From an uncultured Eubacteriales bacterium (lineage in GTDB: Bacteria; Bacillota; Clostridia; Christensenellales; Aristaeellaceae): DNA of 43,575 nucleotides. This document shows positions 1-43,575 of this stretch, in pieces. Made by a program: the position numbers and the translations under genes. Positions within the stretch are counted from its first letter, which is position 1. Every line of letters begins with the position of its first letter. The DNA lies in assembly GCA_902765305.1 (NCBI GenBank), contig CACWZI010000015.1:1-43575 (forward strand). Direction: 5' to 3'. The notes beneath the pieces are model-generated. The model searched no databases and was not told where the DNA came from. It was given only the letters and a program-made list of their open reading frames with translations.

Positions 1-103
1 GGCCCCATCTCGCTAAAAACAGTCCACAGGACTGTTTTCCGGGCGCTCGATGTCCCTGTTCCCTTTGTACTGCCCTTTGCTTTTCCACTAACAGCTCGAT
101 AAA

Positions 104-883
104 TCAGTATTTATCTCTTTGCAGCATGACATTCAATCGCCCCAGCCCTGCCCGCAGCGCCTTCGCGCATGCGGCGCTGGCGAGGACGATGGTCAGGGTC
201 CAGGCGAACAGGTCGGGGGTGGCCAGGTACACCTTGGCCTTGTACAGCCGCTCGCCGATGGAGCCGGTGGGGATGCCGATCACCTCGGCCGCCACGCCGG
301 ACTTCCAGGCCAGGCCCATGGCCACCGAAAGCGCGGAGGTCAGGCTGGGCATCAGCGCGGGCAGCGCCACGCACCGCAGCCGGTTTCTGCGGGACATGCG
401 AAATACCCTGGCCATCTCCGTCAGCTGGGGGTCGATCTGGCGCAGGCCGTCCAGCGTGCCGGCGTACACCACGGGCAGCACGATCACCGCCACGATCAGC
501 AGGCTCAGCCGCCGGGAGGGGACCCAGATCAGCGCGGCGATCACGAAGGACGCCACGGGCACCGAGCGCATGGCCGACAGCAGCGGCGCGAGCAGGTCGG
601 CCATCAGGGCATACCGCGCCGCCAGGGTCGCCAGCGCGATGCCCAATCCGCAGGCCAGCGCGTACCCTGTCAGTATGTGCCCCAGCGTAAACAGCACCGA
701 CCGCCAGAAGTCGCCGGTCCTCACCAGCGTCCCCAATCGCAGCAGCGTGTCCACGGGCGAGGCCAGCAGTATGCCCTGGCCCACGGCCGTGGCCGCGACC
801 TGCCACAGGGCCACCCAGAACAGGGCCGCCAGCATCAGCCGCAGGGGACGGGTTCGGCTTGAATTGTCCTTGTTCATCATCAT
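104..883 (-). CDS. ABC transporter permease, SsuC/TauC/NitT type
   Basis: A 259-residue inner-membrane permease subunit with about six hydrophobic segments. The BPD_transp_1 coupling region is visible around residues 150-190, with the EAA-like stretch RVFRMSRRNRLRCVALPALMP, which contacts the ATPase. The family imports aliphatic sulfonates, nitrate, taurine, thiamine precursors or similar small anions; the substrate cannot be told from this subunit. Its ATPase and binding-protein partners are not in the window; since the gene reads leftward they may lie beyond the left edge. Three ATG codons in a row open the gene and the ribosome site is poor, so the exact start among them is uncertain. A good promoter lies just upstream. 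Confidence 0.85.
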   Translation of the reverse strand: MMMNKDNSSRTRPLRLMLAALFWVALWQVAATAVGQGILLASPVDTLLRLGTLVRTGDFWRSVLFTLGHILTGYALACGLGIALATLAARYALMADLLAPLLSAMRSVPVASFVIAALIWVPSRRLSLLIVAVIVLPVVYAGTLDGLRQIDPQLTEMARVFRMSRRNRLRCVALPALMPSLTSALSVAMGLAWKSGVAAEVIGIPTGSIGERLYKAKVYLATPDLFAWTLTIVLASAACAKALRAGLGRLNVMLQRDKY

Positions 884-903
884 ACCTGTTGCAGTTTTTT
901 CTC

Positions 904-932
904 ATTATACACGAAAACGGGGCCGCTGTAAA
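904..932 (-). promoter_or_regulatory. sigma-A-like promoter for the ABC permease
   Basis: Read on the minus strand: -35 TTTACA (927-932), 17-bp spacer, -10 TATAAT (904-909). The predicted transcript start is about 14 nt before the ATG at 883, which leaves a very short leader. Confidence 0.6.
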
Positions 933-1049
933 TTCTCTGCCAATCATTTGCACCTATGAAAAACATAACACGTTATATGTTGCATCTGTGTATTGGTTTC
1001 GATAACATACACTTGTATACATAAAACAGAATATTATACTGGAGCAAAC

Positions 1050-2864
1050 ATGAACGTATTCAATCTCATTTCGCTGTTCGGCGGCCTGGCCATGTTCCTC
1101 TACGGCATGCGCATGATGGGCGACGGCCTGAAGGAGAGCTCCTCCGGCGCGCTGAAGCGGGTCATGGAGCGGGTCACCGGCACGCCCCTGAAGGCGTTTT
1201 TCCTGGGCCTGATCATGACGGCAGTGATCCAGTCCTCCACAGCCACGATCGTGATTACGTCCGGCCTGGTGGGCGCGGGCATCATCTCGCTGCACCAGTC
1301 GCTGGGCATCATCATCGGCGCGAACGTGGGTACCACGGTCACCGGCCAAATCATCCGCCTGCTGGACATCAACGCCTCGGGCACGTCCCTGCTGCAATTT
1401 TTCAAGCCCTCCACGCTGGCCCCGCTGGCACTGATCATCGGCGTCGTGCTGATCATGAGCGGCAAGGGCTCGGACAAGGTGGGCAAGATCGTCATCGGCT
1501 TCGGCATACTGTTCTCGGGCCTGCTGAACATGACCGACGCGGTGGGCACGCTGACCCAGACCGGCATCATCGAAAACCTGTTTTCCCGGCTGGGTGAGAA
1601 TCCGTTCATCGGCTACCTGATCGGCGCGGGCGTGGCCTTCGTGCTGCAGAGCTCGTCGGCCACCATCGGCATACTCCAGGCCTTCTCGATGTCGGGCCAG
1701 CTGACCTTCAAGGCCATCTACGCGGTGCTGGTGGGCATCTACCTGGGCGATTGCGTGACCACCGCCATCGTATGCAACATCGGCGCGAAGCCCGATTCCA
1801 AGCGGGTGGGCGTGGTGAACATACTGTTCAACCTGTCCGAGACCGTGCTGATACTGATCGGCGTGAACGTGGCCCATAAGCTGGGGCTGCTGGACGGGCT
1901 CTGGAACCGGGTGGTGTATTCCGGCGATATCGCCAACACCAACACCGTGTTCAACCTGTCCTGCGCGCTGCTGATGTTCCCGATGCTGAACGTGTATGAA
2001 AAGCTGAGCCTGAAGCTGGTGAAGGACGAGCCCGCCGAGGCTATCACTTCGCCCCAGGCGGGGGAGCTGCGGGTGCTGGATGGCCTGAATCCCGTGTTCC
2101 TGGAGACCCCCGGCCTGGCCTTCAATGCCTGCTATGACGTGCTGATGGAGATGTTCAGGCTGGCGCAGCAGAACATCAACCGCGCTTTCGACATCGTCCG
2201 CGGCTATGACGAGGAGCTGATTGGGCAGATCCGCGGGTATGAGGACGCCCTGGATACCATGGCGGACCGGGTCAGCGGCTACCTGATGCAGATCTCGGCC
2301 CACATCACCTCGGACGAGCAGACGGAGACCATGAACCACTACTATTCCACCATCTCCGAGTTCGAGCGCCTGGGCGACCACGCCATGAACATCGCCGAGG
2401 ACGCCGAGGAGATGAGCAAGGCGGGGGTGAGCTTCTCCAAGACCGCCCTGAAGGAGCTCGGGGTGGTGCGGGACCTGCTGCGGGCCGTGCTGAACTACAC
2501 CGGCAGGACCTTTGAGCGGTGCGACGCCAAGGCCGCCGCCCACATCGAACCCCTGGAGGAGGTCGTGGACGACATGGTCAACGCCCTGCGCCAGAACCAC
2601 CTGGAGCGCCTGCGGCTGCACCAGTGCTCGGTGCTGGCCGGCACGGAGTTTTTGAACATGCTCTCTGACATCGAGCGCATCTCGGACATCTGCTCCAATG
2701 TGGGCGTGTTCACCATCGCCCGGGTCAGGCCGGAGATCAAGCATGAGGTCCACGACTACGTCTCCCGGCTGCACTCCGGCAAGGACGAGGCCTTCAACCG
2801 GGAATATGAGGCCGCCCACGACCACTACTTCGCGCTGCTGAAGGCCGAGGAGGAGGGCGCATGA
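1050..2864 (+). CDS. Na+/phosphate cotransporter with C-terminal PhoU domain
   Basis: A 604-residue sodium-dependent phosphate importer of the NptA/YjbB family. Two inverted Na_Pi_cotrans repeats are seen, each with the signature QSS: QSSTATIV at residue 61 and QSSSATIG near residue 200. Residues from about 345 to 590 are a soluble helical PhoU-like domain, as in many bacterial members, thought to tune transport or sense phosphate. The chosen ATG follows GGAG at 1041; an in-frame upstream TTG-type start at 993 has no ribosome site and would add unsupported residues. The stop overlaps the ATG of the ArsC-like gene (ATGA), so the two are probably translated together. Confidence 0.93.
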   Translation: MNVFNLISLFGGLAMFLYGMRMMGDGLKESSSGALKRVMERVTGTPLKAFFLGLIMTAVIQSSTATIVITSGLVGAGIISLHQSLGIIIGANVGTTVTGQIIRLLDINASGTSLLQFFKPSTLAPLALIIGVVLIMSGKGSDKVGKIVIGFGILFSGLLNMTDAVGTLTQTGIIENLFSRLGENPFIGYLIGAGVAFVLQSSSATIGILQAFSMSGQLTFKAIYAVLVGIYLGDCVTTAIVCNIGAKPDSKRVGVVNILFNLSETVLILIGVNVAHKLGLLDGLWNRVVYSGDIANTNTVFNLSCALLMFPMLNVYEKLSLKLVKDEPAEAITSPQAGELRVLDGLNPVFLETPGLAFNACYDVLMEMFRLAQQNINRAFDIVRGYDEELIGQIRGYEDALDTMADRVSGYLMQISAHITSDEQTETMNHYYSTISEFERLGDHAMNIAEDAEEMSKAGVSFSKTALKELGVVRDLLRAVLNYTGRTFERCDAKAAAHIEPLEEVVDDMVNALRQNHLERLRLHQCSVLAGTEFLNMLSDIERISDICSNVGVFTIARVRPEIKHEVHDYVSRLHSGKDEAFNREYEAAHDHYFALLKAEEEGA

Positions 2865-3214
2865 ACATACAGATCTTCGGAACCAAAAAGAGCAGCGACA
2901 CCCGCAAGGCGGAGCGCTGGTTCAAGGAGCGCCGCATCAAGGCCCAGGTGATTCACCTGCTGGACAAGGGCATCAGCAAGGGCGAGCTGCGCAGCGTGGC
3001 CCAGGCCTGCGGCGGGCTGGACGCGCTGCTGGACGAGAACGCCAGGGACAGGGACGCCCTGGCCCTGGTGAAGTACACCGCCGCCGCCCAGCGGGAGGAC
3101 GCCCTGCTGGAGCGCCCCCAGCTGCTGCGGCAGCCCATCGTCCGCAACGGCAAAAAGGCCGCCGTGGGGTATTGCCCGGAGGTTTACGAGCAGTGGCAAA
3201 GGGAAGAACAGTAG
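2861..3214 (+). CDS. ArsC/Spx-family thioredoxin-fold protein, catalytic Cys replaced
   Basis: A 117-residue protein with the ArsC-like fold (Spx/YffB/MgsR group). The N-terminal beta strand IQIFGTK and following helix KAERWFKERRIK match the family, and RQPIVRNGKKAAVG matches the conserved cis-Pro region with its Arg. Aligned to the usual G-x-x-x-C-x-T loop, Ser11 stands where the catalytic Cys is expected, and the protein's only cysteines (near residues 47 and 105) are elsewhere. It is therefore unlikely to be a working arsenate reductase. Co-translation with the phosphate transporter suggests a role linked to phosphate or arsenate entry, but that is inference. Confidence 0.8.
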   Translation: MNIQIFGTKKSSDTRKAERWFKERRIKAQVIHLLDKGISKGELRSVAQACGGLDALLDENARDRDALALVKYTAAAQREDALLERPQLLRQPIVRNGKKAAVGYCPEVYEQWQREEQ

Positions 3215-3502
3215 AGTGCGCGGGTGATTGATGAGGATTTGAGGGGTTAGGGGTTAGGTTTTAGGGGTTAGGGAAGGTAGAAATCCTTCGGATTTCTTTG
3301 ATTCATAGGATTGTGAAGCGCCAGAACTCCTGTAGTTTCAATAAAATCAAACAAATCCTGTAGGGATTTGCGACGCGAAGCTAGCCCTTTAGGGCACCAC
3401 CCCTAACCCCTAACCCCTAACCCCTAAAACCTAACCCTTAAAACCTAACCCCTAAAACCTAACCCCTGAATACTGCTTTGTCGCTCTGCGACAAAGCAGT
3501 AT
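3215..3502. repeat. repeat-packed intergenic mosaic
   Basis: No gene is seen here. The spacer carries heptamer arrays in opposite orientation: GGGGTTA-type units at 3243-3273 and ACCCCTA-type units at 3399-3467, so the two arms can pair. Between them lie two small hairpins (3279-3297 with loop TTC, and 3352-3370 with loop TGTAG) and one copy of the 24-bp CTAGTCCTTTAGGG family at 3371-3394 with one mismatch. The block ends in the palindromic hairpin at 3468-3504. Confidence 0.85.
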
Positions 3503-3504
3503 TC
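3468..3504 (-). terminator. 17-bp perfect stem-loop after the ZIP gene, member of a palindromic repeat family
   Basis: The arms GAATACTGCTTTGTCGC and its complement pair perfectly over 17 bp around a 3-nt loop. On the minus strand the hairpin starts within the ZIP stop codon, so it may end or stabilise that transcript; there is no clear U-run. Related copies lie near 97-112, 4422-4436, 4731-4745 and 42275-42311, so it is primarily an interspersed repeat. Confidence 0.6.
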
Positions 3505-4285
3505 ATCCCAACGCGCAGTCCAGTGCCATCATCACCGTGAAGCCCAGGGCGAACATCAGCGTGCCCAGGTTGGAGTGGGCGCCGGCCTGGGTCTCGGGGA
3601 TCAGCTCCTCCACTACCACGTAGATCATCGCGCCGGCGGCAAATGAGAGCATGTAGGGCAGCGCCGGCACCACCAGCGAAGAAAACCAGATGGTCAGCAG
3701 CGCCCCGACGGGCTCCACCGCGCCGGAGAGAACGCCGTAGGCAAAGGCGCGGCCCTTGCCTGTTCCCTCGGCCCGCAGGGGCATGGAGATGATCGCACCC
3801 TCGGGGAAGTTCTGTATCGCGATGCCCAGCGCCAGGGCCAGCGCCCCGGCGGCGGAGATGCCCGCCTGGCCCTGCAGCAGGCCAGCGTAGACCACGCCCA
3901 CCGCCATGCCCTCCGGCAGGTTGTGGATCGTGACCGCCAGCACCAGCTTCGTGGTCCGCGCCAGCGTGTTGCGCGGTCCCTCCTCCTCGTCCAGGCCGGT
4001 GTGCAGGTGGGGGACGACCTTGTCCAGCAGCAGCAGGAACAGCACGCCCAGCCAGAACCCTGCCGCCGCCGGCAGGAAGGCCAGCGGCCCCATGGCCGCG
4101 GACTGGTCGATGGCGGGCAGCAGCAGGCTCCACACCGACGCCGCCACCATCACCCCGGCGGCAAAGCCTGTCAGTGCCCGCTGGACCATGGCGTTCAGCC
4201 TGCCCCGCATGAAAAATACGCACGCCGCGCCCAGCGAAGTGCCCAGAAAGGGGATCAATATGCCCCGAACGACCTCCATATTCAT
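3503..4285 (-). CDS. ZIP-family divalent metal transporter
   Basis: A 260-residue membrane protein of the ZIP/ZupT family, importing Zn, Fe or Mn. Eight hydrophobic segments can be drawn. Helix 4 carries HNLPEG (from His121) and helix 5 carries QNFPEG (about residue 158), the paired metal-site motifs; the histidine-bearing loop HLHTG is near residue 93. The ATG at 4285 is preferred because GGGAGG sits 7 nt upstream; a TTG two codons earlier is possible. The ion is not decided by sequence. A palindromic operator overlapping the promoter suggests metal-dependent repression. Confidence 0.9.
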   Translation of the reverse strand: MNMEVVRGILIPFLGTSLGAACVFFMRGRLNAMVQRALTGFAAGVMVAASVWSLLLPAIDQSAAMGPLAFLPAAAGFWLGVLFLLLLDKVVPHLHTGLDEEEGPRNTLARTTKLVLAVTIHNLPEGMAVGVVYAGLLQGQAGISAAGALALALGIAIQNFPEGAIISMPLRAEGTGKGRAFAYGVLSGAVEPVGALLTIWFSSLVVPALPYMLSFAAGAMIYVVVEELIPETQAGAHSNLGTLMFALGFTVMMALDCALG

Positions 4286-4315
4286 GTTCAAGCCTCCCTT
4301 GGTTCCATCGATGAC

Positions 4316-4351
4316 AGTATAGCAGGCTTTTTTAGTTAGATATATCTAACT
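4316..4351 (-). promoter_or_regulatory. ZIP gene promoter with 18-bp palindromic operator (DtxR/MntR-like)
   Basis: On the minus strand an extended -10 (TGC then TATACT at 4316-4321) lies about 31 nt before the ATG. Positions 4334-4351 form a perfect palindrome, AGTTAGATATATCTAACT, lying over the expected -35 position. Its TTAG..CTAA layout resembles iron/manganese boxes of the DtxR/MntR family. The regulator itself is not in the window. Confidence 0.55.
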
Positions 4352-4777
4352 TCTGTTAAATCGTGAAAACTTTTTGCTGACATTGTCAGTCTATGCGGGT
4401 TTGAGTATATGGGTGCGGGAAATACTGAATTGTCGCGCTGTTGGCGAAAATGCAGAGGGTAGTACAAAGGGAACAGGGAACAGTCAACAGGGAACAGGAA
4501 AAGCCGCGCACGGGACGTTATGACCATGACAGAGGAAATGTTCCCGCGAAGAGAATGAAGTGCGAAAACCCTGTAGCGGCGGCGCCCTAAAGGACTTGCT
4601 TCGCTGCGCATGCGCCGCGATACGAAGTTAGTCCTTTAGGGCCGCTACATTTCGCACAACCCCGGAATGTATACGGCACCCGCCATTCCTGTTCCCTGTT
4701 CCCTGTTCCCTGTTCCCTCGTCTCCCCGCCAAATCAGAATTTGTCAGGATTCGCGAACAGGCTTAATACGGGCGGAC
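4352..4777. repeat. composite intergenic repeat region
   Basis: No gene is seen. The stretch holds a degraded copy of the ATACTGATTTGTCGC family (4422-4436), AGGGAAC-type heptamers at 4462-4500, a nearly 100-bp hairpin at 4560-4657, four GTTCCCT units in a row at 4691-4718 pointing the other way, and half of the AAATCAGAATTTG family at 4731-4745. The 18 bases at 4462-4479 are an exact reverse complement of 53-70 at the left edge of the window. Confidence 0.8.
4560..4657. repeat. large palindromic element built on the CCTTTAGGG repeat
   Basis: Three nested arms pair: GTGCGAAA (4560-4567) with 4650-4657, TGTAGCGGC (4572-4580) with 4641-4649, and CCCTAAAGGACT (4585-4596) with 4630-4641. The inner arms belong to the same family as the 36332-36487 tandem array. 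Function unknown; it could fold as a cruciform or, if transcribed, as RNA. Confidence 0.75.
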
Positions 4778-4783
4778 TATAAT
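4778..4783 (+). promoter_or_regulatory. -10 box before the YitT/YczE gene
   Basis: A consensus TATAAT lies 34 nt upstream of the ATG at 4817. No convincing -35 is seen at 17 bp. Confidence 0.4.
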
Positions 4784-4816
4784 CGGGGGCAGTAAGCGGT
4801 GAGGAGGATATATACG

Positions 4817-5473
4817 ATGCAACGGCGCGATCCCTTGCTGCCCCGCCGGGTGGTGCTTGCGACGGTCGGCATGCTGCTGGCCGGCGTCAGCCTGGGCTTT
4901 TTCAAGCGGGCCTTTTTCGGCGTGGACCCCTACCAGTGCCTGGTCAACGGCCTGGCCAACGTGATTCCCGTCAGCTTCGGCACGCTCTACATGCTGGTCA
5001 ACCTTTTGCAGCTGGTGCTGGTGTACTTCCTGGATAAGCGCTATATCGGCATTTCCACGTTCATCAACCTGTTCCTGCTGGGCTATATGGCCCAGTTCTC
5101 CGAGGCGCTGCTGGCCGGCTGGTTCGGCGACCTGGCGCTGCCGGGCCGGGTGGTCTTCCTGGCGGTGGGCATCGTGGTGTCCTGCTTCGCGGCTGCGCTG
5201 TACTACACGGCGGATCTGGGCGTCTCCACCTACGACGCCATACCGCTGCACATCTCCGATTGCAAGCCCAGGCTGTTCGGACGGGTGCTGCCCTTTCGCG
5301 TGGTGCGGATCATCTGTGACCTAATCTGCACCGCGGTGGGCGTGCTGCTGGGCGCGCCGGCGGGCATCGGCACGGTGATCACCGCGCTGTTCATGGGCCC
5401 GCTGATCAGCTTCTTCCGCAGGACCGTTTCGGAACCTTTGCTCCATCGTGGTACAGGAGGTGCGTCAGTATGA
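4817..5473 (+). CDS. YczE/YyaS/YitT-family membrane protein
   Basis: A 218-residue integral membrane protein with about five hydrophobic segments. Family marks include the early FFGVDPYQCLVNGL, the LGVSTYDAIP segment near residue 140 and the C-terminal GAPAGIGTVITALFMGPLI. Members are widespread in Firmicutes and have no settled role; exporter-like functions have been proposed. GAGGAGG nine bases before the ATG at 4817 decides the start over a GTG at 4799. The stop overlaps the tcdA start by four bases, so they form one transcription unit with the following genes. Confidence 0.8.
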   Translation: MQRRDPLLPRRVVLATVGMLLAGVSLGFFKRAFFGVDPYQCLVNGLANVIPVSFGTLYMLVNLLQLVLVYFLDKRYIGISTFINLFLLGYMAQFSEALLAGWFGDLALPGRVVFLAVGIVVSCFAAALYYTADLGVSTYDAIPLHISDCKPRLFGRVLPFRVVRIICDLICTAVGVLLGAPAGIGTVITALFMGPLISFFRRTVSEPLLHRGTGGASV

Positions 5474-6198
5474 ACGCGGATCCGTTTTCCCGGACCCGGC
5501 TGCTGCTGGGGGATGAGGGCATGGCCCGCCTGGCGGCGGCCCGGGTGGCCGTGTTCGGCCTGGGCGGCGTGGGCGGCAGCGCCGCGGAGGCGCTGGCCCG
5601 AAGCGGCGTGGGGGCGCTTGACCTGTTCGACGACGACGCGGTGAGCCTGACCAACCTGAACCGGCAGGCCGTGGCCACCGTCGATACCCTGGGCATGGCC
5701 AAGGTGGACGCCATGGCCGTGCGGATCGCCGCCGTCGCGCCGCGGGCCCGCGTGGAAAGGCACCGCATGTTCTACATGCCCGAAAATGCCGGCGCGGTGG
5801 ACCTGTCCGTCTACGATTACGTGGTGGACGCCGTGGACACCGTCGCCGCCAAGCTGGAGCTGGCCGTCCGGGCCACGGCCCTGGGCGTGCCCATCATCAG
5901 CGCCATGGGCGCGGGCAACAAGCTGGACCCGACCAGGCTGGTGATCTCCGACATCTACAAGACCTCGGTGTGCCCGCTGGCCCGGGTGATGCGCCGGGAG
6001 TTGCGCAGGCGGGGCGTCCGGCGGCTGAAGGTGGCCTGGTCCACCGAGCCGCCCGCTGCCGCCCTGGGCGCGCTTGCGGAGGAGGACACCCTCCATCCTC
6101 GCCGCAGCATACCGGGCAGCACCGCCTTCGTGCCCCCGGCCATGGGTCTGGCCATCGCCGCCGAGGTGGTGCGGACGCTGGCCGGGCTGGAGGGCTGA
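5470..6198 (+). CDS. tcdA: tRNA threonylcarbamoyladenosine dehydratase TcdA (ThiF/HesA family)
   Basis: A 242-residue E1-like enzyme that uses ATP to cyclise t6A37 of tRNA to ct6A in the cytoplasm. The nucleotide-binding glycine loop GLGGVGG is at residues 30-36, the adenylation-site LTNLNRQ near 60, DYVVDAVD near 117 and the TcdA-like tail [18 protein letters not shown] near 217. The length fits the short Gram-positive TcdA type. Another ThiF-family role cannot be wholly excluded, but no sulfur-carrier gene is nearby. Confidence 0.9.
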
Positions 6199-6236
6199 AT
6201 CGCAATGATTCCGGGGGCTTTCGGAGGAAGGTTGAA

Positions 6237-6491
6237 TTGAACTACGTCTATATCCTTCGCTGCGCGGACGGTACGCTGTACTGCGGCTGGACGACGGACC
6301 TCGAGGCCCGGCTCGCCACCCACAACAGCGGCAAGGGCGCGAAGTATACCCGGTCCCGCCGTCCCGTCGAGCTGGTCTATTCCGAGGCCTACGAAGACCG
6401 GCACGACGCGCTCAGCCGGGAATGGCACATCAAGCGGATGACCCGCGAGGAGAAGCTGGCGCTGGCGCGCGCCGATCGCGTCGTCAAATAA
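6237..6491 (+). CDS. GIY-YIG nuclease-like protein, UPF0213 (YhbQ-type)
   Basis: An 84-residue single-domain GIY-YIG protein. The strand [10 protein letters not shown] and following [18 protein letters not shown] give the two halves of the GIY-YIG core, with the conserved Arg at LEARL and Glu near SEAYEDR. It is likely a DNA nuclease or structure-binding protein; YhbQ-type members have been tied to DNA repair. The start is TTG at 6237: GGAGGA lies eight bases upstream and no ATG fits. The gene is 38 bases after tcdA and 23 before cstA, in a likely operon. Confidence 0.85.
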
Positions 6492-6514
6492 GTGAAGAAA
6501 AAGGAGTGTCCCAC

Positions 6515-7951
6515 ATGATCTCGTTGATTGCATGCTTTGGGGTGCTGATCATCGGCTACCTCACCTATGGCCGGCTGGTGGACAGGACGTTCGGCCCGGA
6601 CGACCGGGTGACCCCGGCCAACCGACTTACCGATGGCGTGGACTACGTTCCGATGAAGGGCTGGCGGCTGTTCCTGGTGCAGCTGCTGAACATCGCCGGC
6701 ACGGGGCCGATCTTCGGGCCCCTGATGGGCGCCTGCTTCGGCCCGGTGGTGTTCCTGTGGATCGTATTCGGGTCCGTGCTGGGCGGCGCGGTGCACGATT
6801 ACATGGTGGGCATGATCTCCGAGCGCCACGACGGAAAGTCCATCGCCGAGCTCTCGGGCATCTACCTGGGCGGCGGCGCGAAGTGGGGCATGCGGCTGTT
6901 CTCGGTGCTGTTGCTGCTTTTGACGGGCACCGTGTTCGTCAACAGCCCCGCGGCGCTGATCGACCGGCTGACGCCCATGCAGAATGACACCCAGATCTGG
7001 GTGGTGGTGATACTGGCCTATTACGTGCTGGCGACGCTGCTGCCCATCGACAAGATCATCGGCAAGCTGTACCCGGTCTTCGGCGTGGTACTCATCGCCA
7101 TGGCGGCGGGCATACTGGGCGGCACGGTGTTCGGCGGCTACAGGGTGCCGGAGATCTCCCTGGCCAACCTGCATCCGGAGGGGCTGCCGGTGTGGCCCTA
7201 CATGTTCGTCACGGTGGCCTGCGGCGCGATATCCGGCTTCCACGCCACCCAATCGCCGATGGCCTCCAAGTGCATCACCTCGGAGCGGCAGGGCCGCAGG
7301 ATCTTTTACGGCGCCATGCTGGCCGAATCGGTGATCGCACTGATCTGGGCCGCCGGCGGCGCGGCCTTCTACGGCGCCACGGGCGGCCTGAACAGCGCGC
7401 TGTCCACGCTGGGGCAGTCCGGCACGGTGTATGACATCTCCATGGGCATGCTGGGCCCGGTAGGCGCGGTGCTGGCCATCATCGGCGTCATCGCCTGCCC
7501 GATCACCTCCGGCGATACCGCGTTCAGGAGCGCCCGCCTGATCCTGGCGGAGATGTTCCACCTGGATCAGAAGCCCATCAAAAACCGCCTGCTGGTGACG
7601 CTGCCGCTACTGGGCGTGGCCGCGGTGCTGACCCAGCTGGATTTCAACGTGCTGTGGCGCTACTTCTCCTGGTCCAACCAGACCCTGGCCATGATCAGCC
7701 TGTGGGTGGCGACGGCGTACCTGATCAAGGCGGGCCGGACGCGCTATGGCTCCCTGGTGACGGCGCTGCCCGCGACGTTCATGTCCGCGGTCAGCCTGAC
7801 CTACATCCTGATGGCGAAAGAGGGCCTGAGCCTGGGGGCGGCGGTGGCTTATCCGGCAGGCGCGGTCTTCGCCGCGGCGATGTTTGCGCTGTACATGTGT
7901 GCGCTTCGCAGGGGCAGCCTGCCCTGGCAAAGGCCCGACAGCCTGGCGTAA
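6515..7951 (+). CDS. cstA: CstA-family carbon starvation / peptide or pyruvate transporter
   Basis: A 478-residue polytopic membrane protein of the CstA family, here the short Gram-positive form (E. coli CstA is about 700). The N-terminal block FVPMKGWRL-like VDYVPMKGWRLFLVQLLNIAGTGPI, the GGAVHDYMVGMIS segment and FHATQSPMASKC are conserved family blocks. Members import peptides or pyruvate under carbon starvation. AAGGAG eight bases before the ATG decides the start; an upstream in-frame start would overlap the GIY-YIG gene heavily. Followed by a strong terminator. Confidence 0.92.
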   Translation: MISLIACFGVLIIGYLTYGRLVDRTFGPDDRVTPANRLTDGVDYVPMKGWRLFLVQLLNIAGTGPIFGPLMGACFGPVVFLWIVFGSVLGGAVHDYMVGMISERHDGKSIAELSGIYLGGGAKWGMRLFSVLLLLLTGTVFVNSPAALIDRLTPMQNDTQIWVVVILAYYVLATLLPIDKIIGKLYPVFGVVLIAMAAGILGGTVFGGYRVPEISLANLHPEGLPVWPYMFVTVACGAISGFHATQSPMASKCITSERQGRRIFYGAMLAESVIALIWAAGGAAFYGATGGLNSALSTLGQSGTVYDISMGMLGPVGAVLAIIGVIACPITSGDTAFRSARLILAEMFHLDQKPIKNRLLVTLPLLGVAAVLTQLDFNVLWRYFSWSNQTLAMISLWVATAYLIKAGRTRYGSLVTALPATFMSAVSLTYILMAKEGLSLGAAVAYPAGAVFAAAMFALYMCALRRGSLPWQRPDSLA

Positions 7952-7966
7952 ATACAGGAGGATCAT

Positions 7967-8017
7967 CGCGCAAAACGGCGGCCTGTACACGAAATGTACA
8001 GGCCGCCGTTTTGCGCG
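7967..8017 (+). terminator. 23-bp stem terminator after cstA
   Basis: Arms 7967-7989 and 7995-8017 pair perfectly around the 5-nt loop CGAAA; the right arm contains TTTT. It ends the cstA unit and isolates the sugar locus. Confidence 0.85.
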
Positions 8018-8182
8018 GTGCGAACGGGGAAAACTATTATTCAAAACTGTAAAATTCCCATACAATACTTAAATTTCGCCATATAAAACCAGCGTAATTT
8101 ATCATATCATGATATAAAAGTTAACTTGAATTCTTTCGCGTGGCCACACGTGAATGATAAATAGAGTAAGGAGGCTATACCC
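8018..8182 (+). promoter_or_regulatory. control region of the alpha-galactoside locus
   Basis: An AT-rich spacer before the binding-protein gene. A TACAAT (8061-8066) could be a -10, with only a weak -35. A 12-bp palindrome ATATCATGATAT at 8104-8115 and the symmetrical GTGGCCAC around 8140 are possible sites for the AraC regulator encoded downstream. Assignment is tentative. Confidence 0.3.
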
Positions 8183-9469
8183 ATGAAGAACGTGAAAGTC
8201 CTGCTGTCTGTCCTGCTGGCGCTGGCGATGCTGATCGGCGCCACCGCCGCCTTCGCCGAGGGCTTCTCCGTGGATGTGCTGGAGGTCAAGATCTGGGATA
8301 ACAACCAGCTGGCCGGCCTGCAGCAGATTGCCGACGAGTGGACCGCGCAGAGCGGCGTCAAGGTCAACATTCAGGTCGTCGACTGGGGCAACTACTGGAC
8401 CCTGCTGGAAGCCGGCGCTTCCGGCGGCGACATGCCCGACGTGTTCTGGATGCACTCCAACAATGCCGAGATGTACATGAACGCCCACAAGCTGCTGGAC
8501 CTGACCGACTACATCGCCGCCAGCGACGTGGTGAACCTGGAGAACTACTATCAGGGCATCACCGACCTGTACAGCAAGGACGGCCGCAACTACGCCGTTG
8601 CGAAGGACCATGACACCATCGCCCTTCTGTACAACAAGGCCCTCTTCGACCAGTACGGCGTGGAGTATCCCAACGACGACTGGACCTGGGAGGACTACAA
8701 GGCCGCGGCCGAGAAGATCACCGAGGCCTCCGGCGGCGAAGTCTACGGCGGCGCCTGCAACACCGGCAACAACCAGGATACCTTCTACAACATCATCTAT
8801 GATTTCGGCGGCTTCGTGATCTCCGACGACAAGAAGACCTCCGGCTGGAACGACCCGAATACCCTGAAGGCCTTCGAGTTCATGGGCACCCTGTTCAACA
8901 ACGCCTGGGCGCCCCAGCAGATGCTGGCCGAGAACGGCAAGGACCGTCTGTTCCTGAACAAGAAGATCGCCATGGACACCGAGGGCAGCTGGATGATCAG
9001 CCAGTTCTACAACGACGACAACCATGACGATTACGCTTGGGCCATGCTGCCCTACGAGGACGTGAACGGCAACGGCCAGTGCGATGCGGGCGAGCGCGTC
9101 TCCATCTACAACGGCCTGGGCTGGGCCGCCTCTGCCGACGTGAAGGATCCTGCCGCGGCCTGGAGCCTGATCGAGTGGTTCTCCAGCAAGGAGATGCAGC
9201 TGAAGCAGTCTGAGCTGGGCGTGACCATGGCCGGCTACATCGGCTGTTCCGATGCCTTTATGAACGCCTTCCCCGGCATGGACATCTCCGCCTTCCTGAA
9301 GATGGAGACCGAGGGCACCCTGGTGTTCCGTCCCTATAGCAAGTACACCTCTCGCTGGGAGGATCAGGCCACCAGCGATCTGGTCGCCGTCTGGAACGAC
9401 GCCTCCGTCATGAACGACGTCCTGAACCGCATGGCGGACGACATGAACGCCCTGCTGGCCCAGGAATAA
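8183..9469 (+). CDS. sugar ABC transporter extracellular binding protein (family 1)
   Basis: A 428-residue secreted binding protein. The signal peptide is residues 1-25, ending ATAAFA-EG, with no lipobox Cys, which is unusual if the host is a Gram-positive. The mature protein has the family-1 pattern: LEVKIWDNNQL start, GGDMPDVFWMHSN near residue 85, and W/DW-rich middle (DDWTWEDYKAAAEKI). It captures the oligosaccharide for the two permeases that follow. Given the GH36 and GH4 enzymes next door, raffinose-, melibiose- or galactooligosaccharide-type sugars are the likely ligands (inference). AAGGAGG precedes the ATG. Confidence 0.92.
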   Translation: MKNVKVLLSVLLALAMLIGATAAFAEGFSVDVLEVKIWDNNQLAGLQQIADEWTAQSGVKVNIQVVDWGNYWTLLEAGASGGDMPDVFWMHSNNAEMYMNAHKLLDLTDYIAASDVVNLENYYQGITDLYSKDGRNYAVAKDHDTIALLYNKALFDQYGVEYPNDDWTWEDYKAAAEKITEASGGEVYGGACNTGNNQDTFYNIIYDFGGFVISDDKKTSGWNDPNTLKAFEFMGTLFNNAWAPQQMLAENGKDRLFLNKKIAMDTEGSWMISQFYNDDNHDDYAWAMLPYEDVNGNGQCDAGERVSIYNGLGWAASADVKDPAAAWSLIEWFSSKEMQLKQSELGVTMAGYIGCSDAFMNAFPGMDISAFLKMETEGTLVFRPYSKYTSRWEDQATSDLVAVWNDASVMNDVLNRMADDMNALLAQE

Positions 9470-9481
9470 TTCCCCTGAACC

Positions 9482-9513
9482 ATACGCCCAAGGCCCATGG
9501 GCCTTGGGCGTAT
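9482..9513 (+). terminator. 32-bp perfect palindrome between binding protein and permease genes
   Basis: The sequence is self-complementary over 32 bp centred on CCCATGGG and has no U-run. In such operons an intercistronic hairpin commonly protects the upstream mRNA or partly terminates, giving more binding protein than permease; that role here is inference. Confidence 0.6.
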
Positions 9514-9543
9514 CCACATTCCAGAGAATAGGAGGTTTGGTTC

Positions 9544-10440
9544 ATGGCAACGACGAAACGCAAGATGACGCCCAGTCAGAAGAGCCAGGCCAAATGGGGG
9601 CTGGCTTTTGTCGCCCCGACCATGATCGGTCTGATCGTATTGAACTTTTATCCGATCTTCAATACCGTCTATCAGTCCTTCTTTAAGACCGGCGACTTCG
9701 GCATGGGCAACATCTTCGTGGGTCTTCAGAACTATGCCACGGTGCTCAAGGGCGGCGAATTCTGGAGCAGCCTGCTGAACACCTTCAAGTATGCCCTGAT
9801 CGAGGTGCCCTTCTCGGTGTGCTTCGCGCTGCTGCTGGCCGTGTTCCTCAACCGCAAGATCGCCTTCCGCGGCTTCTACCGCACCGTGTTCTTCCTGCCC
9901 ATGGTGGCGGCTCCGGCGGCCATCGCCATGGTGTGGCGCTTCCTGTATAACCAGCAATTCGGACTGATCAACAACGTGTTCCACACCACCACAGCGTGGA
10001 TCTCCGACCCGAAGATCGCCTGGATCTCTCTGGGCATCATTGGCGTGTGGAGCGTCGTGGGCTACAACATGATCCTGCTGATCGCGGGTCTCCAGGAAAT
10101 CCCCCATGATTACTACGAGGCCGCTGAGATCGACGGCGCCACCGGTATCAAGCAGTTCTTCCGCATCACGATACCGCTGCTGAGCCCCACGATCTTCTTC
10201 ATCCTCCAGACCCGCATCATCGGCGCGCTGCAGCAGTTCGACCTGATCTTCATGATGATGGACCGGTCCAACCCGGCGCTGCCCAAGACCCAGACGGTGG
10301 TCTATTACTTCTACGTCAACGCCTTCCAGTACAACAACCGCGGCCTGGGCGCAGCCATCGTGCTGTGCATGCTGGTGCTCATCATGATGATCACCTGGGT
10401 GCTGCAGAGGACGGAGAAGTACTGGGTCTTCTACAACTGA
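9544..10440 (+). CDS. sugar ABC transporter permease, MalF/MsmF-like
   Basis: A 298-residue inner-membrane permease with six hydrophobic segments (first at about residues 20-40). The EAA loop YYEAAEIDGATGIKQFFRIT, near residues 195-215, is the docking site for the ATPase. Typical members pair with a MalG-like partner, encoded 16 bases downstream. AGGAGG nine bases before the ATG supports the start. No ATPase is encoded in the immediate operon; the MsmK-like protein at 16280 probably energises it. Confidence 0.93.
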   Translation: MATTKRKMTPSQKSQAKWGLAFVAPTMIGLIVLNFYPIFNTVYQSFFKTGDFGMGNIFVGLQNYATVLKGGEFWSSLLNTFKYALIEVPFSVCFALLLAVFLNRKIAFRGFYRTVFFLPMVAAPAAIAMVWRFLYNQQFGLINNVFHTTTAWISDPKIAWISLGIIGVWSVVGYNMILLIAGLQEIPHDYYEAAEIDGATGIKQFFRITIPLLSPTIFFILQTRIIGALQQFDLIFMMMDRSNPALPKTQTVVYYFYVNAFQYNNRGLGAAIVLCMLVLIMMITWVLQRTEKYWVFYN

Positions 10441-10456
10441 GAAGGGAGGGGCGCAA

Positions 10457-11296
10457 ATGGAAAGCTACAAGGCCAAAAAAGCGCTGACCCAGGGACTGAT
10501 CCACCTGTTCCTGATCGTGTTTACCATCACCATGCTGGTGCCCTTCCTGTGGATGGTGCTCACCGCATTCAAGACCCAGTCGGAATCCACCGCCATCGAT
10601 CCCTTCGTCATACTGCCGTCTACCTGGCACTTTGACAACTTCGTGACGGTGTGGAACAGCTACAACTTCCTGCTACTGTACAAGAACACGCTGCTGATGA
10701 TCTTCTTCCGCGTCCTCTGCGCGGTGCTGACCGCAACCATGGCGGGCTACGCCTTCGGACGGCTGGAGTTCCCGGGCAAGAAATTCCTGTTCGCGCTGGT
10801 GCTGATCCAGATGATGGTGCCCGGACAGATATTCATCATCCCCCAGTACATCATGGTCAGCAAGCTGAAGTGGATCAACACCATCGCCGGCCTGGTGTTC
10901 CCCGGCGCGGTGACCGCCTTCGGCACCTTCCTGCTCAAGCAGGGCTACCAGGGCCTGCCAAAGGATCTGGAGGAGGCGGCGTCCATCGACGGCTGCAACA
11001 TTGGCCAGCAGTTCCTGGTCATCATGATGCCGCTGACCCGCTCCTCGATGGTGTCCCTGGGCATCTTTACCGCGGTGTTCGCGTTCAAGGACCTGATGTG
11101 GCCCATGATCGTCTGCTCCGACGCCAAGAGTACCACGCTGTCGGCCGGCCTGGCCAAGATGCAGGGCCAGTTCTCCAGCAATTTCCCGCAGCTGATGGCA
11201 GCGGCGACCATGGCCTGTCTGCCGATGATCGTGCTGTACCTGATCTTCCAGAAGCAGTTCGTCGAGGGCATCGCCACCTCCGGCGGCAAGCTGTAA
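10457..11296 (+). CDS. sugar ABC transporter permease, MalG/MsmG-like
   Basis: A 279-residue permease with six hydrophobic segments. The EAA loop LEEAASIDGCNIGQQFLVIM is near residues 170-190, followed by the proline-containing P-L-T-R of the coupling helix. It forms the translocation pore with the preceding MalF-like protein. GGGAGGGG before the ATG supports the start. The gap to the AraC gene is about 106 bases and has no evident terminator, so the regulator is probably co-transcribed. Confidence 0.93.
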   Translation: MESYKAKKALTQGLIHLFLIVFTITMLVPFLWMVLTAFKTQSESTAIDPFVILPSTWHFDNFVTVWNSYNFLLLYKNTLLMIFFRVLCAVLTATMAGYAFGRLEFPGKKFLFALVLIQMMVPGQIFIIPQYIMVSKLKWINTIAGLVFPGAVTAFGTFLLKQGYQGLPKDLEEAASIDGCNIGQQFLVIMMPLTRSSMVSLGIFTAVFAFKDLMWPMIVCSDAKSTTLSAGLAKMQGQFSSNFPQLMAAATMACLPMIVLYLIFQKQFVEGIATSGGKL

Positions 11297-11402
11297 TGAA
11301 TCAAGGGTCGGTTTGGACGGGGCACCGCTTTGCCGACGCTCCGTCCGACCCGCATTGGCCGAGACGGACAAGTGGCGTCTTTCCAATGAGGGAGGATATC
11401 GC

Positions 11403-12332
11403 ATGAGTCCAAGAAACTACAGTGAAACCTCCGCCTATCGGGTATTGGTGGAACACAGCCCCAGGCACAGCGACGAGCTGTATATGACCATGTGCGGCAT
11501 TGAGCAGTGCCGCGCGGACAAGGAGCGGGAATCCCGGGTGCGCGACGGCTTCCACCTTCATGCCATCCTCTCCGGCTGCGGGAGGCTGGAGACGGCGAAG
11601 GGATCGGCAAGCCTGCGCGAGGGACAGCTCTTCCTGATCAAGCCGGGGGAGAAGATCACCTATTATCCCGACCCCCAAAACCCATGGGCATATTGCTGGA
11701 TGTCCTTCGGCGGCGCGCGGGCCGGCGCGCTGATGTGGGAGGCGGGCTTTGTGGAGGGCGTATATCACCTCGAGAGCCATGTGGACGTGTCCAAGTTCTA
11801 CCAGCTGTGCAATGCGGCGCTGGATACGCCACAGCTGACCGAGGCGGCGTCGATCAGGCGGCTCGGCCTGACGCTCCAGTATATCGCCACGGCCATAGAA
11901 TCCTCCGAGCGCGCGCACAGCAACCGCAGCCGGAGGGGACACCGGCCGCTGTACAACAAACAGGACTACATTCGCTACGCGATCGACTTCTTTGACCACA
12001 ACTATTCAAATATCGCGCTGACAGACGTATCCAACTATCTGGGCATCAATTACAACTATTTTTCCTCGATATTCAAGCAGAGCCAGGGCATATCGCCCAA
12101 TGAATACCTTCTGAGGGTGCGCATGCGCCAAGCGAGCCAGATGCTGGTGAACCTGACGATGGACGTACAGACCATCGCGAATTACGTGGGCTATGCGGAT
12201 TCACTGACCTTCTCCAAGGCGTTCAAGCGTTTTTTCAGCGTCAGTCCCAAGTTTTACCGGGAGATGCCGCCGGAGGAGAGGCCGGTTTTCGATACAGTTA
12301 TCCAAAACAGAAGAAACGACAGGCAGGAGTAG
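11403..12332 (+). CDS. AraC-family transcriptional regulator (MsmR-like)
   Basis: A 309-residue regulator. Residues 1 to about 150 form a cupin sugar-sensing domain (FHLHAILSGCGRLE, then LREGQLFLIKPGE). Residues about 195-295 hold two AraC helix-turn-helix units, with TDVSNYLGINYNYFSSIFKQ as the first and VQTIANYVGYADSLTFSKAFKRFFSVSP as the second. It likely activates the surrounding locus when its sugar is bound. GGAGG nine bases before the ATG at 11403 sets the start. Six bases separate it from the GH36 gene. Confidence 0.92.
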   Translation: MSPRNYSETSAYRVLVEHSPRHSDELYMTMCGIEQCRADKERESRVRDGFHLHAILSGCGRLETAKGSASLREGQLFLIKPGEKITYYPDPQNPWAYCWMSFGGARAGALMWEAGFVEGVYHLESHVDVSKFYQLCNAALDTPQLTEAASIRRLGLTLQYIATAIESSERAHSNRSRRGHRPLYNKQDYIRYAIDFFDHNYSNIALTDVSNYLGINYNYFSSIFKQSQGISPNEYLLRVRMRQASQMLVNLTMDVQTIANYVGYADSLTFSKAFKRFFSVSPKFYREMPPEERPVFDTVIQNRRNDRQE

Positions 12333-12338
12333 ACGAGC

Positions 12339-14606
12339 ATGTCTATACAGTTTGACCCGCAGGATAAAACCATTACGCTGCATACCCGCCAGACCACCTA
12401 CCAGATGCAGATCTCCGATACCGGCCATGTGCTGCACCTGTACTATGGACGCAGGATCGACGGTATGTGCCTGGACTATCTGCACATCCTGACGGATTGC
12501 GGCTTTTCGCCGAACTGCTATGAAAACCGCCTGCGCCGCCAGGTCTCCCAGGACATACTGCCGTTGGAGTATTCCGCCGCGGGCTGCGGCGATTACCGGG
12601 TGCCCGCGCTGGAATGCGTCAGCGCCCAGGGCATTACCGGCGCGGACCTGCGGTATGTCCGCCACGAAATCACCGGGGGGAAGTATCGCCTGCCCGGCTT
12701 GCCCGCCGCCTTTGCGGGGGAGGGCGAGGCGCAGACGCTGTCCCTGGTGCTGGCCGATCAGGCCACGGGCCTGGAGGCCGAGCTGCTCTACGGCGTCTTT
12801 GAAGCGGCGGACATGATCACCCGGGCCGCGGTGTTCCACAACCGTGGGAAGGCGGCGATCCGCCTGGACCGGGCGTCCAGCCTGTGCCTGGATATTCCGT
12901 TCGATGGAGATTGGGACCTGCTGCACTTCCACGGGCGGCACTGCATGGAGCGCATGCCCGAGCGCGTGAGGCTCATGCACGGCATACAGTCCGTCTCAAG
13001 CCGCCGGGGCGCGTCCAGTCACCACCACAATCCCTTCGCGGTGCTGATGGCCTCTGACGCCACCCGGACGCAGGGCGCGTGCATCGGCGTCATGCCGGTG
13101 TACAGCGGGAACCACCGCACGGACATCGAGGTGAACCAGGCGAACGCGATCCGCGTCGTCAGCGGCCTCGGGGGCGACCTGTTCAGCTGGCAGCTGGAGC
13201 CCGGCGACAGCTTCCATGCGCCGGAGGTCATACTGTGCCACACCGACGGGGGGCTCGAGGACCTGACCCACCGCTATCACGCCTTCCTGAACCGGCACGT
13301 CATCCGCAGCCCCTGGAGGGACCGCGTGCGGCCGCTGCTGATCAACAGCTGGGAGGCCATGACCTGTGACTTCGACGCTGAAAAGGTGCTGAAATTCGCC
13401 GGGGAGGCCGCCAGGCTGGGCGTCGAAATGGTCGTGCTGGACGACGGCTGGTTTGGCACCAGGGACGACGACAACGCGGGCCTGGGCGACTGGTGGGCCA
13501 ACGAAAAGAAGCTGCCCGGGGGCATACGGCCGCTGTCCGACGTCATCCACGGGATGGGATTGAAATTTGGGCTCTGGATCGAGCCGGAGATGGTCAACGA
13601 GAACAGCGACCTCTACCGCGCCCACCCTGAGTGGGTGCTGGCGGTGCCCGGCAGGAAGCCGGTGATGGCCCGAAACCAGCTGGTGCTGGACATGGGCAAC
13701 CCGGCGGTGGTGGCGCATCTGTACGGCGTGTTTTCCGCGCTGATCCGGGAAAACGGCATCGATTACATCAAGTGGGACATGAACCGCAACATCGCGGATG
13801 CCCACAGCGCCGCGCTGCCGCCCCACCGGCAGCTGGAGGCGAGCCACCGCTACATGCTGGGCGTCTACGGGCTGCTGGATCGACTCACCGGCGAATTCCC
13901 GGAGGTGCTGTTCGAGAACTGCGCGGGCGGCGGGGGCCGCTTCGACGCGGGCATGCTCTATTATACGCCCCAGATCTGGTGCAGCGACGATTCCGACGCC
14001 ATTGAGCGGCTGACCATCCAGGCGGGCACTGCCGTCGGCTATCCCGTCGGCACGATGGGGGCCCACGTCTCCATCTGCCCCAACCAGCAGACCGGGCGCA
14101 CCGTGCCCTTTGGCACCCGGGCCATCGTCGCCATGAGCGGCACCTTTGGATATGAGCTGGACCCGGCGCAGCTGTCGGAGGCGGAGAAGCGGCAGATGCG
14201 CGTCCTGGCGGAGCGGTACCGTCGCTTCTACGACGTGATCCATCGGGGCCTGTATTATCAACTCGCCGATCCCGGCGAGCGGGGGGATTTCGCCGCCTGG
14301 GCCTTTGTGGCCGCAGACGGCGGGCAGGCGCTTTTGAACCTGGTGGTGACCCGCACCCACGCCAACACCCACGGCATCCACCTGAGGCTTCGGGGCCTGG
14401 ACCCTGAGGCGCAATACCGCCTGGCGGAGCTGATCGTTGAGGGCTGCGACCGGCCGGACGGGGAATACCTGGGCGGCGCAGGCCTTGAAGGGCGTGTTTT
14501 TACCGGAGCGGGTCTGATGTACGCGGGGCTCACGTTGCCGCCCATGCGGGGCGATTATCCCGGCGTCCAGCTGCTGCTCGAACGGATGGACGCGGAGGCG
14601 CTTTGA
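12339..14606 (+). CDS. GH36 alpha-galactosidase
   Basis: A 755-residue cytoplasmic retaining alpha-galactosidase that removes galactose from raffinose, stachyose or melibiose. An N-terminal beta-sandwich is followed by a TIM barrel (about 330-660) and a C-terminal beta domain. DDGWFG near 368 opens the barrel; KWDMNRN places the nucleophile at Asp480, and CSDDSDA the acid/base at about Asp550, positions close to those of characterised Lactobacillus/Geobacillus GH36 enzymes. CAGGGGRFD lies between. No signal peptide is seen, so the sugar is hydrolysed after import. Confidence 0.95.
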   Translation: MSIQFDPQDKTITLHTRQTTYQMQISDTGHVLHLYYGRRIDGMCLDYLHILTDCGFSPNCYENRLRRQVSQDILPLEYSAAGCGDYRVPALECVSAQGITGADLRYVRHEITGGKYRLPGLPAAFAGEGEAQTLSLVLADQATGLEAELLYGVFEAADMITRAAVFHNRGKAAIRLDRASSLCLDIPFDGDWDLLHFHGRHCMERMPERVRLMHGIQSVSSRRGASSHHHNPFAVLMASDATRTQGACIGVMPVYSGNHRTDIEVNQANAIRVVSGLGGDLFSWQLEPGDSFHAPEVILCHTDGGLEDLTHRYHAFLNRHVIRSPWRDRVRPLLINSWEAMTCDFDAEKVLKFAGEAARLGVEMVVLDDGWFGTRDDDNAGLGDWWANEKKLPGGIRPLSDVIHGMGLKFGLWIEPEMVNENSDLYRAHPEWVLAVPGRKPVMARNQLVLDMGNPAVVAHLYGVFSALIRENGIDYIKWDMNRNIADAHSAALPPHRQLEASHRYMLGVYGLLDRLTGEFPEVLFENCAGGGGRFDAGMLYYTPQIWCSDDSDAIERLTIQAGTAVGYPVGTMGAHVSICPNQQTGRTVPFGTRAIVAMSGTFGYELDPAQLSEAEKRQMRVLAERYRRFYDVIHRGLYYQLADPGERGDFAAWAFVAADGGQALLNLVVTRTHANTHGIHLRLRGLDPEAQYRLAELIVEGCDRPDGEYLGGAGLEGRVFTGAGLMYAGLTLPPMRGDYPGVQLLLERMDAEAL

Positions 14607-14607
14607 T

Positions 14608-15294
14608 ATGCGAACACTGCCCCAATGGTATCGTGACGAGCGGGAGAAGCTCAGAGGCTACGGCCTGCGGGCCCGACTCAAATACATCTGGCAGTACTAC
14701 CGGCTGTGGATCATCGGCATCGCCTTCGCGGTGGGCTTCGTCGGCTACGCCGTCTGGAATTACGTCACGGTGCCGGGAGACATTCACTTTTACGGCATAC
14801 TCTCCAACACCTACGCCCAGCTGGGGAAGGACTCTGATTTTTACAACGGGTTCGTCGAGGCGGCGGGTTACGACCTGAAGACGGGCGTGGTGGAGATCGA
14901 CTGCGCGAATTACTGCAAGCCCTCCGGGCGCGTGATCGGCAACAACTACTACGAGAAGCTGATCTCGATGCTGGACGGCGGTGTGGACGACGTGTGGATC
15001 GCCGGGGCCGAGGACGTGATCGCCATTGGCGAGGCCGGCCGATTGATGGATCTGAACGGTGACGCGATGGCGTCGATCCGGGAAAAGTACGCCGACCGGT
15101 TCATCTACTGCACGCCGCTGGATGAGAGCTACAGCGATCAGCCCGTGCCCATAGGCATCGACCTGGCGGGTACGGCGCTGACCGGGGAATACAGCGCCTA
15201 TCCGGAGGGCGCGGCGCTGGCCGTCAACGCCAGCACGCAGCGACCGGAGCAGGTACTCGTCTTCCTGGACTATCTGTTTGCGTATGAGGGGTGA
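14608..15294 (+). CDS. single-pass membrane protein of unknown function in the galactoside operon
   Basis: A 228-residue protein. A basic, aromatic N-terminus (WYRDEREKLRGYG...) leads to one membrane segment at about residues 28-48; the rest, beginning GDIHFYGILSNTYAQLG, is predicted outside and has a mixed alpha/beta look. No family motif is recognised. The gene starts one base after the GH36 stop and is seven bases before the DUF624 gene, so it is tightly coupled to sugar uptake. An accessory role for the transporter is a guess. Confidence 0.6.
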   Translation: MRTLPQWYRDEREKLRGYGLRARLKYIWQYYRLWIIGIAFAVGFVGYAVWNYVTVPGDIHFYGILSNTYAQLGKDSDFYNGFVEAAGYDLKTGVVEIDCANYCKPSGRVIGNNYYEKLISMLDGGVDDVWIAGAEDVIAIGEAGRLMDLNGDAMASIREKYADRFIYCTPLDESYSDQPVPIGIDLAGTALTGEYSAYPEGAALAVNASTQRPEQVLVFLDYLFAYEG

Positions 15295-15300
15295 AGCGAA

Positions 15301-16062
15301 TTGCAGCGGTTGCTCAAGCTGTTCAGCGAGGACAGCGCCCTTGGGCGCTTCCTGAACCGGCTGTACGTCATCATCGTCTCCAATCTGCTGTTCGTGCTGG
15401 CCAGCCTGCCGGTGGCGACCATCGGCGCGGGGCTTTCTGCGCTGAACTACACGCTGATGAAATACCGCCGCGGCGACAGGCATTTCAAGGTGACGTCGAT
15501 GTTCTGGCGGGGCTTCAGGGAGTCCTTCGGGAAGGCGACGGTCTGCTTTGTGGTCTATGTGTTGCTGATGCTCGTACAGCTGCTTGAGATCAGTTGGTGC
15601 AGGCAGTTCACCGGCCCGGTAGCGCTGTTCCAGTACGCGCTGATCGGCCTGATGGCGCTGGAGACCATCGTGGCGGTCTACCTGTTTCCGGTGATCGCGG
15701 CCTTCAAGGGCGGCATCGGCGAGCTTTTGAAAAACGCGCTGTACTTCGCCTTCAGCAAGCCCCACTGCATGCTGGCCTGCGTGGCGCTGTACGTTGTGCC
15801 GCTGGCGGCGACCTACGCTTCCATCAAATACCTGCCCCTGTGGGCCTTCCTGTGGCTGATGTTCGGGTTCGCGCTGATCGTCTGGCTGGCCAGCGGCATC
15901 ATGCTGAAGCAATTCATACCCTTCCTGCCGGAGGTGGACATCTGCGGCGACATCATCGAGCCGGGGCAGGCGGACGACCCCAACATCATGGTGGGCGAGG
16001 ACGATTCCGGGGACGATGCGGACGAGAACACGCTCCGGGAAATGATGAAATACGGGCTGTAG
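15301..16062 (+). CDS. DUF624 (YesL-like) membrane protein
   Basis: A 253-residue integral membrane protein of the YesL/DUF624 family, with about five hydrophobic segments and the conserved opening FLNRLYVIIVSNLLFVLASLP then GAGLSALNYTLMK. Family members are almost always beside sugar ABC transporter genes, as here, but their job is not established. The last 40 residues are acidic and cytoplasmic-looking. The start is TTG at 15301, preceded by GAGGGG; no ATG fits the conserved N-terminus. Confidence 0.85.
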   Translation: MQRLLKLFSEDSALGRFLNRLYVIIVSNLLFVLASLPVATIGAGLSALNYTLMKYRRGDRHFKVTSMFWRGFRESFGKATVCFVVYVLLMLVQLLEISWCRQFTGPVALFQYALIGLMALETIVAVYLFPVIAAFKGGIGELLKNALYFAFSKPHCMLACVALYVVPLAATYASIKYLPLWAFLWLMFGFALIVWLASGIMLKQFIPFLPEVDICGDIIEPGQADDPNIMVGEDDSGDDADENTLREMMKYGL

Positions 16063-16079
16063 ATTTCAATTCTGAATCC

Positions 16080-16097
16080 AAGGGACAGGCGTCCCTT
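16080..16097 (+). terminator. short stem-loop after the DUF624 gene
   Basis: AAGGGAC (16080-16086) pairs with 16091-16097 around AGGC, followed by TGAATAAATG. Weak as a terminator; it may reduce read-through into the msmK leader. Confidence 0.4.
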
Positions 16098-16279
16098 TGA
16101 ATAAATGGCGTCCGCCTACTCCACGCAAATAGGCTGGCGTACATGCGAAAAGGAGGTTAACCCATCCCGCAGGGCCCGCGGTGCGGCAGTGTGGAGACCT
16201 GTCGTAATATGGTTCACCGAGAAGAACACGGTGACATGAGGACGCGGCAAAGGACCGCCGCGTTCAGGGCTGTAACGCA
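16098..16279 (+). promoter_or_regulatory. structured leader upstream of the MsmK-like gene
   Basis: No gene is supported in this 182-bp stretch. A strong Shine-Dalgarno AAAAGGAGG at 16149-16157 has no ATG, GTG or TTG at proper distance. Two hairpins follow: TCACCG/CGGTGA (16214-16219 with 16229-16234) and ACGCGGC/GCCGCGT (16242-16248 with 16257-16263). The msmK ATG itself lacks a good ribosome site. No promoter could be placed with confidence. Confidence 0.4.
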
Positions 16280-17434
16280 ATGGCAGAGGTCATCATCAAG
16301 AACATGAAGAAGGTTTACGGCGGCAAGACGACGGCAGTACACGACGTCAACCTGCACATCAAGGACAAGGAGTTTATTGTGCTGGTCGGTCCCTCCGGCT
16401 GCGGCAAGTCCACCACGCTGCGCATGGTCGCCGGCCTGGAGGACATCACCGACGGCGAGCTGTACATCGACGGCAAGCTGTGCAACGACATCGCCCCCAA
16501 GGATCGCGACATCGCCATGGTCTTCCAGAATTACGCCCTCTATCCCCACATGTCCGTCTACGACAACATGGCGTTTGCCATGAAGATGAAGAAGGTGCCT
16601 CAGGACCAGATCGACAAAAAGGTGCGCGAGGTGGCCAAGGTGCTGGACATTACCCAGTACCTGGAGCGCAAGCCCAAGGCCCTCTCCGGCGGCCAGAGGC
16701 AGCGCGTGGCCATCGGCCGCGCCATGGTGCGCGACCCGAAGGTGTTCCTGATGGACGAGCCCCTCTCCAACCTGGACGCCAAGCTGCGCAACCAGATGCG
16801 TGCCGAGATCATCAAGCTGCGCCAGAGCATCAACACCACCTTCATGTACGTTACCCACGACCAGACCGAGGCCATGACCCTGGGCGACCGTATCGTCATC
16901 ATGAAGGACGGCTACGTCAACCAGATCGGCGCGCCTCAGGACCTGTACAACAAGCCCGTGAACCTGTTCGTGGCCGGCTTCATCGGCATGCCGGTGATGA
17001 ACTTCTTCGACGGCTCAAAGCTGCTGCTGGAGAACGGCAGGTATTACGCCCGGATCCACAATGCGAAATTTGAGCTCAGCGAGTTCCAGCAGAAGGCGCT
17101 GAAGGCCAACAACCAACAGCCCTGCGACATCATCGCAGGCATCCGTCCCTGCCACATACTGCTGGACGAGGGCGAGCTCACCGCGAAGGTGGAAGTCTCC
17201 GAGATGCTGGGCAACGAGGTCAACCTGCACACCGACTGCGAGGGCGACCATGTGGTCATGGTTATCCCCACGATGAACCTGGAGACCGACGTCAGCATGG
17301 GCAAGACCATCCGCTTCTCCACCCAGCCCAGGCTGATCCAGCTGTTCGACAAACAGACCCAGAACAACCTGATCTGGTTCGACGAGGCCTCCGCGAAGGC
17401 CAACGCGCCGGTTTGCAGGGAATATAACTTCTGA
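16280..17434 (+). CDS. msmK: sugar ABC transporter ATPase, MsmK/UgpC/MalK type
   Basis: A 384-residue cytoplasmic ATPase. Walker [10 protein letters not shown] is at 37-45, the signature LSGGQ at 135-139, Walker B FLMDEP with Asp159-Glu160, and the switch His in YVTHDQTEA near 193. Residues about 240-370 form the TOBE/regulatory domain of the MalK class. In many Firmicutes one such ATPase powers several sugar importers; its own leader and distance from the permeases fit a shared role, although it sits in this locus. The start is by family alignment ([15 protein letters not shown]), since the ribosome site is weak. Confidence 0.93.
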
Positions 17435-17559
17435 TCGCTGCGTGAATTTGAACAGCGCCGCATAGCGCGGCGGCAGGGGCGTCGTTGAGGCGCCTGCCCG
17501 GGGCGTTTCGCTGTGGACTTCCCGGCGGGCGACGAAACGCCGCCCCTGCGTGTCTGATG
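17435..17559. other. spacer with imperfect GC-rich hairpins after msmK
   Basis: No gene. GGCGTTTCG (17502-17510) pairs with 17533-17541 and flanking GGCAGGGGCG-type segments can extend pairing. It probably terminates the msmK transcript before the promoter at 17560. Confidence 0.4.
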
Positions 17560-17588
17560 TTGAAATTGAGCCAGTTACAATGTATAAT
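17560..17588 (+). promoter_or_regulatory. near-consensus sigma-A promoter of the GH gene at 17606
   Basis: -35 TTGAAA (17560-17565), 17-bp spacer, -10 TATAAT (17583-17588). The expected transcript start, about 17595, falls inside the Shine-Dalgarno GGGGGAG and only about 11 bases from the ATG, or two from an in-frame GTG. Confidence 0.75.
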
Positions 17589-17605
17589 ACGGGGGAGTGC
17601 GCGAT

Positions 17606-19228
17606 ATGTTTGAGACGATTTTCCGGAATCCGGATTTCGTCACTGTGGAAAACGGCGAGGCGCGCAGGGACGATGCCCGGCCCGGCAGCTATGCCCGCGG
17701 GGACGTTCGGGTGACCTGCGAGCGGCAGGAGGAATGCCTTGCGGTGTACGTCGAGGCCGGGGCGACGCCGGTAAGGCAGGTGCGCCTGCGCTGGCGCTTC
17801 AAGTCCCGTCTGCGCGGGACCGTGCTGGGCGACGCCTGGGAGCGCGCCTACGGCGATCTGGAATGGACGTGTATCAATCCCTTCCGCAGCCTGCCCTGGT
17901 ATGCCCTGGTGCAGGACGGATGCGATACGGTGGGCTACGGCGTCATGGTGCGCCCCGGGGCGATTTGCAGCTGGCAGCTGGATCCCGAGGGCGTCACGCT
18001 CTGGCTGGACGTGCGCTGCGGCGGGGAGGGCGTCGTGTTGAACGGCCGGCGCCTGCCGGCAGCCCGGGTGCTCTCCAGGGTGTACGCCGGAACGAAGACC
18101 TATGCTGCGGCCCGGGATTTTTGCAGGCGCATGTGTGCCGACCCGATACTGCCCCCCGCGCCGGTATACGGTTCAAACAACTGGTACTACGCCTATGGCT
18201 GCAGCTCCGCCCGGACGATACTGGATGAGGCGGACTATATGGCGAAGCTGACCCAGGGCCTGTCCAACCGTCCCTACGTCGTGATCGACGACGGCTGGCA
18301 GCAGGGGCGCTACAGGCCGGACGGCACATATGAAGCGGTCTACAACGGCGGGCCCTGGATGCCGAACGCCCGCTTTGGCGATATGGCGGCCCTTGCGGCG
18401 CAGATCGCCCGAAAGGGCGTCATTCCGGGGATATGGGTGCGCCTGTTGCAGGACGACAGCGGGGACATACCCCGTGGATGGCGGCTTGAAAGCGGCGCAC
18501 TGGACCCCTCCGTCCCCGAAGTGCTGGACCATGTGCGCACGGTCGTGGACCGCATCGGCGGATGGGGCTACCGACTGCTGAAGCACGACTTTTCCACCTT
18601 CGACATCACCGGGCTGTGGGGCTGGCAGATGCCCCATCGGATGACCGGCGACGGCTGGCGCTTCGCGGATCGCACCCGGACGACGGCGGAGATCATCGTG
18701 GATTTTTACAGAGCGGTTCTGGAGGCCGCCGAACCCCATGGCATGCTGGTTCTGGGCTGCAACACCGTCGGCCACCTGGGCGCGGGGTTGATGCACCTGA
18801 ACCGCATCGGCGAGGACACCAGCGGGCTGGTTTGGGAGAGGACGCTGAAGAACGGCGTCAACGCGCTGGCCTACCGCATGCCCCAGCACCGCGCGTTTTA
18901 CGACGTGGACGCGGACTGCATCGGCATCACCGAGCGCATCGACTGGACGTTCAACCGCCAGTGGGGCGAGCTGCTGAGCCGAAGCGGCACCTCCATGTTC
19001 GTCTCCGTCGCGCCGGGATCCCTGCCGGCGGCCCAGGAGGACGCGCTGCGGCGGATGCTGGCGGTGAACGCGTGCCCCCGGGAGGCCGCCCAGCCTCTGG
19101 ACTGGCAGGAGACCACCCAGCCCCGGATCTGGCTGATCGACGGGGAGGCCGTGCAATTCAACTGGCACGGCCCCCGGGGGCTGCGCACATCCTTTGACGA
19201 CGCCCCTTTGACATCTGAAGACGAATAG
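17606..19228 (+). CDS. glycoside hydrolase, clan GH-D-like (alpha-galactosidase-related)
   Basis: A 540-residue protein without signal peptide. An N-terminal beta domain (to about 185) is followed by a TIM barrel: NNWYYAYG, then VVIDDGWQQGRY (barrel strand with the substrate Asp-Asp-Trp), VIPGIWVRLL, and GYRLLKHDFS with candidate nucleophile Asp328. NRIGEDTSG near 404 may hold the acid/base. These fit clan GH-D (GH27/GH36/GH31-like) but not a standard GH36, so the exact family and sugar are unknown. GTG at 17597 is an alternative start. It precedes the GH4 gene by 16 bases. Confidence 0.75.
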   Translation: MFETIFRNPDFVTVENGEARRDDARPGSYARGDVRVTCERQEECLAVYVEAGATPVRQVRLRWRFKSRLRGTVLGDAWERAYGDLEWTCINPFRSLPWYALVQDGCDTVGYGVMVRPGAICSWQLDPEGVTLWLDVRCGGEGVVLNGRRLPAARVLSRVYAGTKTYAAARDFCRRMCADPILPPAPVYGSNNWYYAYGCSSARTILDEADYMAKLTQGLSNRPYVVIDDGWQQGRYRPDGTYEAVYNGGPWMPNARFGDMAALAAQIARKGVIPGIWVRLLQDDSGDIPRGWRLESGALDPSVPEVLDHVRTVVDRIGGWGYRLLKHDFSTFDITGLWGWQMPHRMTGDGWRFADRTRTTAEIIVDFYRAVLEAAEPHGMLVLGCNTVGHLGAGLMHLNRIGEDTSGLVWERTLKNGVNALAYRMPQHRAFYDVDADCIGITERIDWTFNRQWGELLSRSGTSMFVSVAPGSLPAAQEDALRRMLAVNACPREAAQPLDWQETTQPRIWLIDGEAVQFNWHGPRGLRTSFDDAPLTSEDE

Positions 19229-19244
19229 GAAGGAACGAAACGGT

Positions 19245-20672
19245 ATGCCGAAGATTACATTTATGGGCGCGGGCTCCACGGTGTTCGCCAAGAACGTGCT
19301 GGGCGACAGCATGATGACCCCGGCGCTCCAGGACAGCGCCATCGCGCTGTACGACATCGACGCAACGCGTCTGGATGAATCCGCCGCGATGCTGGAGGCC
19401 ATCAATCGAAACAACGGCTCAAAGGCCAGGATCGAAAAGTACCTGGGCGTGGAGAATCGCAGGGCCGCGCTGAAGGGCGCGAACTACGTGGTCAACGCCA
19501 TCCAGGTGGGCAGCTACGACCCATGCACCATCACCGACTTTGAGATTCCCAAAAAATACGGACTGAAGCAGACCATCGCCGACACGCTGGGCGTGGGCGG
19601 CGTGTTCCGGGCGCTGCGCACCATACCGGTGATGCTGGACTTCGCCCGGGACATGGAGGCGGTTTGCCCCGACGCCTGGCTGCTGAACTATACCAACCCG
19701 ATGGCCATGCTCACCGGCGCGATGCTGCGGCTGACGAACGTGAAGACCGTGGGCCTGTGTCACAGCGTGCAGGTGTGCGCGTCCACGCTGCTGCGGGAGC
19801 TGGGCATGGACTACGACGACACCGTGCAATGGAAGATCGCGGGTATCAACCACCAGGCCTGGCTGCTGGAGCTGACGAAGGATGGCGTGGACCTGTACCC
19901 CGAGGTCAGGCGCCGCGCCCTGCTGTACAACCAGGGCAAGCTGGATATCGGCACCATGGAGGCGCGTATCGCCAGCCTGACCAAGGGAGAGGAGCTTCCC
20001 GGCAAGTGGATCGAGCGCCTGAAGGAGGAATACACGCTGTACAAGACCAAGGGCGTCCACAGCGACATGGTGCGCCTGGAGCTGATGCGCCGCTTCGGCT
20101 ACTATATCACCGAATCCAGCGAGCACAATTCCGAGTATTGCCCCTGGTTCATCAAGGAACGCTACCCTGAGCTGATCGACCGGTTCAACATCCCGCTGGA
20201 CGAATATCCCCGCCGCTGCATCCACCAGATCCAGGAGTGGAAGGAGCGGGGCCACGAGCTGACCCAGAACCCGACGCTGACCCACGTGCGCACCCATGAA
20301 TATGCCAGTTACATTATGGAAGCCATGGAGACCGGCGTGCCCACGAAGATCGGCGGCAACGTGCTGAACAACGGCCTGATCACCAACCTGCCCCGCAACG
20401 CCTGCGTGGAGGTGCCCTGCCTGGTGGACAGGAACGGCGTGCAGCCCACCTGGATCGGCGACCTGCCGGAGCAATGCGCGGCGCTGAACCGCACAAATAT
20501 CAACGTGCAGCTGCTGACCATCGAGGCCGCCCGCACGCTGAAGCGGGATTACATCTACCAGGCCGTCATGCTCGACCCCCACGCCGGCGCGGAGCTGTCC
20601 ATCGACGACATCGTGGCCATGTGCGACGAGCTGATCGAAGCCCACGGGGATTGGCTGCCGAAGTACCGTTGA
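19245..20672 (+). CDS. melA: GH4 family alpha-galactosidase/alpha-glucosidase (MelA-like)
   Basis: A 475-residue NAD+- and Mn2+-dependent glycosidase acting by oxidation-elimination. The Rossmann start ITFMGAGSTVFAKN is at 4-17. The metal site Cys172-His173-Ser174 (CHSVQ) and His203 in GINHQAW are intact; CHS is typical of the alpha-galactosidase/alpha-glucosidase branch rather than the phospho-beta-glucosidases. The C-terminal half has HEYASYIMEA and the conserved LTIEAA helix. With GH36 in the same locus it likely finishes hydrolysis of melibiose-like products. Co-transcribed with the preceding GH gene. Confidence 0.92.
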   Translation: MPKITFMGAGSTVFAKNVLGDSMMTPALQDSAIALYDIDATRLDESAAMLEAINRNNGSKARIEKYLGVENRRAALKGANYVVNAIQVGSYDPCTITDFEIPKKYGLKQTIADTLGVGGVFRALRTIPVMLDFARDMEAVCPDAWLLNYTNPMAMLTGAMLRLTNVKTVGLCHSVQVCASTLLRELGMDYDDTVQWKIAGINHQAWLLELTKDGVDLYPEVRRRALLYNQGKLDIGTMEARIASLTKGEELPGKWIERLKEEYTLYKTKGVHSDMVRLELMRRFGYYITESSEHNSEYCPWFIKERYPELIDRFNIPLDEYPRRCIHQIQEWKERGHELTQNPTLTHVRTHEYASYIMEAMETGVPTKIGGNVLNNGLITNLPRNACVEVPCLVDRNGVQPTWIGDLPEQCAALNRTNINVQLLTIEAARTLKRDYIYQAVMLDPHAGAELSIDDIVAMCDELIEAHGDWLPKYR

Positions 20673-20680
20673 TGAACATG

Positions 20681-20736
20681 AATCAAGGCCCACACAAATG
20701 CCGCCTGCATGGGCGGCATTTGTGTGGGCCTTGATT
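20681..20736. terminator. 25-bp perfect stem, bidirectional terminator
   Basis: Arms 20681-20705 and 20712-20736 pair without mismatch around a 6-nt loop; each arm ends in AATC/GATT so either strand has some U character. It lies between the converging GH4 and asparaginase genes. Confidence 0.85.
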
Positions 20737-20743
20737 GTGATGT

Positions 20744-21766
20744 CTATCGCGCCACCGTCATCTCGCCGCGCAGGCTCCGCTCCATGCGGGCGCGGATCTC
20801 GTCGGTGGACAGGCCGCGGCTGAACAGGTAGTACAGCTTGGCCACGGCGGCCTCGGTGGTGATGTCATAGCCGCTGACGGCGCCGGCGCTTCTGAGCGCG
20901 GAGGAGGTTTCATAGGCCCCGAGCGAGACGGCGCCGTGGGGGCACTGGGAGCAGACGATGATGATCGTGCCGTTGTCCGAGGCCTTGCGGATGATGGGCA
21001 GCAGGGCGTTGGCGTGGCCCGGTATGTTGCCCGCCCCGAAGGTCTCGATCACGATGCCGCGCAGCCGCTCCGTCATGATGGAATCAAACAGTTCGAACTG
21101 TATGCCGGGGAATACCTTGATGACCCCGATGGGGACGTTCTTCAGGGGCTGCAGGCAGAAGCGCCCCCTGGCCGGCGGCAGCAGCGCGGCACGGTTGATT
21201 CGAATGGCGATGCCCGCCTCCGCCAGCGGGGGATAGTTCGGCGATTCAAAGGCGATCAGGTCGTCCGCCGAATACTTGATGGTCCGGTTGCCCCGCAGCA
21301 GCTTGCCCCCGAAGTACAGGCACACCTCGTGGATGTGGTCGCTGGCGGCGATCAGCAGGGCCGTGATGATGTTGTCCCGGGCGTCGTTGCGGATCTCGCA
21401 GAGGGGGATCTGCGACCCCGTCAGTATGACGGGCTTGCGGCTGTTCCGCAGCATGAAGGAGAGGGCCGAGGCGGTATAGGCCATGGTGTCGGTTCCGTGG
21501 AGTATGACAAAGCCGTCGTAGGCGTCGTAATGCCCGGCGATCATCCTGCCGATGGCGTTCCACTCCACAACGGTGATGTTGGAGGAGTCCAGCAGGGGGT
21601 CCATGTCCACGATATCCCAGCGGGGCATGGCGTCGAAATGCAGCTCGGGCAGCGCGTCGAGCAGCGCGTGAAAGGCTTCCTTCTGCGGCGCGTAGCCCTG
21701 GGGCGTGGGCACCATGCCGATCGTGCCGCCGGTATTGATCACCAGTATTTTCTTGTTGACAGACAT
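20744..21766 (-). CDS. ansA: type I (cytoplasmic) L-asparaginase
   Basis: A 340-residue enzyme converting asparagine to aspartate and ammonia. The first catalytic Thr is in INTGGTIGM (Thr12/Thr15) and the second triad in ILHGTDTMAYTASALSFML (Thr92-Asp93), with LTGSQIPL and NDARDNI following. No signal peptide, and closeness to AnsA, argue for the cytoplasmic low-affinity type. ATG at 21766 is chosen because MSVNKKILVINTGGT fits the family start and GAGG lies eight bases before; in-frame ATG 21784 and GTG 21802 are alternatives. It lies close behind the URO-D gene, likely co-transcribed. Confidence 0.92.
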   Translation of the reverse strand: MSVNKKILVINTGGTIGMVPTPQGYAPQKEAFHALLDALPELHFDAMPRWDIVDMDPLLDSSNITVVEWNAIGRMIAGHYDAYDGFVILHGTDTMAYTASALSFMLRNSRKPVILTGSQIPLCEIRNDARDNIITALLIAASDHIHEVCLYFGGKLLRGNRTIKYSADDLIAFESPNYPPLAEAGIAIRINRAALLPPARGRFCLQPLKNVPIGVIKVFPGIQFELFDSIMTERLRGIVIETFGAGNIPGHANALLPIIRKASDNGTIIIVCSQCPHGAVSLGAYETSSALRSAGAVSGYDITTEAAVAKLYYLFSRGLSTDEIRARMERSLRGEMTVAR

Positions 21767-21806
21767 ATAGGGCGCCTCGTTCATACCGCCAGTTGCATAC
21801 ACCGCC

Positions 21807-22856
21807 TCAGACCTCCGCCTTCTGGCAGGCGTCCAGGAAGGCCAGTATGCTTTCCTCCGGGGTGTTCACGTCCATGCCCACGCAGGAGATGGAGATCTTG
21901 CCCTGGTCGGCCTTGCCCTCCTTCAGCATGCGGGCCACGTTTTCGTGGATCTGGTCCGGCGTCTCCTTCTGGATATTGACGGCGCTGTAACGCAGGTTCA
22001 GCCAGGTCTCGGGCAGGTGCTCCCGCACATAGGGGATGTTCGAGCCGGCGCCCACCTCGGCGAAGGCCAGGTTCTTCACCTTGCCGTAGCCCTCGCAGAC
22101 GTGCTCCATGCTCTTGCCGCAGTGGTGGATGCCGAAGCAGGGGAATTCCTTCGCCAGCCGCAGGTCGTGGGGCAGCAGGAATTCCTCGTAGCAGGCGTTG
22201 GACACCATCTCCACCGAGCAGTTGGAGGTGAGGTAGTTCTCCGGCATGACCTTGCGCACGATGCCGGTGACGCCGCCGGAGACGTCGTTGCTCAGAGCGT
22301 AGAAGCGCTTGCCGATGTCCACGGTGAGGTCGGTGATCTTGGTGAGCAGTTCGGTGATCTCGTCGGGGTCGGTGTAATAGGCCATGTACAGCTCCTGGCC
22401 CATCAGGTCCAGCGCGATGTTCTGTATGCCCTGGAGGTTGATGTAGGTCTCTACCCGGCCGTAGTCCTTAAGCAGGCCGTCGATCTGCCGCTGGGTGCGG
22501 GCCCATACGGGGTCGCTGTCCAGGTCCGGCACATGCACCTGGTCCAAGTCCTCGGCGGTCAGGTTTCGGCAGACGACCTGGGGCGAGTTGTCCGGCTGGT
22601 AGACGATGTCGCAGCCCATCAACTCGGAGTAGAGATAGCCGGCGGCCAGCAGATCCGTGCCCATCAACGGCCTGGGCGCGGGGTCCTTTTCGCCGATGCC
22701 GTAGGCGCCGAAGTGATCGTACAGTGCCCGGCGCATGCGCACGTCGCAGTCCATGCGGTATTTGTAGTCGTCGAAGAACGGCTGGGAGAAGTCGATGCCG
22801 GCGTTCTTGTGCCACCACGAGGGGTGGAAGGTGATGTCGTAGGGGATTTTATTCAT
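21807..22856 (-). CDS. uroporphyrinogen decarboxylase (URO-D)/MtaA-like family protein
   Basis: A 349-residue TIM-barrel protein of the URO-D superfamily. The sequence FGIHHCGKSMEH gives a His-x-Cys pair and ISISCVGMD a later Cys, the zinc ligand pattern of methylcobamide:CoM and related corrinoid methyltransferases rather than of HemE. It is therefore probably a methyl transferase or demethylase component, but no corrinoid protein, MttB or MtaB gene is nearby. GGAGGG seven bases before ATG 22856 sets the start. Divergent from a second member of the family. Confidence 0.75.
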   Translation of the reverse strand: MNKIPYDITFHPSWWHKNAGIDFSQPFFDDYKYRMDCDVRMRRALYDHFGAYGIGEKDPAPRPLMGTDLLAAGYLYSELMGCDIVYQPDNSPQVVCRNLTAEDLDQVHVPDLDSDPVWARTQRQIDGLLKDYGRVETYINLQGIQNIALDLMGQELYMAYYTDPDEITELLTKITDLTVDIGKRFYALSNDVSGGVTGIVRKVMPENYLTSNCSVEMVSNACYEEFLLPHDLRLAKEFPCFGIHHCGKSMEHVCEGYGKVKNLAFAEVGAGSNIPYVREHLPETWLNLRYSAVNIQKETPDQIHENVARMLKEGKADQGKISISCVGMDVNTPEESILAFLDACQKAEV

Positions 22857-22895
22857 GGCACAGCCCTCCGAGTTTAGTCGATTTCTTTTGTCTGT

Positions 22896-22935
22896 ATTAT
22901 AAAAGAAATGTCCCCAAAGGTAAAGGAAATTTACC
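22896..22935 (-). promoter_or_regulatory. promoter and operator of the leftward URO-D gene
   Basis: On the minus strand TATAAT (22896-22901) is 17 bp from TTTACC (22919-22924). That -35 is one half of the inverted repeat GGTAAA-N5-TTTACC at 22919-22935, so a bound protein would block or recruit polymerase. Confidence 0.55.
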
Positions 22936-22966
22936 ACATCTTAATGGGGACGGGCGGCTGTTTTTA

Positions 22967-22995
22967 TTGACAGTGTGGTAAATCTACAGTAGTAT
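22967..22995 (+). promoter_or_regulatory. promoter of the rightward URO-D gene
   Basis: -35 TTGACA (22967-22972), 17-bp spacer, -10 TAGTAT (22990-22995). The spacer contains TGTGGTAAAT (22974-22983), the exact inverted copy of 22929-22938, so the same regulator may control both divergent genes. Confidence 0.6.
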
Positions 22996-23025
22996 TTTTC
23001 CAGAATAAACGGAGGATTGAGAGCT

Positions 23026-24144
23026 ATGTTTGATACTTCGCTGAGGGATTCCCAGAGCACGGCGGTGACCGGCATTGCGCCGGAGGCCTTTGATTTCGAT
23101 CAGTATGCCGAGTATGCTGCCCGGCAGGATGAGAAAGTGCGCAATTTCGTGGCGGCGGATTCCGGCGTGCTGGTGTACCGGCGCTTCCGCGTGGCGGAGG
23201 TCTACGGCTGGGAATGCCAGGATCGGGAGCTGTCCCTGCGCCTGCAGCTGGGCGCGCTGAAGGAGAGCATGAAATACACCGCGGACATGGCCAACTATCT
23301 GGAGCCCTGGTACGGCATCGGCGTCGGCGCGTCGGCTTTCGGGGCGAAGTACATCTGGCTGGACGGGCAGGCCCCGGCGGTGTCCGACGCGTTCCAGAGC
23401 GTCGAGGAGGCACTGGCCTGTGACCCCGTGCCGATCCACACGACCCAGATCGGCAAGGACCAGATGGCCTATGTGGAGTACTTCCTGGACAAGACCCAGG
23501 GCAAGCTGCCGGTCTCCTTCTGCGACATACAGTCCCCGCTGAACATCGTCAGCGAGATGATGCCCACCAACGTGCTCTTCGAGGATATGCTGGAGGACCC
23601 GGATGCCTACAGCGACCTGGCCTATCGGGCGGGCGGCCTGATGCGGGATTACCTGCTGAAGCTGAAGGACATGATCGGCGGCGCGCTGGCGCTGCCCGGC
23701 CACGGCTTCGCTTCATCCCGGGCCCTGACGGGCATCGGGGCCTCGGACGATACCAGCATCATGATCAGCAACGGCATGTTCGACGAGCTGGAGGCCGACC
23801 AGCTGGCGGACATGTGCGAGCCCTTCGGCGGCGCGTTCTACCACAGCTGCGGCAACTGGGGCGTGAAGATTCCCTCCGTGCTGAAGGTGCGCAACCTGCT
23901 GGGCGCGGACGGCGCCTTCTCCAGCGAGACCGACCCCTCGCCCAACGACCCCGCCCTGTTCGGCAAGGCCTTCGCCGGCACCGGCAAGATACTGAACCTG
24001 CGGGCCGTGGGCAATCCCGACGTCGTGGCGGACACCGTTCGCAAGGTATGGCACCCGGACCTGCGGCTCATCGTCAACACCTACTGCAAGACCCCCGAGG
24101 AACAGCAGGAGGCTTACGACCGTATACAGGAGATTTGCAAATAA
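23026..24144 (+). CDS. URO-D/MtaA-like family protein, second copy
   Basis: A 372-residue URO-D superfamily protein, divergent from and only distantly similar to its neighbour at 21807. YHSCGNWG carries His-x-Cys and LIVNTYCKT the third ligand Cys, again the zinc pattern of methylcobamide-dependent methyltransferases. GGAGG ten bases before the ATG at 23026 sets the start. Two different members under one control region suggest they act on one pathway, perhaps methyl group removal from a plant or amine compound; this is inference and the corrinoid partner is missing from the window. Confidence 0.75.
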   Translation: MFDTSLRDSQSTAVTGIAPEAFDFDQYAEYAARQDEKVRNFVAADSGVLVYRRFRVAEVYGWECQDRELSLRLQLGALKESMKYTADMANYLEPWYGIGVGASAFGAKYIWLDGQAPAVSDAFQSVEEALACDPVPIHTTQIGKDQMAYVEYFLDKTQGKLPVSFCDIQSPLNIVSEMMPTNVLFEDMLEDPDAYSDLAYRAGGLMRDYLLKLKDMIGGALALPGHGFASSRALTGIGASDDTSIMISNGMFDELEADQLADMCEPFGGAFYHSCGNWGVKIPSVLKVRNLLGADGAFSSETDPSPNDPALFGKAFAGTGKILNLRAVGNPDVVADTVRKVWHPDLRLIVNTYCKTPEEQQEAYDRIQEICK

Positions 24145-24193
24145 AGACTGTGGCCGGAATTTACCGAAATTGTCTTGAGTGCCCGGATTTGAA

Positions 24194-24235
24194 AAACCCC
24201 CGAACCTCCGCCATAACGCGAAGATCCGGGGGTTT
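24194..24235. terminator. bidirectional stem-loop between converging genes
   Basis: AAACCCCCG (24194-24202) pairs with 24227-24235, with a 24-nt loop; TTTCTTG follows on the plus strand and AAAAA mirrors on the minus. Confidence 0.65.
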
Positions 24236-24256
24236 CTTGTCGTTCAATCACTTGCC

Positions 24257-25678
24257 TTACATGAGGATCGTCTTCACGAGGTCTTCCAGGTCGCCGTCGA
24301 TCTCAAAGGTGATTTCGTTGACATTCTTCGAAGCGCTCAGGTCTTCGATGTTCACCCTGTCGATCCTGCTGAGCTTGAAGCGCACCGGCTGATCGGATTC
24401 GCTGGTGTTCATCTCACAAACCAGGCTGTCGTCGTCCTCATAGCAGTCAAAGATAACCGTGGCCTGCTGGCCATCGGCGGTCTCGGCCACCACCTCGTAG
24501 CGGATCTTGCCCGTCCAGGTTTCCCGCACGGAGGTGCTGATGGCGCCCTTCGGCCCCTTCATGAAGAAATAATCCGGGCCAAAATTCATCCGCATCCATT
24601 CGCTGTCTTCGATCACGCTGAGGACGCTCCCGGCGTCGATCTGTTCGCCGTCGAAGCTCAACTGCACGTCCGTCTTGGAATTTCCGGCGCTCAGCGCTTC
24701 GCGGGAGGAATTCGGGTTCACCGAAAGCTCATGGACCAGCAGGGGCTCCTCGTCCTTGATGCCCAGGCAGGTGGTGATCTCCGCCTCGCCGTTCGCCTCG
24801 TTGATCCAGGCATCCGTGTCGCACATCAGAACCTTCGACGCGGAAGAATCCTCGCCGATCTGGAAATGGGACACCCAGTGACCGTTGGCATCGAACGCTT
24901 CGGTGCTCTCGATGGTGCGGACGGCCTCCAGGATGGCTTCGCGGTTGTCCAGCCAGTTCTCCTGGAGCGCCGCAAAGTCCTCGCCGCCGTTCAGCGCGGC
25001 CTGTCGGTTCACCAGCGCTGCCAGGTCAGGGTTGGACATCAGCTCGTCCATCGCATCCGCCAGCGCGGAGGCGAGGGCATCGCCGCGCAGGCTGACCGTC
25101 GCGCTGGCCTCCGTTCCCTTGACATCCAGGATGTATTCCGGCTTGAGCTTGCTGGCAAAGGCCATCGCTGCGGCGCTCAGGGTCGCCGCGTCGGCCTGCG
25201 CCTGTTCTTCCGCCGCAGAGGCAAGAATGCCGAATTCATTGACGGCCTTCTCGATCTCCGCCTGCGTGGGAAGCGCCTCCTCGGGGATGCTCTTGATGGC
25301 CTCCTCCAGCGCCGCGTTCACTGCGTCGTCGATTTTCTGCATGGCGGCGGTAACGGTGGCGTAGCGCAGCAGCGACACCGTGCCGTCGGCGCTGACATAG
25401 ATGCCCGTGGGATTCAGCTGAACATGGCTGTCCTCCACGGCGTTATTGCGCGATACCAGGTGAAGGTTATCCCCGTCGACGCGGATCACGAGGTCGCTGG
25501 CCTCGTTCCCGGACTCAACCTGCAGGGCGATGTCCTGTGTCTGCGGGTCGGTCCCCTTCACAAACCGGCTCAGTATATTGGCCTGGCCAAAGCGTCCCAT
25601 TCCCGTTGGCTCTGCGAAGGCGCCCGCAACGGTGAAAAGCATCATGACGACCAGCAGGCAGGAAACAAGCTTCTTCAT
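24257..25678 (-). CDS. secreted protein of unknown function
   Basis: A 473-residue exported protein. The signal peptide MKKLVSCLLVVMMLFTVAGAFA is cut before EPTG; it contains Cys7 but no lipobox. Residues about 85-200 are Ala/Glu-rich helices (DDAVNAALEEAIKSIPEEA..., AAEEQAQADAATLSAAAMAFASKL) that may form a coiled coil; the rest reads as beta strands in two or three repeats of a domain (DAWINEANGEAEITT; TGKIRYEVVAETADGQQATVIFDCYED). No family is recognised. AAGAGG eight bases before ATG 25678 favours this start over longer in-frame ones. It stands alone. Confidence 0.7.
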   Translation of the reverse strand: MKKLVSCLLVVMMLFTVAGAFAEPTGMGRFGQANILSRFVKGTDPQTQDIALQVESGNEASDLVIRVDGDNLHLVSRNNAVEDSHVQLNPTGIYVSADGTVSLLRYATVTAAMQKIDDAVNAALEEAIKSIPEEALPTQAEIEKAVNEFGILASAAEEQAQADAATLSAAAMAFASKLKPEYILDVKGTEASATVSLRGDALASALADAMDELMSNPDLAALVNRQAALNGGEDFAALQENWLDNREAILEAVRTIESTEAFDANGHWVSHFQIGEDSSASKVLMCDTDAWINEANGEAEITTCLGIKDEEPLLVHELSVNPNSSREALSAGNSKTDVQLSFDGEQIDAGSVLSVIEDSEWMRMNFGPDYFFMKGPKGAISTSVRETWTGKIRYEVVAETADGQQATVIFDCYEDDDSLVCEMNTSESDQPVRFKLSRIDRVNIEDLSASKNVNEITFEIDGDLEDLVKTILM

Positions 25679-25814
25679 AACGTGTACCTCTTTCATCATA
25701 GCTGTCTTGCTAAGTAGTGATGTTATTGGATGCATGGATATCCCTGGCAATATCCAGGCTTCTCTCCTATTATCCCATGTTTTCCAATGAAATTCAAGGG
25801 GAGGCGCCGGAATG

Positions 25815-26519
25815 TCACCTTTTCCGGGCGAGGACCGTTTCGATCCAATCGCCGCACTCCCGGATCCATCCGGCCACATGGGCGTCGGGCAGGCGGCCCT
25901 TTTCGTACTCCGTGACCTCGTCGGTGGCCAGGGAGAGCCCGTGCTCGCCGAAGGGGTAGACGTGTATTTCAAAGGGCACGCCACAGCGCCTCAGGGCCGT
26001 GGCAAACATCAGCGAGTTCTCCACCGGCACGCTGTGGTCCTCGGCGGTATGCCACAGGAAGGTCGGCGGGGTGTCCGCCGAGACGTGCTTCTCCAGCGAG
26101 AAGAAGTCCCGCTGGTTCTCCCCGGCGATGCTCTGAATGCTTGGGGCGTTGCAGAGGCCTTCTTCGGCGGTGATGACCGGGTAGCACAGGATCAGCCCGT
26201 CGGGGCGACTGAGCCCCAGGGTCTTCCAGTGCACGCCCAGCGTCGCGGCCAGGTGGCCGCCCGCCGAAAAGCCGCAGACGAATACCGGCGCGCCGTCGGC
26301 GGTCTTCCGTAGTTGCGCCACCCGCTCGGACAGCTCCCGGACCGGCCCCAGGCCCAGGGGCTCGGTGTCGCCCTCCGCCTGGACGGTGTAGCGCAGTATG
26401 CTGGTTTCATACCCCATGGCCTCAAAGGCGCGGGCGATCGGCTCGCTCTCCCGAGGGGAGAGCCACTGGTAGGCGCCGCCGGGGCAGATGACGATGATCG
26501 CTTTTTTCTTCTGCGCCAT
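25815..26519 (-). CDS. alpha/beta hydrolase, acetyl-esterase-like
   Basis: A 234-residue serine hydrolase. The oxyanion region is IVICPGGAYQWLSPRE near residue 10, the nucleophile elbow GFSAGG puts Ser85, and the Asp and His are in HTAEDHSVP (about 157) and FGEHGLSL (about 195). This layout matches the BD-FAE/axe-type carbohydrate esterases that deacetylate plant polysaccharides in the cytoplasm. GGAGA before the ATG supports the start. It is downstream of the wrecked TRAP genes, separated by a hairpin. Confidence 0.85.
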   Translation of the reverse strand: MAQKKKAIIVICPGGAYQWLSPRESEPIARAFEAMGYETSILRYTVQAEGDTEPLGLGPVRELSERVAQLRKTADGAPVFVCGFSAGGHLAATLGVHWKTLGLSRPDGLILCYPVITAEEGLCNAPSIQSIAGENQRDFFSLEKHVSADTPPTFLWHTAEDHSVPVENSLMFATALRRCGVPFEIHVYPFGEHGLSLATDEVTEYEKGRLPDAHVAGWIRECGDWIETVLARKR

Positions 26520-26579
26520 ATATTGTCTCCTTGCGTATCTATTTACTTCTGACGTATCTGCCTTCTGCGGCGACTGGAG

Positions 26580-26614
26580 GCCGCCGCTACAGAAACATTC
26601 GCTGTAGCGGCGGC
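26580..26614. repeat. 13-bp stem hairpin with TGTAGCGGCGG arms
   Basis: Arms 26580-26592 and 26602-26614 pair around a 9-nt loop. The arm shares CTGTAGCGGCGGCG with the large palindrome near 4571, so it belongs to the same repeat pool. It may also stop dctM remnant transcripts. Confidence 0.65.
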
Positions 26615-26634
26615 GACTGCGCCGCCTCAGGGCT

Positions 26635-27540
26635 TTATTTATACAGCATCCCGGGCAGCCACATGAAGCTCTGGGGGAAGTAGGTGAGGATCAGCAGGGC
26701 GATGGCCATGGTGATGTAGAACGGGACCATCTTCTTGGCCAGCGTCTCGATCTTGATGTTGGAGATGGCCGAGCCGATGAACAGCGTCGAGCCCACGGGC
26801 GGCGTCAGCAGGCCGATACCCAGGTTCAGCACCATCACGATGCCCAGGTGGATCGGCGACAGCCCCATCTGGATCCAGATCGGCAGTATGACCGGGGTGA
26901 GCATCAGGATCAGGCAGGCCATCTCGATCAGGCAGCCCAGTATCAGCATCAGCACGTTCAGCATGATGAGGATCAGTATCTTGTTGCTGGTCAGCGTGAA
27001 CAGGCCCGTGGCCACCTTCTCCGGGATCTTCAGGTAGGTGAGCAGGTAGGTGAACGCGCCGGAGACGCCCAGCAGTATCAGCACCTTGCCCAGCGTGGTG
27101 ACCACGTTGATGAAGATGTCCGGGATGTCACGGATGCGGAAGCCCTTGTAGATGAACAGGCCGACGATCAGCGACCACACCACCGCGCAGGCGGCGGATT
27201 CGGTGGTGGTGAAGATGCCGGCGATGACGCCGACCACGACGATCAGTACGGCCAGCATGCCCCAGATGGCCCTGCCCAGGGCCTTGAGGGTACCCATGAG
27301 GCTGAACCGGCCCGTGGTGGGGATATTCATCTTCTTGGCATACCAGGCGGAGTAGATCATCAGCGCGATGGAGAGCACCGCGCCGGGCACGTAGCCCGCC
27401 ACGAACAGCTGGCCGATGGAGACGGTGGTCGTGCCGGCGGCGGCCAGGGTGTAGATGACCATGTTCTGCGACGGGGGCACCAGTATGCCCTCCACCGACG
27501 AGGCCATCGTCAGGCAGGTGGAGAACGCGCGGTCGTAGCC
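26635..27540 (-). pseudogene. dctM: dctM fragment (TRAP large permease, N-terminal part deleted)
   Basis: About 300 residues matching the C-terminal two-thirds of a TRAP DctM (full length is about 425), beginning GYDRAFSTCLTMASSVEGILVPPS and running through about eight membrane segments to the natural end LPGMLYK. The first roughly 130 residues are missing and the reading frame continues directly from the dctP remnant without a start of its own. A GTG/ATG inside (ATG at 27507) has no good ribosome site. dctQ is absent. Probably a non-functional remnant. Confidence 0.8.
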
Positions 27541-28329
27541 CTGCTCCTCCTCGCTGAGGGAGGCTCAGGTGTCGGCGGAGACCAGGATCACGCCGCAGCC
27601 GAAGGTGTGGGCGTCGGTGATGAAGTAGGGGGCGACCTCGTTGAAAGAGTTGTCCATGTAGCTGGTCACGCCGTTCTCAGCGCCGTCCACGACGCCGGAC
27701 TGCAGGGAGGTGTACAGCTCCGCATAGGCGATGGGAGTGGCGGAGGCGTTCAGGGCCTTCATGGTGTTCACCATCAGGTCGGTCTCGGGAACGCGGATCT
27801 TCAGGCCGTTCATCATGTCAAAGCTGAAGCTCTCGGGCTTGCCCAGCTTCTCATACACGGAGGGGGTGATGAACAGGCTGCGGGGGCCTTCGACCAGCCA
27901 GCCCAGCGCGATGTAGCCGCAGTTGGCGTCGGCCACGCTCTGCAGCAGCTCGTCGCCCAGGGGGCTCACGGCGACCTCCTGGAACTGGGCCATGTCCTTG
28001 AAGACATAGGGCAGGCCGGTGGCGCCAATGACCTCAGCGCCGTAGTTCGGCAGGGAGGAGGCGTTGCCGCGGAAGATGTCCAGGGTGCCCATCTGAATGC
28101 CCTGCATGGATTCGGCCTCGGAGCCGAGGGTGCCGTTGGTGTAGAGCTCGATCTTCAGCGCGCCGCCGGAGATCTCCTCCAGCTTCTCGGCAAAGGCTTT
28201 GGCGGCCACGGTGGCGCCGTAGGTATCGCCGTTGACCTCGTTCCAGGTCAGCGTCCGCTCCGCCATGGCGGGGGCGGCCAACGCGAGCACCAGCAGCATT
28301 GCGACGATCAGGGAAAGCATTTTCTTGAT
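27541..28329 (-). pseudogene. dctP: dctP fragment (TRAP binding protein) with lesions
   Basis: The N-terminal 260 residues of a TRAP solute-binding protein: signal peptide LIVAMLLVLALAAPAMA-ER, then the DctP core (SGGALKIELYTNGTLG, MQGIQMGTLDIFRGN, GLKIRVPETDLMVNTMKALNASATPI with the substrate Arg, LQSGVVDGAENG). Three defects are seen: the codon placed correctly after GGAGG is ATC instead of ATG (28327-28329; next ATG is 28318-28320), an in-frame TGA at 27565 sits where Trp is expected (SADT-x-ASLSEEE), and the C-terminus is replaced by dctM sequence in the same frame. Confidence 0.8.
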
Positions 28330-28353
28330 GGGTTTGTCCTCCGTTTCAATTTT

Positions 28354-28376
28354 ATGTGATATTAAGAATATCACAT
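28354..28376. promoter_or_regulatory. 23-bp inverted repeat operator near the dctP start site
   Basis: ATGTGATATT and its complement flank AAG. It lies just downstream of the dctP -10, around the expected transcript start, as for a repressor such as a GntR-family protein. A lone half-site AATGTGATA overlaps the divergent promoter at about 28464. Confidence 0.55.
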
Positions 28377-28385
28377 TTCACTTGA

Positions 28386-28414
28386 AGCATAACACAGCCG
28401 ACTGTTCCTGTCAA
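28386..28414 (-). promoter_or_regulatory. promoter of the dctP remnant
   Basis: On the minus strand TTGACA (28409-28414), 17-bp spacer, TATGCT (28386-28391). Confidence 0.6.
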
Positions 28415-28441
28415 GAATTAATTAACGGTAATTGCGAAAAA

Positions 28442-28470
28442 TTGACACATGATACGATTGCGAATGTGAT
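28442..28470 (+). promoter_or_regulatory. promoter of the HAD phosphatase gene
   Basis: TTGACA (28442-28447), 17-bp spacer, TGTGAT (28465-28470), a weaker -10, ending 33 bases before the ATG. Confidence 0.5.
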
Positions 28471-28503
28471 AGAATTAAATAAATTATGAGGAGGAATAGA
28501 ACC

Positions 28504-29994
28504 ATGAAGAACAGGCTTGTAATTCTGATGGCAATGCTGTTGGCCGCCATGCTGGCCCTGTCCTGCTTCGCGCTGGCCGAGGAGGCCCCGGCGGCGGAGG
28601 CCGCGGAGGCGCCGGCTGAGGAAGCGGCGGCGACGGAGGCGGACGAGGAAGCGTTTCCCCTGTGGAACGCGGACGCCCCGGCGCTGAAGGCGCTGGTGGA
28701 ATACGTGGAGGACGTGACGGACGAGGCCTCGCCCAACTACATCCCGGCGGTGGATCGCATCGCCACCTTCGACATGGACGGCACGCTGTGCGCCGAGCTG
28801 AACCCCACCTACCTGGAGTACTACCTGCTGGCCAGGCGCATCCTGGCGGACCCCAGCTACCATCCCGATACCGAGATGCTGGAGTTCGGCCGCATGCTGC
28901 GCGACCACGCGCTGGATCGCTCCTTCCCGGACGGCATGGATCTGCTGCATGCCAACCACGCGGCCAAGGCCTACGCGGGCATGACGCTGAACGAGTTCGC
29001 CGACTTCGTCACCCGCCAGCTGGTGCGCGAGGCGGACGGCTTCGAGAACATGACCTACGCCGAGACCTTCTACCAGCCCATGATCGAGGTGGTGGAGTAC
29101 CTGCAGGCCAACGGCTTCAAGTGCTACATCGTCAGCGGCAGCGACCGCTTCATCTGCCGCACCTACGTCGAGGGCGTGCTGGACATCCCCTATGAGAACA
29201 TCATCGGCATGGACGTGCAGCTGGAGGCCACCAACCAGGGCGACGAGGACGGTGTGCGCTACGTCTACAACAGCAACGACACGCTGATCCGCACCGACAA
29301 CCTGGTCATCAAGAACCTGAAGACCAACAAGGTGCTGCTGATCGCCCGGGAGATTGGCCGTCAGCCGGTGCTGTCCTTCGGCAATTCCGGCGGCGATACC
29401 GCCATGCACAACTACACCATCTTCCACAACCGCTACAAGAGCGCGGCCTTCATGCTGATCGCCGACGACGAGGTGCGCGACTACGGCAACGCCGAGAAGG
29501 TGCAGCCCCTGAAGGAGAAGTGGGAGGAATCCGGCTACCACGTGATCTCCATGGCCAACGACTGGAAGACCATCTATGGCGAGGACGTGGTGAAGACCAA
29601 CGAGTTCCACTGGCTGGACGATCTGGCCGAGGACATCGTGCCCATCGACGAGCCGGTGCCCGCAGCCGAGGCGGACGTGCAGTACGTGATGTATCTGGGC
29701 ACCAACGACAAGGACAGCGGCAAGCCCGTGTTCACTCAGGCGGAATCGATGGAGCAGGCGAAGGCCATCCTGATCAAGCACTTTGGCGGCTATACCATCC
29801 AGGACGCCGAGGGCGGCTGGATCGACGATGACAAGGTGTACCAGGAGTACACGCTGGTGATCTACCTCAGCGATACCACCGAGGAAGCGGTACACGCCGC
29901 GGCGGACGAGCTGGTGCAGGTGTTCAACCAGAGCTCGGTGCTGATCCAGAAGAATCCCACCACGACCGAATTCTATGCCGGCGCAGGCAATTGA
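28504..29994 (+). CDS. exported HAD-superfamily phosphatase with DUF3574-like C-terminal domain
   Basis: A 496-residue exported protein. The signal peptide ends either at ALS-Cys21 (possible lipoprotein) or FALA-EE. An Ala/Glu-rich linker covers 27-50. The HAD phosphatase domain follows: motif I FDMDGTL (Asp90, Asp92), motif II YIVSGSD, motif IV FGNSGGDTAM, with a helical cap between, as in phosphoserine phosphatase-like enzymes. From about 395, VQYVMYLGTNDKDSGKPVF...AKAILIKHFGGYTIQDAEGGW resembles DUF3574. It probably removes phosphate from small molecules outside the membrane. GAGGAGG and ATG agree. Confidence 0.82.
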   Translation: MKNRLVILMAMLLAAMLALSCFALAEEAPAAEAAEAPAEEAAATEADEEAFPLWNADAPALKALVEYVEDVTDEASPNYIPAVDRIATFDMDGTLCAELNPTYLEYYLLARRILADPSYHPDTEMLEFGRMLRDHALDRSFPDGMDLLHANHAAKAYAGMTLNEFADFVTRQLVREADGFENMTYAETFYQPMIEVVEYLQANGFKCYIVSGSDRFICRTYVEGVLDIPYENIIGMDVQLEATNQGDEDGVRYVYNSNDTLIRTDNLVIKNLKTNKVLLIAREIGRQPVLSFGNSGGDTAMHNYTIFHNRYKSAAFMLIADDEVRDYGNAEKVQPLKEKWEESGYHVISMANDWKTIYGEDVVKTNEFHWLDDLAEDIVPIDEPVPAAEADVQYVMYLGTNDKDSGKPVFTQAESMEQAKAILIKHFGGYTIQDAEGGWIDDDKVYQEYTLVIYLSDTTEEAVHAAADELVQVFNQSSVLIQKNPTTTEFYAGAGN

Positions 29995-30008
29995 TCTTCG
30001 GTTGTGAA

Positions 30009-30049
30009 AGCGCGAAGGCCCGAACCGATGCGGTTCGGGCCTTCGCGCT
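30009..30049 (+). terminator. 19-bp perfect stem terminator after the HAD gene
   Basis: Arms 30009-30027 and 30031-30049 pair around the 3-nt loop ATG. No U-run follows. Confidence 0.75.
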
Positions 30050-30321
30050 GCCTGTCTGAATTCGCGCCGAAGCGTCTTTCACGCCATAGACGCGGATATT
30101 TGCGGTTATCTGCGCCCTTACAGACGACGTTTGCCTCGGCGTAGTAGATAAAGTAACTGGACATCGTTCCGCTCCCATCTTCAGAGCTTGTCTGGAATTC
30201 CAAGCACATGTTTATTCCGACCGTATTATAACTGATTTGTATAAAAACAGGATTAAAAAGCATCTGTTCCGGCGGACACAATGACAGAATTTTCCTTCAG
30301 GTCGTGGCGCCGAAATTCGGA
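30050..30321 (-). other. spacer with a possible coding remnant on the minus strand
   Basis: No intact gene. On the minus strand, roughly 30120-30265, an open stretch reads protein-like (INMCLEFQTSSEDGSGTMSS, then YFIYYAEANVVCKG) before running into the terminator. It has no good start or family match, so it is at most a decayed fragment of a gene. Confidence 0.25.
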
Positions 30322-30350
30322 TTGCAAATTGATATTGTTTGTGTTAATAT
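30322..30350 (+). promoter_or_regulatory. possible promoter of the DUF3048 gene
   Basis: TTGCAA (30322-30327), 17-bp spacer, TAATAT (30345-30350); both boxes are 4/6. Confidence 0.35.
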
Positions 30351-30396
30351 GCAAACATGTGCGGCCATGACCCGCACGAGAAAGGAGACATGGAAT

Positions 30397-31377
30397 ATGA
30401 AAAGAGCAATTGCATGGATGATGGCGCTTATGCTGATATTTGCGCAGGGCGCCTATGCAGCCACCGCCTCGGAGGAGAGCAGGTCCATCACCAGCGGGCT
30501 GCCCACGGACCATGAGGCCACGATCATGGTGTGCCAGATGGACAATGAACCGGGCGCCCGCCCGCAGAAGGGCATCGGCTCGGCGGACATCGTCTACGAG
30601 GTGGAGATCTACGATGGCGGCTATACCCGCTATACCGCCGTCTTCAACGACACCATCCCCGAGAAGATCGAGGCCATTCGCTCCGCGCGGATCGTGCACG
30701 CCGATATCAGCTATGAGTATCGCGGCGCATTCATCCACTTCGGCGGACAGCGGTATCCGGGCAGCGACGTCTATTACATCATGGATCACAAGAAAAACTT
30801 CGCCGTGCGCTATGACGGCATCAAGGGCGACAAGGATTTCTATCGCGACAAGAATCGCAAGTCGCCCAACAATGTGATCTGCAACCTGAAAAATCTCTAC
30901 GACCGCACCGACTGGAGCGCCGCGAAGTGCAAGTCGCCCCTCTCGTTCCGCACTGAATTCGCCGTTCCCGAACAGGGCGAGGCGGTTTCGGAGTTCAGCA
31001 TTTCCTATCGCAAAAAGAGCTATTGCCCCTCCTATACGTGGGATGCGCAGCTGAATAAATACAAGCGCTTCTACAACGGCAAGGCGTATGTCGACGGCGA
31101 GACCGGCGAACAGCTGCTGGTGGACAACGTCATCGTACAGTACGTGGAGTACGACTGGTACGAGGGAGAGTCCGACCGCCCCAAGGTGACCACGACGGGC
31201 GAGAACAAGTGCGAATACTTCATCGGCGGCAAGCACTTTACCGGCACCTGGAAGCGGGAAAGGCTCCACAAGAACACGATCTACTATGATGGCAACGGCG
31301 AAGAGGTCAAGCTCAATCCCGGCAAGACCTTCATCCAGATGCTGAGGACGGAGCGGCAGGTGGATATCCTGGCGTGA
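30397..31377 (+). CDS. exported DUF3048 (YerB-like) protein
   Basis: A 326-residue exported protein. The signal peptide MKRAIAWMMALMLIFAQGAYA is cleaved before ATASEE and lacks a lipobox, whereas YerB of Bacillus is a lipoprotein. The DUF3048 N-terminal domain shows TIMVCQMDNEPGARPQKGIGSADIVYE and RYTAVF.....EAIRSARIVH; the C-terminal domain shows VDNVIVQYVEYDW and GKTFIQMLRTER. The role is unknown; the fold and location suggest action at the cell wall. AAAGGAG nine bases before ATG 30397 decides the start. Confidence 0.88.
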   Translation: MKRAIAWMMALMLIFAQGAYAATASEESRSITSGLPTDHEATIMVCQMDNEPGARPQKGIGSADIVYEVEIYDGGYTRYTAVFNDTIPEKIEAIRSARIVHADISYEYRGAFIHFGGQRYPGSDVYYIMDHKKNFAVRYDGIKGDKDFYRDKNRKSPNNVICNLKNLYDRTDWSAAKCKSPLSFRTEFAVPEQGEAVSEFSISYRKKSYCPSYTWDAQLNKYKRFYNGKAYVDGETGEQLLVDNVIVQYVEYDWYEGESDRPKVTTTGENKCEYFIGGKHFTGTWKRERLHKNTIYYDGNGEEVKLNPGKTFIQMLRTERQVDILA

Positions 31378-31387
31378 CGGCCAAATC

Positions 31388-31416
31388 AATGAGGCGCCCG
31401 AAAGGTGCGCCTCATT
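31388..31416. terminator. stem-loop between DUF3048 and dinB
   Basis: AATGAGGCGC (31388-31397) pairs with 31407-31416; TTCTTC follows on the plus strand. It serves both converging genes. Confidence 0.75.
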
Positions 31417-32635
31417 TTCTTCGCCGAAGCCCGATATCCGCGTTTTCCTGGATGCCCAGGGTCACGCTGCCGTCGCCGTACTTTTTTCTCAGATCCTCCA
31501 CCGCCGCCTCCAGGCGCTCCCGCTTCTGGCGGCTGGCGCCCTGCCCCATGAGGTCGAACAGCGTAAGCTGCTCGGTGGCCGCCTCGGCGTCGACCAGCTT
31601 TCCGACGCCTACGGTGATCGCCCGAATGGGGTCGCCCGCCCGCCAGTGGGCCTCGATGAGCTCCATGGCGGTCTGCTGGATCTCGTGCTGGAGGTAGGTG
31701 GGGTGATCGAGAGTCGTCTGCCGGGAGATGTCCGTCATGTCGGGCCTTCGGATCTGCACGCTGACGACCTCGCCCTTCAGCCGGTGGCGGCGCAGGTTCC
31801 GTGCCACCTCGTCCGTCAGGTACACGATGGCCGTGTGGATCTCCTGCGGCGCGGTCAGGTCCCGCGGGAAGGTGCGCCCCCGGCTGACGGACTTGATCTC
31901 CCGATGGGCGCCAAACAGCGCCACCGGCGCGTCGTCGATGCCGTTGGCGTAGCGCCAGAGCATGTCGCCCTGCTTGCCCAGGATGCCGCGCATGGCCTCC
32001 GGGCGCGCCCGGGCCAAATCCCCGATGGTACGAATGCCCTTTCCGTTCAGCTTCTTCACCGCCGCGTGCCCCGCGAACAGCAGGTCCGACACGGGCAGCG
32101 GCCACAGCAGGTCCCGGTAGTTTTCCCGGGTCACGACGGTGGTGGCGTCGGGCTTTTTGTAGTCGCTGCCCATCTTGGCGAATATCTTGCAGAAGGATAC
32201 GCCCACCGAGATCGTGATGCCGATCTCCTGACGGATGCGCCGCCGCAACTCGTCCGCCAGCGCTTCGGGCGCCATGCCGTAGAACGGCAGGGCCTGGGTC
32301 ACGTCCAGATAGGATTCGTCGATGGACGCCGGTTCCACGTACTCGGTGTATTCGCAGTATATGGCGTTGACGCGTCTGGAGATTTCGCCGTAATAGCGGT
32401 GCCTCGGCGGCACGAACACGATGCCGGGGCACTTCTTCCTTGCCGCGTAGACGGTGTCGGTGGTCTTGACGCCGTATTTCTTCGCCAGCTCGTTCTTCGC
32501 CACCACCACGCCCACCCGGTTCTCCGGGTCGCCGGCCACGGCCATGGGCACGTCCTTCAGCTCCGGCCGCTCCAGGCACTCGCAGGAGGCGAAGAAGTTG
32601 TTGCAATCCGCATGGAAGATGATGCGATCCGGCAC
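31412..32635 (-). CDS. dinB: Y-family DNA polymerase IV (DinB)
   Basis: A 407-residue translesion polymerase. The palm motif IIFHADCNNFFASCE holds catalytic Asp9/10, and PASIDESYLD holds Asp106-Glu107; the steric-gate aromatic is in the NNFFAS stretch. The helix-hairpin-helix LNGKGIRTIGDLARA and the little-finger domain (RGRTFPRDL...) follow. It extends primers past damaged bases with low fidelity. The start is GTG at 32635, with GGAGG eight bases before. It lies 19 bases after mcrC in the same direction, so it is likely part of the mcrBC operon; no LexA box is evident nearby. Confidence 0.93.
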   Translation of the reverse strand: MPDRIIFHADCNNFFASCECLERPELKDVPMAVAGDPENRVGVVVAKNELAKKYGVKTTDTVYAARKKCPGIVFVPPRHRYYGEISRRVNAIYCEYTEYVEPASIDESYLDVTQALPFYGMAPEALADELRRRIRQEIGITISVGVSFCKIFAKMGSDYKKPDATTVVTRENYRDLLWPLPVSDLLFAGHAAVKKLNGKGIRTIGDLARARPEAMRGILGKQGDMLWRYANGIDDAPVALFGAHREIKSVSRGRTFPRDLTAPQEIHTAIVYLTDEVARNLRRHRLKGEVVSVQIRRPDMTDISRQTTLDHPTYLQHEIQQTAMELIEAHWRAGDPIRAITVGVGKLVDAEAATEQLTLFDLMGQGASRQKRERLEAAVEDLRKKYGDGSVTLGIQENADIGLRRRK

Positions 32636-32654
32636 GGTTCCCGCCTCCCTGTTG

Positions 32655-33704
32655 TCACATGATGGTTTGAGCGATTTGATCCAGCCGGCTTCTGATCTGC
32701 CCGAAGGGCTGCCTCAGGTCCAGCGTGCCCACCGAGATCCGGCTGCCGTGCATGGAATAGGTGTTGTCCGGCTGCGTCGCCTCGTCCGTCCGGGCGTAGA
32801 GCAGCAGGCCGGAGACGCTGTGCGGCGCATCGCCGAAGGCGTATTCCCGGTTCTTCACATAGGTGAAGATTTGGTACAGGTTGCCCGAATGGACGGTGTA
32901 TGAGTCATATTGGCTCTGCAGGGTATGGCTGTAGTACTTCGCGTCGATGATCAGCACGCGGCTGCCCTTTTGCAGCGTGATGTCCGTCTGCATGACGGGC
33001 AGCAGCGCCCCTGCGCCGTCATCCAGCGCCCAGGGGATCTGTGACGCCCGGGGCGCAAGCGCCGGGTGATGCTGCACATAGTATTCCAGCAGGAACTTCT
33101 CGTACAGCCTGCACATGCGCTGGTCGTCCAGGAAGGCGGCCAGCCGCCGCTCGCCCGCCTCCGTCGTCAGCAGCATGCCCTCGATGGTCAGCTGGCAGAT
33201 GCCCAGCAGTATGCGATAGCTCTGGTTGCTGCGCTGGAAGCGGATGTCGCCCCAGCGGATCGACAGGGGATCGACGGCATCCACGCCGGAGAAGAACAGC
33301 AGCTTCTGGCGCAGGGCGTCCTTGAGCGGGGGCTTGACCTGGCCGTGGCGGATCAGCAGCTGGGCCGTGGTCTTCAATATTTGGTTGAACAGGTTGTTCT
33401 CCGACAGCTCGTCGTACTCGCAGGCCAGCGCCTGCCGCCGTGCCAGCCGGTTGCGGATGGTCCCGGGCATGGCGATCCTGCCGCGCAGCGTCGCGAGGTC
33501 CTCCCGGCGGTTCAGGTAGCTCCTGTACAGGCCCTGCTTCAGCTGCATGCCGATGCCCTTCGAGAGGATCGCAGCAAACAGGCTGTGGATGTTCTCGAAG
33601 GCCTCCGGGGCCATGTCCTCGTCGTCGGACCGGTTGAGCGCCTGGAAGGCGTAGGACAGCATATAGTAGATATTGTGTATCAGGATATGCCTGTTCTGTA
33701 TCAT
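32655..33704 (-). CDS. mcrC: McrC, nuclease subunit of type IV McrBC restriction system
   Basis: A 349-residue McrC. It opens with HILIHNIYYMLSYAFQ, typical of the family, and carries the PD-(D/E)xK nuclease core: Asp241 in MQTDITL and Asp254-Ala-Lys256 in LIIDAKYY. McrC binds the McrB GTPase ring and cuts DNA that carries modified cytosine. The ATG overlaps the mcrB stop (ATGA), so the subunits are translationally coupled. Confidence 0.92.
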   Translation of the reverse strand: MIQNRHILIHNIYYMLSYAFQALNRSDDEDMAPEAFENIHSLFAAILSKGIGMQLKQGLYRSYLNRREDLATLRGRIAMPGTIRNRLARRQALACEYDELSENNLFNQILKTTAQLLIRHGQVKPPLKDALRQKLLFFSGVDAVDPLSIRWGDIRFQRSNQSYRILLGICQLTIEGMLLTTEAGERRLAAFLDDQRMCRLYEKFLLEYYVQHHPALAPRASQIPWALDDGAGALLPVMQTDITLQKGSRVLIIDAKYYSHTLQSQYDSYTVHSGNLYQIFTYVKNREYAFGDAPHSVSGLLLYARTDEATQPDNTYSMHGSRISVGTLDLRQPFGQIRSRLDQIAQTIM

Positions 33705-36106
33705 TGGAACACCCCGTGCAGGCTGTTTTCCCAGCGCTGCAGCTTCGCCTCGTCGTCAAACCAGTATTCGCCGAGCATCTGCAGTATGTCGTAATCCACC
33801 ACGTCCCGCATCCATTCCACCGTGCAATCCTCCGGGCCCTTCAGGCCGCAGAAGTAGCTGTGGCCGATGCAAAAGCCCCTGCCCAGCGCCTTGTCCTGGG
33901 CGATCTCCCGGTTCAGTTCCCGTATGCGCTCGATCAGGGCGTCGAAGGTCTCGTTCTCCAGCCCCGCCTGATACCGCCTGAAGCCCTCGGAATCGAAGCC
34001 GGGCTCCATGTCGAAGAAGCTGAACCGGCGGCGCAGGGCGTAATCGATCAGCGCCAGGCTGCGGTCCGCGGTGTTCATCATGCCGATGATGTACAGGTTG
34101 CCCGGCACCGAGAAGGGCACGTCGCTGTAGGCCAGTTTGACCTTCGCGTCCCGGTAATCCGGCTCGATCAGCATCAGCAGCTCGCCGAAGATCCTGCTCA
34201 GGTTGCCGCGGTTGATCTCGTCGATGATGAAGAAGTGGGGAAGCTCCGGTCGGTTGTTGGCCCTCTGGCAGAAGCGGTGGAACACGCCGGTCTTCAGCGC
34301 GAAGCCGCTGTCCTCCGGCTTGTAGCCCATCACGAAATCCTCATAGGAATAGTTCTGGTGGAACTGCACGAACTCGATGCGGCTGTCGTCCTGCTCGCCC
34401 ATGATCGACCAGGCCAGCCGCCGGGCCGCGAAGGTCTTGCCCACGCCGGGCGCGCCCTGCAATATGATGTTCTTTTTGCGCAGCAGCACCGCCTTCAGGC
34501 GGTCGTAGCGGGCTTCGCTGAGGTACATGTCGCGCAGGAAGGCGGCCTTGTCGTAGATATCCGCCGCCTTTGCCACGGCGGCGGGGTTTTCCTCCCGCAC
34601 CAGGTCCATGATGAAGTCGAACTCGCCGCGGGTCAGCTTGAACAGGCTGCCCTGGGCGTTGGTAAAGTATTCCATGTGCTCCAGCTCGGGGCACGACTTC
34701 AGGGTCGCCAGGTCGATGGGCTCGGCGAAGCCCTCGAGCTTCTCAAAGGTCAGCTTTTCGCCGTCCTGTTCGGCTACCACCCTCGCCAGCCCGACCACCT
34801 GCTTGACGGGGTGGGACTCGTAGCAGACGATCATGTCGCCAACCCGGGCGTCCAGGAAATTCTGGAAGATGCGTCGCTTGTTGCCGTTTTCGTTGTACAG
34901 CGTATAATCCTGCGCCTCTCCCACGGCAATGCTGGAGAAGCTCCAGATTCGGGGATTGGCGTTCAGCCACCAATACTGTCTGTCCGTCTCTTCCTCGTCC
35001 GCCGTCACATAGAGTGGAATGTCCGACAGGTCTACCCGGTCCAGCGCCTGCGCCAGCTCGTCCCGCAGCTTCCAGATGTATACGCCGTGATCGATGCTCT
35101 TGTCGGCTTTCCTTCCAAGGTAGAGGATCGGCCACCATCGGGAATTATCAGAGTCCCTCGGCATCACGGGGCAGCCCGTCTTTTCGGCGATACGCTTGGC
35201 CAGGAAAGAGGAGCCGCTGTTGTAAAAGTTCTTGCTCTCGCCATACTTGACGGCAAGCTGTGTGCAGGTGGCCGCGCCGCCGTAATCCTTGAACCGCTTC
35301 ATGATGGCCAGGCTGTCGGGCGTGAAGACCGTTTCATCCTTCAGCAGCGTCACCCATTGATCGACGGATAATTCAGGGGAATAACCCGAGGGGAACCACT
35401 CTTCCTCGACAGCGCTTGCACTCTCCTCAGTGTAAAAACGGCTGATATAGAAGCCGAAGGTCTGCGTCATGGTTTTGAATTTGGGGTCCGAATAGCATTC
35501 TGCCGTCAAATGCGAATTGAACATCATATCCAATTCATAATCCTGCTTCAGCGCTTCGCATATCTCATCATAGAAGGCCATAAAGGAACGAATGTTACCG
35601 GCATAATCTCCCTGTTTAAATGCGTATGAACCGCCCAGAGCTTTGTTTGTCGCCTTGATTTCACTGAGCTTGAAGATATAATACCTGTCAGGATAGCGCA
35701 GCCAGAGGTAGGTCATGATGGCATTTTCATTCTGGTAGTGCTGTCCCGCGTCAGGGCGCAACCGATCCCTCAGTGCTGCCGCTTTTTGCTTGAATGCGTC
35801 GATGCGCGACCAGAGATCGGAGGTCTCGTCAAACAGCGCAATAAACATTGCGCGTACCGCTTCCGGCGCTTCCTGAGCAAATTTCTCAATCATCCTGCGG
35901 GGGTAGTTGTTCATCGATGCCAACAGATTGTAGGTCTTCTTCAGCGAGGTGTTCAGCATTGCCGCGAAGTCCGGCGCGTTGACGTCCCAGTGGTCCTGGA
36001 ACCACTGGATGGCCTCCCACTTGTACTTCTCGTTCGGCCACTGCCGTCCGACAAAATCCTGCTTGAAGGCCGCCAGCGCGCCTTCGTATTTCTTCTGATC
36101 GAACAT
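33701..36106 (-). CDS. mcrB: McrB, EVE-domain AAA+ GTPase of McrBC system
   Basis: An 801-residue protein in three parts. Residues 1-370 are a helical region of unknown fold. Residues about 378-510 look like an EVE/PUA-like domain (YWWLNANPRIWSFSS, then VGDMIVCYESHPVKQVVGLARV), which would read modified bases in place of the usual McrB DNA-binding domain. Residues 530-801 are the AAA+ GTPase: Walker A GAPGVGKTF from 551, Walker B FIIDEINRG (Asp629-Glu630) and the McrB signature MNTADRS (about 677). ATG 36106 is chosen since the in-frame GTG at 36133 would lie upstream of the predicted transcript start. Confidence 0.9.
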   Translation of the reverse strand: MFDQKKYEGALAAFKQDFVGRQWPNEKYKWEAIQWFQDHWDVNAPDFAAMLNTSLKKTYNLLASMNNYPRRMIEKFAQEAPEAVRAMFIALFDETSDLWSRIDAFKQKAAALRDRLRPDAGQHYQNENAIMTYLWLRYPDRYYIFKLSEIKATNKALGGSYAFKQGDYAGNIRSFMAFYDEICEALKQDYELDMMFNSHLTAECYSDPKFKTMTQTFGFYISRFYTEESASAVEEEWFPSGYSPELSVDQWVTLLKDETVFTPDSLAIMKRFKDYGGAATCTQLAVKYGESKNFYNSGSSFLAKRIAEKTGCPVMPRDSDNSRWWPILYLGRKADKSIDHGVYIWKLRDELAQALDRVDLSDIPLYVTADEEETDRQYWWLNANPRIWSFSSIAVGEAQDYTLYNENGNKRRIFQNFLDARVGDMIVCYESHPVKQVVGLARVVAEQDGEKLTFEKLEGFAEPIDLATLKSCPELEHMEYFTNAQGSLFKLTRGEFDFIMDLVREENPAAVAKAADIYDKAAFLRDMYLSEARYDRLKAVLLRKKNIILQGAPGVGKTFAARRLAWSIMGEQDDSRIEFVQFHQNYSYEDFVMGYKPEDSGFALKTGVFHRFCQRANNRPELPHFFIIDEINRGNLSRIFGELLMLIEPDYRDAKVKLAYSDVPFSVPGNLYIIGMMNTADRSLALIDYALRRRFSFFDMEPGFDSEGFRRYQAGLENETFDALIERIRELNREIAQDKALGRGFCIGHSYFCGLKGPEDCTVEWMRDVVDYDILQMLGEYWFDDEAKLQRWENSLHGVFQ

Positions 36107-36133
36107 AGCTGTAATCCCATCCTCTCCACCCAC

Positions 36134-36139
36134 ATTATA
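36134..36139 (-). promoter_or_regulatory. extended -10 promoter of the mcrBC-dinB unit
   Basis: On the minus strand TGA-TATAAT forms an extended -10; TGGACG, 17 bp upstream, is a 4/6 -35. Confidence 0.55.
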
Positions 36140-36215
36140 TCAGGAATTGGATTCTCCGTCCACAACAAAACGCCGTTCGCCCCTCATTTCGAGCCCTTCA
36201 GCGCTTCCAGCCGAA

Positions 36216-36239
36216 CCCTAAAGGACTAGCTTTGCGTCG
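36216..36239 (-). repeat. single 24-bp repeat copy capping the regulator remnant
   Basis: A minus-strand copy (two or fewer mismatches) of the unit in the 36332-36487 array, in opposite orientation to it. It supplies the last residues and stop of the regulator remnant. Confidence 0.8.
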
Positions 36240-36588
36240 GTGCCATGTAGAGCATCGCGGCGTCCCGGAAGCGCCGGGGGTCCAGGCCGCAGCAGTCCCG
36301 TATGCGCTTGAGCCGGTATTGCAGCGTGTTGCGACGCGAAGCTAGTCCTTTAGGGCGACGCGAAGCTAGTCCTTTAGGGCGACGCGAAGCTAGTCCTTTA
36401 GGGCGACGCGAAGCTAGTCCTTTAGGGCGTCCTTTAGGGCGACGCGAAGCTAGTCCATTAGGGCGACGCGAAGCTAGTCCTTTAGGGACGTGCAGAAAGC
36501 ACCGGCCCACCGTCTCCTTGAGGGATATTTCACACGCGAAGTAGACGCCCGGCAGCGCCCGGTCCGCCGGGCTGAGCTGGCCGAGGCA
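36226..36588 (-). pseudogene. PucR/CdaR-family regulator C-terminal remnant split by a repeat array
   Basis: The open frame reads LSPADRALPGVYFACEIS, SLKETVGRCFLHV, then about 52 residues of repeat-encoded GLASRRPK, then RNTLQYRLKRIRDCCGLDP and RRFRDAAMLYMAP. The two ends match the PucR/CdaR C-terminal helix-turn-helix (family pattern ...ETA..L..HRNTL.YRL.RI..L.GLD); the insertion falls in the middle of the HRNTL motif. The N-terminal bulk of the gene is missing: a TAG at 36589-36591 precedes and a MITE follows. Not functional as a DNA-binding protein in this form. Confidence 0.75.
36332..36487. repeat. tandem array of a 24-bp unit, six copies plus a 12-bp partial
   Basis: Full copies start at 36332, 36356, 36380, 36404, 36440 and 36464; a 12-bp half copy is at 36428-36439. 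The unit begins CGACGCGAAGCTAGTC and ends CTTTAGGG; copy five has ATTAGGG. Units are 8 codons and the half is 4, so the array stays open in the host frame. Copies are contiguous, with no spacers. Confidence 0.95.
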
Positions 36589-36594
36589 CTATAG

Positions 36595-36749
36595 TTAAGG
36601 AAATACCGCGCAATTAAGGTGGTCAGCTGGCGAGTGAATTTTTCGACAGATGCAATTGCAGATTTCGAAGGTTTACTGGCGGTAAATCGAGACAGATGTC
36701 GGAAAAGGCACCGCCAGATGTGCCGCCGTATTGTGCGGTATTTCCTTAA
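36595..36749. mobile_element. 155-bp MITE-like element with 20-bp terminal inverted repeats
   Basis: The left end TTAAGGAAATACCGCGCAAT (36595-36614) and the right end (36730-36749) are inverted copies with one mismatch. The inside is non-coding and has no transposase; GACAGATG appears twice. The ends TTAA suggest TTAA or TA target choice. It lies at the truncated edge of the regulator remnant. Confidence 0.75.
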
Positions 36750-36803
36750 TATTTTAGCTTGATTATTGTTATATATAATATATCATTTTTGCGTGGATTT
36801 TGC

Positions 36804-36809
36804 TACAAT
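36804..36809 (+). promoter_or_regulatory. extended -10 of the glycerate kinase gene
   Basis: TGC-TACAAT, 35 bases before the ATG, in an AT-rich tract (36750-36800). No strong -35. Confidence 0.45.
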
Positions 36810-36844
36810 TATTTCAGCCAATAAACAACGGGGAGGTCAGACAC

Positions 36845-37996
36845 ATGAAATTTCTGTTTGCTTCGGATTCCTTCAAGGGCACGCTGACCAGCGCGCAGAC
36901 CGTGGAGCTGCTGGCGAAGGCGGCGACGGACGTGTTCGGTGAGATCGAGTACAGCGGCGTGCCGGTGGCCGACGGCGGCGAGGGCACCACGGACGCGGTG
37001 GTGGCGGCGGAGAACGGCCAGTGGATCGAGACCGAGGTCTGCGGCCCGATGATGGAGAAGGTCACGGCCCGCTACGGCAGGCTGGACGATCGCCGGGCGG
37101 TGATCGAGATGGCGGCGGCCTCGGGGCTGCCCCTGGTGCCGCTGGATCGACGCAACCCGCTGAAGGCTACCAGCTACGGCACAGGGGAGCTGATCCGCCA
37201 CGCGCTGGGCCAGGGCTTCACGGACATCTCCATCGCCATCGGCGGCAGCGCCACCAACGACGGCGGCATGGGCTGCGTGCGGGCGCTGGGCGGACGCTTC
37301 CTGGACGCCGAGGGCCGCGAGCTGGAGGGCAGGGGAGAGGACCTGGAGAAGGTGTGCGCCATCGACGTCTCCACGCTGGACCACCGCCTGGCCAACGCAA
37401 AGATCACGGTGATGTGCGACGTGACCAATCCCCTGTGCGGGGAAAACGGCGCGACCTGGACCTTCGGGGCCCAGAAGGGCGCGACGCCTGAGATGCAGGC
37501 GCGGCTGGAGGCCGGCATGGTGAACTACCGCGACGTGATCTGCCGCCAGTTCGGCATCGACCCCGACGCCATCAAGGGCGCCGGCGCGGCGGGCGGCCTG
37601 GGCGCGGCGCTGGTGTTCCTGGGCGGCGAGATGAAGTCCGGCATCGACACCGTGCTCGACCTGATCGGCTTCGACGCCCGCCTGGAGGGCGCGGACCTGG
37701 TGGTCACCGGCGAGGGCCGCACCGACTGGCAGAGCTGCTTCGGCAAGGTGATGCAGGGCGTGGGCGAGCGCGCCGCGAAGAAGGACGTGATCGCCGTGGG
37801 CCTCAGCGGCTCCCTGGGCAGGAACGCCTGGCAGATCTTCGACCACGGCATCGCCTCCCTGATGACCACCGTGGACGCGCCCATGCCCCTGGAGGAGGCC
37901 CTGGGCCGGGCGGAAGAGCTGTACTACCTGGGCGCGGTGCGCATGTTCCGCTTCATCAAGGCGGGCATGGACCTGAAGAAGAGGGAGGATGCATAA
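36845..37996 (+). CDS. glxK: glycerate kinase (GlxK/GarK family)
   Basis: A 383-residue kinase phosphorylating D-glycerate with ATP, in glycerate, glucarate or glyoxylate breakdown. Family blocks are complete: FLFASDSFKGTLTSAQ at the start, GVPVADGGEGTTDA, ASGLPLVP, IAIGGSATNDGGMGCVRALGGRF, CDVTNPLCGENGA, GAGAAGGLGAALVFLGGE and VVTGEGRTDWQS. GGGAGG nine bases before the ATG sets the start. Stands alone between a promoter and a strong terminator. With KDG kinase nearby, sugar-acid catabolism is the likely context. Confidence 0.94.
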   Translation: MKFLFASDSFKGTLTSAQTVELLAKAATDVFGEIEYSGVPVADGGEGTTDAVVAAENGQWIETEVCGPMMEKVTARYGRLDDRRAVIEMAAASGLPLVPLDRRNPLKATSYGTGELIRHALGQGFTDISIAIGGSATNDGGMGCVRALGGRFLDAEGRELEGRGEDLEKVCAIDVSTLDHRLANAKITVMCDVTNPLCGENGATWTFGAQKGATPEMQARLEAGMVNYRDVICRQFGIDPDAIKGAGAAGGLGAALVFLGGEMKSGIDTVLDLIGFDARLEGADLVVTGEGRTDWQSCFGKVMQGVGERAAKKDVIAVGLSGSLGRNAWQIFDHGIASLMTTVDAPMPLEEALGRAEELYYLGAVRMFRFIKAGMDLKKREDA

Positions 37997-38073
37997 GCGT
38001 CCCCTTCGAAGCCTGCGTCGGCCTGACCGCAACGCTGGTGAGCGTGGTTTTGTTTTTGGTGTTTGGATAAATG

Positions 38074-38121
38074 AAAGCTGCCAGGCGGCAATCCCATTCG
38101 GGATTGCCGCCCGGCAGCTTT
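38074..38121. terminator. 22-bp stem terminator between glycerate kinase and the GGDEF remnant
   Basis: Arms 38074-38095 and 38100-38121 pair with a single A-C mismatch around ATTC; TT follows on plus, and the left arm starts AAA for the minus strand. Confidence 0.85.
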
Positions 38122-38132
38122 TCCAATACCCG

Positions 38133-38990
38133 TCATCGGGCCCTGTGCCGGGCCTCCTTGATCTGGTACATCCGGGTGTCGCTGTCGTGGATGCAGCCTT
38201 CGATGGTGTCCAGCTCGGTCAGCCGCTTTGTGGTGCAGCCTGCGCTGGCGGAGACCGTGAAGCTGCGGTCTTCCTCGGCGTTGAGCCGGTCCAGCGCCTG
38301 GTCGAAATGCGCCAGGAAGGCGTCCGCCTCGCCGTTGCCCGCGGAGGGCAGGAAGATCAGGAACTCGTCCCCGCCGATGCGCGCGCCGATGCCGTCCTTC
38401 CCAAGCGCCGCCTTGATGGCCCGCGCCAGCAGCCGGATGGCGAAATCCCCGGCGGCGTGGCCGAAATTGTCGTTGATGTGTTTGAGCCGGTCCATGTCGA
38501 TGCTGATAAAGGCCACGGTTGCGCCGGCGAGGTTGTGCCAGATGGGCTCCAGGCGCTCCATGAAGCCCCGGCGGTTCAAAAGCCCCGTCAGCAGGTCCGT
38601 GACACTGCTCATGCGTCGCTCCTCGTACAGCCGGATGAGCTCTGTGCGCCGGTTCCCGATATAATAGGAATAGGGCATCACCGTGCCCGTCGTGCCCACG
38701 CGCAGCGTAAACGCGGGGTCCTCTGCCGGCGGGATGTCCGGCAGGGTCTCCTCGTCGCGAATGACCCATCGGTCATACATGTCGTCCAGCGTGCCGTCCG
38801 CCTTGCTTTCCCGGATGAAGGCGTTCAGCCTTTGGGTGAGGCTGGGGATCGGGGATACCGGAGAGATGGCTACAGCGATCCTGTTTATGGCATAGTTCGC
38901 CTCCAACAGGCGCACGCCTTCTGCATTAAGGGTAATATTCAGGACATCAAAACCGCAAAACAGTCTATTGAGGGCGTTTTTTTGTACAGT
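38133..38990 (-). pseudogene. decayed SBP3-GGDEF (diguanylate cyclase) gene
   Basis: The C-terminal 165 residues are a GGDEF domain with SVTDLLTGLLNRRGF, DMDRLKHINDNFGHAAGD and an intact ARIGGDEFLIF site; no RxxD inhibitory site precedes it. Upstream, SLTQRLNAFIRESKADGTLDDMYDRW and TLRVGTTGTVMPYSYYIGN are pieces of family-3 binding-protein domains, but most of these domains and the membrane segment are gone. The frame is open only to TGA at 38991; just past a 7-bp T run (38977-38983) the neighbouring frame continues protein-like (PSFNDRIADELYKK), so a frameshift is likely. No good start is found. Any remaining product could only start inside, near 38915. Confidence 0.6.
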
Positions 38991-39075
38991 TCATCTGCTA
39001 TCCTGTCATTGAACGAAGGGCAGAGCCCTTCCTCCGGCAGCCCGCCGGCAATTCCAGTGAGATGAGGTGGCAGAT

Positions 39076-39204
39076 ATGTTCATACCCAAGGGCTATTACA
39101 CCAGTCAGGGCTATACCGGCTTCCTGCCGGACGGCAGCCGCATGGCCTTTCCCACCCAGGAAGAATACATCGACTACGTTGAAGAGCTGCACAGCGCGGC
39201 ATGA
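39076..39204 (+). CDS. 42-residue small protein of unknown function
   Basis: A short gene with all the signs of being real: GATGAGG eight bases before the ATG, a compact tyrosine-rich product (MFIPKGYYTSQGYTGFLPDG, then SRMAFPTQEEYIDYVEEL) and a perfect terminator directly after the stop. It is acidic, lacks a membrane segment or cysteines, and looks like one small beta-hairpin plus helix. No family is recognised with certainty. It overlaps the shifted upstream end of the GGDEF remnant on the other strand. Confidence 0.65.
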   Translation: MFIPKGYYTSQGYTGFLPDGSRMAFPTQEEYIDYVEELHSAA

Positions 39205-39218
39205 CGGAGGCATTCGAA

Positions 39219-39255
39219 AAAATGAATCGGACTGTAACGCAGTCCGATTCATTTT
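39219..39255. terminator. 16-bp perfect stem, bidirectional terminator
   Basis: AAAATGAATCGGACTG (39219-39234) pairs with 39240-39255 around TAACG; it ends in TTTT on plus and in the mirrored run on minus, serving the 42-codon gene and kdgK. Confidence 0.85.
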
Positions 39256-39261
39256 GGATGA

Positions 39262-40356
39262 TTACCGCTGCACGCGGGCGCTGCCGTCACCCATCAGGCT
39301 CTCCACTTCCTTCAAACGGGCCATGGAGGTGTCGCCGGGGGTGGTCATGGCCAGCGCGCCGTGGGCCGCGCCGTAGTTGACGGCCTTTTCCACGTCGCCG
39401 GTGGTCATCAGGCCGTAGATCAGGCCGGAGGCGAAGCTGTCGCCGCCGCCCACGCGGTCGAAGATGTCCAGGGCCGGATAATCCTTGGCCTTGTAGGTCT
39501 TGCCCTCGCCCCAGGCAATGGCGGACCAGTCGTTGCAGGTGGCGGTCTTGACCTGGCGTAGGGTGGTGGCGATGACCTTGAAGTTGGGGTACATCGCGGC
39601 GGCCTCGTTCATCATGATGGCGTAGCCGGCGGGGTCCAGCTTCTTCAGGTTCTTGTCGGTGCCCTTGATCTCGAAGCCCAGGCAGGCAGTGAAGTCCTCC
39701 TCGTTGCCGATGATCACGTCGATGTAGGGGGCGATCTCCTTGTTGACCTCCTGGCACTTGGCCTGGCCGCCGATGTCCCGCCACAGGGAGGGCCGGTAGT
39801 TCAGGTCGTAGGAGACGATGGTGCCGTACTTCTTGGCGGCCTTGATGGCCTCGATGGTGACCTCGGCGGTGGTCTCGGACAGGGCCGCGAAGATGCCGCC
39901 GGTGTGGAACCAGCGGGAGCCGCGCTTGCCGAAGATCTCCTCCCAGTCGATATCGCCCGGCTTCAGCTGGGACACGGCGGTATAGGCGCGGTCGGAGATG
40001 CCCAGCGCGCCGCGTACGCCGTAGCCGCGCTCGGTGAAGTTCAGGCCGTTGCGCACCTTGCGGCCGATGCCGTCGTAGGGCGCCCACTTGATCATCGGGT
40101 CCACGCCGCCCTGGAGGATGCAGTCCTCGACCAGGTAGCCCACGTCGTTTTCGGCCAGGGCTGTCACCACGCCGGTCTTCATGCCGAAGCAGCGCCGCAG
40201 GCCGCGGGCGACGTTGTACTCGCCGCCGCCCTCCCAGACGTTGAAGCTGCGCGCGGTGCGCACGCGGGTCTCGCCGGGATCCAGCCGCAGCATGACCTCG
40301 CCCAGGGAGATCTCGTCATACATACACTGGCTCTTGTCCTTCAGTTTCAGATCCAT
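39262..40356 (-). CDS. kdgK: 2-keto-3-deoxygluconate kinase (PfkB family)
   Basis: A 364-residue PfkB/ribokinase-fold sugar kinase, close to KDG kinases, which phosphorylate 2-keto-3-deoxygluconate from uronate breakdown. The start has ISLGEVMLRLDPGE and WEGGGEYNVARGLRRCFG (substrate-binding glycines); the end has DRVGGGDSFASGLIYGL, with the catalytic Asp in GGGD. VSYDLNYRPSLW is typical of the KDG branch. The second ATG (40356) is chosen: GGAGGG is eight bases before it but only two from the first. No KDPG aldolase or uronate isomerase is in the window. Confidence 0.88.
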   Translation of the reverse strand: MDLKLKDKSQCMYDEISLGEVMLRLDPGETRVRTARSFNVWEGGGEYNVARGLRRCFGMKTGVVTALAENDVGYLVEDCILQGGVDPMIKWAPYDGIGRKVRNGLNFTERGYGVRGALGISDRAYTAVSQLKPGDIDWEEIFGKRGSRWFHTGGIFAALSETTAEVTIEAIKAAKKYGTIVSYDLNYRPSLWRDIGGQAKCQEVNKEIAPYIDVIIGNEEDFTACLGFEIKGTDKNLKKLDPAGYAIMMNEAAAMYPNFKVIATTLRQVKTATCNDWSAIAWGEGKTYKAKDYPALDIFDRVGGGDSFASGLIYGLMTTGDVEKAVNYGAAHGALAMTTPGDTSMARLKEVESLMGDGSARVQR

Positions 40357-40417
40357 AGTCATCGCCCTCCATTTACAATGTCAATATTCTTTCCAGGTCC
40401 ATTGGCCCCCTGTTTGC

Positions 40418-40446
40418 ATTATAAATGAATAACCGGCTTCTGTCAA
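40418..40446 (-). promoter_or_regulatory. perfect consensus sigma-A promoter of kdgK
   Basis: On the minus strand TTGACA (40441-40446), 17-bp spacer, TATAAT (40418-40423). A near-palindrome GGTCCATTGGCC lies downstream (about 40396-40407) and could be an operator, which a promoter this strong would need. Confidence 0.85.
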
Positions 40447-40471
40447 TGAATTTCCTGTTTGTCCTGTCCCT

Positions 40472-41188
40472 TCAATCCTCTCCGTCCGCCATGCGGTAGC
40501 CCACGCCCACCTCGGTGAAGATGTACCTCGGCTCGCTGGGGTTGGGTTCGAGCTTGCGGCGGATGCTGGCCATGTGCACCCGCAGGATCTTGTTGTCGTT
40601 GCTGGCCGAGGGGCCCCACAGCTCCCTCAGCATGGTCCTGTAGGTCAGCACCCGCCCGGCGTGCTGGCCCAGCAGCGCCACGATCCGGAATTCATTCGGG
40701 GTCAGGTGGACGGGTTCGCCCCCCATCAGCACCCGACGCTTGCGGTAGTCGATCTCCATATCACCTACGTGATAGCTGCCGGTGAGGGCGATCTCGTCGT
40801 TGTCCAGGGGCGTGCGCCGGTGGCGAAGGGCGGCGCGTATGCGCGCCAGCAGCTCGATGCTGCCAAAGGGCTTGGTGATGTAGTCGTCGGCCCCCAGGTC
40901 CAGGGCCCCGGCCTTGTCCTGTTCCATGCTGCGGGCCGATATGACGACGATGGGCGTGGAGGTCCACTGGCGCACCCGCTCGATGACCATGGCGCCGTCC
41001 ATGTCCGGCAGACCCAGGTCCAGCAGTATGCAGTCCGGGCAGTGGGAGGCGATCATGTCCAGCGCGAGGCTGCCGCTGCTTACGACGATGGCGTCATAGC
41101 CGTCCGACGACAGCACCGCCCGCAGGAAGGTGCATATGCCCGGGTCGTCCTCCACGATCAGTATCTTGTTGCGAATCTCATTGGCCAT
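40472..41188 (-). CDS. kdpE: OmpR-family response regulator, KdpE-like
   Basis: A 238-residue response regulator. The receiver has the acidic pocket VEDD (14-15), phospho-acceptor Asp57 in CILLDLGLPDMDG and Lys in YITKPFG. The winged-helix effector runs from about 140, with VHLTPNEFRIVALLGQHAGRVLTYRTMLRELWGP and LRVHMASIRRKLEPNPSEPRYIFTEVGVGYRM, close to KdpE. GGAGG precedes the ATG. It overlaps the kinase gene by 11 bases. No kdpFABC potassium pump is in the window, so the targets are unknown. Confidence 0.88.
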   Translation of the reverse strand: MANEIRNKILIVEDDPGICTFLRAVLSSDGYDAIVVSSGSLALDMIASHCPDCILLDLGLPDMDGAMVIERVRQWTSTPIVVISARSMEQDKAGALDLGADDYITKPFGSIELLARIRAALRHRRTPLDNDEIALTGSYHVGDMEIDYRKRRVLMGGEPVHLTPNEFRIVALLGQHAGRVLTYRTMLRELWGPSASNDNKILRVHMASIRRKLEPNPSEPRYIFTEVGVGYRMADGED

Positions 41189-42245
41189 TGTATTCCTCCG
41201 AAAATGGTAGATAAAAGCTCACCGCCGCGCCGCCGTGGGAACTGCTGCCGACCTTCATGTCGCCGCCGTGGGCCCGCACGATGGTCCGGCACACGGAAAG
41301 GCCGATGCCCATGCTGCGCCGGTCGTCGGAGCGCGCCTGCATGTCGTGGCGCGCGCTGCCGTCGAGGATTCCTGGCAGCAGCTGAGTCGGGATGCCGACG
41401 CCGTCGTCCTCCACCCGCAGGGTGACGCTGCCCGGCGCGCAGGCGATATCCAGCCAGATCCGGGTGGCGGTCTTGCCGTGGGCGCTGACGTTGTCGAACA
41501 GGTTGATCAGCACCTGCTCGATCAGCGTGGCGTCCATCGGAACGATCAGTATCTGCTCCGGCTGTGTCACCTGCACCGGCAGGGCGTCCGGCGCGCGCCG
41601 GTATTTCAGTATGGCGCTGCCCACGATCTCCTCCAGCACCTCGTCCGTCTTCGTGAGGGCGACGTCGCCCCCGGTGAACCGGGTGACGGAGAGCAGGTTT
41701 TCCGTCACCCGCACCAGCCACTGGGCGTCCCGGTCGATGCCGTCCAGCAGCGCTTCGCGGTCCGCCGGTTCAAGGGCCTGCGCCTTCAGCGCCGAGCTGG
41801 CGCCCATGATGGACGCCAGCGGCGTGCGGATGTCGTGGGCGATGGCCCGAAGCAGGTTGGCATGCATCTTCTCCCGCTCCATCTCAAAGCGCAGCTGCTC
41901 CTGGCGCTTGATCTGCGTGGTCAGCGCGCTGATGATGACGGAGACCACCAGCATCATCAGGAAGGTCAGGGGGTATCCGGTCAGCGTCACGTCGAACTGC
42001 CAGAACGGATAGGTGAACATGTAGTTGACGCAGAAGGTGCCCACCAGCGAGGCCGCAATGCCCCACAGGTAGCCGTCCGTCAGCCGCGCCACCAGCGCCA
42101 CGGCCAGTATGAACAGCGGCGTGGCGAAGGGGTTGTTGTCATTGTGAAGCCCGGACAGCGCCATCGAGAGCGCTATGGCCAGGGCCATGATCCCCGCGAA
42201 GACCAGTGCGTCCCTGGCGAAGCGCAGGCGGTTGTCGTCTTTCAT
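41178..42245 (-). CDS. kdpD: truncated KdpD-like sensor histidine kinase
   Basis: A 355-residue kinase; full KdpD is about 890. It lacks the N-terminal KdpD and Usp domains but keeps the four-helix DUF4118 membrane unit (residues 12-110; NDNNPFATPLFILAVALVARLTDGYLWGI). The DHp helix has phospho-His137 in RAIAHDIRTPLASIMG, then N box LFDNVSAHG (unusually with few Asn), G1 VEDDGVGIP and G2 GIGLSVCRTIVRAHGGD. The short form is clean at both ends, so it is a natural variant, not a broken gene. Pairs with the overlapping KdpE-like regulator. Confidence 0.88.
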   Translation of the reverse strand: MKDDNRLRFARDALVFAGIMALAIALSMALSGLHNDNNPFATPLFILAVALVARLTDGYLWGIAASLVGTFCVNYMFTYPFWQFDVTLTGYPLTFLMMLVVSVIISALTTQIKRQEQLRFEMEREKMHANLLRAIAHDIRTPLASIMGASSALKAQALEPADREALLDGIDRDAQWLVRVTENLLSVTRFTGGDVALTKTDEVLEEIVGSAILKYRRAPDALPVQVTQPEQILIVPMDATLIEQVLINLFDNVSAHGKTATRIWLDIACAPGSVTLRVEDDGVGIPTQLLPGILDGSARHDMQARSDDRRSMGIGLSVCRTIVRAHGGDMKVGSSSHGGAAVSFYLPFSEEYNGQ

Positions 42246-42274
42246 GATCGTTTTCTCCTGATTCAGTCGCGAGC

Positions 42275-42311
42275 AAATACTGATTTGTCGCGCTGCGATA
42301 AATCAGAATTT
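42275..42311. repeat. copy of the ATACTGATTTGTCGC palindromic repeat in the kdpD leader
   Basis: AAATACTGATTTGTCGC and its inverted copy pair with two mismatches around a 3-nt loop. It lies between the kdpD promoter and ribosome site, so it would be part of the mRNA leader. Confidence 0.7.
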
Positions 42312-42337
42312 TCCTGACTGAAAACTACCTCATTTTA

Positions 42338-42343
42338 ATTATA
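42338..42343 (-). promoter_or_regulatory. extended -10 promoter of kdpDE
   Basis: On the minus strand TGG-TATAAT; no clear -35. The leader to ATG 42245 is about 85 bases. Confidence 0.5.
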
Positions 42344-42430
42344 CCACACATCTTTCCGATGTTCGTCGTCCAAACCCCAGAAGTTACACACCGGCGCGTT
42401 CCTTTCCGCGAAATTAGCGCCGGTTTGCCT

Positions 42431-42436
42431 TATAAT
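42431..42436 (+). promoter_or_regulatory. -10 box of the right-end TRAP operon
   Basis: TATAAT 37 bases before the ATG of the 55-residue gene; the -35 is not clear. Confidence 0.4.
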
Positions 42437-42472
42437 GGCGGTGATATCGATTCAAAGGAGCGTTGGTTTCAC

Positions 42473-42640
42473 ATGTACAGCGAGGAATACGAGAAAGCGA
42501 AAAAGGAATTCAACAACTGCCTTCGGATGAGCATCATCGGCCTGGGCGTGCCGATTTACAACGCGCTGCACGAGTGGCTGCCCATCATGAGGCGGGAAAA
42601 GGCAAATGCGCTGAAGTCCCAGAAGAAAGAGAAGGAGTGA
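42473..42640 (+). CDS. 55-residue protein at the head of the TRAP operon
   Basis: MYSEEYEKAKKEFNNCLRMS leads to one mildly hydrophobic stretch (IIGLGVPIYNALHEWL) and a basic tail (REKANALKSQKKEKE). It could be a small membrane-edge protein. No family is recognised. AAAGGAG lies 12 bases before the ATG, a loose spacing. It is six bases upstream of the 26-residue gene and shares the operon direction with dctQM, so a transporter accessory role is possible. Confidence 0.6.
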   Translation: MYSEEYEKAKKEFNNCLRMSIIGLGVPIYNALHEWLPIMRREKANALKSQKKEKE

Positions 42641-42646
42641 ACAAGC

Positions 42647-42727
42647 ATGGACGCCATGACCATCGTCATCGCCGTAGTTTTCGCCGTGCTGCTGATCGGC
42701 GGCTCGATCATCAGCTTCCGCCATTGA
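42647..42727 (+). CDS. 26-residue single-pass membrane microprotein
   Basis: MDAMTIVIAVVFAVLLIGGS then IISFRH: one membrane helix with hardly any soluble part. GAAGGAG is eight bases before the ATG, and the gene is tightly placed between the 55-residue gene and dctQ (18 bases). Such microproteins often stabilise a transporter or kinase; here the partner might be DctQM. The coding claim rests on ribosome site, spacing and hydrophobicity only. Confidence 0.6.
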   Translation: MDAMTIVIAVVFAVLLIGGSIISFRH

Positions 42728-42745
42728 CGAAAGGAGGTTCATGAC

Positions 42746-43294
42746 ATGCCGTCTTTTATCAAATCGCTGGAAAAGATCCGGCCCCTGTATGACTGGGCCT
42801 ATAAAATCGTGCTGTTGATCTGCAAGCTGCTGTTGATTGCGGATATCGTGATCACCTCCTGGTCCGTGCTGGGGCGCTACGTGTCGTTCATATCCGACCC
42901 CCATTGGTCAGAGGAAATGGTGCTGACTTTCATGGTCTACATGGCGGTGCTTTCGGCCACGCTGGCCATCCGCAAGCGCAGCCACATCCGCATGACCGCC
43001 TTCGACAAATACCTGCCCCGGAAGGCTCTGATCGCGCTGGACCTGCTGGCCGATATCGCCGTGCTGATCCTGGGCGTGATCCTGCTGGCGGAGGGCCTGG
43101 AGGTCGTCAGCCCTGCCGGCAACATCGCCAGGTTCGCCAAGTATTCATCTCTGCCGAACCTGAGCCAGACCTGGATGTACCTGCCCGTGGCCGTGGCCGG
43201 CGTGGGCATGATACTGTTTGAGCTGGAGCAGGTGTTCCTGCGCATCGAGGAATTCTACAGGCCCGACGACGGAAGGGAGGCCCAGGCACAATGA
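42746..43294 (+). CDS. dctQ: TRAP transporter small permease DctQ
   Basis: A 182-residue membrane protein with four helices, typical for DctQ. The helix 1 region RPLYDWAYKIVLLICKLLLIADIVITSWSVLGRY and the conserved P-x-W-S-E-E (DPHWSEEMVLTFMVYMAVL) are seen, followed by RKRSHIRM. AAAGGAGG eight bases before the ATG sets the start. It works with DctM and a separate binding protein; no dctP lies just upstream. Confidence 0.92.
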   Translation: MPSFIKSLEKIRPLYDWAYKIVLLICKLLLIADIVITSWSVLGRYVSFISDPHWSEEMVLTFMVYMAVLSATLAIRKRSHIRMTAFDKYLPRKALIALDLLADIAVLILGVILLAEGLEVVSPAGNIARFAKYSSLPNLSQTWMYLPVAVAGVGMILFELEQVFLRIEEFYRPDDGREAQAQ

Positions 43295-43575
43295 GCGGCG
43301 AAAATCTTTCCACCCTGATTCTGCTGGGAAGCTTCCTGGTGATGGTCTTTCTGCGGTTCCCCATCGCCTACTCCGTGGGCATCTCCACGGTGCTGTGCCT
43401 GCTTTCAATGGGCCAGAACCTGACGGTGCTGCCGATGCAGATGGTGAAGGGCGTCTGGTCCTTCAGCCTGATGGCGGTGCCCTTCTTCATCACGATGGGC
43501 GTGCTGATGGGCTCCGGCGGCATATCGGACAAGCTGATCGCGCTGGCGAACAGCCTGGTCGGCTGGATGCGCGGC
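43291..43575 (+). CDS. dctM: TRAP transporter large permease DctM, cut by the window end
   Basis: The first 95 residues of a DctM: helix LSTLILLGSFLVMVFLRFPIAYSVG and the conserved LMAVPFFITMGVLMGSGGISDKLI. The ATG overlaps the dctQ stop (ATGA). The rest lies beyond the right edge. It is a different copy from the 26635-27540 fragment, which covers the other part of the protein. Confidence 0.9.
   Translation, partial: MSGENLSTLILLGSFLVMVFLRFPIAYSVGISTVLCLLSMGQNLTVLPMQMVKGVWSFSLMAVPFFITMGVLMGSGGISDKLIALANSLVGWMRG

Follow-up and report, generated by a model that had tools for sequence, protein, structure and literature searches.

The gene of a PucR/CdaR-type regulator beside the glycerate kinase gene garK carries a tandem array of a 24-bp unit exactly between two codons of its helix-turn-helix, and the question raised by this locus is where such an array came from. 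In the window (the whole stretch of 43,575 nucleotides analysed here), the array measures 156 bp (24+24+12+24+24+24+24), a length that is uncertain in a draft genome of 177 contigs. Alignment of the flanks, as advised by the preliminary description of this DNA, places the array on the minus strand from 36486 to 36331, with edges that can be shifted by one base, and gives the unit consensus CCTAAAGGACTAGCTTCGCGTCGC; the 12-bp partial copy is missing what lies between GGAC and the final GC. The preliminary description had reported a 24-bp array in frame inside the regulator's helix-turn-helix, and this array is real and far above chance: its period was detected by TRF, the 22-bp core has 10 matches in the window at ≤3 mismatches against 0.00 expected (the maximum over 100 shuffles being 0), and the ORF at 36226-36510 is open throughout. 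The full unit of eight codons and the partial one of four preserve the frame as PKGLASRR repeats, as had been stated. The placement of the array within an "HRNTL" helix, in turn, has to be corrected, since in five relatives LHV or LHI runs straight into NTLQYRL or NTVQYRL, and the R of the window is the last codon of the array, CGC. The features of the window are listed in Table 1.

Table 1. Features of the window that bear on the 24-bp unit and on the regulator remnant.
Feature	Position	Strand	Remarks
Single unit beside ACCCCTA heptamer repeats	3370..3393	-	Pattern match
Two diverged units (3 mismatches each), opposite orientations, a few bases apart	4586..4641	both	Pattern match
Second single unit, opposite orientation	36216..36239	+	In-frame TAG; remnant ends at PTQS
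Downstream part of remnant, NTLQYRLKRIRDCCGLDPRRFRDAAMLYMA	36240..36330	-	Pfam HTH_30
Unit array	36331..36486	-	Six full 24-bp copies (one A-to-T) and one 12-bp partial copy, in frame
Upstream part of regulator remnant, CLGQLSPADRALPGVYFACEISLKETVGRCFLHV	36487..36588	-	Matches intact regulators of five relatives
MITE-like element, 155 bp, terminal inverted repeats TTAAGGAAATACCGC	36595..36749	n/a	Replaces N-terminal part of regulator
Stretch before and at garK start	36764..36860	n/a	74-82% identity in five relatives
Glycerate kinase gene (garK)	36845..37996	+	Divergent neighbour of the regulator in five of five relatives

The ORF was searched against the 28 genomes of the genus, and matches were found in nine of them; in the own genome (G000; the other G numbers denote the genus, family and order genomes compared) and in G025 these were mostly to the unit part. 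The helix-turn-helix part was found at 71-81% identity in G007, G009, G008 and G018, where the open frames span 374 to 391 residues, as well as in G002, whose open frame extends past the regulator gene. In all five relatives the start of the glycerate kinase gene lies divergently beside the regulator, with 89-94% identity over the first 131-132 residues. The search for an uninterrupted regulator suggested by the preliminary description has yielded five. The C-terminal flank of the array matches Pfam HTH_30 (E 3.7e-9), and this match and the five homologues establish the PucR/CdaR homology of the flanks on which that description depended. The window reads LHV, array, NTLQYRL, with not one base lost in comparison with the uninterrupted relatives; once the array is removed, the flanks rejoin to a normal PucR/CdaR C-terminus, as had been proposed.

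The regulator gene itself is a dead remnant, because the MITE replaces about 290 N-terminal codons and the second unit introduces a stop. The match to the intact regulators starts only at 36588, at the MITE edge, and the conserved stretch before garK is found beyond the MITE. About 290 of some 370 codons are thus missing, and a full-length protein with sensor and helix-turn-helix is absent, the window copy being a C-terminal remnant only; 36226-36588, which had been taken as a whole gene, cannot be read as one. The second unit, which the preliminary description did not contain, falls inside the codon after ...LYMA. The remnant therefore carries a stop, and the in-frame state of its array says little about selection here; with its N-terminal codons lost and its frame stopped, the gene does not serve as evidence for a frame kept by selection. 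The 155-bp MITE is present in the genome in at least 30 full or partial copies (at least 65 matching pieces). No known RNA family was found in 36000-36900 at E 0.1. On the other side of the remnant, at 33701-36133, lies a large minus-strand gene with AAA_5 and EVE domains, which we take to be of the kind seen in McrB-like restriction systems.

The unit is dispersed over the genome that carries the array. The 22-bp core occurs at 21 exact places, and 156 places were found at ≤3 mismatches to 23 bp (control, 0). The catalogue used below was made from 60 stretches around listed places and from the window, and holds 81 sites with 127 copies at ≤5 mismatches, a partial sample of the places. In this genome many more unit copies occupy a single point within small intergenic repeats that adjoin ACCCCTA-type heptamers, and a sub-variant, CGACACGAAGTTAG, is found mostly within REP-like elements. 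In the window, heptamer arrays of the AGGGGTT / ACCCCTA type (3242-3467) adjoin the single unit at 3370-3393, and a similar layout can be observed at other catalogue sites. Unit insertions are clustered in neighbouring genes at G000:C22:82245-90390 and C102:13581-17080, and the histidine-kinase region of C22, which has stop-making unit copies, looks decayed. In G025 some units (L046, L051, L154 and other loci) form pairs, spaced 91 bp, within a longer repeat, and units near contig ends are frequent.

Sites that are filled in one copy and empty in another were compared at several loci. The guaA gene has matches in 28 of the 28 genus genomes; compared with each of the 11 close matches (≥93%, 10 genomes), the own gene is 24 nt longer. 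In the alignments of 10 of these 11, the gap lies exactly at the site in eight, one base earlier in L280, and is scattered in L285; 12 of the 22 aligned subjects were aligned on one side only and are uninformative on the insert, and L303 was not included. A GH2-like gene of 971 residues, whose Pfam match is just under the curated cut-off, carries ten units at four sites (4+4+1+1), none of which is filled in the orthologues of G025 and G019 (the G021 row, in the wrong frame, is excluded from the comparison). The same extra 24 bp is carried by two of 15 aligned copies of the MITE and is lacking in the other 13, two of which (L324 and L334) have a deletion spanning the site. Likewise, the REP-like repeats with GTAG/CTAC ends beside the Y1 gene on contig C53, named by eye against the description in PMC3733652, include five exact empty copies and two filled ones, with a filler of 24 bp in both.

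At guaA and at the regulator the difference is a clean 24 bp with no target duplication, and the unit has no terminal inverted repeats. At the MITE site, CGAC is found on both sides of the unit, and a 4-bp duplication is therefore indistinguishable there from the unit's own end. Mobility is read here from the comparison of empty and filled sequences, no insertion event having been seen; in terms of that comparison, the unit is a clean 24-bp insertion where empty sites are known. That the repeat can enter coding sequence, as the preliminary description held for the regulator, is better seen in guaA and in the GH2-like gene.

The consensus has one stop-free frame per strand, and the unit, if independently mobile, could thus spread through intact, even essential genes as an eight-residue insert. 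A coding filter applied to the joined flanks keeps 33 of the 81 catalogue sites, of which 23 are open and 10 contain a stop; the two sites of the window (one open, one with a stop) are not among these. A strict set was defined by a third-position G+C of ≥0.70 in both 150-nt flanks, a limit chosen after seeing the table, and comprises 16 sites in 11 genes. Random phase would leave 7.7 of the 16 open, whereas 15 are (P 5e-5), and the consensus-open phase is that of 11 (P 0.004 at one third). Since some of the genes hold more than one site, these P values serve as guides. The four open sites outside the consensus-open phase owe their open state to changes in the unit that remove the stop, and the only strict site with a stop lies in a histidine-kinase region. 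No bias was observed at the 17 weaker sites (8 open, 9 with a stop), many of which are in intergenic repeats.

Pfam assigned a family at E 0.001 to all of the 10 unit-crossing ORFs analysed, for L257 and L268 only below the curated cut-off, and to five of six further ones, L212 being under the cut-off. The families include GMP synthase, FGE-sulfatase-like, GH2, GH3, alpha-galactosidase, DUF2201 and acyl-ACP thioesterase. At the loci sampled from other hosts, none of 27 cyanobacterial units is spanned by an ORF of ≥150 aa; ORFs of this length span three of 21 selenomonad units (in one array) and 10 of 69 others, and some of these ORFs are probably spurious.

The distribution of the unit is patchy. 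At ≤1 mismatch to a degenerate pattern it was found in six of 60 genomes, with 138 copies in the own genome, 162 in G025 and one or two in G005, G008, G019 and G022, and none was found at this threshold in the 22 other genus genomes and the 32 of the family and order. Among 391 genomes sampled from the class, the own genome gave the only match, the 390 others being without the unit. A scan of a species-genome collection gave at least 109 matching stretches. Among the matches listed, the hosts are Lachnospiraceae, other Clostridia, the Selenomonadaceae Anaerovibrio and Selenomonas, one Akkermansia MAG, and the cyanobacteria Xenococcus, Hyella, Pleurocapsa and Myxosarcina, which we assign, in part presumptively, to the order Pleurocapsales. 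The 24-mer is identical, base for base, in bacteria as distant as cyanobacteria. With a looser pattern (≤2 mismatches), 20 of 20 genomes chosen from the matches listed were positive, with three control matches in all. The copies numbered 86 in Hyella, 47 in Xenococcus, 43 in Hyellaceae, 38 in Myxosarcina, 34 in LEGE 10410, 32 in Pleurocapsa CCALA 161, 17 in Anaerovibrio RUG13183, and 1 to 15 in the others. Four of the 20 genomes, the Akkermansia MAG included, have a single copy, which may be mis-binned DNA. A sub-variant with A-T for G-C at positions 5 and 11 is present in Clostridia and cyanobacteria alike. In one of these stretches, L098, the unit lies at 1703-1726 within a CATTCTGAGCG...AGCGAAGAATC stretch (reading HSER-SEES) that we take to be another widespread bacterial dispersed repeat.

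Five contigs of IMG/VR (L270-L274) hold the degenerate 24-mer, one of them in two tandem copies, and phage records gave no match to the unit. Two plasmid places were found in Chondrocystis sp. NIES-4102, the one examined lying between listed genes; ten matches in Rhizobium plasmids, at 82.5%, look like chance. It is conceivable, if rather doubtful, that an independently mobile 24-bp element crosses phyla, the same unit and its sub-variants multiplying in gut Clostridia, Negativicutes and pleurocapsalean cyanobacteria, being spread by transfer and moved by an enzyme within genomes.

Genes for Y1 enzymes were considered as candidate mobilisers. There are three in the own genome, two in G025, and others in 14 of the 26 other genus genomes, each of which has at most two unit copies; 34 of the 45 Y1 places were taken into the comparison. 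One of them, L346 (G000:C53:22100-23500), holds a 147-aa Y1/RAYT-like gene in the middle of many successive REP-like repeats with GTAG/CTAC ends; the 24-bp unit is present in two of these repeats. In the 33 other Y1 stretches fetched (1.0-1.6 kb each), no unit was found at ≤8 mismatches to 26 bp. The Y1 genes L345 (G000:C20) and L348 (G025:C148) are mutually closest among the places compared, with 79% identity over 161 aa (the next best for L345 is 54%), and the G025 copy appears frameshifted. This gene, common to both unit-rich genomes, was rejected as the mobiliser, its flanks being a GGGACGGTTCTCTTGTCC-type repeat with no unit. A reverse transcriptase as the key enzyme was likewise set aside: two RVT_1 matches were obtained in G000, and none in G025, which has 162 unit copies in an assembly 92% complete. 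The Y1 and RVT_1 searches tied no mobilising enzyme to the unit.

A stable structure of the unit was also discarded, because its folding is no better than that of shuffled sequences. No stem-loop with a GTAG/CGTC tag is predicted in the 24-mer. The highest mutual information is that of positions 5 and 11, which are G-C in 35 and A-T in nine of 49 distinct variants, and this covarying pair may be a single inherited change. The flanks were also compared with swapped flanks for complementarity: the mean stem is 4.0 against 2.76 ± 0.18 at outside sites (49 of 100 sites after deduplication), and 3.18 against 2.85 ± 0.21 in the own genome (33 of 73 sites after deduplication). Targeting of hairpin loops, marked at the former and not at the latter, was not retained.

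The most probable explanation of the locus, in our view, is that a mobile 24-bp element landed in the helix-turn-helix of the garK-linked CdaR-like regulator, that the array then grew, and that the gene became the dead remnant described above. The element would move as a unit and insert without loss of bases or clear target duplication; the array would have grown, probably by slippage or else by unequal exchange, and one copy would have lost 12 bp. A second unit, oppositely oriented, would have inserted close to the 3' end, and the MITE would have taken the place of the N-terminal codons. The preliminary description's "repeat expanding inside a gene" would in that case stand for the second step only, the first being the arrival of a genome-wide element. 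The array itself, tandem and made of near-identical copies with one partial, would fit a local minisatellite grown by slippage from a short stretch of the regulator's own; such an origin is very improbable, and was discarded, given that nothing like the unit is present at the site in the five relatives and that the 24-mer stands as a single copy in unrelated genes and repeats of the genome and in other phyla. It is harder still to credit that the array serves a function in the regulator, such as that of a copy-number switch. It does sit at the start of the NTLQYRL helix with the frame kept, but in a remnant without its N-terminal part and stopped by the second unit, and no other place in G000 matches the helix-turn-helix part except unit arrays. 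Repeats do break assemblies such as this draft, yet an adapter or chimera is just as hard to believe in, for the unit is found in assemblies of different projects (e.g. Anaerovibrio lipolyticus DSM 3074, Hyella patelloides LEGE 07179 and Selenomonas sp. AE3005), and sub-variants and stop-removing variants exist.

How the element would move is a separate matter. Single-strand chemistry of Y1/HUH enzymes is established for IS200/IS605 and has been proposed for REPs, and the clean insert without clear duplication, together with the hosting of the unit in REP-like repeats, suggests this chemistry. Our tentative best guess is therefore that a RAYT-like Y1/HUH transposase might act in trans and move the unit in the form of single-stranded DNA, the unit partly riding in the REP-like elements that such an enzyme moves. 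A route through an RNA copy and reverse transcription has been proposed for some cyanobacterial small dispersed repeats; a tiny insert without clear target duplication and the RVT_1 matches of G000 would agree with it, but we find it unlikely in view of G025, rich in copies and without such a match. The unit could, finally, be a mere passenger of REP-like elements and MITEs with no mobility of its own, as the REP-like setting of the CGACACGAAGTTAG sub-variant and the complementary flanks of the outside sites would suggest. This is quite unlikely, because in guaA, the regulator and the GH2-like gene nothing but the unit has been added, the guaA insert being exactly 24 bp without REP or MITE sequence, and because the flanks in the own genome show little complementarity.

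If units this small move by themselves, they would be near the lower size limit of mobile DNA, and would add in-frame peptides to apparently intact enzymes, here GMP synthase and the GH2-like gene with its ten copies at four sites. How small dispersed repeats move is an old question, and it becomes directly testable with clean pairs of empty and filled sites, a patchy spread within one genus and hosts among which there are named strains (Anaerovibrio, Selenomonas, pleurocapsalean cyanobacteria).

None of four 14-base pieces taken from the unit occurs in the open-licence papers searched. PMC3733652 and PMC3116915 describe GTAG- and CGTC-tagged REP elements, and REPINs with RAYT transposases, and PMC3733652 also mentions REPs within ORFs and Rickettsia palindromic elements as in-frame inserts. 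Like the tagged REPs, the unit is short and dispersed, has some copies in ORFs, shares its genome with Y1/RAYT-like genes, and lies within REP-like repeats whose first or last bases are GTAG/CTAC; unlike them, it has no long stem with a GTAG/CGTC tag and folds no better than shuffles. With the Rickettsia palindromic elements it has in common that a short repeat stands in frame in unrelated genes, but those elements are palindromic and about 100-150 bp long, whereas the unit has 24 bp and no terminal inverted repeats. It resembles a MITE in being non-coding, dispersed and without a transposase of its own, and differs in lacking terminal inverted repeats, in being far shorter and in showing no clear target duplication.

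The small dispersed repeats (SDR) of cyanobacteria, which Elhai et al. are said to have described in 2008, are reportedly about 20-27 bp long, are said to be found in minitransposons, in heptamer arrays and in one another, to have in three families a predicted structure with compensatory changes, and to be confined to a cyanobacterial subgroup. The 24-bp unit, dispersed over 156 genome places, likewise lies inside other repeats and a MITE, beside heptamers and in tandem. It differs in being often in genes and in frame, and in its abundance in Bacillota as well as cyanobacteria, with one occurrence in an Akkermansia MAG, the latter being a difference of host range and not of mode of action. The unit behaves like an SDR, to which we liken it by mode of action and not by the sequence of any named family.
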